Assembly: GCA_013001045.1 (NCBI GenBank) | Contig: JABDNG010000036.1 | Coordinates: forward strand, 17,526-81,525 | Direction: 5' to 3' | DNA: 64,000 nucleotides | Source: Woeseiaceae bacterium | GTDB lineage: Bacteria; Pseudomonadota; Gammaproteobacteria; Steroidobacterales; Woeseiaceae | In this document: positions 1 to 64,000 of the stretch, one piece after another | How the letters are laid out: every line of letters starts with the position of its first letter | How positions within the stretch are numbered: the first letter of the stretch is position 1 | The notes under the pieces: model-generated | Databases searched by the model: none | Told to the model about the DNA's origin: nothing | Seen by the model: only the letters and a program-made list of their open reading frames with translations | Position numbers and translations under genes: made by a program

Positions 1-1
1 A

Positions 2-625
2 GCCGGGGCCGCATTGATTGGCGGCGAAACGGCCGAGATGCCCGATATGTACTCCGACGGTGAGTACGACCTTGCCGGGTTTACGGTGGGCGCCGTTGAG
101 CGATCCGAATTAATCGACGGCAGCGCGATCCGGGAGGGCGACGCTTTGATCGGTATCGCGTCGAGCGGCCCGCATTCCAATGGATACTCGTTGATTCGCA
201 AAGTCCTGGACCGGGCGGGCGAATCCGACATCGATGGCGACCCTGCGCACGTCAAGCTCCTGGCGCCAACACGTATTTACGTCAAGGCAATTCTGGCGCT
301 AATGCAGGCAATGACGGTAAAAGGCCTTGCGCACATCACGGGTGGCGGAATCACAGAAAACGTGCCGCGAATCCTGCACGCCGCTCTGGATGCGGAAATT
401 GATACCGCGAGCTGGCAGCGAGGTGCCGTCTTCGACTGGCTGGCCGAACACGGCAATATCGAGACGGCCGAAATGCGCCGCACCTTCAATTGTGGGGTCG
501 GCATGGTCGTCGTTGTCGATGATGACAACGTCGATGACGCTGTCCGCGTATTGATCGATCAGGGTGAGATTGCCTGGCGACTGGGCCGCGTCGTTGCTGG
601 CCATCGGAAAACCCGTTACGTCTGA
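2..625 (+). CDS. purM: Phosphoribosylformylglycinamidine cyclo-ligase, C-terminal part (5' end outside window)
   Basis: Open frame from window start; motifs [44 protein letters not shown] typical of PurM; overlaps purN start. Confidence 0.95.
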
Positions 626-1293
626 TGGCGACGCGCTGCAAAACCGCGATCCTGATTTCCGGATCAGGTACCAACCTCCAGGCATTTATCGATTATGTCG
701 CTGGCGGCGCTTCGATTCTTGAGCTTTCTGTCGTGCTGTCGAACCGACCGGACGCGTTCGGTCTGATCCGCGCCAGCAATGCCGGCATTCCCACGGTCTG
801 CCTGGAGCACGGTCAGTTCGCAAGCCGCGATGCATTCGACCGTGCGGTGGCTGCGAAACTCGATGCATGGCAGCCAGATCTTCTGGTTCTGGCCGGCTTC
901 ATGCGCATTTTGAGTGCCGGCTTCGTCGCGCGATATGCCGGCAGAATCCTGAACATCCATCCGGCGCTGTTACCGGCATATCCTGGACTCGATACACATC
1001 AGCGCGTGCTAGACGCCGGCGACGAATGGCACGGCAGTACCGTACATTTCGTGACCGAGGAACTCGACGGCGGACCGCGCATATTGCAGGGCCGCCTGCC
1101 GGTCATCACGGGCGAGACCGCCGATCAACTGGCGGCACGCGTGCAAGCCATCGAGCATCAGATCTATCCCGAGGCCGCTGACTGGGTCGGCGAAGGCCGC
1201 GTCGAATTCCGTAACGGCGAGACCTGGATCGACGGCGTTGTCGCCGACGAACCCGTCGTACACGTGTTCGATCGAACGGGAAAGAAACTGTAG
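625..1293 (+). CDS. purN: Phosphoribosylglycinamide formyltransferase
   Basis: ILISGSGTNLQAFID, LVLAGFMRILS, ILNIHPALLPAYPGLDTH motifs; adjacent to purM. Confidence 0.95.
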   Translation: MATRCKTAILISGSGTNLQAFIDYVAGGASILELSVVLSNRPDAFGLIRASNAGIPTVCLEHGQFASRDAFDRAVAAKLDAWQPDLLVLAGFMRILSAGFVARYAGRILNIHPALLPAYPGLDTHQRVLDAGDEWHGSTVHFVTEELDGGPRILQGRLPVITGETADQLAARVQAIEHQIYPEAADWVGEGRVEFRNGETWIDGVVADEPVVHVFDRTGKKL

Positions 1294-1324
1294 CGGTTCG
1301 TCGAGCAGGGACGGCTGGCGCAAA

Positions 1325-1891
1325 TCACGCCTTCGGCAGCGTCACGCCCGTCTGGCCCTGGTACTTGCCGCCGCGATCTTTATACGACGTCTCGCAGGCC
1401 TCGTCGGATTCCAGGAATAACATCTGCGCTACGCCTTCATTGGCGTAGATTTTGGCCGGCAGCGGTGTTGTATTCGAAAACTCGAGCGTCACATGCCCTT
1501 CCCACTCGGGCTCGAGCGGTGTCACATTCACGATGATGCCGCAACGCGCGTAGGTCGACTTGCCGAGGCATATCGTTAGCACCGTACGCGGAATGCGAAA
1601 AAACTCGACGGTACGCGCAAGCGCGAACGAATTCGGTGGAATTACGCATACGTCGCTTTGTATATCGACGAAGCTGGTCTCGTCGAATCCCTTCGGGTCG
1701 ACAATAGCCGAATTGATATTCGTAAAGATCTTGAATTCATCGGAACAACGAACGTCGTACCCATAGCTCGATGTCCCGTAACTGACGATGCGCCCACCCG
1801 GGTTTTCGCGGACCTGGCCCGGCTCGAACGGCTCGATCATGCCGTGCTCGGTAGCCATCCGCCGTATCCAGTGATCCGCTTTTATGCTCAT
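1325..1891 (-). CDS. dcd: dCTP deaminase
   Basis: 188 aa; [61 protein letters not shown] motifs. Confidence 0.95.
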
Positions 1892-3054
1892 TTGCTCGCC
1901 TCGACAACGATCGTGCCGAATTTCGAACTGTGATCAGTGCGCTCTGCCGCCTGTGCGGCCGAAATATTCCAGGCAGCGGCACGATACGCTTGTGCAATCG
2001 CCGATTCCGGCTCCGCAATCATGGTCGGCTTGCCCGAGTCCGTCTGCTCGCGAATACGCGCGTCGAGCGGCAGGCGCCCCAGAACCCGAACATCGAAATC
2101 GCGGCTCATCTTTTCGGCACCGCCCTCGCCGAAGATGGCATCTTCGTGGCCACAATTCGAACAGACATGCGTACTCATGTTTTCGACGATGCCGAGCACC
2201 GGAATCGAGACCTTGCGAAACATGGCCAGACCCTTGCGTGCATCGATCGTCGCGATATTCTGCGGCGTGGTTATGATGACGGTGCCCGATACCGGCACCT
2301 TCTGCGCCAGCGTCAGCTGGATATCGCCGGTTCCCGGCGGCATGTCGACGATCAGGTAGTCGAGGTCCTGCCATTGTGTCTGGTGCGTCAGTTGATCCAG
2401 CGCGGATGTCACCATTGGGCCGCGCCATACCATCGGCTGATCGGGATCGATCAGCGCACCGATCGACATGACCTGCAGGCCATGCGCTCGCAGCGGGAGC
2501 ATCGTCTTACCATCCTCGCTGACCGGCTGCTCGCCGACGATACCCATCATGTGGGGTTGGCTTGGGCCATAGATGTCGGCGTCCAGAATGCCGACAGACG
2601 CACCTTCGGTGGCCAGCGCCAATGCGATATTCGCAGACACTGTCGACTTTCCGACGCCGCCCTTGCCGGACGCAACAGCGATAATGTTCTTGACGCCGTC
2701 GATCGGTTTGAGATTCTTTTGCACGGCGTGCCGGATAATCCGGGTTTGCAGGTTGATTTCGACGTTTTCCGCCCCCGTTTCCGCGCGCAATTCGTCCGAA
2801 ATCCGGTCCCGGATCGAATCGTGCAGGCTGTTGCACGGAAACCCGAGCTCAACCGTTGCTTTGACCGTATCGCCCGACAGGCTCGCGTCGCGGACCCGGG
2901 CGACCTCGCCCAGTTTCCGGTCTACCGCCAATAAATCGATGGAATTGAGGAACTTGCCTACATCTGAATCTGTTGACGCCGTCACACTTCGCTCGCTTGC
3001 ATTAGGTAAAATTAAGGGTCGAAAGGCCGGCCGCGGACGGCATTTCGGTGGCAC
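1888..3054 (-). CDS. apbC: Mrp/ApbC family iron-sulfur carrier P-loop ATPase (true start probably downstream of the first Met)
   Basis: [21 protein letters not shown] deviant Walker [16 protein letters not shown] CxxC motif; abuts dcd. Confidence 0.93.
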
Positions 3055-3369
3055 ATTGTAACGGAGGTGAGTCAGGAACCAAGCCCGTTTTTGGGGATCC
3101 CGACGAAATGGCCATCCTTCGCTGCACGTCAGTATTGGCGGGCGATGTGTCAGTTCCGATGTGGCATAATGCGGCGTCGGGGGTTGGCTGAGACTGTAAC
3201 CGAGGGTGCCTGTATTGGGGACCGCGCCCCGTATTGCTTGGGCAAGAGCGACAAACGAATTGGCGTTACGTAAGAAATCAATGAGGATTTTCTCGATTCC
3301 AGGGATGGCACCCCAACGGCACCGCTCATCACAGCGGCGGCGTTCTCCAGCCGTTCACGGTCCTGCTCT

Positions 3370-5805
3370 ATGAGTTTCCTCGCCTCGTTTCGCTCCGACC
3401 AGGTTCTCGCAAACCTGATCGCCGAACCGGATCCCACGTCGCCCGGGGCACAAAAGCTCATCGACAAGCTGAAGAAGGCTGGCAACCGGGCCGTGCCCAA
3501 AATAATCGACGCCCTGGCTTTGTCAGACAAAACGCACACGATGGTTCTGGTCGACATCTTAAGTGAACTGATTAACGACAAGAATCTCGACATGTATCGC
3601 GAAGGACTGGCCGACGGCAACGACCGAGTTGTATCGGGTACCGCGTGGGCTCTTTCGAGCAGCACCATTTACAACCCCAACAGTCTGCTTGACTTCTTCG
3701 ATGACGACGAAGTCTCGAAAGCGGCGCTCATCGAGGTGCTTCGCGTGCACAAGCAGGACCTGAGTGTGCACGAATTGCTGCGTCGAGCCTACGAGTGCGA
3801 AACCAAAGAGAAGGCCGCAATATTCAAAATCATTGAGGAGACGATCCAGCCTGAAATGGTGCCGGATCTGATCGCACGTATGGGCGGCAAGGACCCGGTC
3901 ATCAAAATGCACCTGATGAACCTGCTGGCTCGATTCGACAAACCGGAAATAAACCATGCGCTGGAAATGCAGCTCAAGGACTCGAACAAGATGGTCCGCA
4001 GCGCCGCACTTTCCGCGCTTGCCATGCGTGGTGGCAATATCAATATCGAAAAAGTTGCCGAAATCCTGACCGATCCCGACCTCGATGTGCAGAACAAAGC
4101 GGTCGACGTCTTGATAAAAGCCAATCACCCCGACACGGTGCGACACCTGGTTAACGCGCTCAAAGACGAATCCGAATACTCACGGCGCGCTGCCGTAGAG
4201 GTGCTCAACGAGATCGGCGACGTCAATTCCGTTAAAGACCTTCTGGGCGCCCTCAAAGACGACGACTGGTGGGTCCGTTCTCGCGCCGGTGATGCGCTCG
4301 CCGAAATCGGCGGCCCCAAAGTCGTGGATTCTGTCGTCACGTTGATCAATGACAAAGACGAGGATATTCGCCGAACCGCGATCGAGATACTCAACGCGAC
4401 CAAGGATCAACGCGCGGTCGAGCATTTGATCAAGGCGACCGATGATTCTGATTGGTGGGTTCGCGAGCGGGCAGTCGATGCGCTATCGAAAATCGGCGAC
4501 ACCAAAGCGCTGCCGAAACTCGAGTCCATGCTCGGCCAGGACAAGAAAACGGATACTGTCGTTATTCGCGCGCTCGGCAAGCTTGGCAGTCACAAACACA
4601 TCGAGAAAATCCTGCCCTTGTTGCAGCGCCCTGAAAAGGAAGTTCAGGTCGAAGCAATCAAGGCGCTGGCGCAATTGACGGATGACGCGCATGCGGAGAC
4701 CATTCGTAAGGTCCTGAGAAAGGTCAAACAGTCGGAAGACGCGACCATCATCAATGTCGCCGACAAGGCGTTGAAGGACCTGGATGCACGTTACTCCGAA
4801 ACCGTTCTCGAAGAAAACGTGCGTGCCGAAAAGATCTCGGCGCATACGAAGACGCTGCTGCTTGAGAATGATGAACTCGACGAGTTGCTGGGCGCACAGG
4901 CGGCCAAAATCGCAGAAGCGGCTAAGCCGGCGGAATCTGAGGATGCGGCGCTCGGCGAGCAGGTACTCGACATAGCCAAACTCAACCCGGGCGATATCAT
5001 CGACGGCCGTTACAAGTACATCGAGAAGATCGGTAAGGGCGCATTCGGCACTGTGCTGCTCATGGAAGACGAGGTTGTCGACGAGCAACTGATTCTGAAG
5101 TTCTTGAATCCGAACGTCTCATCGGACGAAGAAATGATGAAGCGCTTCGTCCACGAACTCCGCTATTCTCGCAAGATCACGCACCGCAATATCATTCGAA
5201 TTTATGACTTCCTGAAACTGCAGGGCTGTTACGCCATATCGATGGAGTACTTTCCGTCGCACACGTTGTCCGGTGAAATTCCCGACAACAAGCCGATGGA
5301 CATCCAGAAAGTACTGAAATATTCGCGGGATATCGCGGCGGGAATGAACGTGGCTCACCAGGCTGGCGTCATACACCGCGACCTCAAACCGGCCAATATT
5401 CTCGTGAATGAAGACGGACTGCTCAAGATCGTGGATTTTGGTGTTGCGGCGGCGGCCAGTAGCGGCGACACTCAGCTAACCAAAACCGGCTACGTGATTG
5501 GTTCACCGAAATATATGGCACCAGAGCAGATTCTTGGCAAGAAAGTGGATGTTACGGCTGACGTCTATAGCGTCGGTGTGATTATGTACGAGATGGCGAC
5601 GGGTATACCGCCCTACAGTCGCGGCGACCATATGTCGGTCATGTACCAGCATGTGCAGGGCAAGGCCAAACATTGCCAGGAAATCAATCCCGATATCAGC
5701 GACGAATTCGCGGCGCTCATTGTCAAAGCGATGTCGGTCGACAAGACCAAGCGCTTTCAATCCATGCTTGAACTCACCGAAGCGCTCGACGCAGTCGCAA
5801 CCTGA
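3370..5805 (+). CDS. HEAT-repeat (PBS-lyase-like) protein with C-terminal serine/threonine protein kinase domain
   Basis: N-terminal ~480 aa of repeated HEAT units (e.g. DDDWWVRSRAGDALAEIG, DDSDWWVRERAVDALSKIG); C-terminal kinase with GKGAFGTV, LILKFL Lys, HRDLKPANILVN, VDFGVA, MAPEQ; no obvious TM segment. Confidence 0.92.
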   Translation: MSFLASFRSDQVLANLIAEPDPTSPGAQKLIDKLKKAGNRAVPKIIDALALSDKTHTMVLVDILSELINDKNLDMYREGLADGNDRVVSGTAWALSSSTIYNPNSLLDFFDDDEVSKAALIEVLRVHKQDLSVHELLRRAYECETKEKAAIFKIIEETIQPEMVPDLIARMGGKDPVIKMHLMNLLARFDKPEINHALEMQLKDSNKMVRSAALSALAMRGGNINIEKVAEILTDPDLDVQNKAVDVLIKANHPDTVRHLVNALKDESEYSRRAAVEVLNEIGDVNSVKDLLGALKDDDWWVRSRAGDALAEIGGPKVVDSVVTLINDKDEDIRRTAIEILNATKDQRAVEHLIKATDDSDWWVRERAVDALSKIGDTKALPKLESMLGQDKKTDTVVIRALGKLGSHKHIEKILPLLQRPEKEVQVEAIKALAQLTDDAHAETIRKVLRKVKQSEDATIINVADKALKDLDARYSETVLEENVRAEKISAHTKTLLLENDELDELLGAQAAKIAEAAKPAESEDAALGEQVLDIAKLNPGDIIDGRYKYIEKIGKGAFGTVLLMEDEVVDEQLILKFLNPNVSSDEEMMKRFVHELRYSRKITHRNIIRIYDFLKLQGCYAISMEYFPSHTLSGEIPDNKPMDIQKVLKYSRDIAAGMNVAHQAGVIHRDLKPANILVNEDGLLKIVDFGVAAAASSGDTQLTKTGYVIGSPKYMAPEQILGKKVDVTADVYSVGVIMYEMATGIPPYSRGDHMSVMYQHVQGKAKHCQEINPDISDEFAALIVKAMSVDKTKRFQSMLELTEALDAVAT

Positions 5806-5813
5806 GACCAGCC

Positions 5814-6908
5814 ATGGCTCGTATCGACGCATTCCTGAAACTGGGACTGGCACAAGGGTGCTCCGACGTGCATCTCGCTGTCGGCATTCCGCCGATGTTG
5901 CGCATGAATGGCGACCTGATGCCGATCAAGTTTCGTCAGCTGTCCGACACCGAACTCGAAACCTACATTACAGAGATCCTGACCGCCAAACAGAAAGAAC
6001 GCCTGGCCGAAGGGCATGATCTCGATTTTTCCTACGTCGGCGACGAAGGGGGCCGATTTCGCGTCAACGTCTTCCGCAAAGAGACCGGCATTGGCGCGGT
6101 ATTCCGGCATATTCCAGGCGACGTACCGAAACTCGATGAGCTGCAGGTGCCGCCGATCCTGAAAAAGTTCTGCGACTATCACCAGGGCATGGTGCTTGTC
6201 ACGGGATCGACCGGTACCGGCAAGTCAACGACACTCGCCGCCATGATCGATCACCTCAACGAGACCCGCAATCTGAACATTATCAGCCTCGAGGACCCGA
6301 TCGAGTTTGTGCACCCGAGCAAGAACTGCCAGGTTATCCAGCGCGAAGTTGGCACGCACGTCAAGAGTTTTGCCGACGGCGTGCGTTCGGCGATGCGCGA
6401 AGATCCCGACGTCATCCTGGTGGGCGAACTGCGCGACGCCGAGACCATTTCCATGGCGATGACTGCAGCGGAAACAGGGCATCTCGTCCTCGGCACCTTG
6501 CACACCACGGGTGCCGTGAAGACCATCGACCGCATAATCGACGCCCTGCCTGGCGAGCTGCGCGAACAGACCAAGGGATTCCTGTCGATGAGCCTGAAGG
6601 CCGTCGTCACGCAGGTACTGGTCAAGACGCCCGACGGACGCGGTCGCCGCGCCGTACTCGAGATCCTGGTGAATAATCGTGCAATTGCCAAGTTAATTAC
6701 TACTGACCAGACGCATCAAATACCGTCACAGCTGCAGACCGGTAAGGACGCTGGCATGCAGATCATGGACCAGGCGTTGCTCGACGCGATTAGCGCAAAA
6801 CAGATCGACGCCGATGACGCTATCCGTTTTGCATTGGATAAAAAGAAGTTCCAGCGCTTCATCACCGACACCGATATGGTTCAGACACTCGATATCAGTG
6901 GGGGTTGA
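5814..6908 (+). CDS. PilT-family type IV pilus retraction-type ATPase (paralogue 1)
   Basis: [19 protein letters not shown] Walker [44 protein letters not shown] motifs. Confidence 0.92.
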   Translation: MARIDAFLKLGLAQGCSDVHLAVGIPPMLRMNGDLMPIKFRQLSDTELETYITEILTAKQKERLAEGHDLDFSYVGDEGGRFRVNVFRKETGIGAVFRHIPGDVPKLDELQVPPILKKFCDYHQGMVLVTGSTGTGKSTTLAAMIDHLNETRNLNIISLEDPIEFVHPSKNCQVIQREVGTHVKSFADGVRSAMREDPDVILVGELRDAETISMAMTAAETGHLVLGTLHTTGAVKTIDRIIDALPGELREQTKGFLSMSLKAVVTQVLVKTPDGRGRRAVLEILVNNRAIAKLITTDQTHQIPSQLQTGKDAGMQIMDQALLDAISAKQIDADDAIRFALDKKKFQRFITDTDMVQTLDISGG

Positions 6909-6916
6909 ACTAAGCC

Positions 6917-7978
6917 ATGGCACAGATTGACAGCTACCTTACGAAAGCACTCAAGGAAAAGGCCTCAGACCTGCATTTCGTTTCGGGTGATCCCGTTCGC
7001 GCACGCGTGCATGGCAACCTCGCAGTACTCATCGAGGAGCCGTTGCAAACCGACAAAGCAGAAGAGGCCATATTCGAAATCATGGATGGCATCACGAAAA
7101 AGGCGTTCGATGCCGACGACGCTGCCGATTTCGCGTATGAGATTCCCGACGTCTCGCGCTTTCGTGTCAACGCGTTTCGCCATCTGAACGGCATTGGCGC
7201 CATATTTCGTGCAATTCCATCCACGGCACTAACGCTCGTTGACCTCGGCATGCCCAAGGTCATTCACGACCTCTGCAAGTACACGCAGGGGATGATACTG
7301 GTCACGGGCAAGACCGGCTCGGGCAAGTCCACGACGCTTGCGGCAATGATCGACGCCATGAACAAGCGCCTCAAAGGCCATATCCTTACGATTGAAGACC
7401 CCATCGAATTCGTTCATAAGGCTCAGGGATGCCTGATGAGCCAGCGCGAAATCGGCGTCCACAGTCCGAGTTTCGCCGAAGCCCTGCACTCGGCGATGCG
7501 CGAAGACCCTGACGTAATCCTGGTCGGCGAAATGCGCGACCTCGAGACCATCAGTATTGCGGTGACGGCAGCCGAGATGGGAATTCTTGTTATGGGTACG
7601 CTGCACACCAACGGCGCCGCGCAGACCGTGGACCGCATTATCAACTCGTTCCCGGCCGACAAGCAAAGTCACATTCGCACAATGATCTCCACGTCATTAC
7701 GGGGCGTCGTGTCACAACAGCTGCTGCCCACGATTCACGAACCCGGCCGCGCCGCCGCGCTCGAAATCATGATCAATACGCCGGCTGTTTCAAACCTGAT
7801 TCGACAGGGCAAACTCGACCAGCTGGAAACGGCCATTCAGAGCGGCGGTAGCATCGGCATGAAATCAATGGATGGCGCGCTCATGGAACTTGTCGAGAAA
7901 GGCTGGGTATCGGGCCAGGAGGCCTACCTGCAGGCCAACAACAAGTCGAAGTTCGAGAAAGTCAGAGAAGCCGAGTAG
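6917..7978 (+). CDS. PilT-family type IV pilus retraction-type ATPase (paralogue 2)
   Basis: [19 protein letters not shown] Walker [58 protein letters not shown]-terminal PilT-like segment. Confidence 0.92.
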
Positions 7979-8067
7979 CACTTCACTTCCAAGAACACCG
8001 CTCGGCGATCCTTTCTTCCGCGTTGCATGGCATAATCGCGCCCACTGCCAATCTGAAGCCACATTTG

Positions 8068-10071
<2,004 letters not shown>

Positions 10072-10087
10072 TCCTTACAATAGCCCG

Positions 10088-10669
10088 ATGACAGAAATCG
10101 TCGTCATTCTCATCAGCACCGTGCTGGTCAACAACTTCGTCCTGGTCCGGTTTCTCGGGCTGTGCCCGTTTCTCGGCGTGTCACGAAACCTCGAAGCTGC
10201 GACCGGCATGTCGCTGGCAACGGCGTTCGTACTGACGCTGTCCTCGGCAACCGCCTACCTGCTGCACCAGTACGTCCTCGTACCCCTCGAACTCGAGTAC
10301 CTGCGCACGATCGGCTTCATCCTTGTTATTGCCGCCAGTGTGCAATTTACGGAGATCATGGTGCGCCGCATGAGTCCTCTGCTCGACCAGGTTTTGGGCA
10401 TCTACATCCCACTGATAGCGACGAATTGCGCAGTGCTGGGCGTCGCCTTGCTTAACGTGCAGCAGTCCAAGGGCTTCGTGCAGTCGGTATTCTACGGCTT
10501 CGGCGCGTCCATGGGATTCGCGCTCGTATTGATCATGTTCGCAGCCATTCGTGAACGCCTCGAAGCGGCCGATATCCCGGCTCCCTTTCGCGGCACGGCG
10601 ATTGCGTTAATGACGGCAGGCATGATGTCGCTCGCGTTCATGGGATTTTCGGGTATGGCCCGACCTTGA
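10088..10669 (+). CDS. rnfA: Electron transport complex subunit RnfA/RsxA
   Basis: 193 aa membrane protein, [21 protein letters not shown]; first of an rnfABCDGE run. Confidence 0.95.
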
Positions 10670-10678
10670 TGGAAAGCT

Positions 10679-11161
10679 ATGTGGATCGCCGTCATAACAA
10701 TTGCACTAATCGCCCTCGGCGCCGGCCTTGCGTTGAGTGTCGCGTCGAGGCGACTGGCGTCGAGCAGCGGCGATCTTGTCGAGCAGGTGAATGACCTGTT
10801 GCCGCAGACGCAATGCGCGCAATGCGGCTATCCCGGGTGCCGGCCGTACGCAGCCGCTATCGTCGATGGCGCCGCCGAGATCAATCTCTGCCCGCCTGGC
10901 GGCGCAGCCACAGTGCAGCGTCTGGCTGACTTGCTTGGCAAGGATGCGATTCCATTGGACAAGACCGTCGAGCCTTCCGTTGCCGTTATCGATGAATCAC
11001 TGTGTATCGGCTGCGTCCATTGTCGCAACGCCTGCCCTGTCGATGCGATCGTCGGCGCTCCGCACTTCATGCATACGATCATCGAAAGTGAATGTACCGG
11101 ATGCGAACTTTGCGTCGCGCCGTGCCCCGTGGACTGCATCAGCATGAGGCCGCTCGCGTGA
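10679..11161 (+). CDS. rnfB: Electron transport complex subunit RnfB/RsxB
   Basis: [16 protein letters not shown] cluster plus two 4Fe-4S motifs [12 protein letters not shown] and [12 protein letters not shown]. Confidence 0.95.
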
Positions 11162-12675
11162 CGGCGCCCACTTATGATCTCGGCAAGTTGCACGGCGGCC
11201 TGCGACTGCCTGCCCACAAGTCGGATGCTACCGCGCAACCGATCCGCGATGTACCGCTTCCCCCTCAGCTGATCCTGCCTATTACGCAACACGTTGGTGA
11301 TCCCGCTCAGCCAGTTGTTGGCATCGGAAATCGCGTGCTAAAGGGACAGCTACTCGCTGAACCCGACGGCACCGTGGGTGCGCCGATTCATGCCTCCTCG
11401 TCGGGCAAGATTATTGCCATCGAGCCATGGCCGGTAGCGCGACGGCTGGGCGACAACGGCCCGTGCATCATCATCGAGTGCGACGGCGACGATCTCGCGG
11501 TCGAACACGAGGGCCTCACAGCAGACTATTTGTCGCTACAACCCGCCGACCTTTTGCTGCAAATCCTGGACGGTGGCATTGTCGGACTCGGCGGTGCCGT
11601 GTTTCCGACCGCACAAAAACTCATGCAGGCACGAACCTGCGATATCGATTTCCTGATCCTGAACGGCGTCGAATGTGAGCCGTATATCAGTTGTGACGAC
11701 ATGTTGATGCGTGAACGCGCTGCCGAAATACTGAGTGGCGCACAGATTCTGATGCATGCGATGCAAATCGACATCTGTTATGTCGTTGTCGAAAGCGATA
11801 AACCCGAAGCCTTGAACAGTCTCGGCGGCGCATTGGGCGAACTTGACGACGACCGCCTAATCCTCAAACAGGTCCCTACTATCTTTCCGTCGGGTGGCGA
11901 AGATCAGCTCGTGCAGCTGGTCACGAACCGCGAAGTCCCCAGCGGTGGATTACCGACGGATGTTGGCTGCCTCGTACAGAATGTCGGCACGGCTGCGGCT
12001 GTCCATGATTGGGTCATTAATCATGAACCACTGATCTCTCGCGTCACAACGGTTTCAGGTGACGGTATCGCCAATCCGATGAATGTGCGTGCACGAATTG
12101 GCACGCCGGTTGCCGACGTCGTTGAGTTTACGGGTGGCTACGCGGAACGACCGGAGCATTTGATCATAGGTGGACCAATGACCGGCAGGTCTGTATCAAC
12201 CGATCGCGTGCCCCTGGTAAAGGCCACAAACTCCATACTCGTCGTGCACCGGACGTCGTTTCAGGGTCGCGAGCTTGCCTGCATTCGCTGCGGCGATTGT
12301 GCGTCCGTCTGCCCGGTTCAACTCCAGCCGCAACAGCTGTTTTGGTACGCATGTGCCGACGACGAAGAGAAGCTGCGTGAGTTCGGCTTGACCGACTGCA
12401 TCGAGTGCGGCTGTTGTGATCTTGTGTGTCCCAGCCACATTCCGCTAACGGCGGACTTTAGAATCGCAAAAGGTCGTATCCAGGAACTCGCCGATGAAAA
12501 AGCCCGGGCAGAGCGAGCGCGGCAACGCTTCGAAGCCCGCAATGAACGCCTCGAACGCGAAAAGAAGGATCGCGATGCGGAACTGGCGCGGCAAAAAGCT
12601 TCGGCGAAACAGGCCGGGCCAGAGGCGATTGCCGAGATACTGAAACGCAAGCAACAAGAAAGCGAGGATGACTGA
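11158..12675 (+). CDS. rnfC: Electron transport complex subunit RnfC/RsxC (GTG start proposed at 11158)
   Basis: [49 protein letters not shown]; charged C-terminal tail. Confidence 0.94.
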
Positions 12676-12677
12676 GC

Positions 12678-13730
12678 GTGGAGTTTGAACGCCGTGAATC
12701 GCCCTACTGGTCCGCGCGAGTGGCTGTTCCGTCGCTGATGTTGCAGGTACTTGCGGCTCTGGTACCCGCCGCGATCGCTCACGTCTGGTTCTTTGGCCCC
12801 GGATTCATCTTCAATCTGCTGGTCGCCTCGATTTTCGCTGTCGGCGGCGAAGCGTTGATAATGTACCTGCGCAAACGACCGCCCGAGGTGGCGCTTACGG
12901 ATTACAGCGCTCTCGTCACGGCCGCCCTGCTGACCTTTGCACTGCCATCGTTGACGCCGTGGTGGGTTACCGCAACGGGCGCGCTATTCGCCGTCGTCGT
13001 CGCGAAACACCTGTACGGCGGATTGGGCTTTAATTTATTCAACCCCGCGATGGCGGGCTACGTGGTTATCCTCGTTGCATTTCCGATGCATCTCAACCTG
13101 TGGATAGCGCCGCGCATCGGAGATATCGATTATCAGTTCCTGACGATACTGCAGACACTCAAGTTTACGCTGACAGGCTCGCTGCCGGAGGCACTCGGCT
13201 TCGATGCCGTTAGTCGCCCCACACCCCTCGATGTCATGAAGTCCGGTCTTAATGGTCTACGCACCGTGAGTGAGATTCGCGCCAATCCGATTATGGGCGA
13301 CTTCGGCGGTCGCGGCTGGGAATGGATCGGTAATTTCCTGGCATTGGGCGGCTTCTGGCTATTGATCAAGAAGATCATTCGCTGGCATATACCCGTCGGC
13401 GTCGGTATCGGCGTGTTACTACCTGCAGGCATCATGTACCTGATCGAGCCAGGCACCAATCCGAGCCCGGGGTTCCATCTTTTCGGCGGCGCGACCATCC
13501 TCTGCGCGTTTTTCATCGCGACTGACCCCGTATCCGCGGCGACCAGTCCGAAAGGCCGGCTTATATTCGGAGTTGGCATCGGATTATTGATCTATTGCAT
13601 TCGCACCTGGGGAAGTTACGCCGACGGCGTCGCTTTTGCGGTCCTTATTATGAACATGGCTGTGCCCGTCATTGATTCGATGACGCGACCCCACATCGTA
13701 GGTCATGGCAAGACCGGCGGTGCATCGTGA
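12678..13730 (+). CDS. rnfD: Electron transport complex subunit RnfD/RsxD
   Basis: Multi-TM; LTDYSALVTAALLTFALP, GGLGFNLFNPAMAGYV motifs. Confidence 0.94.
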   Translation: MEFERRESPYWSARVAVPSLMLQVLAALVPAAIAHVWFFGPGFIFNLLVASIFAVGGEALIMYLRKRPPEVALTDYSALVTAALLTFALPSLTPWWVTATGALFAVVVAKHLYGGLGFNLFNPAMAGYVVILVAFPMHLNLWIAPRIGDIDYQFLTILQTLKFTLTGSLPEALGFDAVSRPTPLDVMKSGLNGLRTVSEIRANPIMGDFGGRGWEWIGNFLALGGFWLLIKKIIRWHIPVGVGIGVLLPAGIMYLIEPGTNPSPGFHLFGGATILCAFFIATDPVSAATSPKGRLIFGVGIGLLIYCIRTWGSYADGVAFAVLIMNMAVPVIDSMTRPHIVGHGKTGGAS

Positions 13731-14377
13731 ACGATACAACCGTCTTCAGAGGTGGCATAACGCTCGCGGTGATCGCGGCGCTTTGTACGACCATGGTCGC
13801 GCTGACCTACCAGCTAACCGAGGCGCGTATCGTCGCCAATGAGCAGGCATGGCTCGAGCGCAGCCTGCAACCGGCCTTGTCCGGCTTGTTCTTCGATAGT
13901 GGCGTGACCGAGTCAAAAATCATCGTTCCTCCGCCACACGAGTTGCCAGGTTCAGAGGCCGCTATCATCTACCGTGTCTTTGCAAAAGGGGAACCGGTTG
14001 CGGCCCTCTTTGTCGTCAGCGCTCGCGACGGCTACGCCGGACCGATCCGCATCCTCGTCGGTGTCGAGACATCAGGCACGGTGAGCGGCGTGCACGTACT
14101 CGAGCACCAAGAAACGCCGGGGCTCGGGGATCGCGTCGAATCAAGCAAATCAGACTGGGTCAGGCAGTTCGACGGTCGCTCGCTCATCGACCCGGCTCCG
14201 GGCGGCTGGGCCATCAAGGGTGACGGCGGGCAATTCGACCAGTTGACGGGTGCGTCAGTTACGCCGAGAGCCGTCATCAAGGCCATCAAGGAGACCTTGT
14301 TATACTTCGAAACGAACAGCGAGGCGATCTTCGCGGAAACTGTTGCCGACACTGACAACAAAGAGAAAGAGCCCTGA
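13727..14377 (+). CDS. rnfG: Electron transport complex subunit RnfG/RsxG
   Basis: FMN-binding motif DQLTGASVTPRAVIKAIKET; EHQETPGLGD. Confidence 0.93.
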   Translation: MNDTTVFRGGITLAVIAALCTTMVALTYQLTEARIVANEQAWLERSLQPALSGLFFDSGVTESKIIVPPPHELPGSEAAIIYRVFAKGEPVAALFVVSARDGYAGPIRILVGVETSGTVSGVHVLEHQETPGLGDRVESSKSDWVRQFDGRSLIDPAPGGWAIKGDGGQFDQLTGASVTPRAVIKAIKETLLYFETNSEAIFAETVADTDNKEKEP

Positions 14378-15054
14378 TGTCGAACGGAATTATAGAACGA
14401 TTCAAGGTCGGCCTCTGGCATGAGAACCCGGGGCTCGTGCAGCTCCTCGGCCTGTGCCCGCTACTCGCGGTCACCTCCAGTTTCGTCAACGGGTTCGGTC
14501 TCGGCATCGCTACATTGTTCGTGTTGATCGCCTCGAACGGGCTTGTGTCGGCAACGCGGCGCTGGATTCAGAGCGAAATCCGCATACCGATTTACGTCCT
14601 GATCATTGCAAGCCTTGTGACCTGTATCGAATTGATCTTCAAGGCCTGGTTCCCATCCCTCGACCGTTCCCTGGGCATTTTCATCCCGCTCATCGTTACC
14701 AACTGCGCGATCGTCGCGCGCGCCGAACTATTCGCATCCAGAAACTCTGTCGGCTCCAGCCTGATCGACGGACTGGTCATGGGGTCTGGGTTTGCAGTGT
14801 TGCTGGTGGTCATCGGCGCGTTTCGAGAACTGCTTGGACAGGGTTCACTGTTTGCACGGTTGGACATGCTGACAGGCGGTGAGCCAATGCGGGGCCTGGT
14901 GTTGACCGATGGCGGCTGGTTGCTTGCGATACTGCCGCCGGGTGCGTTCTTCAGCCTTGCACTCGCCATCGCCGCGAAGAATGCCATCGACCGCCGACGC
15001 CGCGAGAATCGCCAGAGTGCAATGCCGCGGCGGGCCCGCAACGCTTCAAACTGA
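14377..15054 (+). CDS. rnfE: Electron transport complex subunit RnfE/RsxE
   Basis: NPGLVQLLGLCPLLAVTSSFVNGFGLG, IFIPLIVTNCAIVARAE. Confidence 0.94.
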   Translation: MSNGIIERFKVGLWHENPGLVQLLGLCPLLAVTSSFVNGFGLGIATLFVLIASNGLVSATRRWIQSEIRIPIYVLIIASLVTCIELIFKAWFPSLDRSLGIFIPLIVTNCAIVARAELFASRNSVGSSLIDGLVMGSGFAVLLVVIGAFRELLGQGSLFARLDMLTGGEPMRGLVLTDGGWLLAILPPGAFFSLALAIAAKNAIDRRRRENRQSAMPRRARNASN

Positions 15055-15064
15055 AGACGCGGCG

Positions 15065-15700
15065 GTGAACAGGGATAAACGCACGGCGATCTTCAGGGCA
15101 TTACAGGAGCGCATGCCGGCCCCTGATACAGAACTCGAGTACGAGAACCCTTTCGAACTGCTCATTTCCGTCATATTGTCGGCGCAAGCAACCGATATCA
15201 GCGTCAACAAGGCAACGGCAAAACTGTTTCCGGACGCGCGCACGCCGGAATCGATTCTCGCGCTGGGTGTCGACGGACTGAAGCCCTACATTCGCACCAT
15301 CGGACTTTTCAACAGCAAGGCCGAGAACATCATCAAGACCTGCCGGATTCTAGTCGATGACTACGACAGCGAGGTGCCACGATCACGGGCGGCACTCGAA
15401 TCGCTACCCGGTGTAGGACGCAAGACGGCCAACGTTGTACTCAACACCGCTTTCGGCGAGCCGACGATCGCCGTCGACACTCATATCTTCAGGGTCTCGA
15501 ACCGTACCGGCATTGCGAAGGGAAAGACGCCGCTCGAGGTCGAAAAACGGCTGCTGCGTTCGACGCCCGATGAGTTCAAGAAGGATGCCCATCACTGGCT
15601 CATTTTGCACGGTCGATACGTGTGCAAGGCCAGAAAACCGCTGTGCGGCGAGTGCCCCATTATCGAGTGGTGCGAATACCGAAAAAAGGAACTGCCGTGA
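15065..15700 (+). CDS. nth: Endonuclease III (GTG start proposed)
   Basis: LSAQATDISVNKATAKLF, LPGVGRKTANVVLNTAFGEPTIAVDTH, C-terminal CKARKPLCGECPIIEWC 4Fe-4S cluster. Confidence 0.95.
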   Translation: MNRDKRTAIFRALQERMPAPDTELEYENPFELLISVILSAQATDISVNKATAKLFPDARTPESILALGVDGLKPYIRTIGLFNSKAENIIKTCRILVDDYDSEVPRSRAALESLPGVGRKTANVVLNTAFGEPTIAVDTHIFRVSNRTGIAKGKTPLEVEKRLLRSTPDEFKKDAHHWLILHGRYVCKARKPLCGECPIIEWCEYRKKELP

Positions 15701-16122
15701 TCTTCGGCCAGGACCGAGACGAGTTGCGCAAGATGTATGCGACAGCGTGGCGCAAGCGCTCTGAGCGAGCCCCGCTGTCCCCTCTCGAGGCCCAGATTGC
15801 CGCCGTCGTCGAGTGGCATCCCGAATACCATGAGGATGTTACGAGTGACGATCTGGAACGCGAGTACACGCCCGATGGTGGAAGAACGAATCCGTTTCTT
15901 CACATGGGCCTCCACCTCGGCATTCGCGAGCAGGTATCGACCAACCGCCCGGCCGGCATCGCGAAAATCCACGAGACACTGGTTGCGCAGGCCGGCGACG
16001 CGCATGCCGCCGAGCACCAAATGATCGAATGCCTTGCCGAGACGCTGTGGGAAGCACAAAACGCCAATACCGCCCCGGATGAGCAAAGATACCTGCGCCG
16101 CCTGTCCCGTCTGACGCGATAA
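15697..16122 (+). CDS. DUF1841 family protein
   Basis: VIFGQDRDELRKMYATAWRKR, EWHPEYHEDV, NPFLHMGLHLGIREQVSTNRPAGI pattern of DUF1841. Confidence 0.85.
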   Translation: MIFGQDRDELRKMYATAWRKRSERAPLSPLEAQIAAVVEWHPEYHEDVTSDDLEREYTPDGGRTNPFLHMGLHLGIREQVSTNRPAGIAKIHETLVAQAGDAHAAEHQMIECLAETLWEAQNANTAPDEQRYLRRLSRLTR

Positions 16123-16183
16123 TCCGATGTAATAAACACAGGCCATCGGAGGTCTGATCAACAAACGCAGGAACGGAATAAGC

Positions 16184-17038
16184 ATGCACGACAAGCAGTC
16201 ACAATACCCTGTCCAGGGTGCGGGCCTGGGCCTGCGGCGGCCAATTGCCAACAAACTGATGGCATCACCGCCAGACGACGTCGACTTCATGGAGGTCGCG
16301 CCGGAGAACTGGATACATGTCGGAGGAGCGCTGGCGAAAAAGTTGCGCTTTTTCACCGAGCGATATCCCTTCCTGATTCACGGACTGTCATTATCGATCG
16401 GCGCGCCTTCGCCCCTCAATGAGCAACTGGTCCGGGACATCAAGGGATTCATGGCGGAGCACGATATTCGCCTGTACTCCGAGCACCTGAGTTATTGCGG
16501 CGACGATGGACAATTATACGATCTGATGCCCATTCCTTTCACCGAGGAAGCGGTCGCTTACGTGTCCAGACGCGTCCGCCGCGTGCAAGATATTCTGGAG
16601 CAGCGAATAGCGCTCGAGAACGTGTCATTTTATGCGCCGCTGGCTACGTCAATGAGCGAAAAGGACTTCTTGCTCGCCGTCCTGGAAGAATCGGATTGCG
16701 ATCTCATGCTCGACATCAACAACATCATCGTTAATAGCATCAATCATCGCTACGACGCGAGAACGTTTCTTCAGCAAATGCCGGCAGACCGTATCCGCTA
16801 TTTTCATTTGGCGGGGCATTCCATCGAGGCTGAAGACCTTCGCGTCGATACGCACGGCAACCCCGTCGACGAGCAGGCCTGGCAGCTTCTCGAGGAAGCG
16901 TATGCGCTATTCGGCCCGGTACCCACGCTGCTCGAGCGCGACTTCAATTTCCCGCCCATGGAGGAGTTATTGGACGAGGTCCGTCGCATCAAGCAGCTGC
17001 AGGCAGCGACGGCCAAACGGCAGGCTGCCAATGCCTGA
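16184..17038 (+). CDS. hvfB: DUF692 / MNIO-type (multinuclear non-heme iron oxidase) protein, HvfB/BufB-like RiPP maturase
   Basis: GAGLGLRRP, DFMEVAPENWIHVGG, HGLSLSIGAPSPLN, SEHLSYC, LALENVSFYAP-type segment, LLDINNIIVNSINH-type segment, HLAGH, LLERDFNFP. Confidence 0.88.
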   Translation: MHDKQSQYPVQGAGLGLRRPIANKLMASPPDDVDFMEVAPENWIHVGGALAKKLRFFTERYPFLIHGLSLSIGAPSPLNEQLVRDIKGFMAEHDIRLYSEHLSYCGDDGQLYDLMPIPFTEEAVAYVSRRVRRVQDILEQRIALENVSFYAPLATSMSEKDFLLAVLEESDCDLMLDINNIIVNSINHRYDARTFLQQMPADRIRYFHLAGHSIEAEDLRVDTHGNPVDEQAWQLLEEAYALFGPVPTLLERDFNFPPMEELLDEVRRIKQLQAATAKRQAANA

Positions 17039-17813
17039 GGATCCGGATTTTCAAGCCAGGCAATACGCATTTGCGGCGCACCTGCGTGATCCTGAGAATG
17101 TCGCAGCGCCCGAAGGGATCGAAGACCGCCGCCTCGCGATCTATCGCAAGTTGTTCTTCAACAATCTCTACAATCTGCTCGGCAATATGTTCCCGGTGCT
17201 AAAGAAACTGCTCAGCGACGATCGGTGGCGCGGAATGATTCGTCAGTTCATGCAGCACCACAAAGCCCAAACGCCCTACTTTCTCAAGCTTCCCGAGGAG
17301 TTTCTGAGCTTCCTTGAACACACCTACGAGCCGGCAGCGGACGAACATCCGTTCCTGCTGGAGCTCGCGCATTACGAGTACGCCGAACTCGCCCTGTCCG
17401 TTTCGACCGAGGAAAACGATCTTTCAGGAATCGATCCTGATGGCGACCTGCTCAGCGAGATACCCGTCAAATCGGTACTGACCTGGGCCTATGCCTACCA
17501 TTACCCCGTACATCGTATTTGTCCGGAGTTCCTGCCCACCGAACCCGCAGAGCAGCCCGTGTATCTCGCGCTTTATCGCAACAGTAATGACAAGGTCCGT
17601 TTCCTGGAACTCAACGCGGTTACCGCGGGGCTGCTCGACGCCGTAGAAAACAATCGCGAAGACAACAGCGGTGAGGCGCTGTTGCGAACACTCGCCGCAA
17701 GGATCAACTATCCCGACGTTGACGCTCTGATCGGCCACGGTGCCGATGCCCTGAACGAAATGCGACGACTTGAGATCTTGACCGGCACCCGACCTGCCGA
17801 CAGAAGGAGATAG
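17031..17813 (+). CDS. hvfC: DUF2063 domain protein, HvfC/BufC-like partner of the MNIO enzyme
   Basis: QARQYAFAAHLRDPENVAAPEGIEDRRLAIYRKLFFNNLYNLLGNMFPVLKKLL; overlaps the hvfB-like gene by 8 nt. Confidence 0.86.
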   Translation: MPEDPDFQARQYAFAAHLRDPENVAAPEGIEDRRLAIYRKLFFNNLYNLLGNMFPVLKKLLSDDRWRGMIRQFMQHHKAQTPYFLKLPEEFLSFLEHTYEPAADEHPFLLELAHYEYAELALSVSTEENDLSGIDPDGDLLSEIPVKSVLTWAYAYHYPVHRICPEFLPTEPAEQPVYLALYRNSNDKVRFLELNAVTAGLLDAVENNREDNSGEALLRTLAARINYPDVDALIGHGADALNEMRRLEILTGTRPADRRR

Positions 17814-17816
17814 ATT

Positions 17817-18314
17817 ATGAATTTGCTCATTCGACTGAAGAATCAAGTCATCGATATTCTCAATCCCGCCGGTGACTGGTTTGCGTTATTGCCGATCCGG
17901 CTGCTCATGGCCTACGAATTCGGCCGCGCCGGCCTGATGAAATTCAATGGCAATAACTGGTTTGCGAACGTGCAGGACAACTTTCCGTTTCCCTTCAACG
18001 TCGTTCCCGTCGAAATCAGCTGGTTTCTTGCCACCTGGGCCGAAATCCTCGGCGCCGCGGGCCTGGTGCTCGGGTTGTTCACACGATTCTGGGCGCTGAG
18101 TCTTATCATCCTGACGATCGTTGCAATTTCCGGCGTTCACTGGCCCGATGACTGGAGCAGCCTCGCAGAACTGTGGAAAGGCTACTCGGTTTCGGATAAA
18201 GGCTTTGGCAATTATCGTATTCCACTGTTGTTCCTCGTCATGTTGATCCCGCTGGTATTCAACGGTGCCGGCAAGCTCAGCCTTGACCATGTACTGGCGA
18301 AGAAGCTCGGCTGA
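17817..18314 (+). CDS. hvfX: DoxX family membrane protein (HvfX-like)
   Basis: 165 aa, multi-TM, LPIRLLMAYEFGRAGLMKFNGNNWF; 3 nt after the hvfC-like gene. Confidence 0.8.
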   Translation: MNLLIRLKNQVIDILNPAGDWFALLPIRLLMAYEFGRAGLMKFNGNNWFANVQDNFPFPFNVVPVEISWFLATWAEILGAAGLVLGLFTRFWALSLIILTIVAISGVHWPDDWSSLAELWKGYSVSDKGFGNYRIPLLFLVMLIPLVFNGAGKLSLDHVLAKKLG

Positions 18315-18437
18315 ATAATCGCGTTGCGCCAATAGCGCGTTGTCAATGATGCGTGTTGACGTGTGCGGCTGCACACGAAAACGAATCCTTCTGATGCAGA
18401 AAGAATCTGCATAAGGGCGATCTGCTAGTATCCGCGG

Positions 18438-19748
18438 ATGAGAACCGACCGAGCAAGCGATCTTCGGCGAGATATTGGTTTCTTTGGCGCATCGTTCCTG
18501 GTTCTCAACGCCATGATCGGCGCCGGGATCTTTGCGTTGCCCGGCAAAGTCGCCGTCAATGCCGGCCTGCTGAGTCCATGGTTGTTTCTCGTCGTCGGCG
18601 TGTTATTCCTGTCCGTTGTACTAACGTTCGCGGAGCTCGCCAGTTATTACGAAAAGACGGGCGGCCCCGTGATTTACGCGACCGAGGCTTTCGGCCCGTT
18701 GGCTGGATTCAGCACCGGCTGGGTAATCTACCTTGCCCGAATGACGGCATTCGCAGCCAATGCCAACGTCATGGCAACGTACCTGGGATCGCTATCCGAA
18801 TTCTTTGCCACCGATCTCGCACGCGGCACCATCATTACCGTCGTGACGGTCGGCCTGACCTGGGCGAACGTCCTGGGGGTGCGGGACGGCGTCCGCACGA
18901 TGGGCGTTTTCACGTTTCTGAAGGTCACGCCATTGTTGCTGCTCGTGCTGCTTGGCTTGCAGCATGTAACGGGCAGCACTGTCATTCCCGCCGCGCCATT
19001 CCTCGTCGACGAGCTGGGCAGCACGACACTGTTGCTCATTTACGCGTACGTCGGCTTCGAAACAATCGCCGTCACCGCCGGAGAAACCGCACAGCCGCGC
19101 AGCACCCTGCCCAAAGCTCTCGTCGGCACCGTAATCGGAACCGGCCTGCTCTACTTCGTCATCGTGCTGGTCTTTGTATCGATCATTCCGGCTGAGCAAT
19201 ACGACAGTGCCACGCTGGTCGACGTCGGTCGGTCGCTGGCCGGGCCCGCTGGTGCGCTCGCAATTACGCTGGCCGCTGTGTTTTCGATCGGCGGTAACCT
19301 GGCCGGCTCGATGCTCGCAGCGCCACGCCTGGTTTTTTCCCTGGCCGAGAATCGTCTGCTGCCACAATGGTTCGGCCATGTGCATGCCAGGTATGCGACG
19401 CCGGACCGCTGCATCCTCGTCATGGGCGGGATGGCACTGGTTCTCGCGCTGACGGGGTCCTTCGTGAAGCTGGCTGTCGCAAGCTCGGTCGCGAGGTTGC
19501 TGGGCTACATCATCTGCATCGCATCATTGCCAGCCATACGCAGGAACGCAAGCGTTGAGACACGCGCGCAAGCCTACCGATTGAAAGGCGGGTATGCGAT
19601 CCCGGTCCTCGGCCTGGCGATCTGTATCTGGCTGCTCATGCAATCGAAAGCAGAATCGTGGATCGCGGTGTCGATCCTTATCGCGATTGGAATCTTCTTT
19701 TACTGGGTCGAGCAACGCGCCGGCTTGCGAACTGCTCGCGAGGACTAG
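18438..19748 (+). CDS. APC-family amino acid permease
   Basis: 436 aa, about 12 predicted TM; NAMIGAGIFALPG and GGPVIYATEAFGPLAGFSTGW motifs. Confidence 0.88.
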   Translation: MRTDRASDLRRDIGFFGASFLVLNAMIGAGIFALPGKVAVNAGLLSPWLFLVVGVLFLSVVLTFAELASYYEKTGGPVIYATEAFGPLAGFSTGWVIYLARMTAFAANANVMATYLGSLSEFFATDLARGTIITVVTVGLTWANVLGVRDGVRTMGVFTFLKVTPLLLLVLLGLQHVTGSTVIPAAPFLVDELGSTTLLLIYAYVGFETIAVTAGETAQPRSTLPKALVGTVIGTGLLYFVIVLVFVSIIPAEQYDSATLVDVGRSLAGPAGALAITLAAVFSIGGNLAGSMLAAPRLVFSLAENRLLPQWFGHVHARYATPDRCILVMGGMALVLALTGSFVKLAVASSVARLLGYIICIASLPAIRRNASVETRAQAYRLKGGYAIPVLGLAICIWLLMQSKAESWIAVSILIAIGIFFYWVEQRAGLRTARED

Positions 19749-21472
19749 CGCTTCTTCGGAATGTAAAGATCCGTGAGCGTTCCTTCGAAGGCTTCCGCTG
19801 CGAAGGCGACCGTCTCCGATAAGGTCGGATGCGGATGGATCGTCAGGCTGAGATCCGCAGCATCGGCGCCCATTTCCACAGCCAGGCCAATCTCGGCAAT
19901 CAGGTCGCCAGCGCTGGGACCGACAATAGCGCCGCCGAGTACGCGTTTCGTTGCCGTGTCGAACAACAGCTTGGTGAAACCTTCCGACCGGCCCAGCGAT
20001 AATGCACGGCCGCTGGCCGCCCACGGGAACTGCGCCTTCTTATAATCGATACCTTGCGCCTTGGCCTCGAGTTCGGTGAGACCAACCCACGCGATTTCCG
20101 GATCGGTGTAAGCCACCGACGGGATCGTGCGCGCATCGAAGAAACTTTTTTCGCCCGCGACCACCTCGGCTGCCACCTTCGCTTCATGCGTCGCTTTGTG
20201 CGCCAGCATGGGTCCGCCGGCGAGGTCGCCGATCGCGAAGATATGCGGCATGTTGGTTCGCATCTGTTTATCGACCGCGATAATGCCGCGTGAATCGACG
20301 TTGACGCCCGCTTTCTCGGCATCGAGCAAACCACCGTTGGCCTTGCGACCTACCGCGACGAGCACACGATCGTACACGCCGACCGATGGCGCCTTATCGC
20401 CGTCGAAACTGACTTCGATACCTGGCACGGTTGCGCGCATGCCCGTCACGCGTGTCGACACCATGATCGCTTCGTAGCGCTTCTTCACGATTTTCAAAAA
20501 CGGTCGTAACAGGTCCGGATCCGTGCCGGGCATCAGTGAATCCGTCAATTCGACAACGCTGACATCGGTACCCAGTGCGCTGTAGACGCACGCCATTTCC
20601 AGGCCAATGATGCCGCCGCCCACCACGAGCATGCGTTTGGGCAGCGGTGCAAGTTCGAGTGCGCCGGTCGAGTCAATAATGCGGGGATCGTCCGGCAGGT
20701 CCGGCAGCATCATTGGTTCGGATCCCGCCGCGATGATGCAATGCTCGAAATCGATCGACTCATCATTATCGAGTTGAAGGCGATTGGCAGCGACGAACCT
20801 CGCTGTACCCTGCAGCACGCGTACTTTGCGCTGCTTCGCCATCGTCGAAAGGCCTCCCGTCAGCTTGCCGATGACCGCGTTCTTCCAGTCTCGCAGCTTT
20901 TCAGCGTCGATACGGGGCTTGCCGAACGTGACACCATGCTCGGCCATCGCCGCAGCTTCATCGATGACTTTTGCGGCATGCAGCAGGGCTTTCGAGGGGA
21001 TACAGCCCACGTTCAGGCAAACGCCGCCGAGCACCGGTGAGCGCTCGATGAGGATAACGTCCAGACCAAGGTCCGCGGCACGAAACGCCGCCGTATAGCC
21101 GCCCGGTCCGGCCCCGATGACGACGAGTTGTGCGGAGTGCGTCGCGTCGCCTTCGGGATTTCGTACCGCGGCGATTTCCGGGGCCGATATCGGACGTGTT
21201 ACATCGATGTTCTCTATCGGAACCTCAGCTTCGCCGTCCGATGCTTCGATCGATACGACCGGCGTACCGGTAGACACCCGGTCGCCAACGCTTACGTCCA
21301 CCGAGACAACGGTCCCCGCCTGGCTGGCCGGAATGTCCATTGAGGCCTTGTCCGTCTCCAGTGTGAGCAGCGGATCCTCGACGGCCACAACGTCGCCGGG
21401 CGCGACCAGAATTTCAATGACCTCAACGTCGTCAAAATCGCCCAGATCGGGAATCGTCAACCGCACGGTCAC
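19745..21472 (-). CDS. lpdA: Dihydrolipoyl dehydrogenase with N-terminal lipoyl domain
   Basis: ETDKASMDIP lipoyl motif; GGVCLNVGCIPSKALLH redox motif; follows aceE-aceF. Confidence 0.95.
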   Translation of the reverse strand: MTVRLTIPDLGDFDDVEVIEILVAPGDVVAVEDPLLTLETDKASMDIPASQAGTVVSVDVSVGDRVSTGTPVVSIEASDGEAEVPIENIDVTRPISAPEIAAVRNPEGDATHSAQLVVIGAGPGGYTAAFRAADLGLDVILIERSPVLGGVCLNVGCIPSKALLHAAKVIDEAAAMAEHGVTFGKPRIDAEKLRDWKNAVIGKLTGGLSTMAKQRKVRVLQGTARFVAANRLQLDNDESIDFEHCIIAAGSEPMMLPDLPDDPRIIDSTGALELAPLPKRMLVVGGGIIGLEMACVYSALGTDVSVVELTDSLMPGTDPDLLRPFLKIVKKRYEAIMVSTRVTGMRATVPGIEVSFDGDKAPSVGVYDRVLVAVGRKANGGLLDAEKAGVNVDSRGIIAVDKQMRTNMPHIFAIGDLAGGPMLAHKATHEAKVAAEVVAGEKSFFDARTIPSVAYTDPEIAWVGLTELEAKAQGIDYKKAQFPWAASGRALSLGRSEGFTKLLFDTATKRVLGGAIVGPSAGDLIAEIGLAVEMGADAADLSLTIHPHPTLSETVAFAAEAFEGTLTDLYIPKKR

Positions 21473-23094
21473 TAGGGAATTGCCTGCAGCAGGGAATCGA
21501 CATCCGCCAGTTGCTGGCCGAGGTAGGTCGTGAAACGAACCGCCTGCGCACCGTCGATGACGCGGTGGTCATACGAGAGAGACAGCGGCAACATTAGTCG
21601 GGGCTCAAATTCCGAACCGTTCCACACCGGCTGCGTGGACGAGCGCGAAACGCCGAGTATCGCGACTTCCGGTGCATTGACGATTGGCGTAAACGCCGTA
21701 CCGCCGATACCACCAAGGCTCGAAATTGTGAACGTCGCACCCTGCAGGTTATCCGCTTTCAGTTTTCCTTCACGCGCAAGCGCGGACAGTTCGCCGAGCT
21801 CCTTGGCAATTTCATAAACGTCTTTCTTGTCGGCATCGCGAATCACCGGGACCATCAATCCCTGATCGGTATCGGCTGCAAAACCCAGGTGACAGTATTT
21901 CTTGTAAACGAGGCTTGCGCCGTCCTCCGCAAGCGACGAATTCACTGTCGGAAACTCTGCGAGCGCCGCAACACAGGCTTTCATAATGAAAGCCAACGGT
22001 GTCAAACCGATGCCGCGTTCTTTTGCCGGTCCCTTGAGCGTCTGGCGCCTGGCCTCCAGTTCGGTAATGTCGGCCAGATCATGCTGCGTGACATGCGGCA
22101 GGTTTATCCAGCTTGCCTGCAGTCGCGGCCCCGAAATCTTCTGGATGCGCGTGAGTGCTTGCACATCGATCTCGCCGAATTTCGCGAAATCGACCGTCGG
22201 GGTCCTGGGCAATCCGCCACCGGCAGGCGCTGCCGCCTGCCCGGTCAGGATCGCTTTGACGTACGCTTTAACATCATCGTGCACGACGCGATTTTTCGCG
22301 CCGCTGCCTTTAACCTGGACGAGATTGACACCGAGTTCTCGAGCCAGCTTTCGGACCGACGGGCTCGCATGCGCCTTGGAGAAACCGGCTTCATCGATTC
22401 GTGGCAAGCTGGTTGCGACCGGCGCTTGCGCCGATTTTTCCGGTTGCATGCTCCGTGCCGGTGCTTGCTCTTTTTCGACCGCACTTTCCGTTTGCGGCGC
22501 TGCGGCAGGCGCATCATCAATGACAGCATCGATAATGGCCAGTGACGCACCCGCCGATACTTTCTCACCGACCTTGACCAGGACCGAATCGATGGTCCCG
22601 GCGACGACGGCCGGAACGTCCATTGCTGCCTTGTCAGTCTCGAGCGTGACGAGCGGATCATCGACCGCAACACTGTCTCCCGGCGCGATATGGACTTCGA
22701 TGACCTCGACGTCCTCGAAGTCACCCAGATCCGGCACGACCAGCGTTTGTTTACCGCCGGATTTTCGCGCTTTGGCCGGAGTCGTGGCCGTTGTCGCTGC
22801 TTCGGCGGCTGGAGAGTCCGACAAGGCAGGTGTTATCAGGACCGTGTCGCCGACCTGCGCGGTCAGGGTACCAATAACGGTGCCGGCCGATACCGTGTCA
22901 CCCGTTCCCACCGTCAGGCTCTCGATCACACCGCTTTGTGGTGCCGGAACATCAAACGATGCCTTGTCCGTCTCGAGCGTAATCAGGCCGTCTTCACGAG
23001 CGACGCGGTCACCAGGCGCCACGAGCACCTCGATGATCTCGACATTCTCGAAATCGCCGAGATCCGGTACAACTATGTCGATGGTGTTCGCCAT
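21472..23094 (-). CDS. aceF: Pyruvate dehydrogenase E2, dihydrolipoyllysine acetyltransferase (two lipoyl domains)
   Basis: Two ETDKA lipoyl motifs (ETDKASFDVP, ETDKAAMDVP), peripheral subunit-binding domain, C-terminal SYDHRVIDGAQAVRF. Confidence 0.96.
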   Translation of the reverse strand: MANTIDIVVPDLGDFENVEIIEVLVAPGDRVAREDGLITLETDKASFDVPAPQSGVIESLTVGTGDTVSAGTVIGTLTAQVGDTVLITPALSDSPAAEAATTATTPAKARKSGGKQTLVVPDLGDFEDVEVIEVHIAPGDSVAVDDPLVTLETDKAAMDVPAVVAGTIDSVLVKVGEKVSAGASLAIIDAVIDDAPAAAPQTESAVEKEQAPARSMQPEKSAQAPVATSLPRIDEAGFSKAHASPSVRKLARELGVNLVQVKGSGAKNRVVHDDVKAYVKAILTGQAAAPAGGGLPRTPTVDFAKFGEIDVQALTRIQKISGPRLQASWINLPHVTQHDLADITELEARRQTLKGPAKERGIGLTPLAFIMKACVAALAEFPTVNSSLAEDGASLVYKKYCHLGFAADTDQGLMVPVIRDADKKDVYEIAKELGELSALAREGKLKADNLQGATFTISSLGGIGGTAFTPIVNAPEVAILGVSRSSTQPVWNGSEFEPRLMLPLSLSYDHRVIDGAQAVRFTTYLGQQLADVDSLLQAIP

Positions 23095-23113
23095 ACTTGC
23101 GCTCCGGGCTCGG

Positions 23114-25777
23114 CTACAACGTGACCGGATCGGGGCGATCCGGGTCGATGCCGTACTTCTTTATCGCCTTCGCGACGGTCTTTTGGTCGAGCACGCCGTC
23201 ATCGGCCAGGGCCTTGAGCGCCGTAATCGTGATGTATCGGCGGTCCACCTCGAAGTGCTGTCGGAGCTCCTTACGCGCATCACTACGCCCATAGCCGTCC
23301 GTGCCCAGCGAGATGAAGCGGCCAGGAATCCAGCGTTGAACCTGGTCAGCGACGATCTTCATATAATCGGTCGCAGCAATGTAGGGTCCCCGCCGGTCGG
23401 CGAAGCACTGCTCGACATAGCACTTGCGGGGCTCGTCCGAAGGATGCAGCTGATTCCAGCGCTCTACCTCGAGAGCGTCGCGGCGCAGCTCATTGAAGCT
23501 CGTTACCGACCAGACATCGGTCGGGATATCGAAATCTTCCTTCAACAAATCAGCAGCGGCGAGTACTTCTCTAAGGATCGTACCCGAACCCATGAGTTGC
23601 GCGCGTATCTTGCCCTGGCCGCCGACTTGCAGCAGGTACATTCCCCGCAAAATGCCATCTTCGATGCCGGCAGGCATCGGCGGATGCACGTAGTTCTCGT
23701 TCATGCAGGTGATGTAATAGAAAACATCTTCCTGCTCGCCCATCATGCGCCGCAGACCGTCCTGTACGATCACCGCCAGCTCGTACGCATAGGTAGGGTC
23801 GTATGATACGCAGTTCGGTACCGTCGATGCGTTGACGAGGCTGTGACCGTCTTGATGCTGCAAGCCTTCGCCAGCCAGGGTCGTTCGACCTGCGGTACCG
23901 CCAATCAAAAAGCCGCGCGACTGCAGATCGCCGCCAGCCCAGATGAAATCACCGATGCGCTGGAAGCCGAACATCGAATAATAAATATAGAATGGCACCA
24001 TCGGCACGTCGTGATGTGAATACGATGTTCCCGCCGCAAGCCACGAGCAGAAAGCACCGCCTTCGTTGATGCCTTCCTCGAGAATCTGGCCTTTCTTGTC
24101 TTCACGGTAGTACATCAGCTCACCCGCGTCCTGCGGCTCGTAAAGCTGTCCTTTTGACGCGTAGATGCCGACCTGACGAAACAGGCCCTCCATACCGAAC
24201 GTGCGCGCCTCGTCAGGTACGATCGGAACGATGTGCTTGCCCAGCTGCTTGTCGCGCAGCAACGCCGTTAACAGCCGGACGAACGCCATCGTCGTCGATG
24301 CCTCGCGTTCGCCCGTACCGTCGATCTGAGTCTGAAACGCCTCGAGCGGCGGAACCGGCAGCGCGCTGGATTTCGCGCGTCGTTGCGGCAGAAAACCGCC
24401 CATCGCATTGCGCCGCTCCATCAGGTACTCGAACTCAGCGCTGTCGGCCGCTGGTTTGCAATACGGAACGTCGTCGATGTCCTTGTCCGACACCGGGATG
24501 TTGAATCGATCGCGGAATTTCTTGAGTTGCTCCAGTCCGAGCTTTTTCTGCTGGTGCGCGATGTTCTGACCTTCACCAGCCGAGCCCATGCCGAAGCCTT
24601 TGACGGTTTTCGCAAGAATTATCGTCGGCCCGCTCTTGTGCTGCGTCGCGGCGTCGTAGGCGGCGTAGACCTTACGAGGATCATGGCCGCCCCGGTTGAG
24701 GTGCCAGATTTCGTCGTCCGACATATTGGCAACCAGCTCGGCCGTCTCCGGATGTTTGCCGAAGAAGGTGTCGCGAACATACTTGCCGTCCATTGACTTG
24801 ATCTTCTGGTATTCGCCGTCGACGGTTTCTTCCATGATCTGCCGAAGCTTGCCGGAGTGATCTTTAGCCAGCAGAGGATCCCACTTGGAACCCCAGACTA
24901 CCTTGACGACGTTCCAACCGGCACCGCCGAACGCAGCCTCGAGTTCCTGGATGATCTTGCCGTTGCCGCGCACGGGACCGTCGAGTCGTTGCAGGTTACA
25001 GTTGACGACGAAGACGAGATTGTCGAGTCCTTCGCGAACCGGCATCGTGATCGCGCCCATGGACTCCGGCTCGTCCATTTCGCCGTCGCCAAGAAAGCAC
25101 CAGACCTTGCGATCGCTGGCTGGAATCAGGCCGCGGTTTTCCATGTAGCGCATGAATCGCGCCTGGTAGATGGCCATCATCGGACCGAGGCCCATCGACA
25201 CCGTTGGGAATTGCCAGAAATCCGGCATCAGCCACGGATGCGGATAAGACGACAAGCCACCGCCGCCAACTTCCTGCCTGAATCGATTCAGTTGCCCTTC
25301 ATTGAGGCGCCCTTCGAGGTAGGCACGCGCATACATGCCCGGCGCGGAATGCCCCTGCATGAAAACCAGGTCGCCACCGTGCTTTTCACCGGCCGCACGC
25401 CAGAAGTGATTGAAGCCCACTTCGTACAAGGTAGCCGAGGAGGCGTAGCTTGATATATGGCCGCCATACTCGGTGCTCTTGCGATTCGCCTGCACGACCA
25501 TGGCCATCGCATTCCAGCGTATGTACGCCTCGATTCGGCGCTCGAGCGAACGGTCGCCGGGGTACTCAGGCTGGCGTGCTGTAGAGATCGTGTTCAGGTA
25601 GGCCGTATTCGGCGTATAAGGCAGGTAAGCTCCGGAACGTCGCGCGAAGTCGATCATTTGATTCAGAAGGAAGTGGGCCCGTTCCGGTCCGTGCTGTGCG
25701 AGCACAGAGTCGATCGACTCCAGCCATTCGGTGGTCTCAGTCGGATCTATGTCATCGAAAGGATCAAATCTACTCAT
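23114..25777 (-). CDS. aceE: Pyruvate dehydrogenase E1 component, homodimeric (start at MSRFDPFDDIDPTET)
   Basis: About 887 aa; GGHISSYASSATLYEVGFNHFWRA, FLGDGEMDEPESMGAI, NCNLQRLDGPVRGNGKIIQELE. Confidence 0.97.
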   Translation of the reverse strand: MSRFDPFDDIDPTETTEWLESIDSVLAQHGPERAHFLLNQMIDFARRSGAYLPYTPNTAYLNTISTARQPEYPGDRSLERRIEAYIRWNAMAMVVQANRKSTEYGGHISSYASSATLYEVGFNHFWRAAGEKHGGDLVFMQGHSAPGMYARAYLEGRLNEGQLNRFRQEVGGGGLSSYPHPWLMPDFWQFPTVSMGLGPMMAIYQARFMRYMENRGLIPASDRKVWCFLGDGEMDEPESMGAITMPVREGLDNLVFVVNCNLQRLDGPVRGNGKIIQELEAAFGGAGWNVVKVVWGSKWDPLLAKDHSGKLRQIMEETVDGEYQKIKSMDGKYVRDTFFGKHPETAELVANMSDDEIWHLNRGGHDPRKVYAAYDAATQHKSGPTIILAKTVKGFGMGSAGEGQNIAHQQKKLGLEQLKKFRDRFNIPVSDKDIDDVPYCKPAADSAEFEYLMERRNAMGGFLPQRRAKSSALPVPPLEAFQTQIDGTGEREASTTMAFVRLLTALLRDKQLGKHIVPIVPDEARTFGMEGLFRQVGIYASKGQLYEPQDAGELMYYREDKKGQILEEGINEGGAFCSWLAAGTSYSHHDVPMVPFYIYYSMFGFQRIGDFIWAGGDLQSRGFLIGGTAGRTTLAGEGLQHQDGHSLVNASTVPNCVSYDPTYAYELAVIVQDGLRRMMGEQEDVFYYITCMNENYVHPPMPAGIEDGILRGMYLLQVGGQGKIRAQLMGSGTILREVLAAADLLKEDFDIPTDVWSVTSFNELRRDALEVERWNQLHPSDEPRKCYVEQCFADRRGPYIAATDYMKIVADQVQRWIPGRFISLGTDGYGRSDARKELRQHFEVDRRYITITALKALADDGVLDQKTVAKAIKKYGIDPDRPDPVTL

Positions 25778-25951
25778 ACGTATGCCCACCAGGCGCTTGC
25801 CAGGACATCTCCCAGACTGTCGCGTGAATTACCGGAAGCGTCCTGCTAGGATCGTCGCTCCACTGTGTCGGACCGTGCGAATCGTTGTTGCGGCCGATAT
25901 CTTCGAGGTTTGCGCCGTGAGCGTCAAGCACATATCAGAGAATAAAAACGT

Positions 25952-27460
25952 ATGACGACTATTGCGCCAGACATTCATGGTATTCGTATCTTTCAGTCGC
26001 CTGGTCGTGTGTCCCGCAAGGCGCTCGACGCGGTTGATCAGTTACTCTTGATACTACCTGCAAGGCCCACCGCAGCGGACTATCGCAAGATCCCGCACGG
26101 CAGCAAACTTAAGGCGGTGCAAAGGAAGCATACGGCGGGCTCTACCCCGGCATTTACGACTCGCCTGGGCAACAAGAAACAGACGTTGGTCGTTGCCGGC
26201 ACGCTGAGTTCGGATGCCAGTGCTTTCGAGCAGCTGACACTCGGCCGCAAGCTCGTTGCGGCAGCGACCGGTCAGAAACCCGGCAGCATCGGCATCGCTG
26301 CCGTGGGCTTCAGCGCCGACGCACAAGCAAGGATCGTCAATAGCGTGCTTGCGGCAACCCTGGCGGCCGGTTTCAAATTACCCAGCTACAAGAGCAAGCC
26401 GACCCCGTCAAAGATCAGGAGCATTCGCTTACTCGGACTCGATTCGCCGCTCGACACAAGTCGATGCGAAGCCGAAGCAAGAGGCAATAATCTTGCCCGC
26501 TGGCTGACGGCGCAGCCGCCCAATGTACTCGATGCGCGTTGCTATACCGACATCATTCGGGGCCTTGCAAAACAGCATGGCTGGCAATTCAAGCGTTTTG
26601 CAACAAAGGAACTGACGACGCTTGGCGCCGGCGCATTCCTTGCCGTCGCACAGGGCAACGATAACGATAGCGCCGGTATCGTGCGACTGCGCTATCGGCC
26701 TGGACTAAAGACCAGCAAGCCCGACCTCAGCCTGGTCGGAAAAGGCATCATCTTCGACACGGGCGGCACGAACCTGAAGCCATTTTCGTCGATGCTCGAC
26801 ATGCACGGCGACATGCAGGGCAGCGCCGTCGCACTCGGCACGTTTCTCAGCATTTCTGAACTGCAGTTACCTATCGCCGTCGATTGCTGGCTTGCGTTGA
26901 CGGAAAACCGCACAGGACCGAAAGCCTACAAATCCCAGGACGTGGTCACGGCCGCGAACGGCAAGACGATACAGATCGTTCACACGGACGCCGAGGGCCG
27001 CATGGCGCTCGCCGACGCACTGGTCCTGGCAAGTCGTGAGCAACCGGGCATCATCTTCGACTTCGCGACGCTGACGGGCACCTGCATCAGTGCAATCACG
27101 ACCCGTTACTCCGGCGTCTTCACGAATCGCGCCGAGTTACACCCTCACCTGAAACGCATTGGGCGACAGTGTGGCGAGCGTGTCTGGCCGTTCCCGATCG
27201 GCAAGGAGTTTCTTGAAGACTTGAAAAGCAATACGGCGGATCTCTTGCAGTGCTCGCCGAAGGGCTTCGGGGACCACATCCTGGCGGCCAGTTTTCTTGG
27301 CGAGTTTATTGAGAACGACACGCCATGGGTCCACATGGACCTGAGCGCCGGCGACAATGAAGGTGGCCTCGCCCATATCGGCAGCAAATTCACAGGATTC
27401 GGCGTGCGCTACACGATGAGCGTCATCCTCGACGAGCACCTGTTCAAGGCAACGCTGTAA
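25952..27460 (+). CDS. M17 leucyl aminopeptidase family protein
   Basis: SLVGKGIIFDTGGTNLKP, HTDAEGRMALADAL catalytic motif. Confidence 0.9.
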   Translation: MTTIAPDIHGIRIFQSPGRVSRKALDAVDQLLLILPARPTAADYRKIPHGSKLKAVQRKHTAGSTPAFTTRLGNKKQTLVVAGTLSSDASAFEQLTLGRKLVAAATGQKPGSIGIAAVGFSADAQARIVNSVLAATLAAGFKLPSYKSKPTPSKIRSIRLLGLDSPLDTSRCEAEARGNNLARWLTAQPPNVLDARCYTDIIRGLAKQHGWQFKRFATKELTTLGAGAFLAVAQGNDNDSAGIVRLRYRPGLKTSKPDLSLVGKGIIFDTGGTNLKPFSSMLDMHGDMQGSAVALGTFLSISELQLPIAVDCWLALTENRTGPKAYKSQDVVTAANGKTIQIVHTDAEGRMALADALVLASREQPGIIFDFATLTGTCISAITTRYSGVFTNRAELHPHLKRIGRQCGERVWPFPIGKEFLEDLKSNTADLLQCSPKGFGDHILAASFLGEFIENDTPWVHMDLSAGDNEGGLAHIGSKFTGFGVRYTMSVILDEHLFKATL

Positions 27461-28102
27461 GTGAGTGACGACATAAGAATGTCTGACCGCTTTCGCGGTT
27501 TCATGCCCGTTGTCGTCGATGTCGAGACCGGCGGATTCAATTGTGCGACCGACGCCTTGCTTGAGATCGCCGCCGTACTGCTGGACATCGATTCCGAAGG
27601 ATTGCTCATGCGTCGCGAGACAGTTCGCTACCACGTGAAGCCGTTTGAAGGCGGCAATCTCGAAGCGGCATCGCTGGCCGTCAATGGCATCGACCCGTTT
27701 CACCCGCTGCGTCCCGCGATCGATGAGCGCGACGCGCTGCAGCGCATCTTCCGGGAAGTTCGTCGCGCCCTCAGGGAAAGCCGATGCAGCCGTGCGGTGC
27801 TGGTCGGCCACAATGCGCATTTCGATCTGGGCTTCCTCAACCAGGCGGTGGCGCGCTCGGCGATCAAGCGCAACCCATTTCATCCGTTCAGCTGTTTCGA
27901 TACGGCCACGCTGTGTGGCGTCGCGTTCGGGCAGACCGTGCTGGCTCGGGCAGCTATAGCGGCGGGATTAGGTTGGGACGAGACGCAGGCACACTCGGCA
28001 TCCTACGATGCCGAAATTACGGCGGATCTTTTCTGTGAAGCCGTCAATCGCTATCGCGACATATTCGAAATGTCACTCAGGAACGCTCCGCCGCAGCCAT
28101 AG
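27461..28102 (+). CDS. rnt: Ribonuclease T (GTG start at 27461 or ATG at 27479)
   Basis: [58 protein letters not shown] exonuclease motifs. Confidence 0.94.
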
Positions 28103-28112
28103 GCGGCTGTGC

Positions 28113-28427
28113 TCAGGCTGTGCTTTCCTCGAGCAGTTTCTGCAACTCGCCGGACTGATACATTTCGATGACGATGTCGCAGCCACCGATCAGCTCGCCC
28201 TTGACGTAAAGCTGCGGAAAGGTCGGCCAGTTCGAGTATTCCTTCAGCCCTTCTCGAATCTCCGGATCTTCAAAAATGTTCACATAGGAATACGGTTTGC
28301 CAACCGCGTTCAGCGCCGCAACAGTCTGGCCGGAAAACCCGCATTGCGGGAAATCGGGCGTACCTTTCATATAGAGAAGAACGTCGTTCGATCCAAGCTG
28401 ATCTTCGATTCTGGTTTTTACATCCAC
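28113..28427 (-). CDS. grxD: Monothiol glutaredoxin, Grx4 family
   Basis: VLLYMKGTPDFPQCGFSGQTV with CGFS active site; FPQLYVKGELIGGCDI. Confidence 0.95.
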   Translation of the reverse strand: MDVKTRIEDQLGSNDVLLYMKGTPDFPQCGFSGQTVAALNAVGKPYSYVNIFEDPEIREGLKEYSNWPTFPQLYVKGELIGGCDIVIEMYQSGELQKLLEESTA

Positions 28428-28502
28428 GTCTAATACCTGTATTTGCTGTGGCAGCCACCAATACTTGGGCCGCTGCCGGGGGTTTCAATAGTCCGTCGGC
28501 AA

Positions 28503-28850
28503 TTATTCGGCGCTGCGGTCCTCTATGACGATGTGGTTGTTCACCGCTTTCACGCCGCCGGTGTCCTTCGCGATCGCCTCCGCCTGATCGCGTGCCACAT
28601 AGCTGCCGACCGTTCCTGACAGGGTCACCGTGCCCTCCCAGGTCCGGACGCCGATATTGAATACGCTCACAACGGAATCGGCAACGTACTTGCCTTTGAT
28701 CTTGGTCGTAATTGCCGAATCGGATGCGACGACGCTTGGCGGACGCTCATCCTTGCCCAACTGGTAACCACCGACCGCCGCGCCGCCGACCATCATCGCC
28801 GAGCAGCCGCTCAGCATGAGCATCGCCGTCAGGTAAAACAGAGTTCGCAT
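28503..28850 (-). CDS. BON-domain lipoprotein
   Basis: Lipobox MLMLSGCSAM; DSAITTKIKGKYVADSVVSVFNIGVRTWEGTVTLSGTV BON-type repeat. Confidence 0.85.
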   Translation of the reverse strand: MRTLFYLTAMLMLSGCSAMMVGGAAVGGYQLGKDERPPSVVASDSAITTKIKGKYVADSVVSVFNIGVRTWEGTVTLSGTVGSYVARDQAEAIAKDTGGVKAVNNHIVIEDRSAE

Positions 28851-28884
28851 TATGTGCCTCCGCAGTGCAGTCGCGATTGTATCG

Positions 28885-29103
28885 TCAATCAACGGTGTCG
28901 CGAGCCGCGAGTGTATCGATTACCGCCCATTGTTCGTCTGCGCTCATGAGCGCCCAGCGAGAGATCTGCTCCAGGCTGCGCCCACAACCGAGGCAGACCT
29001 TGTCCTCATCCAGGGTGCATATCAGGATACACGGTGACAACGGTGCTTCTCTTCGGTCCGCCACGTCGTTGTTACTTGAGTCCTTTATATCTTTTTTAAT
29101 CAA
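28885..29103 (-). CDS. DUF1289 family small Cys-rich protein
   Basis: SPCILICTLDEDKVCLGCGRSLEQISRWALMS pattern. Confidence 0.82.
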   Translation of the reverse strand: MIKKDIKDSSNNDVADRREAPLSPCILICTLDEDKVCLGCGRSLEQISRWALMSADEQWAVIDTLAARDTVD

Positions 29104-29274
29104 TGACTTATATGACTAATCTAGAAAATTTCTGACAAATTATCAGCCGCAATCGATGCAAATAATTCTCTTTTCGGACTTGCAATCCCTATAATACCGA
29201 CAGCGCGAAAACGCGATCATTCCCGATACAATCCCGGAATAAGTCAATAATCAAGAAACTCGGAGAAACAAACA

Positions 29275-29889
29275 ATGAATCCCTTGAAGAGCATTAGCGG
29301 CACGATCATCGGTGGCGTCGTACTGGCAGTACTGATTGTCCTGTTCCTGCCCGGCGAACACGTGGTGGCCGGTGTGCCGGTGAAATCTGTCGTCATCTGG
29401 CTGCACGTGCTGGCGGGCGTCACATGGATCGGCCTGTTGTACTACTTCAACTTCGTCCAGGTTCCTGCGCTCGGCGAAGCCGCGAGCGATGAAGGCGGCC
29501 CGGGCGGCGCAGGTATTGCCAAGTATGTCGCGCCGCGCGCGCTCTGGTGGTTCCGTTGGGGCGCCCTGGCTACGTGGCTGACGGGGGCGGCCTTCCTGCA
29601 GTTGCAAGGCTTGCTGCATCACGCCTTCACGCTTGGATTGCTGGGTGATGCGCCGAATCCCTATGCGACGACCATCGGGGTCGGCGCATGGCTCGGAACG
29701 ATCATGCTGTTCAATGTCTGGGTGTTGATCTGGCCCAATCAGAAGAAGGTGCTGGGCATGGTTGAAGCGACGGCCGAACAGGTCGCAAAAGCGAAGAACA
29801 CCGCATTCCTGGCATCTCGCTCCAATACGTTGATGTCTATCCCCATGCTAATGAGCATGATTGGTCCTGGCCACGGCTGGGTCATGTAA
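29275..29889 (+). CDS. PuuD-like (urate hydroxylase-type) membrane protein, without an obvious cytochrome c domain
   Basis: 204 aa; SVVIWLHVLAGVTWIGLLYYFNFVQVPAL, WWFRWGALATWLTG. Confidence 0.7.
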   Translation: MNPLKSISGTIIGGVVLAVLIVLFLPGEHVVAGVPVKSVVIWLHVLAGVTWIGLLYYFNFVQVPALGEAASDEGGPGGAGIAKYVAPRALWWFRWGALATWLTGAAFLQLQGLLHHAFTLGLLGDAPNPYATTIGVGAWLGTIMLFNVWVLIWPNQKKVLGMVEATAEQVAKAKNTAFLASRSNTLMSIPMLMSMIGPGHGWVM

Positions 29890-29913
29890 GACGGCATTCG
29901 ATCGTGGTGTCCG

Positions 29914-29943
29914 AAGCCCGGCCCGTGAGCCGGGCTTCTTTAT
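29914..29943 (+). terminator. Intrinsic terminator after the PuuD-like gene
   Basis: Perfect 9-bp stem AAGCCCGGC/GCCGGGCTT with loop CCGTGA followed by CTTTAT. Confidence 0.75.
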
Positions 29944-29955
29944 GTTGACGGTCCC

Positions 29956-30813
29956 GTGAATCTTTCAGACGATCTCAAGCAATCCATAGGGCCCACGGTG
30001 GCCAACGCGCTCGCAGAAGACATTGGTTCGGGCGATCTTACCGCTGCGCTCATCGACGCCGACACCATCGTCGGCGCGACGATTATCGCCAGACAGTCCC
30101 TCGTCCTTGCCGGCCAGCCGTGGGTCGATGAGGTCTTTTCGCAGCTCGATGAAGGCATCGTGATCGACTGGTATATCGGCGACGGCCAGACGGCCGAAGC
30201 CGACGACGTCATCTGCAAATTGGTGGGCTCGGCTCAGGCGTTGTTGACCGGCGAACGCACTGCTTTAAATTTTCTGCAAACGCTGTCGGCAACGGCGACC
30301 GTGACAGCCCGCTACGTCAAAGCCATTGAAGGCACCGGCGCACAGATTCTTGACACTCGCAAGACCCTGCCCGGCCTGCGGCTGGCACAAAAGTACGCCG
30401 TCATGTGTGGCGGCGGCAAAAACCATCGAATCGGCTTGTTCGATGCAATCCTCATCAAGGAAAACCACATCAATAGCGCCGGCAGTATTGCCAGCGCACT
30501 ACAACGCGCACGTGCGCTCGATGCTGAAGTCCTGGTCGAAATTGAAGTGGAGATCCATGACGAATTGCTCGAGGCGCTGGATGCCGGCGCGAACCGAATA
30601 CTGCTGGACAATTTCAGCAATGACGAGCTACGGCGCGCCGTCGAGACGAATCAGGGGTATGGCTATGTCGCGGCCGAACTCGAGGCCTCCGGCAACATCA
30701 CACTGGAGACAATCAGGGCGGTCGCCGAAACCGGTGTCGACTACATATCGACGGGCGCGCTGACAAAGAATGTCGACGCGATCGATTTTTCGATGTTGTT
30801 CAGAATCGACTGA
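29956..30813 (+). CDS. nadC: Nicotinate-nucleotide pyrophosphorylase (carboxylating)
   Basis: ALAEDIGSGDLTAALI, LDTRKTLPGLRLAQKYAVMCGGGKNHRIGLFDAILIKENHI. Confidence 0.96.
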   Translation: MNLSDDLKQSIGPTVANALAEDIGSGDLTAALIDADTIVGATIIARQSLVLAGQPWVDEVFSQLDEGIVIDWYIGDGQTAEADDVICKLVGSAQALLTGERTALNFLQTLSATATVTARYVKAIEGTGAQILDTRKTLPGLRLAQKYAVMCGGGKNHRIGLFDAILIKENHINSAGSIASALQRARALDAEVLVEIEVEIHDELLEALDAGANRILLDNFSNDELRRAVETNQGYGYVAAELEASGNITLETIRAVAETGVDYISTGALTKNVDAIDFSMLFRID

Positions 30814-30868
30814 ACGTAATGCAATGAGCCTGGCCCAGTCGTACGATCGAGGCGCCTCAACACCGAGA

Positions 30869-31411
30869 TCATTTGCGGGCACTTAGCCTTCGTCCGTCCG
30901 CTTCCGCGTTGATTTTGGCTATCCACGCTCTTTGCGCGGCAGAATCGGGGGCGAAGAGAAGCGCGGTGGAGACGCGAAACGGCTTGCTTGAAGGCCAGTG
31001 ATCGACGATTGGGGGCCTTTGCTCGAGGTCTACCCAAAACTGGTAATGACCGTTTGTCAATGAGCTCCGACGGCGGCGCCAATCGCCGTATTTCTGCTCG
31101 AGGCCCTGCAAATAGCCGTCTGCAAACGACTTCGCGATTCGCTCAGTCGGGAAGTACCATTCGCCGAATATTCCGCCAATGGTCGAACTTTGCGGTGACA
31201 CGTTAACACTCAGGGAATCCAGGTGCTGATGCCTCGTTTCAGCTTCGACGACATAGGTCAGCGCACCGATGTAGTGAGGTCTGCCAACAGAGTCTCGCGG
31301 CAAAGAGTACGTATCGCCCAGTTTGAAGCCGAGGTACTCACCGTCATTTGCGTCTGCGATTACCGATGTACTCAGCAATAGCAGGCTCATGACTATCAAC
31401 ACACGCGTCAT
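30869..31411 (-). CDS. Hypothetical secreted protein
   Basis: 180 aa ORF with signal peptide-like N-terminus MTRVLIVMSLLLLSTSVIADA. Confidence 0.65.
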   Translation of the reverse strand: MTRVLIVMSLLLLSTSVIADANDGEYLGFKLGDTYSLPRDSVGRPHYIGALTYVVEAETRHQHLDSLSVNVSPQSSTIGGIFGEWYFPTERIAKSFADGYLQGLEQKYGDWRRRRSSLTNGHYQFWVDLEQRPPIVDHWPSSKPFRVSTALLFAPDSAAQRAWIAKINAEADGRRLSARK

Positions 31412-31484
31412 GCCTGTCGTCCCTGATGCGCGAAGAGAATCAAGCTTCCCAGCGAGGGCTTCAAAGCACTGCGTTTGATTCCGA

Positions 31485-32234
31485 TCAATTTTCGGATTCC
31501 GCTTCGCGCCAGGTCCGCAAGTGCATTACGACATCATCCATTGTCTCGACGGGCATGCCAGGATCGGTAGCGCTGGCTTGCACGTCGTCATTGATCTCGC
31601 CGCTTCTGTTACCGAAGATGCTTGAGATGTTGTAAAGAGCATCCGTTATCGCATCGCGCGTGGCGACTTCGAGCAAACGGGGCCCGTCTTTGAGCCCGTC
31701 GCCGGCAGCGATCTCCATATCGGAGACGTGGCTGGTGCCGATCGCGGTCGTCGAGAATAGTTGTTCTCCGCTTGCTGCATGAATCGAGACCTGCAAAGCC
31801 AGTCGGGCGGAAACGTTCAATCGCGTGGAGAAGAAACCCGGGACCACGGAAACGATGGGCCTGTAATCCAGCAGTTTGTAGCTTAACGTGGGTCGGCCGT
31901 CAGGGGCGTTGACCGGCGTCGCCTGCGAGAAGTGCTGCTGCGTGACCCTCAGCAATGCCGTTTCCAGGACCGGCCCAACAATAACCGGTATGGCGTTGAA
32001 GGCTTTGTCCTCGGAATGGGGTGTCACATTTCGGCGCAAACTACGAATTCGGGGCTCAATGTAGAGGTCGATGGGTTCTTCGACCCGGTGACTGCCCACT
32101 TTGTACTCGGGTAGGACCGCGTCCCCTACCACCGTCGTATCGGGAACGGTAGCACAGCCAAAAAGACAGGTGCCGAGAACAACCAGAAACGTAAGCCGAA
32201 GCCTGTCACGATTGCCACGTATTGATTGCAACAT
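31485..32234 (-). CDS. Hypothetical lipoprotein (start proposed at internal Met; ORF extends to 32273)
   Basis: Signal and lipobox LRLTFLVVLGTCLFGCATVP. Confidence 0.65.
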   Translation of the reverse strand: MLQSIRGNRDRLRLTFLVVLGTCLFGCATVPDTTVVGDAVLPEYKVGSHRVEEPIDLYIEPRIRSLRRNVTPHSEDKAFNAIPVIVGPVLETALLRVTQQHFSQATPVNAPDGRPTLSYKLLDYRPIVSVVPGFFSTRLNVSARLALQVSIHAASGEQLFSTTAIGTSHVSDMEIAAGDGLKDGPRLLEVATRDAITDALYNISSIFGNRSGEINDDVQASATDPGMPVETMDDVVMHLRTWREAESEN

Positions 32235-32394
32235 CCTAGCTCCATCACCTGTGTATTTAAGTGCCCGATCCAACGCTAAGCTATTGCGACAAGCAACGCT
32301 GGCATTATCTTGCGAGAGATGTGAACGATCTTGCGACGAGTTGATTTGAACAGCGCGCAGGGGCTGGCCCTGGCCAATGCCCTCAGGACGGCTG

Positions 32395-33246
32395 CTACGT
32401 GCCCGTCGCCGGTCGCGCTCGAGGCAAGTTCAGCAGCGCCCGAATGTAATCGGTATCCGGAGGCCTTTCCGATGCATCCCGGAACTCGGCACAGTAATCC
32501 GACGGTGACGTGCCAACATACCGACGAAAGGTGCGTGAGAAGTAGGAGGCATCGTTGAATCCTACGGCGTAGGCAACATCCGTGATATGCGCATTCGGAC
32601 TATTCAGCAGTCTGCACGCCTCAAATATGCGAAAGCGAATGACATAATCCTGAAACGTAAGTCCGTACGTCTCGCGAAACGATCGGCTGAAGCGAAACGG
32701 GCTCATGTCGCAGAGTTTTGCGACTTCCTGGTTTCGCACCTTGAACCGGAAGTTTTGCTTCACATAATAGAGCGCCGGCAACAGCTGCACGTCGTCTGTG
32801 CGCATTGTCAGCGGAATCTCCGGGGGGATCGGTGCAATATTGTCACCCAGGGCACGCGATCGCTGAGTCGCGGAGACGTTGGCGACGTAACGCAGGGTTT
32901 GCAGGCATCGGTGGAACTCTGTGCGTGACATGGGTTTCACCAAATAGTCGAGCACGCGAGTGCGAAAAGCCCATACGGCAAGCGATTCTGAATGCTGCAG
33001 CGTCAACAAGATGACCGGTAAATGCGGATAGCGCATCTTGGTCTTGCGCAACAAGTTAAGACCGGCGTGGTCCGGATAGTCGAGATCAAAACAGAGGCCG
33101 TTGATCGTACCGTTTTCGATAGCTTCGTCGAGTCGACCCGAATCCGGGCAGATCTCGACATCACAACTCTCAAGGACAGCCGCCGGAAGTTCGGCGTGCT
33201 TGACCGAAACGGTCAAATCGACCCAGAGGAGGCGTGGTCTGTGCAT
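32395..33246 (-). CDS. Response regulator with AraC-type DNA-binding domain
   Basis: N-terminal receiver-like fold (LPVILLTLQHSE, DYLVKPMSRTEF), C-terminal AraC HTH (CDMSPFRFSRSFRETYG, ITDVAYAVGFNDASYFSRTFRRYVGTSPSDY). Confidence 0.88.
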   Translation of the reverse strand: MHRPRLLWVDLTVSVKHAELPAAVLESCDVEICPDSGRLDEAIENGTINGLCFDLDYPDHAGLNLLRKTKMRYPHLPVILLTLQHSESLAVWAFRTRVLDYLVKPMSRTEFHRCLQTLRYVANVSATQRSRALGDNIAPIPPEIPLTMRTDDVQLLPALYYVKQNFRFKVRNQEVAKLCDMSPFRFSRSFRETYGLTFQDYVIRFRIFEACRLLNSPNAHITDVAYAVGFNDASYFSRTFRRYVGTSPSDYCAEFRDASERPPDTDYIRALLNLPRARPATGT

Positions 33247-33570
33247 GATTACCAGTCTTATTATTGTCGGTCTGAATACGCAACACGTATGCAGGTGGTC
33301 AACTTACCACAGGAACAGATCCGGAGACCAATAATCGGAGGCCCGGGAAGTGGATTATGTCAAACAAATACGATCGCTGCCTGCGAAGTCCCTGCTCGCC
33401 CCGCAAAATAGTGCGCCTGTTTCGCAAAAGAGTTCTATCGACTGACGTGCCGGGCATCTAATGTAACTTACGAAGAAGTGAAGATCGTCCGGTGCAGATG
33501 GTTTACGGATGTAACCAAAGCGGCAGACGATTCTTAATAATTCTTCGACTCTCGATAGTCTACTAAAACC

Positions 33571-33750
33571 ATGGAGAAAAAAATGAAAGAGAAAATCATG
33601 AAATTCCTTCGCGACGAGCAAGGATTAACGACGGTTGAATACGCGGTAGCTGGTGCGTTGATTGCGGCAGCTGTTGTCGCATCGTTCCGCGCTCTCGGCG
33701 TCACCGTAGACGGCGTGATCTCGGGTATTGACGCTGAATTGAGTACCTAA
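33571..33750 (+). CDS. flp: Flp-type major pilin (59 aa, absent from the ORF track)
   Basis: MEKKMKEKIMKFLRDEQGLTTVEYAVAGALIAAAVVASFRALG: class III prepilin G/XXXXEY signature; next to Tad genes. Confidence 0.93.
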   Translation: MEKKMKEKIMKFLRDEQGLTTVEYAVAGALIAAAVVASFRALGVTVDGVISGIDAELST

Positions 33751-33762
33751 GCTCTAAGCCCA

Positions 33763-33798
33763 GGTTGGCGGGTATCGATTACCCGCCAACCGTTTTTT
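33763..33798 (+). terminator. Intrinsic terminator between flp and the prepilin peptidase gene
   Basis: Perfect 12-bp stem GGTTGGCGGGTA/TACCCGCCAACC, loop TCGAT, followed by G and six Ts. Confidence 0.85.
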
Positions 33799-33809
33799 GA
33801 ATTTCCGCC

Positions 33810-34391
33810 GTGTCAACAAGAGAAATGCTGGGAATGCTAGTTGACGAACAACTAATAGCCGCAATTAACCTGTCACTGATCCTGGTCGTGACACTGTGCG
33901 CGGTCACAGATATCGCGGAGAACCGAATTCCAAATATCGTGCTGTTTCCCGCGCTGTTGCTCGCATTCGTATGCAATAGCATGCTGGCCGGCATTGCCGG
34001 ATTCGTCGAGTGCCTGTTGGGATTAGTACTCGGCATGTCAATGCTATTTCCGTTCTACTTTACGGGCGGCACGAGCGCAGGTGACGTGAAGCTACTCGGC
34101 GTCGTGGGTGCTCTGCTTGGTGCGCAAGGTGTCTTCATCGCCGGCGCTGCGACCCTGGTTTTCGGCGGCGCGCTCGGCATTCTGTTTATTACTTGGCGGG
34201 TCATAAAACCGAAGTTGTTGCTCTACACCACGCAACTCATTCGTTTCGGTGAAAGCACGGGGCCGACGTTGCTAGTGACCGCAACCGCTGACGTCAACCG
34301 CAAGACCTATTTCCCCTATGCGCCGGCAATTGCATTAGGAACCTATTATTCGCTCTGGGACCTCGGCTATTTCAGTCGGCTGGCGTTGTAA
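33810..34391 (+). CDS. tadV: Prepilin peptidase, A24 family (TadV/CpaA)
   Basis: VTDIAENRIPNIV and TGGTSAGDVKLLGVVGALLG aspartyl protease motifs. Confidence 0.88.
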   Translation: MSTREMLGMLVDEQLIAAINLSLILVVTLCAVTDIAENRIPNIVLFPALLLAFVCNSMLAGIAGFVECLLGLVLGMSMLFPFYFTGGTSAGDVKLLGVVGALLGAQGVFIAGAATLVFGGALGILFITWRVIKPKLLLYTTQLIRFGESTGPTLLVTATADVNRKTYFPYAPAIALGTYYSLWDLGYFSRLAL

Positions 34392-34396
34392 GGCCG

Positions 34397-35761
34397 ATGG
34401 CAATTACAGGTTTTTCGAGCTCCGATGTCCGCCTCGACCAGATTGGGCAAGCGAAGATCAGCAAGCTCGCCCCGCGGCCAATCCAGTTGCAGGACACAGG
34501 ACTGTCCGAAGGTTTTATTGCTGATCTCATTGCCAAGCACCTCCTCAGTCGCGGTGCCCTGAGCATCGCCGAACTGAGCTCGCTTCTGGCCCTGGCGGGA
34601 TCGATCATCGAGCAGATTCTGAATTTCATGCGTAGCGAGGCACGGATTGAGGTGAAGCCCCGCGCGGGCCAGCAACAGGCATTATCCTATTCGTTAACGG
34701 AAGCCGGCAGAGTCAGTGCCCTCGACGCTACGATGCGTAGCGGCTATGTCGGCCCGGCACCGGTACCGCTAAAGCACTACGCGCAGGTTGCGCGCGCCCA
34801 GACGATCCATGCACGCAGCGTAGCGCAGAGCGCGATGCTTGCGGCATTCGAAGATGTCGTTATGGAACGCGAATTACTCGATAAACTCGGGCCATCCTTG
34901 AATTCCGGTCGGGCAATCTTCCTGTACGGTGGGGCCGGCACAGGTAAGACCTATATCTCACAGAAGCTGTCGCGTCTCTTCTTCGACCTGACGCTTGTCC
35001 CACATGCCATCGCGATAGACGACATAGTTGTTCAGGTTTTTGACCATCAGCTCCACAAGGTTGTCACGTACGACAGTGGCGATGAGAGAATCATGCTCGA
35101 TCGCGGTCACGATCCGCGCTTCCATGTGTGCGAGCGACCGGTTGCGATTACTGGCGGAGAACTGACACCCGAGATGCTGGAAATTCGATATGACGCATCG
35201 ACACGACTCTACGAGGCACCGTTACAACTAAAAGCAAACAACGGCATGTTTATTATCGATGACATGGGCCGGCAACGAATTACGCCAGAGGCACTGTTTA
35301 ATCGCTGGATCGTGCCCCTGGAAGAGAAACGTGACTACCTGGATCTTGGATACGGCAAGCACTTTTCGGTTCCCTTCGATGTCGTACTGATCTTTTCAAC
35401 CAATATTAATCCGCTCGAACTTGCCGACGAGGCATTCTTGCGCCGCATCGGCTATAAGATCGAGTTCAAGCCGCTATCGCGAGACCTGTATACCAGGATC
35501 TGGGATGACGTATGTCGCGAATATCAAGTGGTTTGTGAGCCCGATGTCCTGGACTTTGTCATTCGCAAGTTGCATGCAGCGCAAGGTGTCGCGTTGCTGC
35601 CCTGCCATCCGCGAGACCTGGTCGGGATGGCGGTAGATCACGCTGTGTATTCAGGGGAACCCAGAAAAATCACGGAGCGTCACATGCAATGGGCATGGGA
35701 CAACTATTTTGTGTCGGCCGACGAATACGCCGATTCAGTCGACAGGCAATCGTACTCTTAG
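34397..35761 (+). CDS. AAA+ ATPase embedded in the Tad locus
   Basis: Walker A GGAGTGKTYISQKL, Walker B-like MFIIDDMGRQ, sensor-like LIFSTNINP, LADEAFLRRIGYKIEF. Confidence 0.85.
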   Translation: MAITGFSSSDVRLDQIGQAKISKLAPRPIQLQDTGLSEGFIADLIAKHLLSRGALSIAELSSLLALAGSIIEQILNFMRSEARIEVKPRAGQQQALSYSLTEAGRVSALDATMRSGYVGPAPVPLKHYAQVARAQTIHARSVAQSAMLAAFEDVVMERELLDKLGPSLNSGRAIFLYGGAGTGKTYISQKLSRLFFDLTLVPHAIAIDDIVVQVFDHQLHKVVTYDSGDERIMLDRGHDPRFHVCERPVAITGGELTPEMLEIRYDASTRLYEAPLQLKANNGMFIIDDMGRQRITPEALFNRWIVPLEEKRDYLDLGYGKHFSVPFDVVLIFSTNINPLELADEAFLRRIGYKIEFKPLSRDLYTRIWDDVCREYQVVCEPDVLDFVIRKLHAAQGVALLPCHPRDLVGMAVDHAVYSGEPRKITERHMQWAWDNYFVSADEYADSVDRQSYS

Positions 35762-35772
35762 GAGGCTAGATC

Positions 35773-36552
35773 ATGGTTCATCGCAGAGGTCTCATATTGG
35801 TTTTTCTGTCACTCATGATGGCTGTCGGCGCAGCCTGGGTGGCGAACAGGTGGGTTAGCGGTCAGCTCGTCACTAAGGCATCGGCTGCGCCCAGTACCCA
35901 GCTTGTCGTGACGGCGGCGATGAGCATCCCCATCGCAACCAAGGTCGAAGGGAGGCACCTTAGGTTAACAGCCGTGCCCGAAGGAGTGGTACCGACAGGG
36001 GCATACACAGACCTGGCGGAGGTCGAGGGTAAAGTTGCGACCACGTCGGTGGCACGCGGCGAAATCCTTGTTACGGAACGCTTCGCAACGCACAATCGCG
36101 GCAGCACGCTCGCAGCTCTTGTCGCCGACAATATGCGTGCGGTCACCGTGCGCGTCGATGACGTCATCGGCGTCGGTGGATTCCTGCTGCCAGGGAATAC
36201 GGTTGACGTACTCGCAGCCCGAAAAGGTAAAGACCGGCGCGCGATCATCGAGACCATTTTGACGAATATCAAAGTCCTTGCTGTCGATCAGACGGCGGCG
36301 ACCGATGAAAACGACCCGGTCATCGTGCGTGCCGTGACGCTCGAAATGACCCCGAAACAGGCCGAGAAACTCGTAAAGGCGCGCACCGAGGGCTCTATTC
36401 AGCTGACCCTGCGTAATCCCGAACAAGAGGACATAGTGCCCGAGCCAGTGAAACGAACGGTGAGAAGGCCGACGCCGAGGAAAGCTCCGACGGACTCGTC
36501 AGTTGAAATTATCCGCGGAACCGACGTCAAGAAAACAAAAACCAAATCCTGA
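35773..36552 (+). CDS. cpaB: Flp pilus assembly protein CpaB/RcpC
   Basis: SAF-like domain: AMSIPIATKVEGRHLRLTAVPEGVVP, VRVDDVIGVGGFLLPGNTVDVLA. Confidence 0.88.
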   Translation: MVHRRGLILVFLSLMMAVGAAWVANRWVSGQLVTKASAAPSTQLVVTAAMSIPIATKVEGRHLRLTAVPEGVVPTGAYTDLAEVEGKVATTSVARGEILVTERFATHNRGSTLAALVADNMRAVTVRVDDVIGVGGFLLPGNTVDVLAARKGKDRRAIIETILTNIKVLAVDQTAATDENDPVIVRAVTLEMTPKQAEKLVKARTEGSIQLTLRNPEQEDIVPEPVKRTVRRPTPRKAPTDSSVEIIRGTDVKKTKTKS

Positions 36553-36582
36553 TTCCAGGCAACAGTGTGAAACCGCAGAGCC

Positions 36583-38235
36583 ATGGTTACAAAGAATAAT
36601 AAAAGGACTGTAAGAATGAACTCAAGAATGGAAGCACGGTGCTACGGGAAGCAATTAGTCACCTTATTATTGCTTTTCACATTGGTAATATCGGGACAGT
36701 CCTTCGGCCAGTTCACCGTTATGGCACAGCAATTGGGCCGCGGGGCAGACAACGCCTTGAGCGTACCCCTCTACAAGTCGCGCGTCGTTTCACTGGACGC
36801 CCCGGCCAAGAGAATATCGGTCGGTAACCCGCAAATCGCCGATATTCTGATCCTTCGCTCGACGCAGCTATATGTGCTGGGTAAGGATCTCGGAACGACG
36901 AACGTTTTGTTGTGGGATAGCGCCGATCGCCTGATTGGTACTGTGAGCGTCGAGGTGACCCACGACTTGCAGGCGCTCAAAGCGAAATTCCACAGCCTGA
37001 TGCCGAATGAAAGCATCTCCGTCTATTCGGCGCAGCGAAATATTGTTTTAGCCGGCCGCGTTTCCAATGTCGGCAATATGAACGCAGCTATCCGTATCGC
37101 CGAGGGTTACTTCAAGACGGGTGGAAGTTCCAGGTCCGGGTCGAGCGAAGGCGCTACTCAGTTCGCCGCAAAGAACGTCGCGGAGGATGAAGTGGGAGAA
37201 GTCATCAATATGCTCAGTGTGGGTGGCGCGCAACAGGTAATGCTGGAAGTAAAAGTAGCTGAGATCGCCAGGACCGAACTCAAGCGGCTGGATGTGCGAT
37301 TCAATAGCATTCTTACGCGCAGTAGTACCTGGAACGTTGGCGGCGTTAACGGCGGCGCGAGCTTCCCGGATGCCCTTATCCGGCAGCAGAGCATAATTAC
37401 TATTCCCGATGGCGCCGGTGGTTTTGTTAATGTCCTTGACGAATTTGAAGGACGTATACCTGTTTTCGGCGAGCCCGCACCCTTCGGGCCTGTCATCGAC
37501 GAGTTCTTGCCGAACCCGATGACAATCCAGGACAAGGGCCTGTTCGCCAGCTTCCTCAATGAAAACTTCCTTTTCAATATCGCCTTTGACGCAGCCAAGG
37601 AGAAGGGTCTTGCCAAGATCCTGGCCGAACCCACGTTGACCACCCAGACCGGGCAGCAGGCGGAGTTTCTCTCGGGCGGTGAATTTCCGATACCGGTACC
37701 GAGTGGCGACGATGGCGTTACCGTCGAATTTAAAGAGTTCGGTGTCGGCGTTAAATTCGTGCCGCTGGTATTAGATGCGGGGCGCATAAACTTGAAGCTC
37801 AATATTAGTGTCAGCGAGCTTATCGATTCGAACAATCTCTCGATTACATCTAACGGTGTGTCGCAGACATTTCTGGTTCCGCGACTGACAAAACGCAGTG
37901 CGCAATCCACGGTCGAACTGGCGGACGGCCAGACAATCGGCATTGCCGGCCTGATCAATGAAAACCTCAGGGAAACCATCACGAAGTTCCCAGGACTGGG
38001 AGATATCCCCGGTATTGGCGCACTTTTTAGAAGCCAGGCTTTTCAGAAGGGAGAGACCGAGCTTTTAATCTTGGTGACGCCACACCTCGTCAAGCCAATG
38101 ATACCCGGCGAGATTCGATTGCCAACTGATAAATTCCGGGAACCCAGTGACCTGGAGTTCTTCCTAGGGGGGCAACTAGAAGGTCGTAGAGGCAAAAGAC
38201 GCGGCTCATCGTCATACGGTCACGACCTTAATTAA
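36583..38235 (+). CDS. cpaC: Type II/III secretin family protein CpaC/RcpA
   Basis: KRISVGNPQIADILILRSTQLYVLGKDLGTTNVLLWD, secretin C-terminus FLSGGEFPIPVPSGDDGVTVEFKEFGVGVKFVPLV, LLILVTPHLVKPM. Confidence 0.92.
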   Translation: MVTKNNKRTVRMNSRMEARCYGKQLVTLLLLFTLVISGQSFGQFTVMAQQLGRGADNALSVPLYKSRVVSLDAPAKRISVGNPQIADILILRSTQLYVLGKDLGTTNVLLWDSADRLIGTVSVEVTHDLQALKAKFHSLMPNESISVYSAQRNIVLAGRVSNVGNMNAAIRIAEGYFKTGGSSRSGSSEGATQFAAKNVAEDEVGEVINMLSVGGAQQVMLEVKVAEIARTELKRLDVRFNSILTRSSTWNVGGVNGGASFPDALIRQQSIITIPDGAGGFVNVLDEFEGRIPVFGEPAPFGPVIDEFLPNPMTIQDKGLFASFLNENFLFNIAFDAAKEKGLAKILAEPTLTTQTGQQAEFLSGGEFPIPVPSGDDGVTVEFKEFGVGVKFVPLVLDAGRINLKLNISVSELIDSNNLSITSNGVSQTFLVPRLTKRSAQSTVELADGQTIGIAGLINENLRETITKFPGLGDIPGIGALFRSQAFQKGETELLILVTPHLVKPMIPGEIRLPTDKFREPSDLEFFLGGQLEGRRGKRRGSSSYGHDLN

Positions 38236-38260
38236 CGGTACGTTTGGGCAGGAAATAATT

Positions 38261-38536
38261 ATGAAATATCGAATTATCACAGTCACCGCCGCAGCATTTG
38301 TTCTGGCAGGCACCGGGTGCGCGACAAAGGACGGTACAGAAAACGATTTCGGCAATTCCGTCAGGCAAATGACCGAGCAGCAAATATTCGACATGAACGC
38401 TGCCTCGTCGCCGGACCCGAACGCCGTTCTGGGTGGTGACCCGGAGAGGCTTAACAACACCTTGGACGGACACCGGAAAGATGTGGCGAAACCAAGCGGT
38501 GTTGCGGCCCCGGTAACCATTAATGTTGGGAACTAG
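38261..38536 (+). CDS. Short Tad-associated lipoprotein (CpaD-like position)
   Basis: 91 aa; lipobox FVLAGTGCATKD; DFGNSVRQMTEQQIFD and LDGHRKD segments; between secretin and TadG-like genes. Confidence 0.65.
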   Translation: MKYRIITVTAAAFVLAGTGCATKDGTENDFGNSVRQMTEQQIFDMNAASSPDPNAVLGGDPERLNNTLDGHRKDVAKPSGVAAPVTINVGN

Positions 38537-38583
38537 TAGTCTGCGACCGAGGATTCGATCTTTTACTTTCATCGGATAATTAA

Positions 38584-39927
38584 ATGATCAATGCCATGAC
38601 ATATTATTTGAAGCAGCGCGGTGTGGTTATCCCTATAGTGGTGATCGGTTTACTCGCGATGCTCGCCGTCGCTGGTCTTGCTATAGACGGTAGTCACGCT
38701 CTTGCTAACAAGACGCGCGCACAGAACACCGTTGATGCAGCCGCCCTTGCCGCCGCCAAAGTATTGGATGAGACGGGCGGAGATATCGCGCCAGCCACGG
38801 CTGCCGCCAACAGCCTGTTTTCCATCAACGCTGATGCGGCTGGAAATCATGAATTGAATCGTGCTTACGATGCGGGCGACATCACAGTAACGGTACAGTA
38901 TTCGACCACTGTCAATCCCTTTATCCCGGGAGCGCCAGCGGGGCCATTTGTTCGAGTTATCGCCACCGGGTTTGACACTGCGACGACTTTGTCGAGAGTG
39001 CTGAGCATTAACGATATTTCGACTCCGGCAACGGCGGTCGCTGGCCCGAGTGGCCCGCTCGGCAGTGGCGAGGGAGCCAACGTCTGCGACATTGCGCCTA
39101 TTGCGGTTTGCAATGGGGACAATAAAGGCGCCGACGCTGTCCCGCCTTTCGGGTTCGTAACGGAAAGTCTTACAGTGCTCAAACCAGGTCCCGGTAACCA
39201 TGGCGACATAGGCCCGGGAAACTACAAGATGCTTCGCCTCGGCTGCAATGGTGGTTCCTGCCTGCGACACAATTTGGCGGGCAGTTATGACGACTGTCAG
39301 ACGGTAGGGGATTACGTTGAAACTGAACCAGGTGTTTCATCCGGACCAACCAGCCAGGGATTCAACACCCGATTCGGCATATACCAGGGGGGCGGTATGA
39401 ACTCTGAGGACTACCCGCCGGATCGCGTCACAACCGAACAGGACCCAGACATTCTCAAGGCCTGTGAGGATGACAGTGTTGATCCTCCCGTAGACCATAT
39501 ATACATGACCTCCGCTCCAGGTAAGAATTACTGCAAGCACTATGACCCGGTTGATGTTCCCTGGGTGAATGACGAGGTACTTGTCGCCGACGACATTAAC
39601 TACAGCTATGACGAATGGTACTATGATTCTCTCCCCCCTAATACATTCCCTGCCGACAGCAAGAAAAACCGGCGTGTTCTTGCCTTTCCCGTCGTCGAAT
39701 GCACTGGAAATCAAAATGGTCAGTCATCGTTAAAGGTCCTGGGTTTTACGTGCCTGTTCATGTTGCAGTCACTGCCCAGTGGGCAAAACGACGGTGGCGG
39801 CAAGATAATCGGGGAATTCATTGATTCATGTGAGGTAAACGGAACGGCCGGCAATAACCCGCCAGGCGCCAACCCCTTGCTGTACAAGATCCAGCTTTAC
39901 AAGAACGCCGATTCGAGAGACTCCTGA
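38584..39927 (+). CDS. TadG-like pilus assembly protein, paralogue 1
   Basis: N-terminal QRGVVIPIVVIGLLAMLAVAGLAIDGSHALANKTRAQNTVDAAALAAAKVL; Tad locus context. Confidence 0.85.
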   Translation: MINAMTYYLKQRGVVIPIVVIGLLAMLAVAGLAIDGSHALANKTRAQNTVDAAALAAAKVLDETGGDIAPATAAANSLFSINADAAGNHELNRAYDAGDITVTVQYSTTVNPFIPGAPAGPFVRVIATGFDTATTLSRVLSINDISTPATAVAGPSGPLGSGEGANVCDIAPIAVCNGDNKGADAVPPFGFVTESLTVLKPGPGNHGDIGPGNYKMLRLGCNGGSCLRHNLAGSYDDCQTVGDYVETEPGVSSGPTSQGFNTRFGIYQGGGMNSEDYPPDRVTTEQDPDILKACEDDSVDPPVDHIYMTSAPGKNYCKHYDPVDVPWVNDEVLVADDINYSYDEWYYDSLPPNTFPADSKKNRRVLAFPVVECTGNQNGQSSLKVLGFTCLFMLQSLPSGQNDGGGKIIGEFIDSCEVNGTAGNNPPGANPLLYKIQLYKNADSRDS

Positions 39928-41330
39928 TGAATACGATAAGGTTACATTCCAAACAACGCGGTGCCATCGTACCAATTGTAGTTATCGGACTGCTCGCGAT
40001 GCTCGCCGTCGCGGGTCTGGCAATGGATGGCAGTCATGCGCTTGCCAACAAGACGCGCGCGCAGAACACGGTTGATGCCTCCGCCCTTGCCGCCGCAAAG
40101 GTCTTGGACGATACGGACGGAGACACCGCTCTGGCTACGGCCGCCGCCAACAGTCTGTTTTCCATCAACGCTGATGCTGCTGGTAATCATGAATTAAATA
40201 GTGCTTACGATGCAGGCGATATCACCGTAACTGTTCAATACTCGGCGACGCTCAATCCATTTGTACCCGGTTCATTTGTACCGGGTACAACAAGCTGGTT
40301 CGTTCGGGTCATTGCGACCGGATTCGACACCGAGACAACGTTGACCAAGGTGCTTGGCGTCAATGAGATTGCGACGCCGGCGACGGCGGTCGCGGGCCCG
40401 AGCGGGCCCATCGGAGTCGGCGGCGGCGCGACGGTCTGCGATATCGCACCCATCGCTGTCTGTGAAGACGACGTGCCTGGAACCGTGGACACGGAGGCGC
40501 TCCGGGTGCTGAAACCCAATCCCGGGGTGCACGGCGACGTCGGTCCGGGCAATTACAAGATGCTGCGTTTGGATTGCAGCGGAGGCGATTGCCTGCGACG
40601 GAACCTCGCCGGCGATTATGACCAATGCGTCGAGGTCGGAAATGACGAAGTTCCGGTACCCCCGGTCGAGACGGAACCGGGCGTTTCGTCCGGACCAACA
40701 AGCCAGGGGTTTAACACCCGATTCAATGTATATCAGGGTGGCGGTATGAATTCGACCGACTATCCGCCGGATTATTACGTAAGCGAACAGGACACTGGCC
40801 CTAACAGCGAATATTTAAGGGCATGCGAGGATCCGAATGATCCGCTTGCCGAGCATATTTTTCTGACGAGCAACCAGGGGAGTCAGTATTGCAAGGACTT
40901 TGGCGAGAACCCTGGATTTGACCCGACAAACTCTGCGACGTGGGGAGGCGAGTGGTCAGCCGACCATGTAACCCAGGCGAACGAAATTAATTACGATTAT
41001 GCCGATTACGGTGGGGCTGCGCCCGGAGGCCCGGACGACCCTGGCAGCGATCCACGGGAACTCGGTCGCCGTATCCTCAATTTCCCCGTGGTTGATTGCG
41101 CCGGTGATCAAAACGGGCAGTCCACGCTCGAAGTCTCGGGTTTTGCCTGCTTCTTCATGCTGCAATCGCTTGAAGGCGGGCAGTCCGCAGGGGCCGGCCA
41201 TATTTTCGGGCAATATATCGGTGACTGCTTGGTGAACGGTAATGCGGGTACCAATCCCGGTGGTGGGCCATCGGGTCCACTGCTTTACAAGATTCAACTT
41301 TACAGAAACCCAGACTCGAAGGACTCATGA
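39927..41330 (+). CDS. TadG-like pilus assembly protein, paralogue 2
   Basis: Near-identical N-terminal ~80 aa to the preceding gene; shared GPTSQGFNTRF-YQGGGMNS-DYPPD segment. Confidence 0.85.
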   Translation: MNTIRLHSKQRGAIVPIVVIGLLAMLAVAGLAMDGSHALANKTRAQNTVDASALAAAKVLDDTDGDTALATAAANSLFSINADAAGNHELNSAYDAGDITVTVQYSATLNPFVPGSFVPGTTSWFVRVIATGFDTETTLTKVLGVNEIATPATAVAGPSGPIGVGGGATVCDIAPIAVCEDDVPGTVDTEALRVLKPNPGVHGDVGPGNYKMLRLDCSGGDCLRRNLAGDYDQCVEVGNDEVPVPPVETEPGVSSGPTSQGFNTRFNVYQGGGMNSTDYPPDYYVSEQDTGPNSEYLRACEDPNDPLAEHIFLTSNQGSQYCKDFGENPGFDPTNSATWGGEWSADHVTQANEINYDYADYGGAAPGGPDDPGSDPRELGRRILNFPVVDCAGDQNGQSTLEVSGFACFFMLQSLEGGQSAGAGHIFGQYIGDCLVNGNAGTNPGGGPSGPLLYKIQLYRNPDSKDS

Positions 41331-41788
41331 TGCGGAATTTGACACCTCTGTTTCATCAGCGCGGTCTTGCACTGGTCGAAACGGCAATTACCCTACCGTT
41401 CCTGCTTTTTGTAATGCTGGCATCGACCGAGTTTACCAACGCATTTGTCGAGCATACGACATTGACCAAAGCGGTGAGAGACGGTGCGCGCTATGCAGCC
41501 GAAGAGGCCATCGACGGAACTTTGACCATGAATCTTTCTGCCGCTCTCAGGAATGAAACGAGAAATTTAGTCGTTTACGGGAACACGGCGGGTACGGGAA
41601 CGCCGGCCGTCGATGGTCTGACTACAGGCGATGTAACCGTCAGCGACGTGGGCGGTAACAATATCGAGGTCAGTGTGAATTATGCGTATACCGGTATTCT
41701 TGGTTCGGTCTTGCCGTCTTTCGGCTACGGTTCCGACCACTCCTTGTTATTCAACCTGAGAGCGACCGTTACGATGAGGGCTTTGTAA
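41327..41788 (+). CDS. tadE: TadE-family pseudopilin
   Basis: QRGLALVETAITLPFLLFVMLASTEFTNAF, VRDGARYAAE. Confidence 0.87.
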   Translation: MMRNLTPLFHQRGLALVETAITLPFLLFVMLASTEFTNAFVEHTTLTKAVRDGARYAAEEAIDGTLTMNLSAALRNETRNLVVYGNTAGTGTPAVDGLTTGDVTVSDVGGNNIEVSVNYAYTGILGSVLPSFGYGSDHSLLFNLRATVTMRAL

Positions 41789-42243
41789 TGATAAGTCGGC
41801 GGCATCAGCAGGGAACGACCGCAGTTGAGTTCGCAATCGTCGGGCTGGTGTTCTTTACCGTATTGATTGCACTGATCGATTTCAGCCGTTTGTTTTGGGA
41901 TATGGCGGCTCTGGATGAGTCAACCAGGCGTGGCGCGCGGATAGCCGCGGTCTGTCCCGTCAATGATCCATACGTCGCAGAGGTAGCACTGTTTGGCGGG
42001 CTAATACCGACACTCGAGACTCAGCATATTTCCGTTCAATACCTGGACGCCGGTGCCAGCGTTGTCGCCGATCCAGGCGGTGCGGGCTATGGCTCCATTA
42101 GATACGTCCGCGTCAGCATCCAGAACTTCCAGTTGCGGACGTTTATTCCCGGCTTGCCGGCGATGATAACACCCCCGTCTTTCGAAACGACGATACCCAG
42201 CGAAAGTCTGGGGCGCGTCGGTACTGTTGATGTCGCTTGTTAA
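41788..42243 (+). CDS. tadF: TadE/TadF-family pseudopilin
   Basis: QQGTTAVEFAIVGLVFFTVLIALIDFSRLFWDMAALDESTRRGARIAAV. Confidence 0.85.
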   Translation: MISRRHQQGTTAVEFAIVGLVFFTVLIALIDFSRLFWDMAALDESTRRGARIAAVCPVNDPYVAEVALFGGLIPTLETQHISVQYLDAGASVVADPGGAGYGSIRYVRVSIQNFQLRTFIPGLPAMITPPSFETTIPSESLGRVGTVDVAC

Positions 42244-42262
42244 TGTGAGAGGAAGAACTTAA

Positions 42263-43450
42263 GTGCCTAATATCAGGATATTACTTGTCACGCGTTCCAA
42301 TACGGTCGCTTCTGCCATCAGTGCCCGCCTGGAAGAGCATCCTGAATATCGCGTTACAAAAAAAATTATTAGCAATGGCCACAGCGACCCCTTCCACGAT
42401 ATTCAGTCGAAGCCTGATGTGCTGTTGCTGCACTACATTCAGGGCTACGGAGAACTGGAGCATCTGGCGGAATCGGCCGTGAGCCAGCGACTGCCACTGA
42501 TCGTGCTGGGCCCGCCTGACGACGCTATTGCCATGAGGCTCGCCATGCGAGCCGGTGCGAGCGACTACATTTCTCATCCGCCGCAACAGGAGGAACTACT
42601 CAGCGCGTTGACAAGGGTGCGTGAACATCTAAAGGAAAAAGTGAACAGTCGTGGCCAACTCGTGACGGTCATGAATAGCAAGGGCGGATCCGGAGCAAGT
42701 TTCGTCGCTGCCAATCTTGCCTGTGCGCTAACGCAACAAAAAAATACAAACGCAGTTCTTGTCGACCTCGACCTCCAGTTTGGCGGCCTTGCGCGGTACT
42801 TTGATCTATATCCGAAGCGCGGACTTCCAGACGCACTGGCTGAGGTCGAGGATATGGACGAAGTCTCTGTGGAGGCCTATATCACGAAACATGAATCGGG
42901 CTTGCGCCTGCTAGCCGCGCCAACATCCGATCGGCTTTTGCTTTCACGAGACGTCGCGATCGAACACGTCGACAGCCTGCTTCAGATACTGGCAAGTAAC
43001 AACGACTACGTAATAGCCGACTTGCCGCGGCGCGTCGATGACGTCAGTGCGACAGTTCTTGAGCACTCCGACCAGATACTTATGGTGGTTCAACAATCTC
43101 TAGCACATATCAATGATGCCGCGCGCATGATCCAGTTGATCACGAAAGAGCTGGCTGTGCCAATGAACAGAATACGCGTTGTCATTAATCGACATGTCAA
43201 GAACGCTCTAATCGACGCCAATGATATAAAAGGGGCGCTGAAAATTGATCAAGTAACTGTCATACCGAATCAATACAAGCTGGTTTCCGAAAGTATCGAT
43301 TCCGGGATTCCGATAATGCAAACAGCGACGAGGTCCGCAGCCGGAAAAGCAATACAACACTTGCTACACGATGTCTGCGGCACCGAAGATACAGAGTCAA
43401 CGTCGCACCTGCTGGGTCGCGTATTGCCTGCTTTCTTGGGTAGGAATTGA
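42263..43450 (+). CDS. tadZ: TadZ/CpaE-type pilus localisation protein (receiver-like N-terminus plus MinD/ParA-like ATPase)
   Basis: [35 protein letters not shown]-type segment; Tad context. Confidence 0.88.
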
Positions 43451-44808
43451 TGGCCAGCGTAACCAGAAATGCGTTCAGCGCGATTGCGGCGGAAGAGCGG
43501 GTCGACGAAGTGGAGCGAGTTCGCCCTCTCAGTGATAGCGAGCTCGAGTGGAAAAACCGGATAAATGAGGAATTGCTGACAGTACTTGATCTGTCGTTGC
43601 TCGAAACAATCGACGAATCAAAGGCCAGGGCCGAAATACGTCAAATAGCATTGCAATTGATGATCGACGAGTCGGCGCCGCTCAGCGTTAAGCAACGCAA
43701 ACTCATCATTCAGCGAATCGAAGATGAGGTCATGGGACTCGGCCCACTGGAGCCCTTATTAGCTGATAAATCCGTTTCCGATATCCTGGTCAATGGTTCC
43801 AAGTCAGTTTATGTCGAGCGACGCGGAAAACTCGAAAAGACCAATGTGACGTTTACGGATGACTCTCATCTGATGAACACTATCGACCGTATTGTATCTG
43901 CAGTCGGGCGGCGAATTGACGAGTCATCACCGATGGTTGATGCGCGTTTGGCAGACGGATCACGCGTGAATGCGATCATCCCGCCACTCGCGATCGATGG
44001 CCCGTCGGTTTCAATTCGGCGTTTCGCGGTGGAGCTGCTATCGATCGATGACCTGATTTCGCTCGGCACAATATCGACTGAGTTAGCACGAGTGCTGGAG
44101 GCGATCGTCAAGGCGCGCCTCAATGTGTTGATTTCAGGTGGTACGGGCGCTGGTAAAACGACTTGCCTGAACATTCTTTCCGCTTTCATTCCGCACGATG
44201 AGCGAGTTGTGACTATTGAGGACTCCGCAGAATTGCAATTGCAACAACCGCATGTCGTTCGCCTGGAGACGCGCCCACCAAACATTGAAAGCCGGGGTGA
44301 AGTGACCTCAAGAGACCTGGTTCGAAATAGCCTTCGCATGCGACCGGAACGCATTATCGTCGGTGAGGTGCGGGGCGCCGAGGCGCTGGACATGCTGCAG
44401 GCGATGAATACCGGGCACGATGGTTCATTGACGACGGTGCACGCGAATACCCCACGCGACGCGCTCGGCCGAGTTGAAAACATGGTCTCGATGACCGGCA
44501 TAAATTTTCCGATTAAAGCACTGCGAGCGCAGATTGCTTCTGCCATTAATGTAGTCATTCAAGTCTCACGCCTCGAAGACGGAACAAGAAAATTGGTCAG
44601 CGTACAGGAAATCAATGGCATGGAAGGCGACGTTATTACGATGTCTGAGCTGTTCACGTTCGATCGCGAGGGAATCGACAGTGACGGCAAAGTGGTCGGC
44701 AAGATCAGGGCAACGGGCGTAATACCTGGCTTCCACAAGGATCTCGCACGTCGCGGTATTGAATTGCCGATTGAGACTTTTGAGCCCGACTGGAAGGGTA
44801 AGGAATAA
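43447..44808 (+). CDS. tadA: TadA/CpaF secretion ATPase
   Basis: [83 protein letters not shown]. Confidence 0.96.
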
Positions 44809-44813
44809 CGACA

Positions 44814-45788
44814 ATGTCAAACGGGATGATGATTTTTATCGTGATGATCTTCGTGACCGTATTCTTGCTGGTCCAGGGTCTCGCGACGCCGGTTTTCGGT
44901 GAAAGCGCCAAGGCGCGTAAGCGACTGAAGAACAAGCTCGCGGATATCGAATCGGCAAATGAGGAAGAAGCCTTCTCCTCAATCTTAAGGCAAAAATATC
45001 TGCGAGAACTGGCACCGTGGGAGCGGCAACTGGAACGCCTGCCCCGCATGGAGGCACTTGCAGCATTCATCGAGCAGTCCGGTCTAAAGTATCTCTCCTA
45101 CCGCGTTGTTATGTTATCGATAATATTGGCGATCGTCGCCGCCTTTGGTGCCTGGATCGTAATGCGAGTCTGGTACGCTCCGATTGTCGCTGCCGTCATC
45201 GCTGCTTATTTGCCTTTTATGAAGATTTCGTCGGCCCGTGCAAAAAGAATTGCTACCTTCGAGGAGCAACTGCCGGATGCCATCGACACAATGGGTCGGG
45301 CGCTGCGGGCCGGTCATCCCTTTCCGGCAACTCTCAAGATGATTGGCGAGGAGTTCGAAGATCCGATCGCTTCCGAATTCGATCTGACCTTCGGTGATAT
45401 TAACTATGGCAACGATGTTCGACGCGCGATGTTGGGGCTCCTGAGTCGAATACCCACAGTTACAGTTATGGCGCTTGTAACCGCCGTGCTCGTACAAAAG
45501 GAGTCGGGTGGCAACCTTGCCGAGATTCTCGAGCGAATTTCCGCTGTAATTCGTGGTCGATTCAAACTGAATAGAAAAGTCAAGACCTTATCGGCCGAGG
45601 GCCGCATGTCCGCGTGGGTTCTCGCCATGGTTCCCTTCGTGTTGTTCGTGGTGCTGATGATCACGACGCCGGACTATCTGCCCACCCTGATTGACGATGC
45701 GCGCGGGCAAAAAATGATTGTCGGAAGCATGATCTCCGCGTCGATTGGAATCCTGTGGATTCGGAAAATCCTTAGAATCGAGGTCTGA
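44814..45788 (+). CDS. tadB: TadB type II secretion F-family protein
   Basis: EEQLPDAIDTMGRALRAGHPFPATLKMIGEEFEDPIASEF; VQKESGGNLAEILERIS. Confidence 0.93.
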   Translation: MSNGMMIFIVMIFVTVFLLVQGLATPVFGESAKARKRLKNKLADIESANEEEAFSSILRQKYLRELAPWERQLERLPRMEALAAFIEQSGLKYLSYRVVMLSIILAIVAAFGAWIVMRVWYAPIVAAVIAAYLPFMKISSARAKRIATFEEQLPDAIDTMGRALRAGHPFPATLKMIGEEFEDPIASEFDLTFGDINYGNDVRRAMLGLLSRIPTVTVMALVTAVLVQKESGGNLAEILERISAVIRGRFKLNRKVKTLSAEGRMSAWVLAMVPFVLFVVLMITTPDYLPTLIDDARGQKMIVGSMISASIGILWIRKILRIEV

Positions 45789-45792
45789 CATT

Positions 45793-46755
45793 ATGCAAGC
45801 GATAATCGACCTACTAAATAATTACCTGAGTGACGAATCAACGTTGAAGTGGACCGTGGTCGTTTTGGTTGGCGGTGTCATATTCATACTCGCGCTAGGC
45901 ATTTCCGTAATTGTTATGGGCGTTACCAATCCAGTACGACGCCGGCTAGGTATGGTCAACCAAAAGGAAGAAGCGCCGAAGGGAGCGCTGGCTCTTAGAA
46001 TCTCAACCGCTATGGGTCCGCTGGCAGCATTCGTGCTGCCGAAGGAAGAGCTGGAGCGCAACAAGATAAAGCATGATCTGTACAAAGCGGGATTTCGCAC
46101 TCCCCAGGCAATGCAGATATTCTACGCGATGAAAGCTGTGTTAGCCGTGTCACTAGCCTCAATTGTGTTGCTCGCTTCGCCGTTCTTACCGAATATTGAT
46201 ACGCAAACTCTCATGATGTATGCGGCGATGGCAGGTGCCGTGGGCCTCCTGCTTCCAAACTATGTTCTGTCCAAGGCCCTGGAGCGACAAATGCGCCTGT
46301 TGCGCAACGCGTTTCCCGATGCCCTCGATCTGCTCGTCGTTTGCGTGGAGTCGGGTCTAGGTCTTGGTCCGGCGCTACAGAGAGTTGCCGATGAGATAAG
46401 TGTCAGTCATCCGGAACTCGCATTAGATCTCTCAACGGTCAACGCCGAAATGCGCGCCGGCGTGCAGCGCGAGAAGGCGTTAAGGAACCTGGCGGATCGA
46501 ACCGGTCTGCCCGATATTCGGGGTCTTGTGGCACTGCTTGTACAGTCCATGCGATTCGGGACAAGTGTTGCGGATGCTCTTCGCATTTATTCCGAGGAAT
46601 TCAGGGACAAGAGAATGCAGGCCGCGGAGGAGCAGGCCGCGAAAATAGGCACGAAGATGATATTCCCGCTTGTACTCTTTATGTTCCCCGTGTTTTTTGT
46701 CGTTGCAGTCGGACCGGCGGCTCTGCGTATCATCGATGCGTTCAAGAGTCTTTGA
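45793..46755 (+). CDS. tadC: TadC type II secretion F-family protein (ATG at 45793)
   Basis: RNAFPDALDLLVVCVESGLGLGPALQRVADEI; RFGTSVADALRIYSEEFRDKRMQAAEEQAAK. Confidence 0.93.
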   Translation: MQAIIDLLNNYLSDESTLKWTVVVLVGGVIFILALGISVIVMGVTNPVRRRLGMVNQKEEAPKGALALRISTAMGPLAAFVLPKEELERNKIKHDLYKAGFRTPQAMQIFYAMKAVLAVSLASIVLLASPFLPNIDTQTLMMYAAMAGAVGLLLPNYVLSKALERQMRLLRNAFPDALDLLVVCVESGLGLGPALQRVADEISVSHPELALDLSTVNAEMRAGVQREKALRNLADRTGLPDIRGLVALLVQSMRFGTSVADALRIYSEEFRDKRMQAAEEQAAKIGTKMIFPLVLFMFPVFFVVAVGPAALRIIDAFKSL

Positions 46756-46803
46756 TGACTTGTTCTAGGCGGTGTGAATTGTGGATAGGTTAGGGAGAGG
46801 CGC

Positions 46804-47733
46804 GTGAGGTTTCTGAAAGAAAGATACTCCTGGCTGATCGTCTTGGGTATATTTTGGCTCCAAGGGTGTGCTTCAACGCCACATGATGACACGTCTAGCC
46901 GTACCGCCGGTGACCTCAGCAGCGATAATCTCGACTTGTTATTTGCGACCGAATTTCCTGTCGCGTCAAAAGATGAAGCGCTGGCGAAAGCGACGCGTGC
47001 ATACCGCGATGGCGAACTCGATAAGGCACAGTTTTACCTGGTCCGGGCATTGAAATTTGATACGAGTGATACTGACGTCCTGGCGCAAATCGGCAACCTG
47101 CATGCTCGCCAGAAAGACGCCGTCCTTGCCGCCCGAGCCTTTCAATTCGCGCTTCAGCAGGAGCCCCAACACGCAGCGTCCCTTGAAGGGATGGGCTTGC
47201 TGTATTTCAAGTCCGGCAATGATGATGAGGCACAAAAACACCTCGAACTGGCTATAGCGAGCGCGCCGAATCTCTGGCGTTCGTACAACGTGCTGGGAGT
47301 TATTGCTGACCGGCGCGAGGAATTTGAACTGGCGCAATCCTACTATGATGCCGCCCTCGAGATACAGCCTTTGTCCGATAGCGTGCTAATCAATCGCGGC
47401 TTTTCAAAATACCTGGTCAAGGACTACCAGGCGGCGGCACTTGATTTCTATACTGTCGCCGAACGCAGTGATAGCGGGAAAGCCTGGCGCAATCTCGCCC
47501 TCGTTTACGCCAGGCAGGGCTGGTATGAAACGGCAATTGAGACATTCATGAAAGCCGGAGACGAGAGCTACGCGTACAATGAAACCGGTGCGATCGCCAT
47601 GTCCAATGGCGATGCCGATGCAGCGTTACAATATTTGACAGAGGCAGTCCGGCTTTCTCCGACCTACTTCGCACAGGCCGAGAAAAACCTGGCCGAACTT
47701 CGCAAGAAAAACACGCAAAGCTATTCGAACTGA
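46804..47733 (+). CDS. tadD: TadD-like TPR lipoprotein
   Basis: Lipobox FWLQGCAST; repeated TPR units; end of Tad locus. Confidence 0.87.
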   Translation: MRFLKERYSWLIVLGIFWLQGCASTPHDDTSSRTAGDLSSDNLDLLFATEFPVASKDEALAKATRAYRDGELDKAQFYLVRALKFDTSDTDVLAQIGNLHARQKDAVLAARAFQFALQQEPQHAASLEGMGLLYFKSGNDDEAQKHLELAIASAPNLWRSYNVLGVIADRREEFELAQSYYDAALEIQPLSDSVLINRGFSKYLVKDYQAAALDFYTVAERSDSGKAWRNLALVYARQGWYETAIETFMKAGDESYAYNETGAIAMSNGDADAALQYLTEAVRLSPTYFAQAEKNLAELRKKNTQSYSN

Positions 47734-47769
47734 CGGATCAGTAGTGGTTCTGTAAAACTGAAGAGTGGG

Positions 47770-47949
47770 CTATTCTGCAGATTCGCCGGAGCGCGTATTC
47801 CAGACCCAACCGGCAAGGAAGCCGACGACCGCGCCAACTACTGCGGCCGATAGCATATCGACCTGTCCTGGACCCGTTACGGCACCGACGATGCCCCCTA
47901 CGACCAGGCCAATGATTGCGAGCGAAATGATCTTATGATTTTTTATCAT
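47770..47949 (-). CDS. Small hypothetical membrane protein (59 aa, absent from the ORF track)
   Basis: Reverse strand ATG at 47949: MIKNHKIISLAIIGLVVGGIVGAVTGPGQVDMLSAAVVGAVVGFLAGWVWNTRSGESAE; purine-rich TTTTGGAGAATAATA precedes ATG. Confidence 0.6.
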   Translation of the reverse strand: MIKNHKIISLAIIGLVVGGIVGAVTGPGQVDMLSAAVVGAVVGFLAGWVWNTRSGESAE

Positions 47950-48087
47950 TATTATTCTCCAAAAGACTTGAATTGACCTGCAGAACTACTTGAAATCCAA
48001 AGGCCAAATCAACACCACAATTGTGCCATTAAAGAGCATCCAATTACAGCCATCCACTTGTCATAACGACGAAAAAAGTGCTCGGGC

Positions 48088-50745
48088 TTATGCAACGGCC
48101 CTGGTGACCCGCTTCGGCTCCGATACGCCGTAGCCTTGTGCATAATCCACGCCCATACCGCGCAGCATCGTGATGATCTCTTCGTTCTCGGCGAATTCGG
48201 CGATGGTCCGCTTGCCGGTCAGGTGACCGATCTCATTAATCGAACGCACCATTTCTCGATCGATCGGATCGTGCAAGATCTCTTTGACGAAGCTGCCGTC
48301 GATCTTCAAGAAATCGACGGGGAAATGCTTGAGGTAGCCGAACGACGACAGGCCCGTACCGAAGTCGTCGAGTGCAAATTTACAACCGAGTTCTTTGAGC
48401 GCATTGATAAAGCGATTGGCTTGCGAGTAGCTGGCAATGGCAGCTGTCTCCGTAATCTCGAAACAGATTCTCGTCGCATCGATACCGCTCATCTGGAACT
48501 GATCCACAACGAACGGCAGGAACTTTTCGTCGCCCAGGCTCTGGCCGGATAGATTAATTGAACAGAGCGACAGGCGTTCACGCTCATCGGCCTCCGATAC
48601 GAGCCAGCGAAAAGCGCTGCGAATGACCCAGCGGTCGATATTCGGTGTAATACCGTAGCGCTCTGCCGCTTCTATGAACAGGCCTGGAGAGATGATGCCG
48701 CCGTTCTCGTCACGCATGCGCAACAGGATTTCGTAGTGCGTGCCCTCTTCGTCCGCTTGCAGCGGCTGAATGGTCTGGCGAAACAACTCGAAGCGATTCT
48801 CTTCGAGCGCGTTATTGATGCGGGCCGCCCACTGCATTTCGCGGCGGCGGCGCATCAGGTCGATGTCGTTTTCCTGGAAGCTGTGTATGCGATTACGTCC
48901 CGCTTCCTTGGCCGCCGCGCAGGCGCTGTCCGCCGCCGTCAGTAACCCGGCGACGTCCTCGTTGTCGGCGGTGATCGGTACGACACCGACGCTGACGCCG
49001 AGTCGGAAATTGCGCTCCTCCCAGACGAACTTGTATTCACCGATAGCCATGCGCAGCGTCTCGGCCGTGTTCATCGCCTCTTCGAGGCTGCAGCTCTCGA
49101 GCAATACGCCGAATTCATCGCCGCCGAGCCGCGCCAACGTGTCGCGCCAGCGAATCTTGGATTTCAACAGGGCGCCGAGCTGGCCGAGCAGCGCATCGCC
49201 CGCACTGTGTCCGCAGGAATCGTTCACGATCTTGAACTGATCCAGGTCCAGGTAGAGCAGCGCGTACGATGTTTCTCGAGCTTTCGCGCTCTTGAGTGCA
49301 CGCTCCACGCGGTTTTCGAATTCACGCCGATTGACAAGACCCGTCAGGATGTCATGACTGGCGTGGTAGCTGAGGCGCCGGTTCAGATCACGCGATTCGC
49401 TGACATCGTGAAATACGAGAACGCCACCCGTGACCGTTCCACTGCCGTCACGAATCGGTGACGCCGTGCTTTCGATGTAAAGTTCGTTGCCATCGCGACG
49501 AATCAACAAGGTCGGGCGTACCGACTTGATGGCGCGATCGCGACGGATAGAGACGGCGAGCGGATTCTCGAGCGGTTCGCAAGTCTCTTCGTGAAATCCG
49601 CGAAAAATCTCGTCGATCGGACGACCGCTTGCATCGTCGACCTTCCAGCCTGTGAGCTCTTCGGCCACCGGGTTGACATACTCGACGTTGCTATTCGCGT
49701 CCGTCGTAATGACGCCATCGCCGATCGATTGCAATGTAATCTGCGCGCTTTCTTTTTCGCGAAAAAGAGCGTCTTCGTAGAGTTTGCCTTCGGTAATATC
49801 GACTTCAACGCCGAGCAGACGCAAAAGGCGACCGTTGTCATCAACGATTGCCTTGGCGCGGCTCTTCATCCAGCGCCAGTCGCCGCTCTGGTGCTGCATG
49901 CGATGCACGGATTCGAATAATGGCGTCTTGCCCTCCAGGTGCTCGCGCATGCGTGTTTGCACACGCGCCATGTCATCAGGATGGACAAGGCGATACCAGT
50001 CGAGCATCACGTCCTCATCGTCGGCGTCGTAGCCCAGCATCGTCTTCCACCGACGCGACAGATTGATGTGCTTCGACTGGCCGTTAAAGTCCCAGATGCC
50101 GTCATTCGCCGTTATCGCTATCAGCAAATTGCGCTCCTGTAATTCATCCAGCAGCGCCTTGTCGCCGACGCGCTCGATGCCGACCGCGAGCGACGAGCCA
50201 AACAGTTTCATGAGTAAATGCAAATTCGCGTCCCAACCATCGACAGCACGCTCGTTGACGATTCCCAGGAATCCCGCGATCTCACCATGCGCCGAGAAGC
50301 CGATGACGAGGGCTGCACCGATGTGCAACTCGTTAAGGCGCTCGAGTTCATCCCTGGCCACTTTTGGACCGCCCAGCGTGTCGGCGACCTCAACGACGCG
50401 CAAATGCCCCAGCCGCTGACGAAGCCAGGGCCAGTCATCGAGCTTCTCGCCCGCGAGGACAGCGGGCCGGCACTGCGCGAAGCCACTGCATGACGCCAGC
50501 ACGGATTCGATTTTCGAACCGTTATCACTGATGAGGGCTATGAATGCGGCATCCGTTCCTGTGGCTTCCGGCAGCTCATCGACAATGGCCTGCAGTTGAT
50601 CCACATACCTGGCCGGATCCAGATTTTGCATGCCAACGGCGATCTTGGTCTGCAGAGCATCGACAGCACCGCGAGTCCGCTCGCCCGCTCGCGGTTTACG
50701 GTGCCGGATTGCCGGGGGTATCTGGGTGTCGGACGGGTTCGTCAT
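48088..50745 (-). CDS. GAF/PAS/GGDEF/EAL protein (diguanylate cyclase/phosphodiesterase); ORF extends to 50784
   Basis: PAS/PAC segments, RWRDTLARLGGDEFGVLLE, YEILLRMRDENG, FALDDFGTGLSSFGYLKHFPVDFLKIDGSFV. Confidence 0.93.
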   Translation of the reverse strand: MTNPSDTQIPPAIRHRKPRAGERTRGAVDALQTKIAVGMQNLDPARYVDQLQAIVDELPEATGTDAAFIALISDNGSKIESVLASCSGFAQCRPAVLAGEKLDDWPWLRQRLGHLRVVEVADTLGGPKVARDELERLNELHIGAALVIGFSAHGEIAGFLGIVNERAVDGWDANLHLLMKLFGSSLAVGIERVGDKALLDELQERNLLIAITANDGIWDFNGQSKHINLSRRWKTMLGYDADDEDVMLDWYRLVHPDDMARVQTRMREHLEGKTPLFESVHRMQHQSGDWRWMKSRAKAIVDDNGRLLRLLGVEVDITEGKLYEDALFREKESAQITLQSIGDGVITTDANSNVEYVNPVAEELTGWKVDDASGRPIDEIFRGFHEETCEPLENPLAVSIRRDRAIKSVRPTLLIRRDGNELYIESTASPIRDGSGTVTGGVLVFHDVSESRDLNRRLSYHASHDILTGLVNRREFENRVERALKSAKARETSYALLYLDLDQFKIVNDSCGHSAGDALLGQLGALLKSKIRWRDTLARLGGDEFGVLLESCSLEEAMNTAETLRMAIGEYKFVWEERNFRLGVSVGVVPITADNEDVAGLLTAADSACAAAKEAGRNRIHSFQENDIDLMRRRREMQWAARINNALEENRFELFRQTIQPLQADEEGTHYEILLRMRDENGGIISPGLFIEAAERYGITPNIDRWVIRSAFRWLVSEADERERLSLCSINLSGQSLGDEKFLPFVVDQFQMSGIDATRICFEITETAAIASYSQANRFINALKELGCKFALDDFGTGLSSFGYLKHFPVDFLKIDGSFVKEILHDPIDREMVRSINEIGHLTGKRTIAEFAENEEIITMLRGMGVDYAQGYGVSEPKRVTRAVA

Positions 50746-50924
50746 TACGGTGCAACATTTTGACACGATACTGGAGGAATACAAGATAAGTCGCTGTATT
50801 TTTGCGTTTTCTTCGCCTACAGAACCATTTTACATAAGACAATGCCCCATCGCCGGGTCAACCGATCCGCCACTGTCTCGTTATAGGCCTGAACACCAGA
50901 GCTTGGGCTGAAAGGAGACCCCCA

Positions 50925-52850
50925 ATGAAAAACACGTATCAGGACCTGCCCGAATTGGCAGGCACAAGGAAGATCGTTGGCTGGATGACGATGCTGTTTG
51001 CGTCCGTCATTCTGGCCGCCTGTGGTGGCGGCGCCGGTACCGCGGCAAACCCGGACAGCGGCACGACCGCCGCTTGCGACCCGAACGACGACAGCACATT
51101 CGACGAATGCGGCACCGTGTTGGTCGCGCTGACCGACGCCAACGGCGACTTTCTCAACTATACGGTCGATGTCATGTCGCTGAAACTGGAGACGGCAGAT
51201 GGCCGTGTGGTTGAAACCATGCCGCGCAAGACGCGCATCAACTTCAGCGACTACGTCGATCTGACAGAACTCGTCACCGTCGCGACGATTCCCCCGGCGA
51301 CCTACGTAGCGGGGACGATCAGCCTCGACTACGCAGACGCCGAAGTGTTCGTCGAAGCCGACGGCGCGTCGAAAGAAGCAGTTGTGAAGAATCCGGAAGG
51401 CGAGACGCTCACGCAGACGACACTCAAGATTAATCTGTCGAATCGCGATCAGCTCATCGTTACGCGAGGACGGCCTGCCCTGCTGCAGCTCGACTTCGAC
51501 CTTGACGCCTCGCATACCGTCGACATTGCAGAAACCCCGGCGGAAGCGATTTCGGAGCAGTTCATTCTTGCTGAAGTCGCACCCGTCGATGAAAAGGACA
51601 TTCGGGTTCGCGGTCCGCTGGTAGACGTAAGCATCGATGAATTGACGTACACGGTTGCGCTGCGTCCCTTCCATGACCGTGCCGGCGACTTCGGCCGGAT
51701 CAAAGTGCATGTCACGAAGGACACCGAGTTTGAAGTGAATGAAGTCGTGTCAATGGGTGTAGACGGCCTGAGCGCCCTCGAAGTCGCTGGCCCTGGCACC
51801 CCAACGGTCGCCAAAGGTACGCTCGACGTCGCTGAGCGCAAGTTTACAGCCGACATCGTGCTCGCGGGAACCAGCGTTCCCGGCATCGACAGAGACGCCG
51901 TGATTGGCAACGTCATCAAGCGTGATGGCAATTTCCTGACCATTCGCGGCGCGACTATCGTGCCGTCGGATCGCCGCACGCATTTCCATGACGACGTGGT
52001 CGTTGAAGTCGGTCCGGACACCAAAGTATTAAAAGACGGAGACCGCGTGTCCGACCTGAGTATCAAGGCTATCTCGATCGGCCAGCGAGTCACGATTCGT
52101 GGCAATCAGCCGACACCGACGACGGACGCGTTAGCACCGCAAATCCTGTTTGATGCCACCCAGGGCTCCGTGCGCATGCACGTCACGCACCTGTCGGGCA
52201 TCGTCAAGACAGTCATGCCTGGCCAGACAGATATCACCCTGCACTCAATTGACCGTCGCCGCGTTCAGATCTTCGATTTCAGCGGCACCGGTCAAACTGA
52301 AGGGCAAGACGCCGACCCGGAGAATTACGAGGTGGCCACGGGCAATCTGACACTCGCTGACTTTGCCGAAGGCAAGCCGATCGTCGCACGCGGCTTCCCG
52401 ACGGCTTTCGGTTGGGCGCCGCCCGACTTCACGGGTCGCACCGTCATCGACTACACGGACGTTCGAAGTGTACTGGGAGTTGGCTGGGGCGCGATGGGAA
52501 CCGAGATGCCCTTCCACGAGGTCACAAGGGAGTACCTGGTTCTCGATAACCAGAATCAGGATATCGATGAACGCCATTACATCAAGCAGGGTCCCGTTTT
52601 GATTGATCTCACAACGCTCGATTCCAACACGAAGATCGTGCCGCGCGAAACCGACCGGCTGGCGTTCTACATCAAGACCGCCGACAGCATACGCATGTAT
52701 TCGCATTTCGCGGACTTTGCTGACGACCTTGGCGAGAGTCTATTGGCGGGCGATAAAGCACGCTCGATGCATGCTCGTGGTAGATACGACGCTGGCGCAA
52801 ATGAGTTCACAGCATACAAGATTGGCGTCTATCTTCTGGAGCCCCAGTAA
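50925..52850 (+). CDS. Large lipoprotein with DUF4382-like N-terminus and DUF5666-like repeats
   Basis: Signal/lipobox LFASVILAACGGG; GTVLVALTDANGDFLNYTVDVMSLKLETADG; repeated short beta-rich units such as KAISIGQRVTIRGN. Confidence 0.65.
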   Translation: MKNTYQDLPELAGTRKIVGWMTMLFASVILAACGGGAGTAANPDSGTTAACDPNDDSTFDECGTVLVALTDANGDFLNYTVDVMSLKLETADGRVVETMPRKTRINFSDYVDLTELVTVATIPPATYVAGTISLDYADAEVFVEADGASKEAVVKNPEGETLTQTTLKINLSNRDQLIVTRGRPALLQLDFDLDASHTVDIAETPAEAISEQFILAEVAPVDEKDIRVRGPLVDVSIDELTYTVALRPFHDRAGDFGRIKVHVTKDTEFEVNEVVSMGVDGLSALEVAGPGTPTVAKGTLDVAERKFTADIVLAGTSVPGIDRDAVIGNVIKRDGNFLTIRGATIVPSDRRTHFHDDVVVEVGPDTKVLKDGDRVSDLSIKAISIGQRVTIRGNQPTPTTDALAPQILFDATQGSVRMHVTHLSGIVKTVMPGQTDITLHSIDRRRVQIFDFSGTGQTEGQDADPENYEVATGNLTLADFAEGKPIVARGFPTAFGWAPPDFTGRTVIDYTDVRSVLGVGWGAMGTEMPFHEVTREYLVLDNQNQDIDERHYIKQGPVLIDLTTLDSNTKIVPRETDRLAFYIKTADSIRMYSHFADFADDLGESLLAGDKARSMHARGRYDAGANEFTAYKIGVYLLEPQ

Positions 52851-52893
52851 ACGATAAGGCCTCACCTACCCAGCAGTTCTTATCCATTGGCTC

Positions 52894-52926
52894 AGACCCG
52901 TCACCCTTCGGTGGCGGGTCTTTTCT
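52894..52926 (+). terminator. Intrinsic terminator after the DUF4382-like gene, possibly bidirectional
   Basis: AGACCCGTCACC-CTTC-GGTGGCGGGTCT hairpin (one T:G in stem) then TTTTCTT. Confidence 0.78.
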
Positions 52927-52957
52927 TGGCGGCAGAATCGTCAGTCTCTCGACTCGC

Positions 52958-53767
52958 TTACCAGTTCAGAGCCGTGATTTCCCCATCAGTATTCCAGCCA
53001 TCCCTGTCAGCTATCCGACGCAACCTGTCGACACGATCGCCAGGCTGCGGGTGCGTCGAGAGATACGTGAGGATCTCGCGCACGTTTGCGCTGTCTTCAT
53101 CCCAGCGTTCAAACAGCCGCGCGGCCTCGTTGACATGGCCGTACTGCGAATGCACGATCGCGAGTCCGAATTCGTCGGCCCTCGATTCCTGCTCGCGACT
53201 GAAACCACGCAGCGTGATGTCGGTGGCCTTGATGCCAATTCCCGCCACGTCGTTGCCCGTGACGACGGCGAAGAATAACGACAATACGATGCCGCGGCCA
53301 AGTGCGCGCAGGTGATCTCTGTTCCTGAAGTGACCGAGTTCATGGCCAAGTACGAATGCGAGCTCATTCTCCGATTCAACCTGGTCGAGCAGACCCTGCG
53401 TGACGATGATAAGTCCGCCAGGCAATGCCATGGCATTCGACAGCTCGGAATCATCGATTTCGACACGAAACTCGTACGGCGACTCAGCCCAGTGACTCGC
53501 GAGCCGATCCACTAGCAACTGCGTCTGCAACAAACGCTCGTCCGCTGGTGAAACCGTCACGAGGTCGTCCGGCATCCAGTCCGAAAACAGCCTCGCCTCG
53601 GTCTCTGCCGGCACAAAGTACAATGCGACCTCGATAATGAATACCAACGCCAGCGCAATCACAATGAATATTGCCGTAAGGCCGACGATCAAGGTGCCCG
53701 CTTCCATCAGCGGATGAACATCGCTGACGTTGATGCCGTCCCGTGGTTTTTTCGGGATGAATTTCAC
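52958..53767 (-). CDS. M48-family metallopeptidase
   Basis: FVLGHELGHFRNRDHLRAL zinc site, EQESRADEFGLAIV, LSTHPQPGDRVDRL. Confidence 0.92.
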   Translation of the reverse strand: MKFIPKKPRDGINVSDVHPLMEAGTLIVGLTAIFIVIALALVFIIEVALYFVPAETEARLFSDWMPDDLVTVSPADERLLQTQLLVDRLASHWAESPYEFRVEIDDSELSNAMALPGGLIIVTQGLLDQVESENELAFVLGHELGHFRNRDHLRALGRGIVLSLFFAVVTGNDVAGIGIKATDITLRGFSREQESRADEFGLAIVHSQYGHVNEAARLFERWDEDSANVREILTYLSTHPQPGDRVDRLRRIADRDGWNTDGEITALNW

Positions 53768-53774
53768 TGCATCG

Positions 53775-54269
53775 TCAACCGAAGCGGCTCTTCAGTTTGA
53801 CCGCTGTGCCGAAAGCCAGCATCTCAACGCCGGCGGTGCCCTTGCCATCCCGTCTCGCGTTCGCGAGGCGCGACGTCTCCAGGCGTACGTTGAAGATGGC
53901 GTCGAAGCCCTGTTCGCGCGCCGACTCCGTCATGCGCAGCAACGCTTCGCGCCGGGCCCTCTCGAGCAGCGGCTCATAAGTCTTGATACGGCCGCCAACC
54001 AGGCCACGCAATCCGGCTATGACGCGCTTGAAATAATCAAGGGATATGACAATGCTGCCGGTCACCATATCGGACGTTGTCGCATTCCAATCGTCGGGCA
54101 TCGTGTCGAATGACACCACGGGGAAGCCGTGCAGGTCATCCTCACGTTTACGAATATTCCTGAAGTGCCTGTTCTCGAGATAACTGCCGATAAAATACGC
54201 AACCAGAATTATGACCAGTGGCAGTCCATAATTGAAAAGCATGCTCACTTTTTGGACCGAGTCTTCCAT
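53775..54269 (-). CDS. YbjQ/DUF74-family protein with N-terminal membrane anchor
   Basis: N-terminal hydrophobic segment GLPLVIILVAYFIGSYLE, then DMVTGSIVISLDYFKRVIAGLRGLVGGRIKTYEPLLERARREAL YbjQ-like core. Confidence 0.78.
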   Translation of the reverse strand: MEDSVQKVSMLFNYGLPLVIILVAYFIGSYLENRHFRNIRKREDDLHGFPVVSFDTMPDDWNATTSDMVTGSIVISLDYFKRVIAGLRGLVGGRIKTYEPLLERARREALLRMTESAREQGFDAIFNVRLETSRLANARRDGKGTAGVEMLAFGTAVKLKSRFG

Positions 54270-54270
54270 G

Positions 54271-54606
54271 TCACGCGACCCGAACCGCAGTGCCATAAGC
54301 AAACAACTCGGCAGCACCCTGGGAAATAGAGCTCGTTGCAAACCGCACATTGACCACCGCGTTAGCGCCCATCGATTTCGCCTGTTCGATCATGCGATCG
54401 GTTGCCTCCTTGCGAGAGTCCTGTAGCAGCTCTGTATATCCTTTGAGCTCGCCACCCACGATGTTCTTAAGACCGGCCATGATGTCACGGCCAACGTGTT
54501 TGGCGCGCACAGTATTTCCTGTGACCACACCGTAGAACTCGACGATGTTTCGGCCGGGAATACTCTCGGTGTTACTGATGACTATTGCGTTGTTCGTGAC
54601 GTCCAT
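54271..54606 (-). CDS. YbjQ family (DUF74, heavy-metal-binding-domain-like) protein
   Basis: GVVTGNTVRAKHVGRDIMAGLKNIVGGELKGYTELLQDSRKEATDRMIEQAKSMGANAVVNVRFATS. Confidence 0.9.
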   Translation of the reverse strand: MDVTNNAIVISNTESIPGRNIVEFYGVVTGNTVRAKHVGRDIMAGLKNIVGGELKGYTELLQDSRKEATDRMIEQAKSMGANAVVNVRFATSSISQGAAELFAYGTAVRVA

Positions 54607-54725
54607 GGATGCTCCTCACCTGGGCTTACGCGAAATACTTGCGAACAATACTATCATCGCCAGACATCCGCGATCGTATGCACTAGGATGGCGTCGAACA
54701 TCGCTGCGACACAGGAACACGCGCA

Positions 54726-55478
54726 TTGGATATCAGCTCTATCAGTCTCTGGCTGCTCGCCCTCGTTCTCGCGGCGATTTCGCTCGGCTCATTCATTAAA
54801 GGCATTACCGGCATGGGGCTTCCCTTGCTTGCCGTACCCGCCATCGCGAGCTTCACATCGGTTGAAGAAGCCGTGATCCTCATGATCATTCCGACGTTCG
54901 GCTCAAATCTCTGGCTCGTAGTTACTCATCGACGTTTTGCGAATCTTCTGTCCCAGCACTTGCCATTCCTTGTGGCCGGCTTCATCGGCGGCGGACTCGG
55001 TACGTTCGTGCTCGTCGCCGTTGATGACCGATGGCTCAAGTTAACGCTTGCCGTTTGGCTGGCTGTTTATCTGCTCCAGTACATTTTCGGCAATTTTCTA
55101 CGGTCGTTTTTCCAGGCGCGCGGCGCAATGGCGGGTGCCGCCGGAATGCTGGCGGGCACGATCCAGGGCGCCACAGGAATCTCGGCGCATATCGTCGCGC
55201 CGTACTTTCACGGCCGAAACGTGGCGCCCGAAGCCTATGCGTTTCTGATCGCCAGCGCATTCCTGACGTTCTCATGCGCGCAAATAGTGACTGCCGTCAG
55301 CACCGAGCTATTCACGCCGGAGCGATTTGCGATAGGAATGGTGGCGCTGATCCCGACGCTCGTGTTCATACAGATCGGCATCGGTCTCGCAGGGAAACTC
55401 TCGGCGGCCCTGTTTCAGAAGATTTTGCTGGTGATCTTCATTCTGATGGAGATCAAATTGATCTCGGACGTTATTTGA
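54726..55478 (+). CDS. TauE/SafE-family sulfite exporter-like permease
   Basis: 250 aa multi-TM; SFIKGITGMGLPLLAVPAIASF, AGMLAGTIQGATGISAHIVAPYF. Confidence 0.85.
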   Translation: MDISSISLWLLALVLAAISLGSFIKGITGMGLPLLAVPAIASFTSVEEAVILMIIPTFGSNLWLVVTHRRFANLLSQHLPFLVAGFIGGGLGTFVLVAVDDRWLKLTLAVWLAVYLLQYIFGNFLRSFFQARGAMAGAAGMLAGTIQGATGISAHIVAPYFHGRNVAPEAYAFLIASAFLTFSCAQIVTAVSTELFTPERFAIGMVALIPTLVFIQIGIGLAGKLSAALFQKILLVIFILMEIKLISDVI

Positions 55479-55581
55479 CGGCCCGCCCTCTTCGTCAGGG
55501 GCGCGGCCGAAACCACTGCCGAGGGCAAATGTTATGCTATGCACCATGCAGCCACGCTTACGCTTTCTCTGAGGATAAGTC

Positions 55582-56040
55582 ATGCAACTAACGATCAACG
55601 GTGTTGACCATGAGGTGAACGTAGAGCCCGACATGCCATTGCTCTGGGTACTCCGCGACGAACTGGGCATAACAGGATCGAAATTCGCTTGCGGCATTGC
55701 GCGGTGCGGTGCCTGTACAGTTCACATCGACGGCCGTGCAGTTCGATCCTGTGTGCTTCCCGTGAGCGCGGTGAGCGGCGAAGTCACGACCATCGAGGGA
55801 CTCGGTAACCCGGACACGATGCACGCGGTGCAAGAAGCCTGGGTCGAGCACCAGGTAGCACAATGCGGCTATTGCCAGTCCGGGCAGATTATGTCCGCGG
55901 CAGCTTTGCTGACTCAAAATCCGGATCCGACGGACGATGATATCGACGCGGCGATGTCCGGGAATCTCTGCCGCTGTGGTGCCTATCCGAGAATTCGAAC
56001 CGCCATCAAGGCGGCCGCCGACAAACTTGGGGGGGCTTGA
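55582..56040 (+). CDS. (2Fe-2S)-binding subunit of xanthine dehydrogenase-family molybdenum hydroxylase (IorA-like)
   Basis: [18 protein letters not shown] and [16 protein letters not shown]...[14 protein letters not shown] two 2Fe-2S clusters. Confidence 0.93.
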
Positions 56041-56043
56041 GTC

Positions 56044-58284
56044 ATGGGTCGCTTGAAGACAATCACGCGCCGCACGTTCGTGATCGGATCCGTGGCTGTA
56101 GCGGGCGGCGTTGCTATCGGTTATTGGAAATACAAGACACCTTACGATAACCCGCTGCTTGCCGAACTCGAAAAAGGCGCCGCGGCGCTGACGCCCTACG
56201 TGCAAATCGATCAAAAAGGTATAACCATTATCGCGCCGAGGGCCGAAATGGGCCAGGGCGTGCACACGACGCTTGCCGCATTGGTCGCGGAAGAACTCGA
56301 TGTTTCCCTGGACGACGTCCAGGTCGAGCACGGGCCGGCATCAAAAGCTTATTACAATGCCGCGGTACTCGAAGAGGGGGTGCCATTCGCACAGACCGAC
56401 TACAGCAGGATGGCGGAAAATGTTCGGGCGTTGACAAAAGTGCCCGCAAAGTTTCTTGGTCTGCAAGTCACCGGCGGCTCGTCATCGATCCCGGATGGCT
56501 TCGTCAAGATGCGCACGGCCGGTGCTGCGGCTCGTCATATACTGCTGCAGGCCGCTGCCGATCGCCTGAATGCCGACCTCGCGACGCTCGAGACGGACAA
56601 CGGCGCGGTCGTGGCCGCGGATGGTACTCGTATTCCTTACACCGAACTCGCCGTCGCGGCGGCGACGATCGATCCGCCCCGGGATCCTGAGCTAAAACCT
56701 GAGTCGCAGTGGAAACTGCTCGGCAAATCCTTGCCCCGCGTTGACCTGGTCGCTAAGTCGACCGGCACTGCGGAGTACGCAATCGACGTACGCCTGCCCG
56801 GCATGTTGTTCGCGACCATCAAGAAGAATCCTCGCCTGGGCGGCAGAATGATTGGCTACGACGCGACGAAAGCGGAATCGATGCCGGGTGTGAAAAAAAT
56901 TATCGCGTTTAGCGACGGCGTAGCCGTTGTTGCGACAAACTCCTGGTATGCAATCAAGGCAGCAAATTCGATTACCTTCGATTGGGGGGATGCGCCGTAT
57001 CCGGCGACGACCGAAGAAATGATGGAAAAGATCTTGGCGTCATTCTCGGATGATTTTGAGGACAGCCAGTTTCGCGATGACGGCGACGTCGAGAAAGCCT
57101 TGATTGAAGCTGACGTAGTGGAAACGGAATATCGAGTGCCGTTTCTCGCGCACGCAACCATGGAGCCGATGAATGCAACGGCGCAATTGACAGGCGGTCG
57201 TCTCGATGTTTGGGCCGGCAACCAGTTGCCGACCCAGGTCACGAAAGAAGGCGTGGCCATCACGGGCCTGGACGAAGAAAACGTACATGTGCACACACCC
57301 TTTATGGGCGGCGGTTTCGGGCGCCGAGCCGAAATGGATTTCATCAAGCAAGCGATCGAAGTCGCCAAGGCGATGGAAGGCACACCGGTCAAGTTGACAT
57401 GGACACGTGAAGAAGACATGACGCACGACCAGTATCGTCCGGCCGCAGTAGCGCGTTTTCGAGGTGCCGTCGTCGACGGTTTACCCTCGGCATTTGACTT
57501 GAAGCTGGCAACATTGTCGGTGATTGCGTCGCAGATGGGCCGTATCGGTATTCCTGCCGCAGGCCCGGATATTTCAATCGTGCAATCTGCCTGGGACCAG
57601 CCGTATTCGATACCGAACTACCGCGTGACCGGGTATCGAACTCCCGCGATGATCCCGGTGACGTCGTGGCGTTCAGTGGGCGCCTCTCAAAACGGCTTCT
57701 TTCACGAGAGCATCGTCGATGAGCTGGCGCAGGCTGCGCGACGCGATCCGCTGGAGATGCGGTTGGAATTAATGACGCATGAGCCGAGCCGCAATGTGCT
57801 CGAAGCCGTTGCAGAGATGTCGGGCTGGGGCAACCCTTTGCCGGATGGGCACGGCCGCGGGGTCGCATTCGTTCTGTCATTCGGTGTTCCCGTCGCGGAA
57901 GTCATCGAAGTTGCGGATACCGCCAAGGGCATCAAGATCGTCAATGCGTGGGCTGCCGTGGACGTCGGCACGGCACTCGATCCCAGGAATATCGAGGCGC
58001 AGGTGCAGTCCGGTATCAACTTCGGCCTCGCCGCAGCTATCATGGGCGAGATCACGGTCGATGACGGTAAGGTCCGGCAATCCAATTTTCACAATTACGA
58101 TTCGATTCGAATCAACCAGGCGCCGCCAATCGTTGTTAAGGTTCTGGAGAACGGCGACAAGATTCGCGGAATCGGCGAGCCTGGTCTGCCGCCGGCAGCG
58201 CCGGCACTGGCCAACGCCATCTTTGCAGCGACCGGTCAGCGTATCCGCGAGTTGCCGCTGAACAAACACATCAAGTTTGCGTAG
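56044..58284 (+). CDS. Xanthine dehydrogenase-family molybdopterin-binding subunit (IorB-like)
   Basis: N-terminal Tat-like RRTFVIGSVAVAGG; EMGQGVHTTLAALVAEELDV; FMGGGFGRRAEMDF; GEPGLPPAAPALANAI. Confidence 0.92.
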   Translation: MGRLKTITRRTFVIGSVAVAGGVAIGYWKYKTPYDNPLLAELEKGAAALTPYVQIDQKGITIIAPRAEMGQGVHTTLAALVAEELDVSLDDVQVEHGPASKAYYNAAVLEEGVPFAQTDYSRMAENVRALTKVPAKFLGLQVTGGSSSIPDGFVKMRTAGAAARHILLQAAADRLNADLATLETDNGAVVAADGTRIPYTELAVAAATIDPPRDPELKPESQWKLLGKSLPRVDLVAKSTGTAEYAIDVRLPGMLFATIKKNPRLGGRMIGYDATKAESMPGVKKIIAFSDGVAVVATNSWYAIKAANSITFDWGDAPYPATTEEMMEKILASFSDDFEDSQFRDDGDVEKALIEADVVETEYRVPFLAHATMEPMNATAQLTGGRLDVWAGNQLPTQVTKEGVAITGLDEENVHVHTPFMGGGFGRRAEMDFIKQAIEVAKAMEGTPVKLTWTREEDMTHDQYRPAAVARFRGAVVDGLPSAFDLKLATLSVIASQMGRIGIPAAGPDISIVQSAWDQPYSIPNYRVTGYRTPAMIPVTSWRSVGASQNGFFHESIVDELAQAARRDPLEMRLELMTHEPSRNVLEAVAEMSGWGNPLPDGHGRGVAFVLSFGVPVAEVIEVADTAKGIKIVNAWAAVDVGTALDPRNIEAQVQSGINFGLAAAIMGEITVDDGKVRQSNFHNYDSIRINQAPPIVVKVLENGDKIRGIGEPGLPPAAPALANAIFAATGQRIRELPLNKHIKFA

Positions 58285-58595
58285 CGCTGGCCAGCGGCTC
58301 CATTCGTGCCGCAGCGGCTGAATTTCGTCAATTCGGCGGAAAATGGCTGTTTTTGGTCGCTTTGTTGCGGAAATTCGGGCCCATGTCGCTGAAAAACCAC
58401 CGGATATCCTTTGACTTGGGCCCCTTGGACGATATACTTCGGCCAGCTAGATTGATCGGCTGATATTTGTGTTTTCCATTTCGAAGTTCCGTAGGTTCAT
58501 CTCGACCTGTTTTTCATAAGTACCAAGCATCACTTCTTGCGACCCGGCCTTCCATACGAAGGCCAATATTACTTTTGATTAAATAGGAAATTATT

Positions 58596-58802
58596 ATGTC
58601 GACGACTACCGGAACCGTAAAATGGTTTAACGAAGCTAAAGGCTTTGGCTTCATCGAGCAGGAATCAGGTCCTGATGTATTTGCTCATTTCAGCAACATC
58701 CAGGGCGATGGATTCAAGACGCTGGCTGAAGGCCAGAAGGTTGAGTTCACAGTGACGCAGGGCCAGAAAGGTCCGCAGGCTGAGAACATCGTACCGCTCT
58801 AA
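58596..58802 (+). CDS. Cold-shock protein, CspA family
   Basis: 68 aa; [47 protein letters not shown]. Confidence 0.97.
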
Positions 58803-59161
58803 GCTCTAAACGGTTTGGAAACAGAGGGCGAGACCTTACGGGTCTCGCCCTTTTTTTTGCCCGTCGAAGCGGCCTGGCCCGCTTGTTCGAGATGGGTGGG
58901 TTCCTGTTTCGACAAATGCACGTAAGTTTGCCAACGCCGATTGACCGTTTCCTGCGCCATTTGCATCATGCGCTCGGCTTCTTCCGGGTTGGTCTTGAGC
59001 AGCACTTTGTATCGGTTTTCGTTGTAGGCGTATTCCCTGAGCGGAATAGTCGGCCGCGTTGAATCGAGCACGAATGGCTTGTGACCTGCGGCGCGCAGAG
59101 CCCCCGTACCTCGAGCGCGGCGCGTCAGATCGGTGCGTTTTGTCAGGTCATTGGTAGTCAT
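58799..59161 (-). CDS. Short ORF resembling only the C-terminal end of pyruvate:flavodoxin (ferredoxin) oxidoreductase; possible gene remnant
   Basis: [60 protein letters not shown] resembles the NifJ-type C-terminal segment; no upstream NifJ coding present. Confidence 0.55.
58826..58858 (+). terminator. Intrinsic terminator after the csp gene
   Basis: Perfect 10-bp stem GGGCGAGACC/GGTCTCGCCC, loop TTACG, followed by eight Ts. Confidence 0.9.
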
Positions 59162-59282
59162 AATCTGATGTCAATCATAGGTACGGCGTATCGCATTCAC
59201 ATCAGTGGTATTGCTGATGTTACCGCGGCTCGCAGTAGATTTACGTATCGCGCGTGCCGGGCATGCTGGCTACAGTCACAAA

Positions 59283-60653
59283 ATGAAAACCGTTATCGAG
59301 CCTTTCCGCATCAAGACAGTTGAACCCATCAAGTTCACTCACCGGGTGGAGCGCAAAACGCTGATCCGGGAAGCCCATTACAACCCGTTTCTGCTGCGCG
59401 CTGAGGACGTTATCATCGATTTGCTGACGGATTCCGGTACCAGTGCCATGTCGTCGGAAGCCTGGGGCGCCATGATGCGCGGCGACGAGTCCTACGCGGG
59501 TGCTCGCAGCTGGTATCGGTTTCGCGACACGGTCAAAGATATCTTTGGTTTTGAGCAGGTCATTCCCACACACCAGGGACGCGCCGCCGAACACATCCTG
59601 TTCAGCGTGATGGTCAGACCAGGCTCCATCGTTCCGAATAACACGCACTTCGACACGACCCGGGCGAATGTCGAATTCGTTGGCGGTACGCCGGTAGATC
59701 TTGTCTGTGCCGAAGCCGATGACCTCGATTCTGACCACCCGTTCAAAGGCAACATGGACACCGCAGCGCTGGAGAAACTGGTTGCCGATATAGGCCCAGA
59801 TAACATTCCCGTCATCATGGTAACGGTGACCAATAATTCTGGAGGCGGCCAGCCCGTTTCAATGGCCAACGTGCGCGAGATCAGCCGCATCGCCCGGGCT
59901 GCCAGTATTCCTTTTTATATAGACGCCTGCCGCTTTGCCGAGAACTCGCACTTCATCAAGCAACGCGAGCCTGGCTACGAAAACACTCCCACCATCGACA
60001 TCGCCCGCGAGATGTTCAGCTATGCCGATGGCTGCACCATGTCCGCCAAGAAAGATGCGTTCGGCAATATTGGCGGTTTCCTGTGCACGAACGACGCGGA
60101 GCTGGCGCAACAGGAGCGCAACATACTGATCCTCACCGAGGGTTTTCCTACGTATGGCGGCTTGGCCGGACGCGATCTCGAAGCCATCGCCGTTGGGCTG
60201 AGAGAGATACTCGACGAGCACTACCTGGACTACCGCCTGTTTTCGAACGCGTATGTCGTCAACCATTTGCGTGAAGCCAGCATTCCGGTGATGGCGCCAG
60301 CCGGCGGACATGCCGTGTACCTCGACGCGCGGCGCTTCCTGCCGCATATCGAGCCACTGCAGTTTCCGGGTCAGGCATTGGCCGTGGAGCTGTATATCGA
60401 GGCTGGCATTCGTGCCGTCGAGATCGGGACCGTGATGTTCGGTGCCGACCCCAAGACGGGCGAGGAACACCCCGCCCGGCTCGACTTGCTGCGCCTCGCG
60501 ATTCCGCGACGCGTCTATACACAAAGTCACATGGACTACGTGCTCGAAGCCATCGGCCTGGTTTGGGAGAGGCGAGAATCCATTCGCGGCATGAAGATCG
60601 TGCGAGCGCCAAAGTACCTGCGGCATTTCACGGCCGAATTCGACTGGGTCTGA
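59283..60653 (+). CDS. tnaA: Tryptophanase-type beta-eliminating lyase (start at MKTVIEPFRIKTVEP)
   Basis: DLLTDSGTSAMSSEAWGAMMRGDESYAG, IPTHQGRAAEHILF, MSAKKDAFGNIGGFLC, GIRAVEIG, LRHFTAEF. Confidence 0.85.
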   Translation: MKTVIEPFRIKTVEPIKFTHRVERKTLIREAHYNPFLLRAEDVIIDLLTDSGTSAMSSEAWGAMMRGDESYAGARSWYRFRDTVKDIFGFEQVIPTHQGRAAEHILFSVMVRPGSIVPNNTHFDTTRANVEFVGGTPVDLVCAEADDLDSDHPFKGNMDTAALEKLVADIGPDNIPVIMVTVTNNSGGGQPVSMANVREISRIARAASIPFYIDACRFAENSHFIKQREPGYENTPTIDIAREMFSYADGCTMSAKKDAFGNIGGFLCTNDAELAQQERNILILTEGFPTYGGLAGRDLEAIAVGLREILDEHYLDYRLFSNAYVVNHLREASIPVMAPAGGHAVYLDARRFLPHIEPLQFPGQALAVELYIEAGIRAVEIGTVMFGADPKTGEEHPARLDLLRLAIPRRVYTQSHMDYVLEAIGLVWERRESIRGMKIVRAPKYLRHFTAEFDWV

Positions 60654-60739
60654 CGCCGATTGGCGTCTGGAGTATTCCAGGTCGACCCGCGTAAATTTCG
60701 ATGGTCTAATCGAGCGCCACGAATACCACTGGTCATCTC

Positions 60740-62563
60740 ATGATTGAAACGCCCGACAAGCCGGTCGGCCTGTTGGCCCGGAGCTTGGGTGTGTTCGGCT
60801 ATAGCAGCCGCGCCCTGGAACTCGTGTGGACGACGAGTCGACTGCTCACGATCACGCTGGCGCTATTGACGCTGATTGCCGGCGTTCTTCCGGCCGCGAT
60901 CGCTTATATCGGTCAGCTCATCGTAGACGGCGTCGTCGAGGCGAGCCGCTCAGCCGACCCCGACACACGGCGCGTGTTGTCGCTGGTCGCTCTGGAAGCG
61001 CTTGTCGTTATTGCGATGGCGGCGGCGCAGCGTGGCATTTCGGCAAGCCAGTCCCTGTTGCGCGCCCTGCTCGGCCAGCGCGTCAACGTCATGATTCTCG
61101 AAAAAGCGATGACGCTGCAGCTGACACATTTTGAAGACTCCGAGTTCTACGACAAGCTGACACAAGCACGGCGTGAAGCCTCCAGCCGGCCACTGAGCCT
61201 CGTCATCCGGACGTTCGGACTCGTTCAGAATGCTATCTCACTGACCAGCTACGCCGTACTCCTGGTCGCGTTTTCGCCGTGGGCTGTCGTCATACTTGTC
61301 GGCGCCGGATTGCCGTCGTTTTTCGCCGAGGCGAAATTCTCCGGAGATGCCTTTCGACTGTTTCGCTGGCGCTCACCCGATACCCGCATGCAGATGTACC
61401 TGGAGACGGTCATCGCGCGTGAAGACGGCGTCAAAGAAGTCAAATTGTTCCAGCTGGGACCGCGTCTATTGCAGCGTTACCGGGACATTTTCAAGAAGCT
61501 CTTCGTGGAAGACCGTCGCCTGACGCTGCGTCGTGATGGCTGGGGTTTCATTCTGGGCTTGCTGTCAACCGCCGCACTGTATGGCGCGTATGGCTGGATC
61601 GTTGTTACAACGATCGCCGGTGCCATCACGCTCGGGGCAATGACCATGTACCTGGTCCTTTTTCGACAGGGTCAATCGGCTGTCGCCGCCATTCTCACCT
61701 CGGTCAGTGGCATGTATGAGGACAATTTGTACCTGTCCAACCTCTACGACTATCTGGAGCAACCCGTGCCGGCAGGACGCGGCGCGGCGGTCCACGGTCC
61801 CGAACCGGGTCGTGGACTGGAATTCCAGAACGTTGCATTCAGCTACCCCGGCGCGAGCAAGAAGGCGCTGAACAACATCAGCCTGCAAGTGCGTCCGGGC
61901 GAAAGCCTGGCACTGGTTGGCGAAAATGGTTCCGGCAAGACGACGCTCATCAAATTGCTCACGCGATTATACGATCCGACAGAGGGGCGAATAGTGTTGG
62001 ACGGGCTCGATTTGCAGGAATGGGATGTCGAAACGCTGCGCCAGAGGATTGGTGTCATCTTTCAGGACTTCGGCCGTTACCAGTTCTCTGTCGGCGAAAA
62101 CATCGGTGCGGGCGACGTCCGCCACATCGAGAATTCGGAGCGCTGGCAGGCGGCGGCTGAGACCGGAATGGCGGCACCGTTCATCGACGACATGCCCGAC
62201 GGCTATCAAACACAGCTGGGACGCTGGTTCAAAGGCGGACGCGAGTTGTCCGGCGGACAATGGCAAAAAATCGCGCTGTCACGCGCCTTCATGCGCACCG
62301 ACGCCGACATTCTGGTCCTCGACGAACCCACGGCCGCGATGGATGCGTCTTCCGAAGCCGCGGTCTTCGATCATTTTCGAACCGCAAGCGGTGACAAGAT
62401 GACCATACTTATTTCGCATCGCTTCTCGACGGTAAGGGCCGCCGCACAGATCATAGTCATTCACGACGGTGAAATTCTGGAACGAGGAAACCACGAAAGC
62501 CTGTTGGCCGAAGATGGCCAATATGCGCATCTCTTTAAGCTGCAGGCGCGCGGTTATCAGTAG
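60740..62563 (+). CDS. ABC exporter, fused permease/ATP-binding protein
   Basis: 607 aa; N-terminal TM region, Walker A GENGSGKTTLIKLL, signature LSGGQWQKIALSRAF, Walker B ILVLDEPTAAMD. Confidence 0.92.
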   Translation: MIETPDKPVGLLARSLGVFGYSSRALELVWTTSRLLTITLALLTLIAGVLPAAIAYIGQLIVDGVVEASRSADPDTRRVLSLVALEALVVIAMAAAQRGISASQSLLRALLGQRVNVMILEKAMTLQLTHFEDSEFYDKLTQARREASSRPLSLVIRTFGLVQNAISLTSYAVLLVAFSPWAVVILVGAGLPSFFAEAKFSGDAFRLFRWRSPDTRMQMYLETVIAREDGVKEVKLFQLGPRLLQRYRDIFKKLFVEDRRLTLRRDGWGFILGLLSTAALYGAYGWIVVTTIAGAITLGAMTMYLVLFRQGQSAVAAILTSVSGMYEDNLYLSNLYDYLEQPVPAGRGAAVHGPEPGRGLEFQNVAFSYPGASKKALNNISLQVRPGESLALVGENGSGKTTLIKLLTRLYDPTEGRIVLDGLDLQEWDVETLRQRIGVIFQDFGRYQFSVGENIGAGDVRHIENSERWQAAAETGMAAPFIDDMPDGYQTQLGRWFKGGRELSGGQWQKIALSRAFMRTDADILVLDEPTAAMDASSEAAVFDHFRTASGDKMTILISHRFSTVRAAAQIIVIHDGEILERGNHESLLAEDGQYAHLFKLQARGYQ

Positions 62564-62577
62564 TTCGGCGCGATCAC

Positions 62578-64000
62578 CTAGAGGGCAGACTTGAATATGA
62601 AGGAACTCGAGGAGTTCTGGAGGAATCTCTCTTCGAATTCTTCGGCGGGAAGCGGCTTGCTGAACAAGAATCCCTGGACCTCATCACAATCATGTGAGCG
62701 CAGGAAATCCACATGTTCCTGCGTTTCAACACCTTCGGCGATCACAGTCAGTCCAAGTTGGCGCGCCATCGCAATTATCGCGGCACAGATCGTCGCACCA
62801 TCATTACTCGCTTCCGAATCCAAGACAAATGACCGGTCTATCTTCAAGGCATCAATCGGGAATCGTGTCAGGTAGCTAAGCGACGAGTAACCCGTGCCGA
62901 AGTCATCGATCGCCAGCGTGATTCCTGTGCTCTTCAGGTATTCGAGCGTTGCGATTGTCTTTTCAACATCGCGCATAAGAATACTCTCAGTGAGTTCAAG
63001 TTGCAGCAGACTGGGTTTGGCCCCTGCCTCGAACAACGCTTTCATAATCGTCTGCTGCAGGTCGCTTTGATAAAATTGCTGGCTCGAGACATTCACTGCG
63101 ATGCGGGTCGACCGATCGTATTGTTGTTGCCAGTCGCGCGCCTGCTTGCAGGCCGTCCTTAGCACCCAATCGCCCAGCGGTACGATTTGCCCGCTAGTCT
63201 CGGCCATCGGGATGAACCGCGACGGCGGAACGTAATTGCCATCCTCATCCCGCCAGCGAACCAGCGCTTCTGCGCCGACGAGTCTACCGGTATTAAGATC
63301 GAGCTTCGGCTGATAATGAAGTTCGAGGATATCGTTTTCGAGCGCTTTGCGTAAATCGTGCTCGAGCGCGAGCCCATGCAGTGTGCGCACGGCCAGCGTC
63401 CCCGAATAAAAACGAATTTTGTCCCTGCCGGCGTCCTTCGCCTGATACATTGCGACATCCGCATTTTTCAACAAGTCCTCAACATTTTCTGCGTCGTCAG
63501 GATAAATCGAGATACCGATACTCGGCGTGACAACAAACTCATGCGCCTCGAATGGCACTGGTTTTCGCAATGAGTCACCGATCCTTTCTGCAATGCCTGC
63601 GAGTATATCGTCGTTCTCAAATTCGCTAATCGCACAAGCAAACTCATCGCCACCCAGCCGCGCAATGCCAGCCGCGATTGAATTTGCCGAATCGCTCGTA
63701 TGTCGGCTTCGCACAGAATTAGACAGACGTTCTGCGATCGAAGTAATGACGCCGTCACCGATGGTGTGCCCAAGCGTGTCATTTATCCGCTTGAAATTAT
63801 CGAGATCGAAATAGAGAACAGCAACCCGGCTGCCAGACTTGTCTGCTTCTTCGATCATGCCGCTTAGCTGCAAACGAAATGCCTGCCGATTCGGCAGTCC
63901 TGTAAGTTCATCGTACCTCGCCTGATACTCGAGCTGCGCCGTAAGCTTCGTCGCCTCGGTCACGTCCTGAACCTGCAATACGCTGTATTGAAACTCGCCG
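62578..64000 (-). CDS. GGDEF/EAL protein (5' end outside window; PAS/PAC-like residues read into window edge)
   Basis: IARLGGDEFACAIS, VGAEALVRWRDEDGNYVPPSRFIPMAE, AIDDFGTGYSSLSYL; frame stays open to window end. Confidence 0.93.
   Translation of the reverse strand, partial: GEFQYSVLQVQDVTEATKLTAQLEYQARYDELTGLPNRQAFRLQLSGMIEEADKSGSRVAVLYFDLDNFKRINDTLGHTIGDGVITSIAERLSNSVRSRHTSDSANSIAAGIARLGGDEFACAISEFENDDILAGIAERIGDSLRKPVPFEAHEFVVTPSIGISIYPDDAENVEDLLKNADVAMYQAKDAGRDKIRFYSGTLAVRTLHGLALEHDLRKALENDILELHYQPKLDLNTGRLVGAEALVRWRDEDGNYVPPSRFIPMAETSGQIVPLGDWVLRTACKQARDWQQQYDRSTRIAVNVSSQQFYQSDLQQTIMKALFEAGAKPSLLQLELTESILMRDVEKTIATLEYLKSTGITLAIDDFGTGYSSLSYLTRFPIDALKIDRSFVLDSEASNDGATICAAIIAMARQLGLTVIAEGVETQEHVDFLRSHDCDEVQGFLFSKPLPAEEFEERFLQNSSSSFIFKSAL

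Follow-up and report, generated by a model that had tools for sequence, protein, structure and literature searches.

The window analysed here, a 64,000-nucleotide stretch of DNA from a Woeseiaceae MAG (2.6 Mb, 146 contigs, 78% complete, 2.55% estimated contamination), carries an operon for an MNIO enzyme, a partner protein and a DoxX-type protein without a precursor peptide gene beside it, which raises the question of what substrate these proteins act on. Woeseiaceae are common marine-sediment bacteria. Exploring the locus (Table 1), we found that hvfB and hvfC overlap by 8 nt and that 3 nt separate hvfC from hvfX; 61 bp lie between the DUF1841 stop (16122) and hvfB, and 123 bp between the hvfX stop and an APC permease gene (18438), exactly the packing described in the initial annotation. 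HvfB, HvfC and HvfX passed their equivalog cut-offs and the BufB model (NCBIfam) scored the window MNIO at 263 bits, below its cut-off of 310, indicating that the operon is Hvf-type and not Buf-type; of the earlier label "Hvf/Buf-type" the Hvf half stands and the Buf half does not. HvfC also matched structure 3DEE (E=1.1e-9). One mark of an HvfABC system is hvfA directly upstream of the MNIO gene, a position held here by the DUF1841 gene; in the wider MNIO-peptide families an adjacent upstream precursor is usual, not universal (PMC12452194). No Cys-rich ORF was found in the 61-bp gap, and in either flanking gap, antisense included, the lone find was an antisense ORF of 49 aa that contains few Cys and extends into the permease gene. 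ORFs in these gaps are non-conserved, in agreement with the earlier statement that neither gap encodes a plausible precursor. The gaps are much alike in congeners, indicating that they are real and no assembly accident. A literature search on DUF1841 found no papers.

Table 1. Features of the hvfBCX locus (window positions) and of the hvfA locus (L108, on contig C134 of the same genome).
Feature	Position	Strand	Evidence or remark
nth (endonuclease III)	15062..15700	+	named from translation; start approximate; upstream neighbour conserved in order (tblastn)
DUF1841 gene	15697..16122	+	PF08897 E=1.6e-52; gene order conserved
ECF-type promoter GTAATAA-N15-GGTC, putative	16129..16154	+	61-bp gap upstream of hvfB
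hvfB, MNIO enzyme	16184..17038	+	PF05114 E=2.5e-100; NF003818 413.6 bits, cut-off 360
hvfC, DUF2063/RRE-type partner protein	17031..17813	+	PF09836 E=3.2e-26 plus PF22106; NF050145 283.1 bits, cut-off 142
hvfX, DoxX-type membrane protein	17817..18314	+	PF07681 E=3.1e-17; NF050144 140.8 bits, cut-off 80
ECF sigma factor gene	L108:2579-3094	-	upstream of hvfA, same strand
DUF3379 gene, probably anti-sigma	L108:1851-2582	-	PF11859 E=7.7e-29
hvfA	L108:1498-1785	-	95 aa, Sec-type leader, five EGSCG cores

Aligning the window HvfB to structure 3BWW, we found that N180, D222 and H224 match by motif the site-3 residues N175, D242 and H244 of H. influenzae HvfB, and that R18, R19, D253 and F254 match by motif the specificity and catalytic residues of FonB; the essential site-3 residues and the roles of the FonB residues are those given in PMC13419390 and PMC13097082. 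N180, D222 and H224 are invariant in 110 loci, a set chosen partly by peptide patterns, and their presence speaks against decay through loss of metal ligands, which the initial annotation had considered. The dN/dS of hvfB versus congeners was ~0.05 in three unsaturated pairs, a rough figure because synonymous sites are near saturation, and that of hvfX was also low. HvfB thus looks to be under purifying selection and active.

Searching for exact EGKCG DNA patterns, we obtained no match in the genome of the window or in its genus, a negative that first suggested true absence of a precursor. This reading was wrong: the genus uses EGSCG, which accounts for the negative. Outside this genus, the same exact search revealed precursors in seven genera of the order, each on a contig differing from that of hvfB. 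From precursors of other families within the order we made a profile, A1, which identified one precursor in the window's own genome (C134:4555-4839, minus strand; E=4.9e-24) and likewise a precursor in each genome of the set that has a close hvfB. The peptide, MSEKKIIKPVALAVGAALAGTFAISGAVNAESIDSPFSMSTLSVGYMLGTTEGSCGGDAGEKEGEGSCGEGSCGEKGEKEGEGSCGEGSCGSDTT, has five Cys and a leader called Sec-type by eye. It passed the repeat-domain model NF050137 (31.5 bits versus a cut-off of 19.5) and fell below the stricter HvfA equivalog NF050188 (20.7 versus 95 bits); a corrected leader-motif search also matched it, although many of the one-mismatch matches of that search are chance. The genome search for a precursor proposed with the initial annotation, made here with HvfA and DUF2282 models, ended with one HvfA on C134. 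The genome carries one MNIO gene and one HvfA gene; with 78% of it recovered in the MAG, the missing sequence could hold a second precursor. No DUF2282 (Buf1) protein scored above cut-off in this 78% complete genome, the best match having E=0.5; HvfA, with its EGxCG repeats, is a different class from the DUF2282 bufferins with which it had been lumped. Cores of 21 congeners comprised 139 EGSCG and 6 EGKCG, and those of nine precursors from other families 62 EGKCG and 10 EGSCG. FonBC, a related enzyme, accepts Ala, Thr and Arg where the core has Lys, and does not accept Phe or Glu, according to a passage of PMC13097082 that makes no mention of Ser at this position. Our literature search found no report of an EGSCG core tried with an HvfB-type enzyme; we predict that such enzymes accept EGSCG cores. 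A second HvfA copy in one genome of family f5 (G028; L094:1498-2124) carries at its end a GlyGly-CTERM-like sorting tail (TIGR03501, 15.7 bits against a cut-off of 15.5) and is possibly a surface-anchored captophorin precursor.

The hvfA gene on C134 stands behind genes for an ECF sigma factor and a DUF3379 protein, and is followed in this genome by tag. The sigma-DUF3379-hvfA arrangement recurs in the genus and in families f3, f4, f9, f11, f14 and f16, with tag undetected in some, and in family f5 sigma and DUF3379 precede one of two hvfA copies. DUF3379 was confined to hvfA-bearing genomes of the set (30/33). Among 274 genomes drawn from the class, several DUF3379-sigma pairs adjoin an MNIO gene or an HvfA peptide (L223, L224, L225, L234, L240 and L242), indicating that the link is wider than this order. 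DUF3379 is probably the anti-sigma of the sigma factor in the hvfA operon; our literature search on DUF3379 with a sigma factor found no papers. At one of these class-wide loci (L234:1492-3678) hvfA and hvfB are contiguous, the hvfA cores are EGSCG, and the DUF3379-sigma pair is divergent from both genes. The system there is unsplit, and it shares its regulator type and Ser core with the split one.

The 61-bp gap before hvfB, in which the initial annotation saw no plausible precursor, contains a promoter motif that ties the hvfB and hvfA loci together. GTAATAA-N15-GGTC is the best-conserved stretch of this gap in the congener alignment, and it stands with identical spacing just before the sigma gene of the sigma-DUF3379-hvfA operon; throughout the genus it was found upstream of both hvfB and sigma. 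The 2.6-Mb genome of the window has three such sites versus one for a reversed-pattern control, and four genomes (G001, G009, G012 and G024) have no site besides the two at the hvf loci. Scoring 31 hvfB-bearing genomes by hand for the motif at hvfB and for DUF3379, we found both in 26, DUF3379 but no exact motif in two (G034 and G037, which also carry hvfA), neither in three (G031, G035 and G038) and no genome with the motif alone (Fisher p=0.002, shared ancestry ignored). These occurrences suggest that the C134 sigma factor reads GTAATAA-N15-GGTC promoters. The third site (C25; L210:1376-2123) is just upstream of a signal-bearing AhpC/TSA-family gene, either a regulon member or a chance match.

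The order nth-DUF1841-hvfB-hvfC-hvfX recurs among genomes of the genus and in most families of the order that have hvfB, and the named relatives are mostly Woeseiaceae MAGs. DUF1841 is immediately upstream of hvfB in most Woeseiales and was not found there in families f9, f12 and f15; the gap before hvfB in the genus is mostly 34-155 bp. In other gammaproteobacteria, namely Thiohalobacter, Thiogranum and Ectothiorhodospiraceae MAGs, the place between DUF1841 and hvfB is taken by hvfA; one would therefore expect a precursor exactly in the Woeseiaceae gap. Many other gammaproteobacteria carry the same HvfB subfamily directly behind an HvfA of the same leader type, and in family f15 (G038) hvfA and hvfB are contiguous in the ordinary way. 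An HvfB tree, built for the direction of change between contiguous and split, was weak at its root and in its deep forks. Across 40 genomes, hvfA and a close hvfB were both present in 32 and both absent in seven (shared ancestry ignored), the sole exception being a fragmented assembly of 470 contigs (G002) with hvfA and no detected hvfB. Two 1.5-Mb congeners, G004 and G011, are without hvfA, DUF3379, hvfB and hvfC, and retain ~100 bp with remnants of the hvfB start between an intact promoter and hvfX (L211:2395-2640 and L212:2350-2600). These scars indicate that the hvfA and hvfB loci were lost together, and the survival of hvfX suggests that it has a use of its own.

Given these data, we consider it very probable (about 0.85) that the window operon belongs to a coregulated split HvfA (captophorin/oxazolin) system under ECF-sigma control, with the peptide made in trans. 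This supports the suggestion of a precursor encoded in trans; the initial annotation had held that a precursor elsewhere with matching regulation would make this a split Hvf system, and the hvfA gene on C134 is such a precursor. In the mechanism we propose, envelope, metal or oxidant stress would release sigma from DUF3379, and the freed sigma would fire its own operon, yielding HvfA, together with hvfBCX via the same GTAATAA-N15-GGTC promoter. HvfC would bind the HvfA leader and present it to HvfB, whose iron cluster would turn the Cys of the EGSCG repeats into 5-thiooxazoles. The peptide would be exported by Sec and bind excess copper in the periplasm, and HvfX would act in the membrane. That HvfBC modify the C134 HvfA, that the product is a thiooxazole and that it has a role with copper are inferred. 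An extension of this mechanism, which we regard as unlikely, is that HvfA signals too, its modification or metal state feeding back on the DUF3379 anti-sigma so that it would be a copper/oxidant sensor as well as a buffer; such signalling would explain the placement of hvfA in the sigma-DUF3379 operon, and the maturation enzymes would be an output regulated apart from it.

The other suggestion of the initial annotation was a different or precursor-independent substrate. On this reading hvfBCX would have another protein or a small molecule as target, and the C134 peptide would be unrelated or otherwise modified. The operon itself has no precursor and hvfX outlives hvfABC in G004 and G011, so that at least hvfX may act alone. 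However, the genome has one MNIO and one HvfA, the two co-occur across the order and share a promoter, and the same HvfB subfamily stands right behind a same-leader HvfA in many other gammaproteobacteria; this suggestion is thus unsupported, and we judge it quite unlikely. It is highly unlikely that the operon is decaying, a relic left when hvfA was lost from its slot: the dN/dS values of hvfB and hvfX are low, the ORFs are intact, and both the tight packing and the promoter are conserved, all of which argues against it, even though Thiohalobacter, Thiogranum and others hold hvfA in the DUF1841-hvfB slot and G004 and G011 show true decay. A MAG of 146 contigs with 2.55% estimated contamination could also have acquired the sigma-DUF3379-hvfA contig from elsewhere, leaving a genome truly without a precursor; we find this extremely unlikely, as the locus, usually with tag downstream, is present in nearly all congeners and the congener loci carry the promoter motif of the window hvfB itself. 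We therefore rejected the contamination and decay readings on the congener loci, selection, intact ORFs and promoter conservation.

The closest known systems are the captophorins, 5-thiooxazole RiPPs represented by H. influenzae HvfA-HvfBC (oxazolin) and fontiphorin FonABC. The split HvfA system shares with them the HvfB, HvfC and HvfX equivalogs, a precursor with a Sec-type leader and EGxCG repeats, the site-3 ligands and the Arg/Arg/Asp/Phe residues. It differs in that the precursor is at another locus, that its cores are EGSCG and not EGKCG, and that an ECF sigma-DUF3379 pair is in the precursor operon. The bufferins Buf1 (DUF2282) and Buf2 with BufBC-DoxX have in common with it the MNIO, DUF2063 and DoxX genes and a metal-stress theme, whereas the window MNIO is under the BufB and over the HvfB cut-off and the genome shows no DUF2282 above cut-off; stand-alone bufferin precursors are reported in PMC12452194. 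As described in PMC3511200, the Caulobacter sigma-F locus comprises sigF and CC3254-3257 (DUF2282-MNIO-DUF2063-DoxX), and the ECF sigma autoregulates and drives the MNIO operon via GTAACC-N16-CGAA. A shared ECF-type promoter motif likewise stands before sigma and the MNIO operon here, whereas in Caulobacter the precursor is contiguous, the negative regulator is DUF1109 and not DUF3379, and the promoter letters are other. The neisserial rpoE operon NMB2140-2145, according to PMC2893595, encodes an ECF sigma, an anti-sigma and a DoxX-family protein. It resembles the split HvfA system in placing an ECF sigma, an anti-sigma (a predicted one here) and a DoxX gene in a small regulon with a GTAA-type -35; unlike it, the neisserial operon is single and contiguous, with the cysteine-dependent anti-sigma NMB2145 and the promoter GTMAGBWTT/CGTCTAAH.

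Split precursors were anticipated in the literature; what is new is the order-wide conserved split, the shared promoter, the DUF3379 link, the EGSCG core and the co-loss scars, and the system apparently represents known chemistry in an unusual layout. RiPP genome-mining leans on a precursor beside its enzyme, and a published survey (PMC12452194) counts about 4,000 main-cluster MNIO enzymes next to which no precursor from the major families is recognised. One such orphan was resolved here by combining a profile search with a shared promoter, and the same approach could be applied to further orphans. The data also propose a function for DUF3379, as anti-sigma of MNIO-peptide regulons, and the natural scars where hvfX outlives the peptide make a separate DoxX role testable. 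Because the Woeseiaceae hosts are common in marine sediment, the peptide may matter for copper handling there.

Several related loci deserve mention. At L167 and L201, ~0.5-1.8 kb upstream of hvfB, insertion of a different ECF sigma and an RskA-like protein (by eye) separates DUF1841 from hvfA, apparently an independent recruitment of ECF control to this place. A contig labelled "Halobacteria archaeon" (L161) carries a gammaproteobacterial-type nth-hvfABC locus and is probably a mis-binned MAG contig. The hvfC matches at L008 (G024) are split over two frames, a possible frameshift or assembly error. One congener, G015, carries four MNIO genes; for three of these, identity to the window's is only 34-39%, and they probably belong to further MNIO systems.
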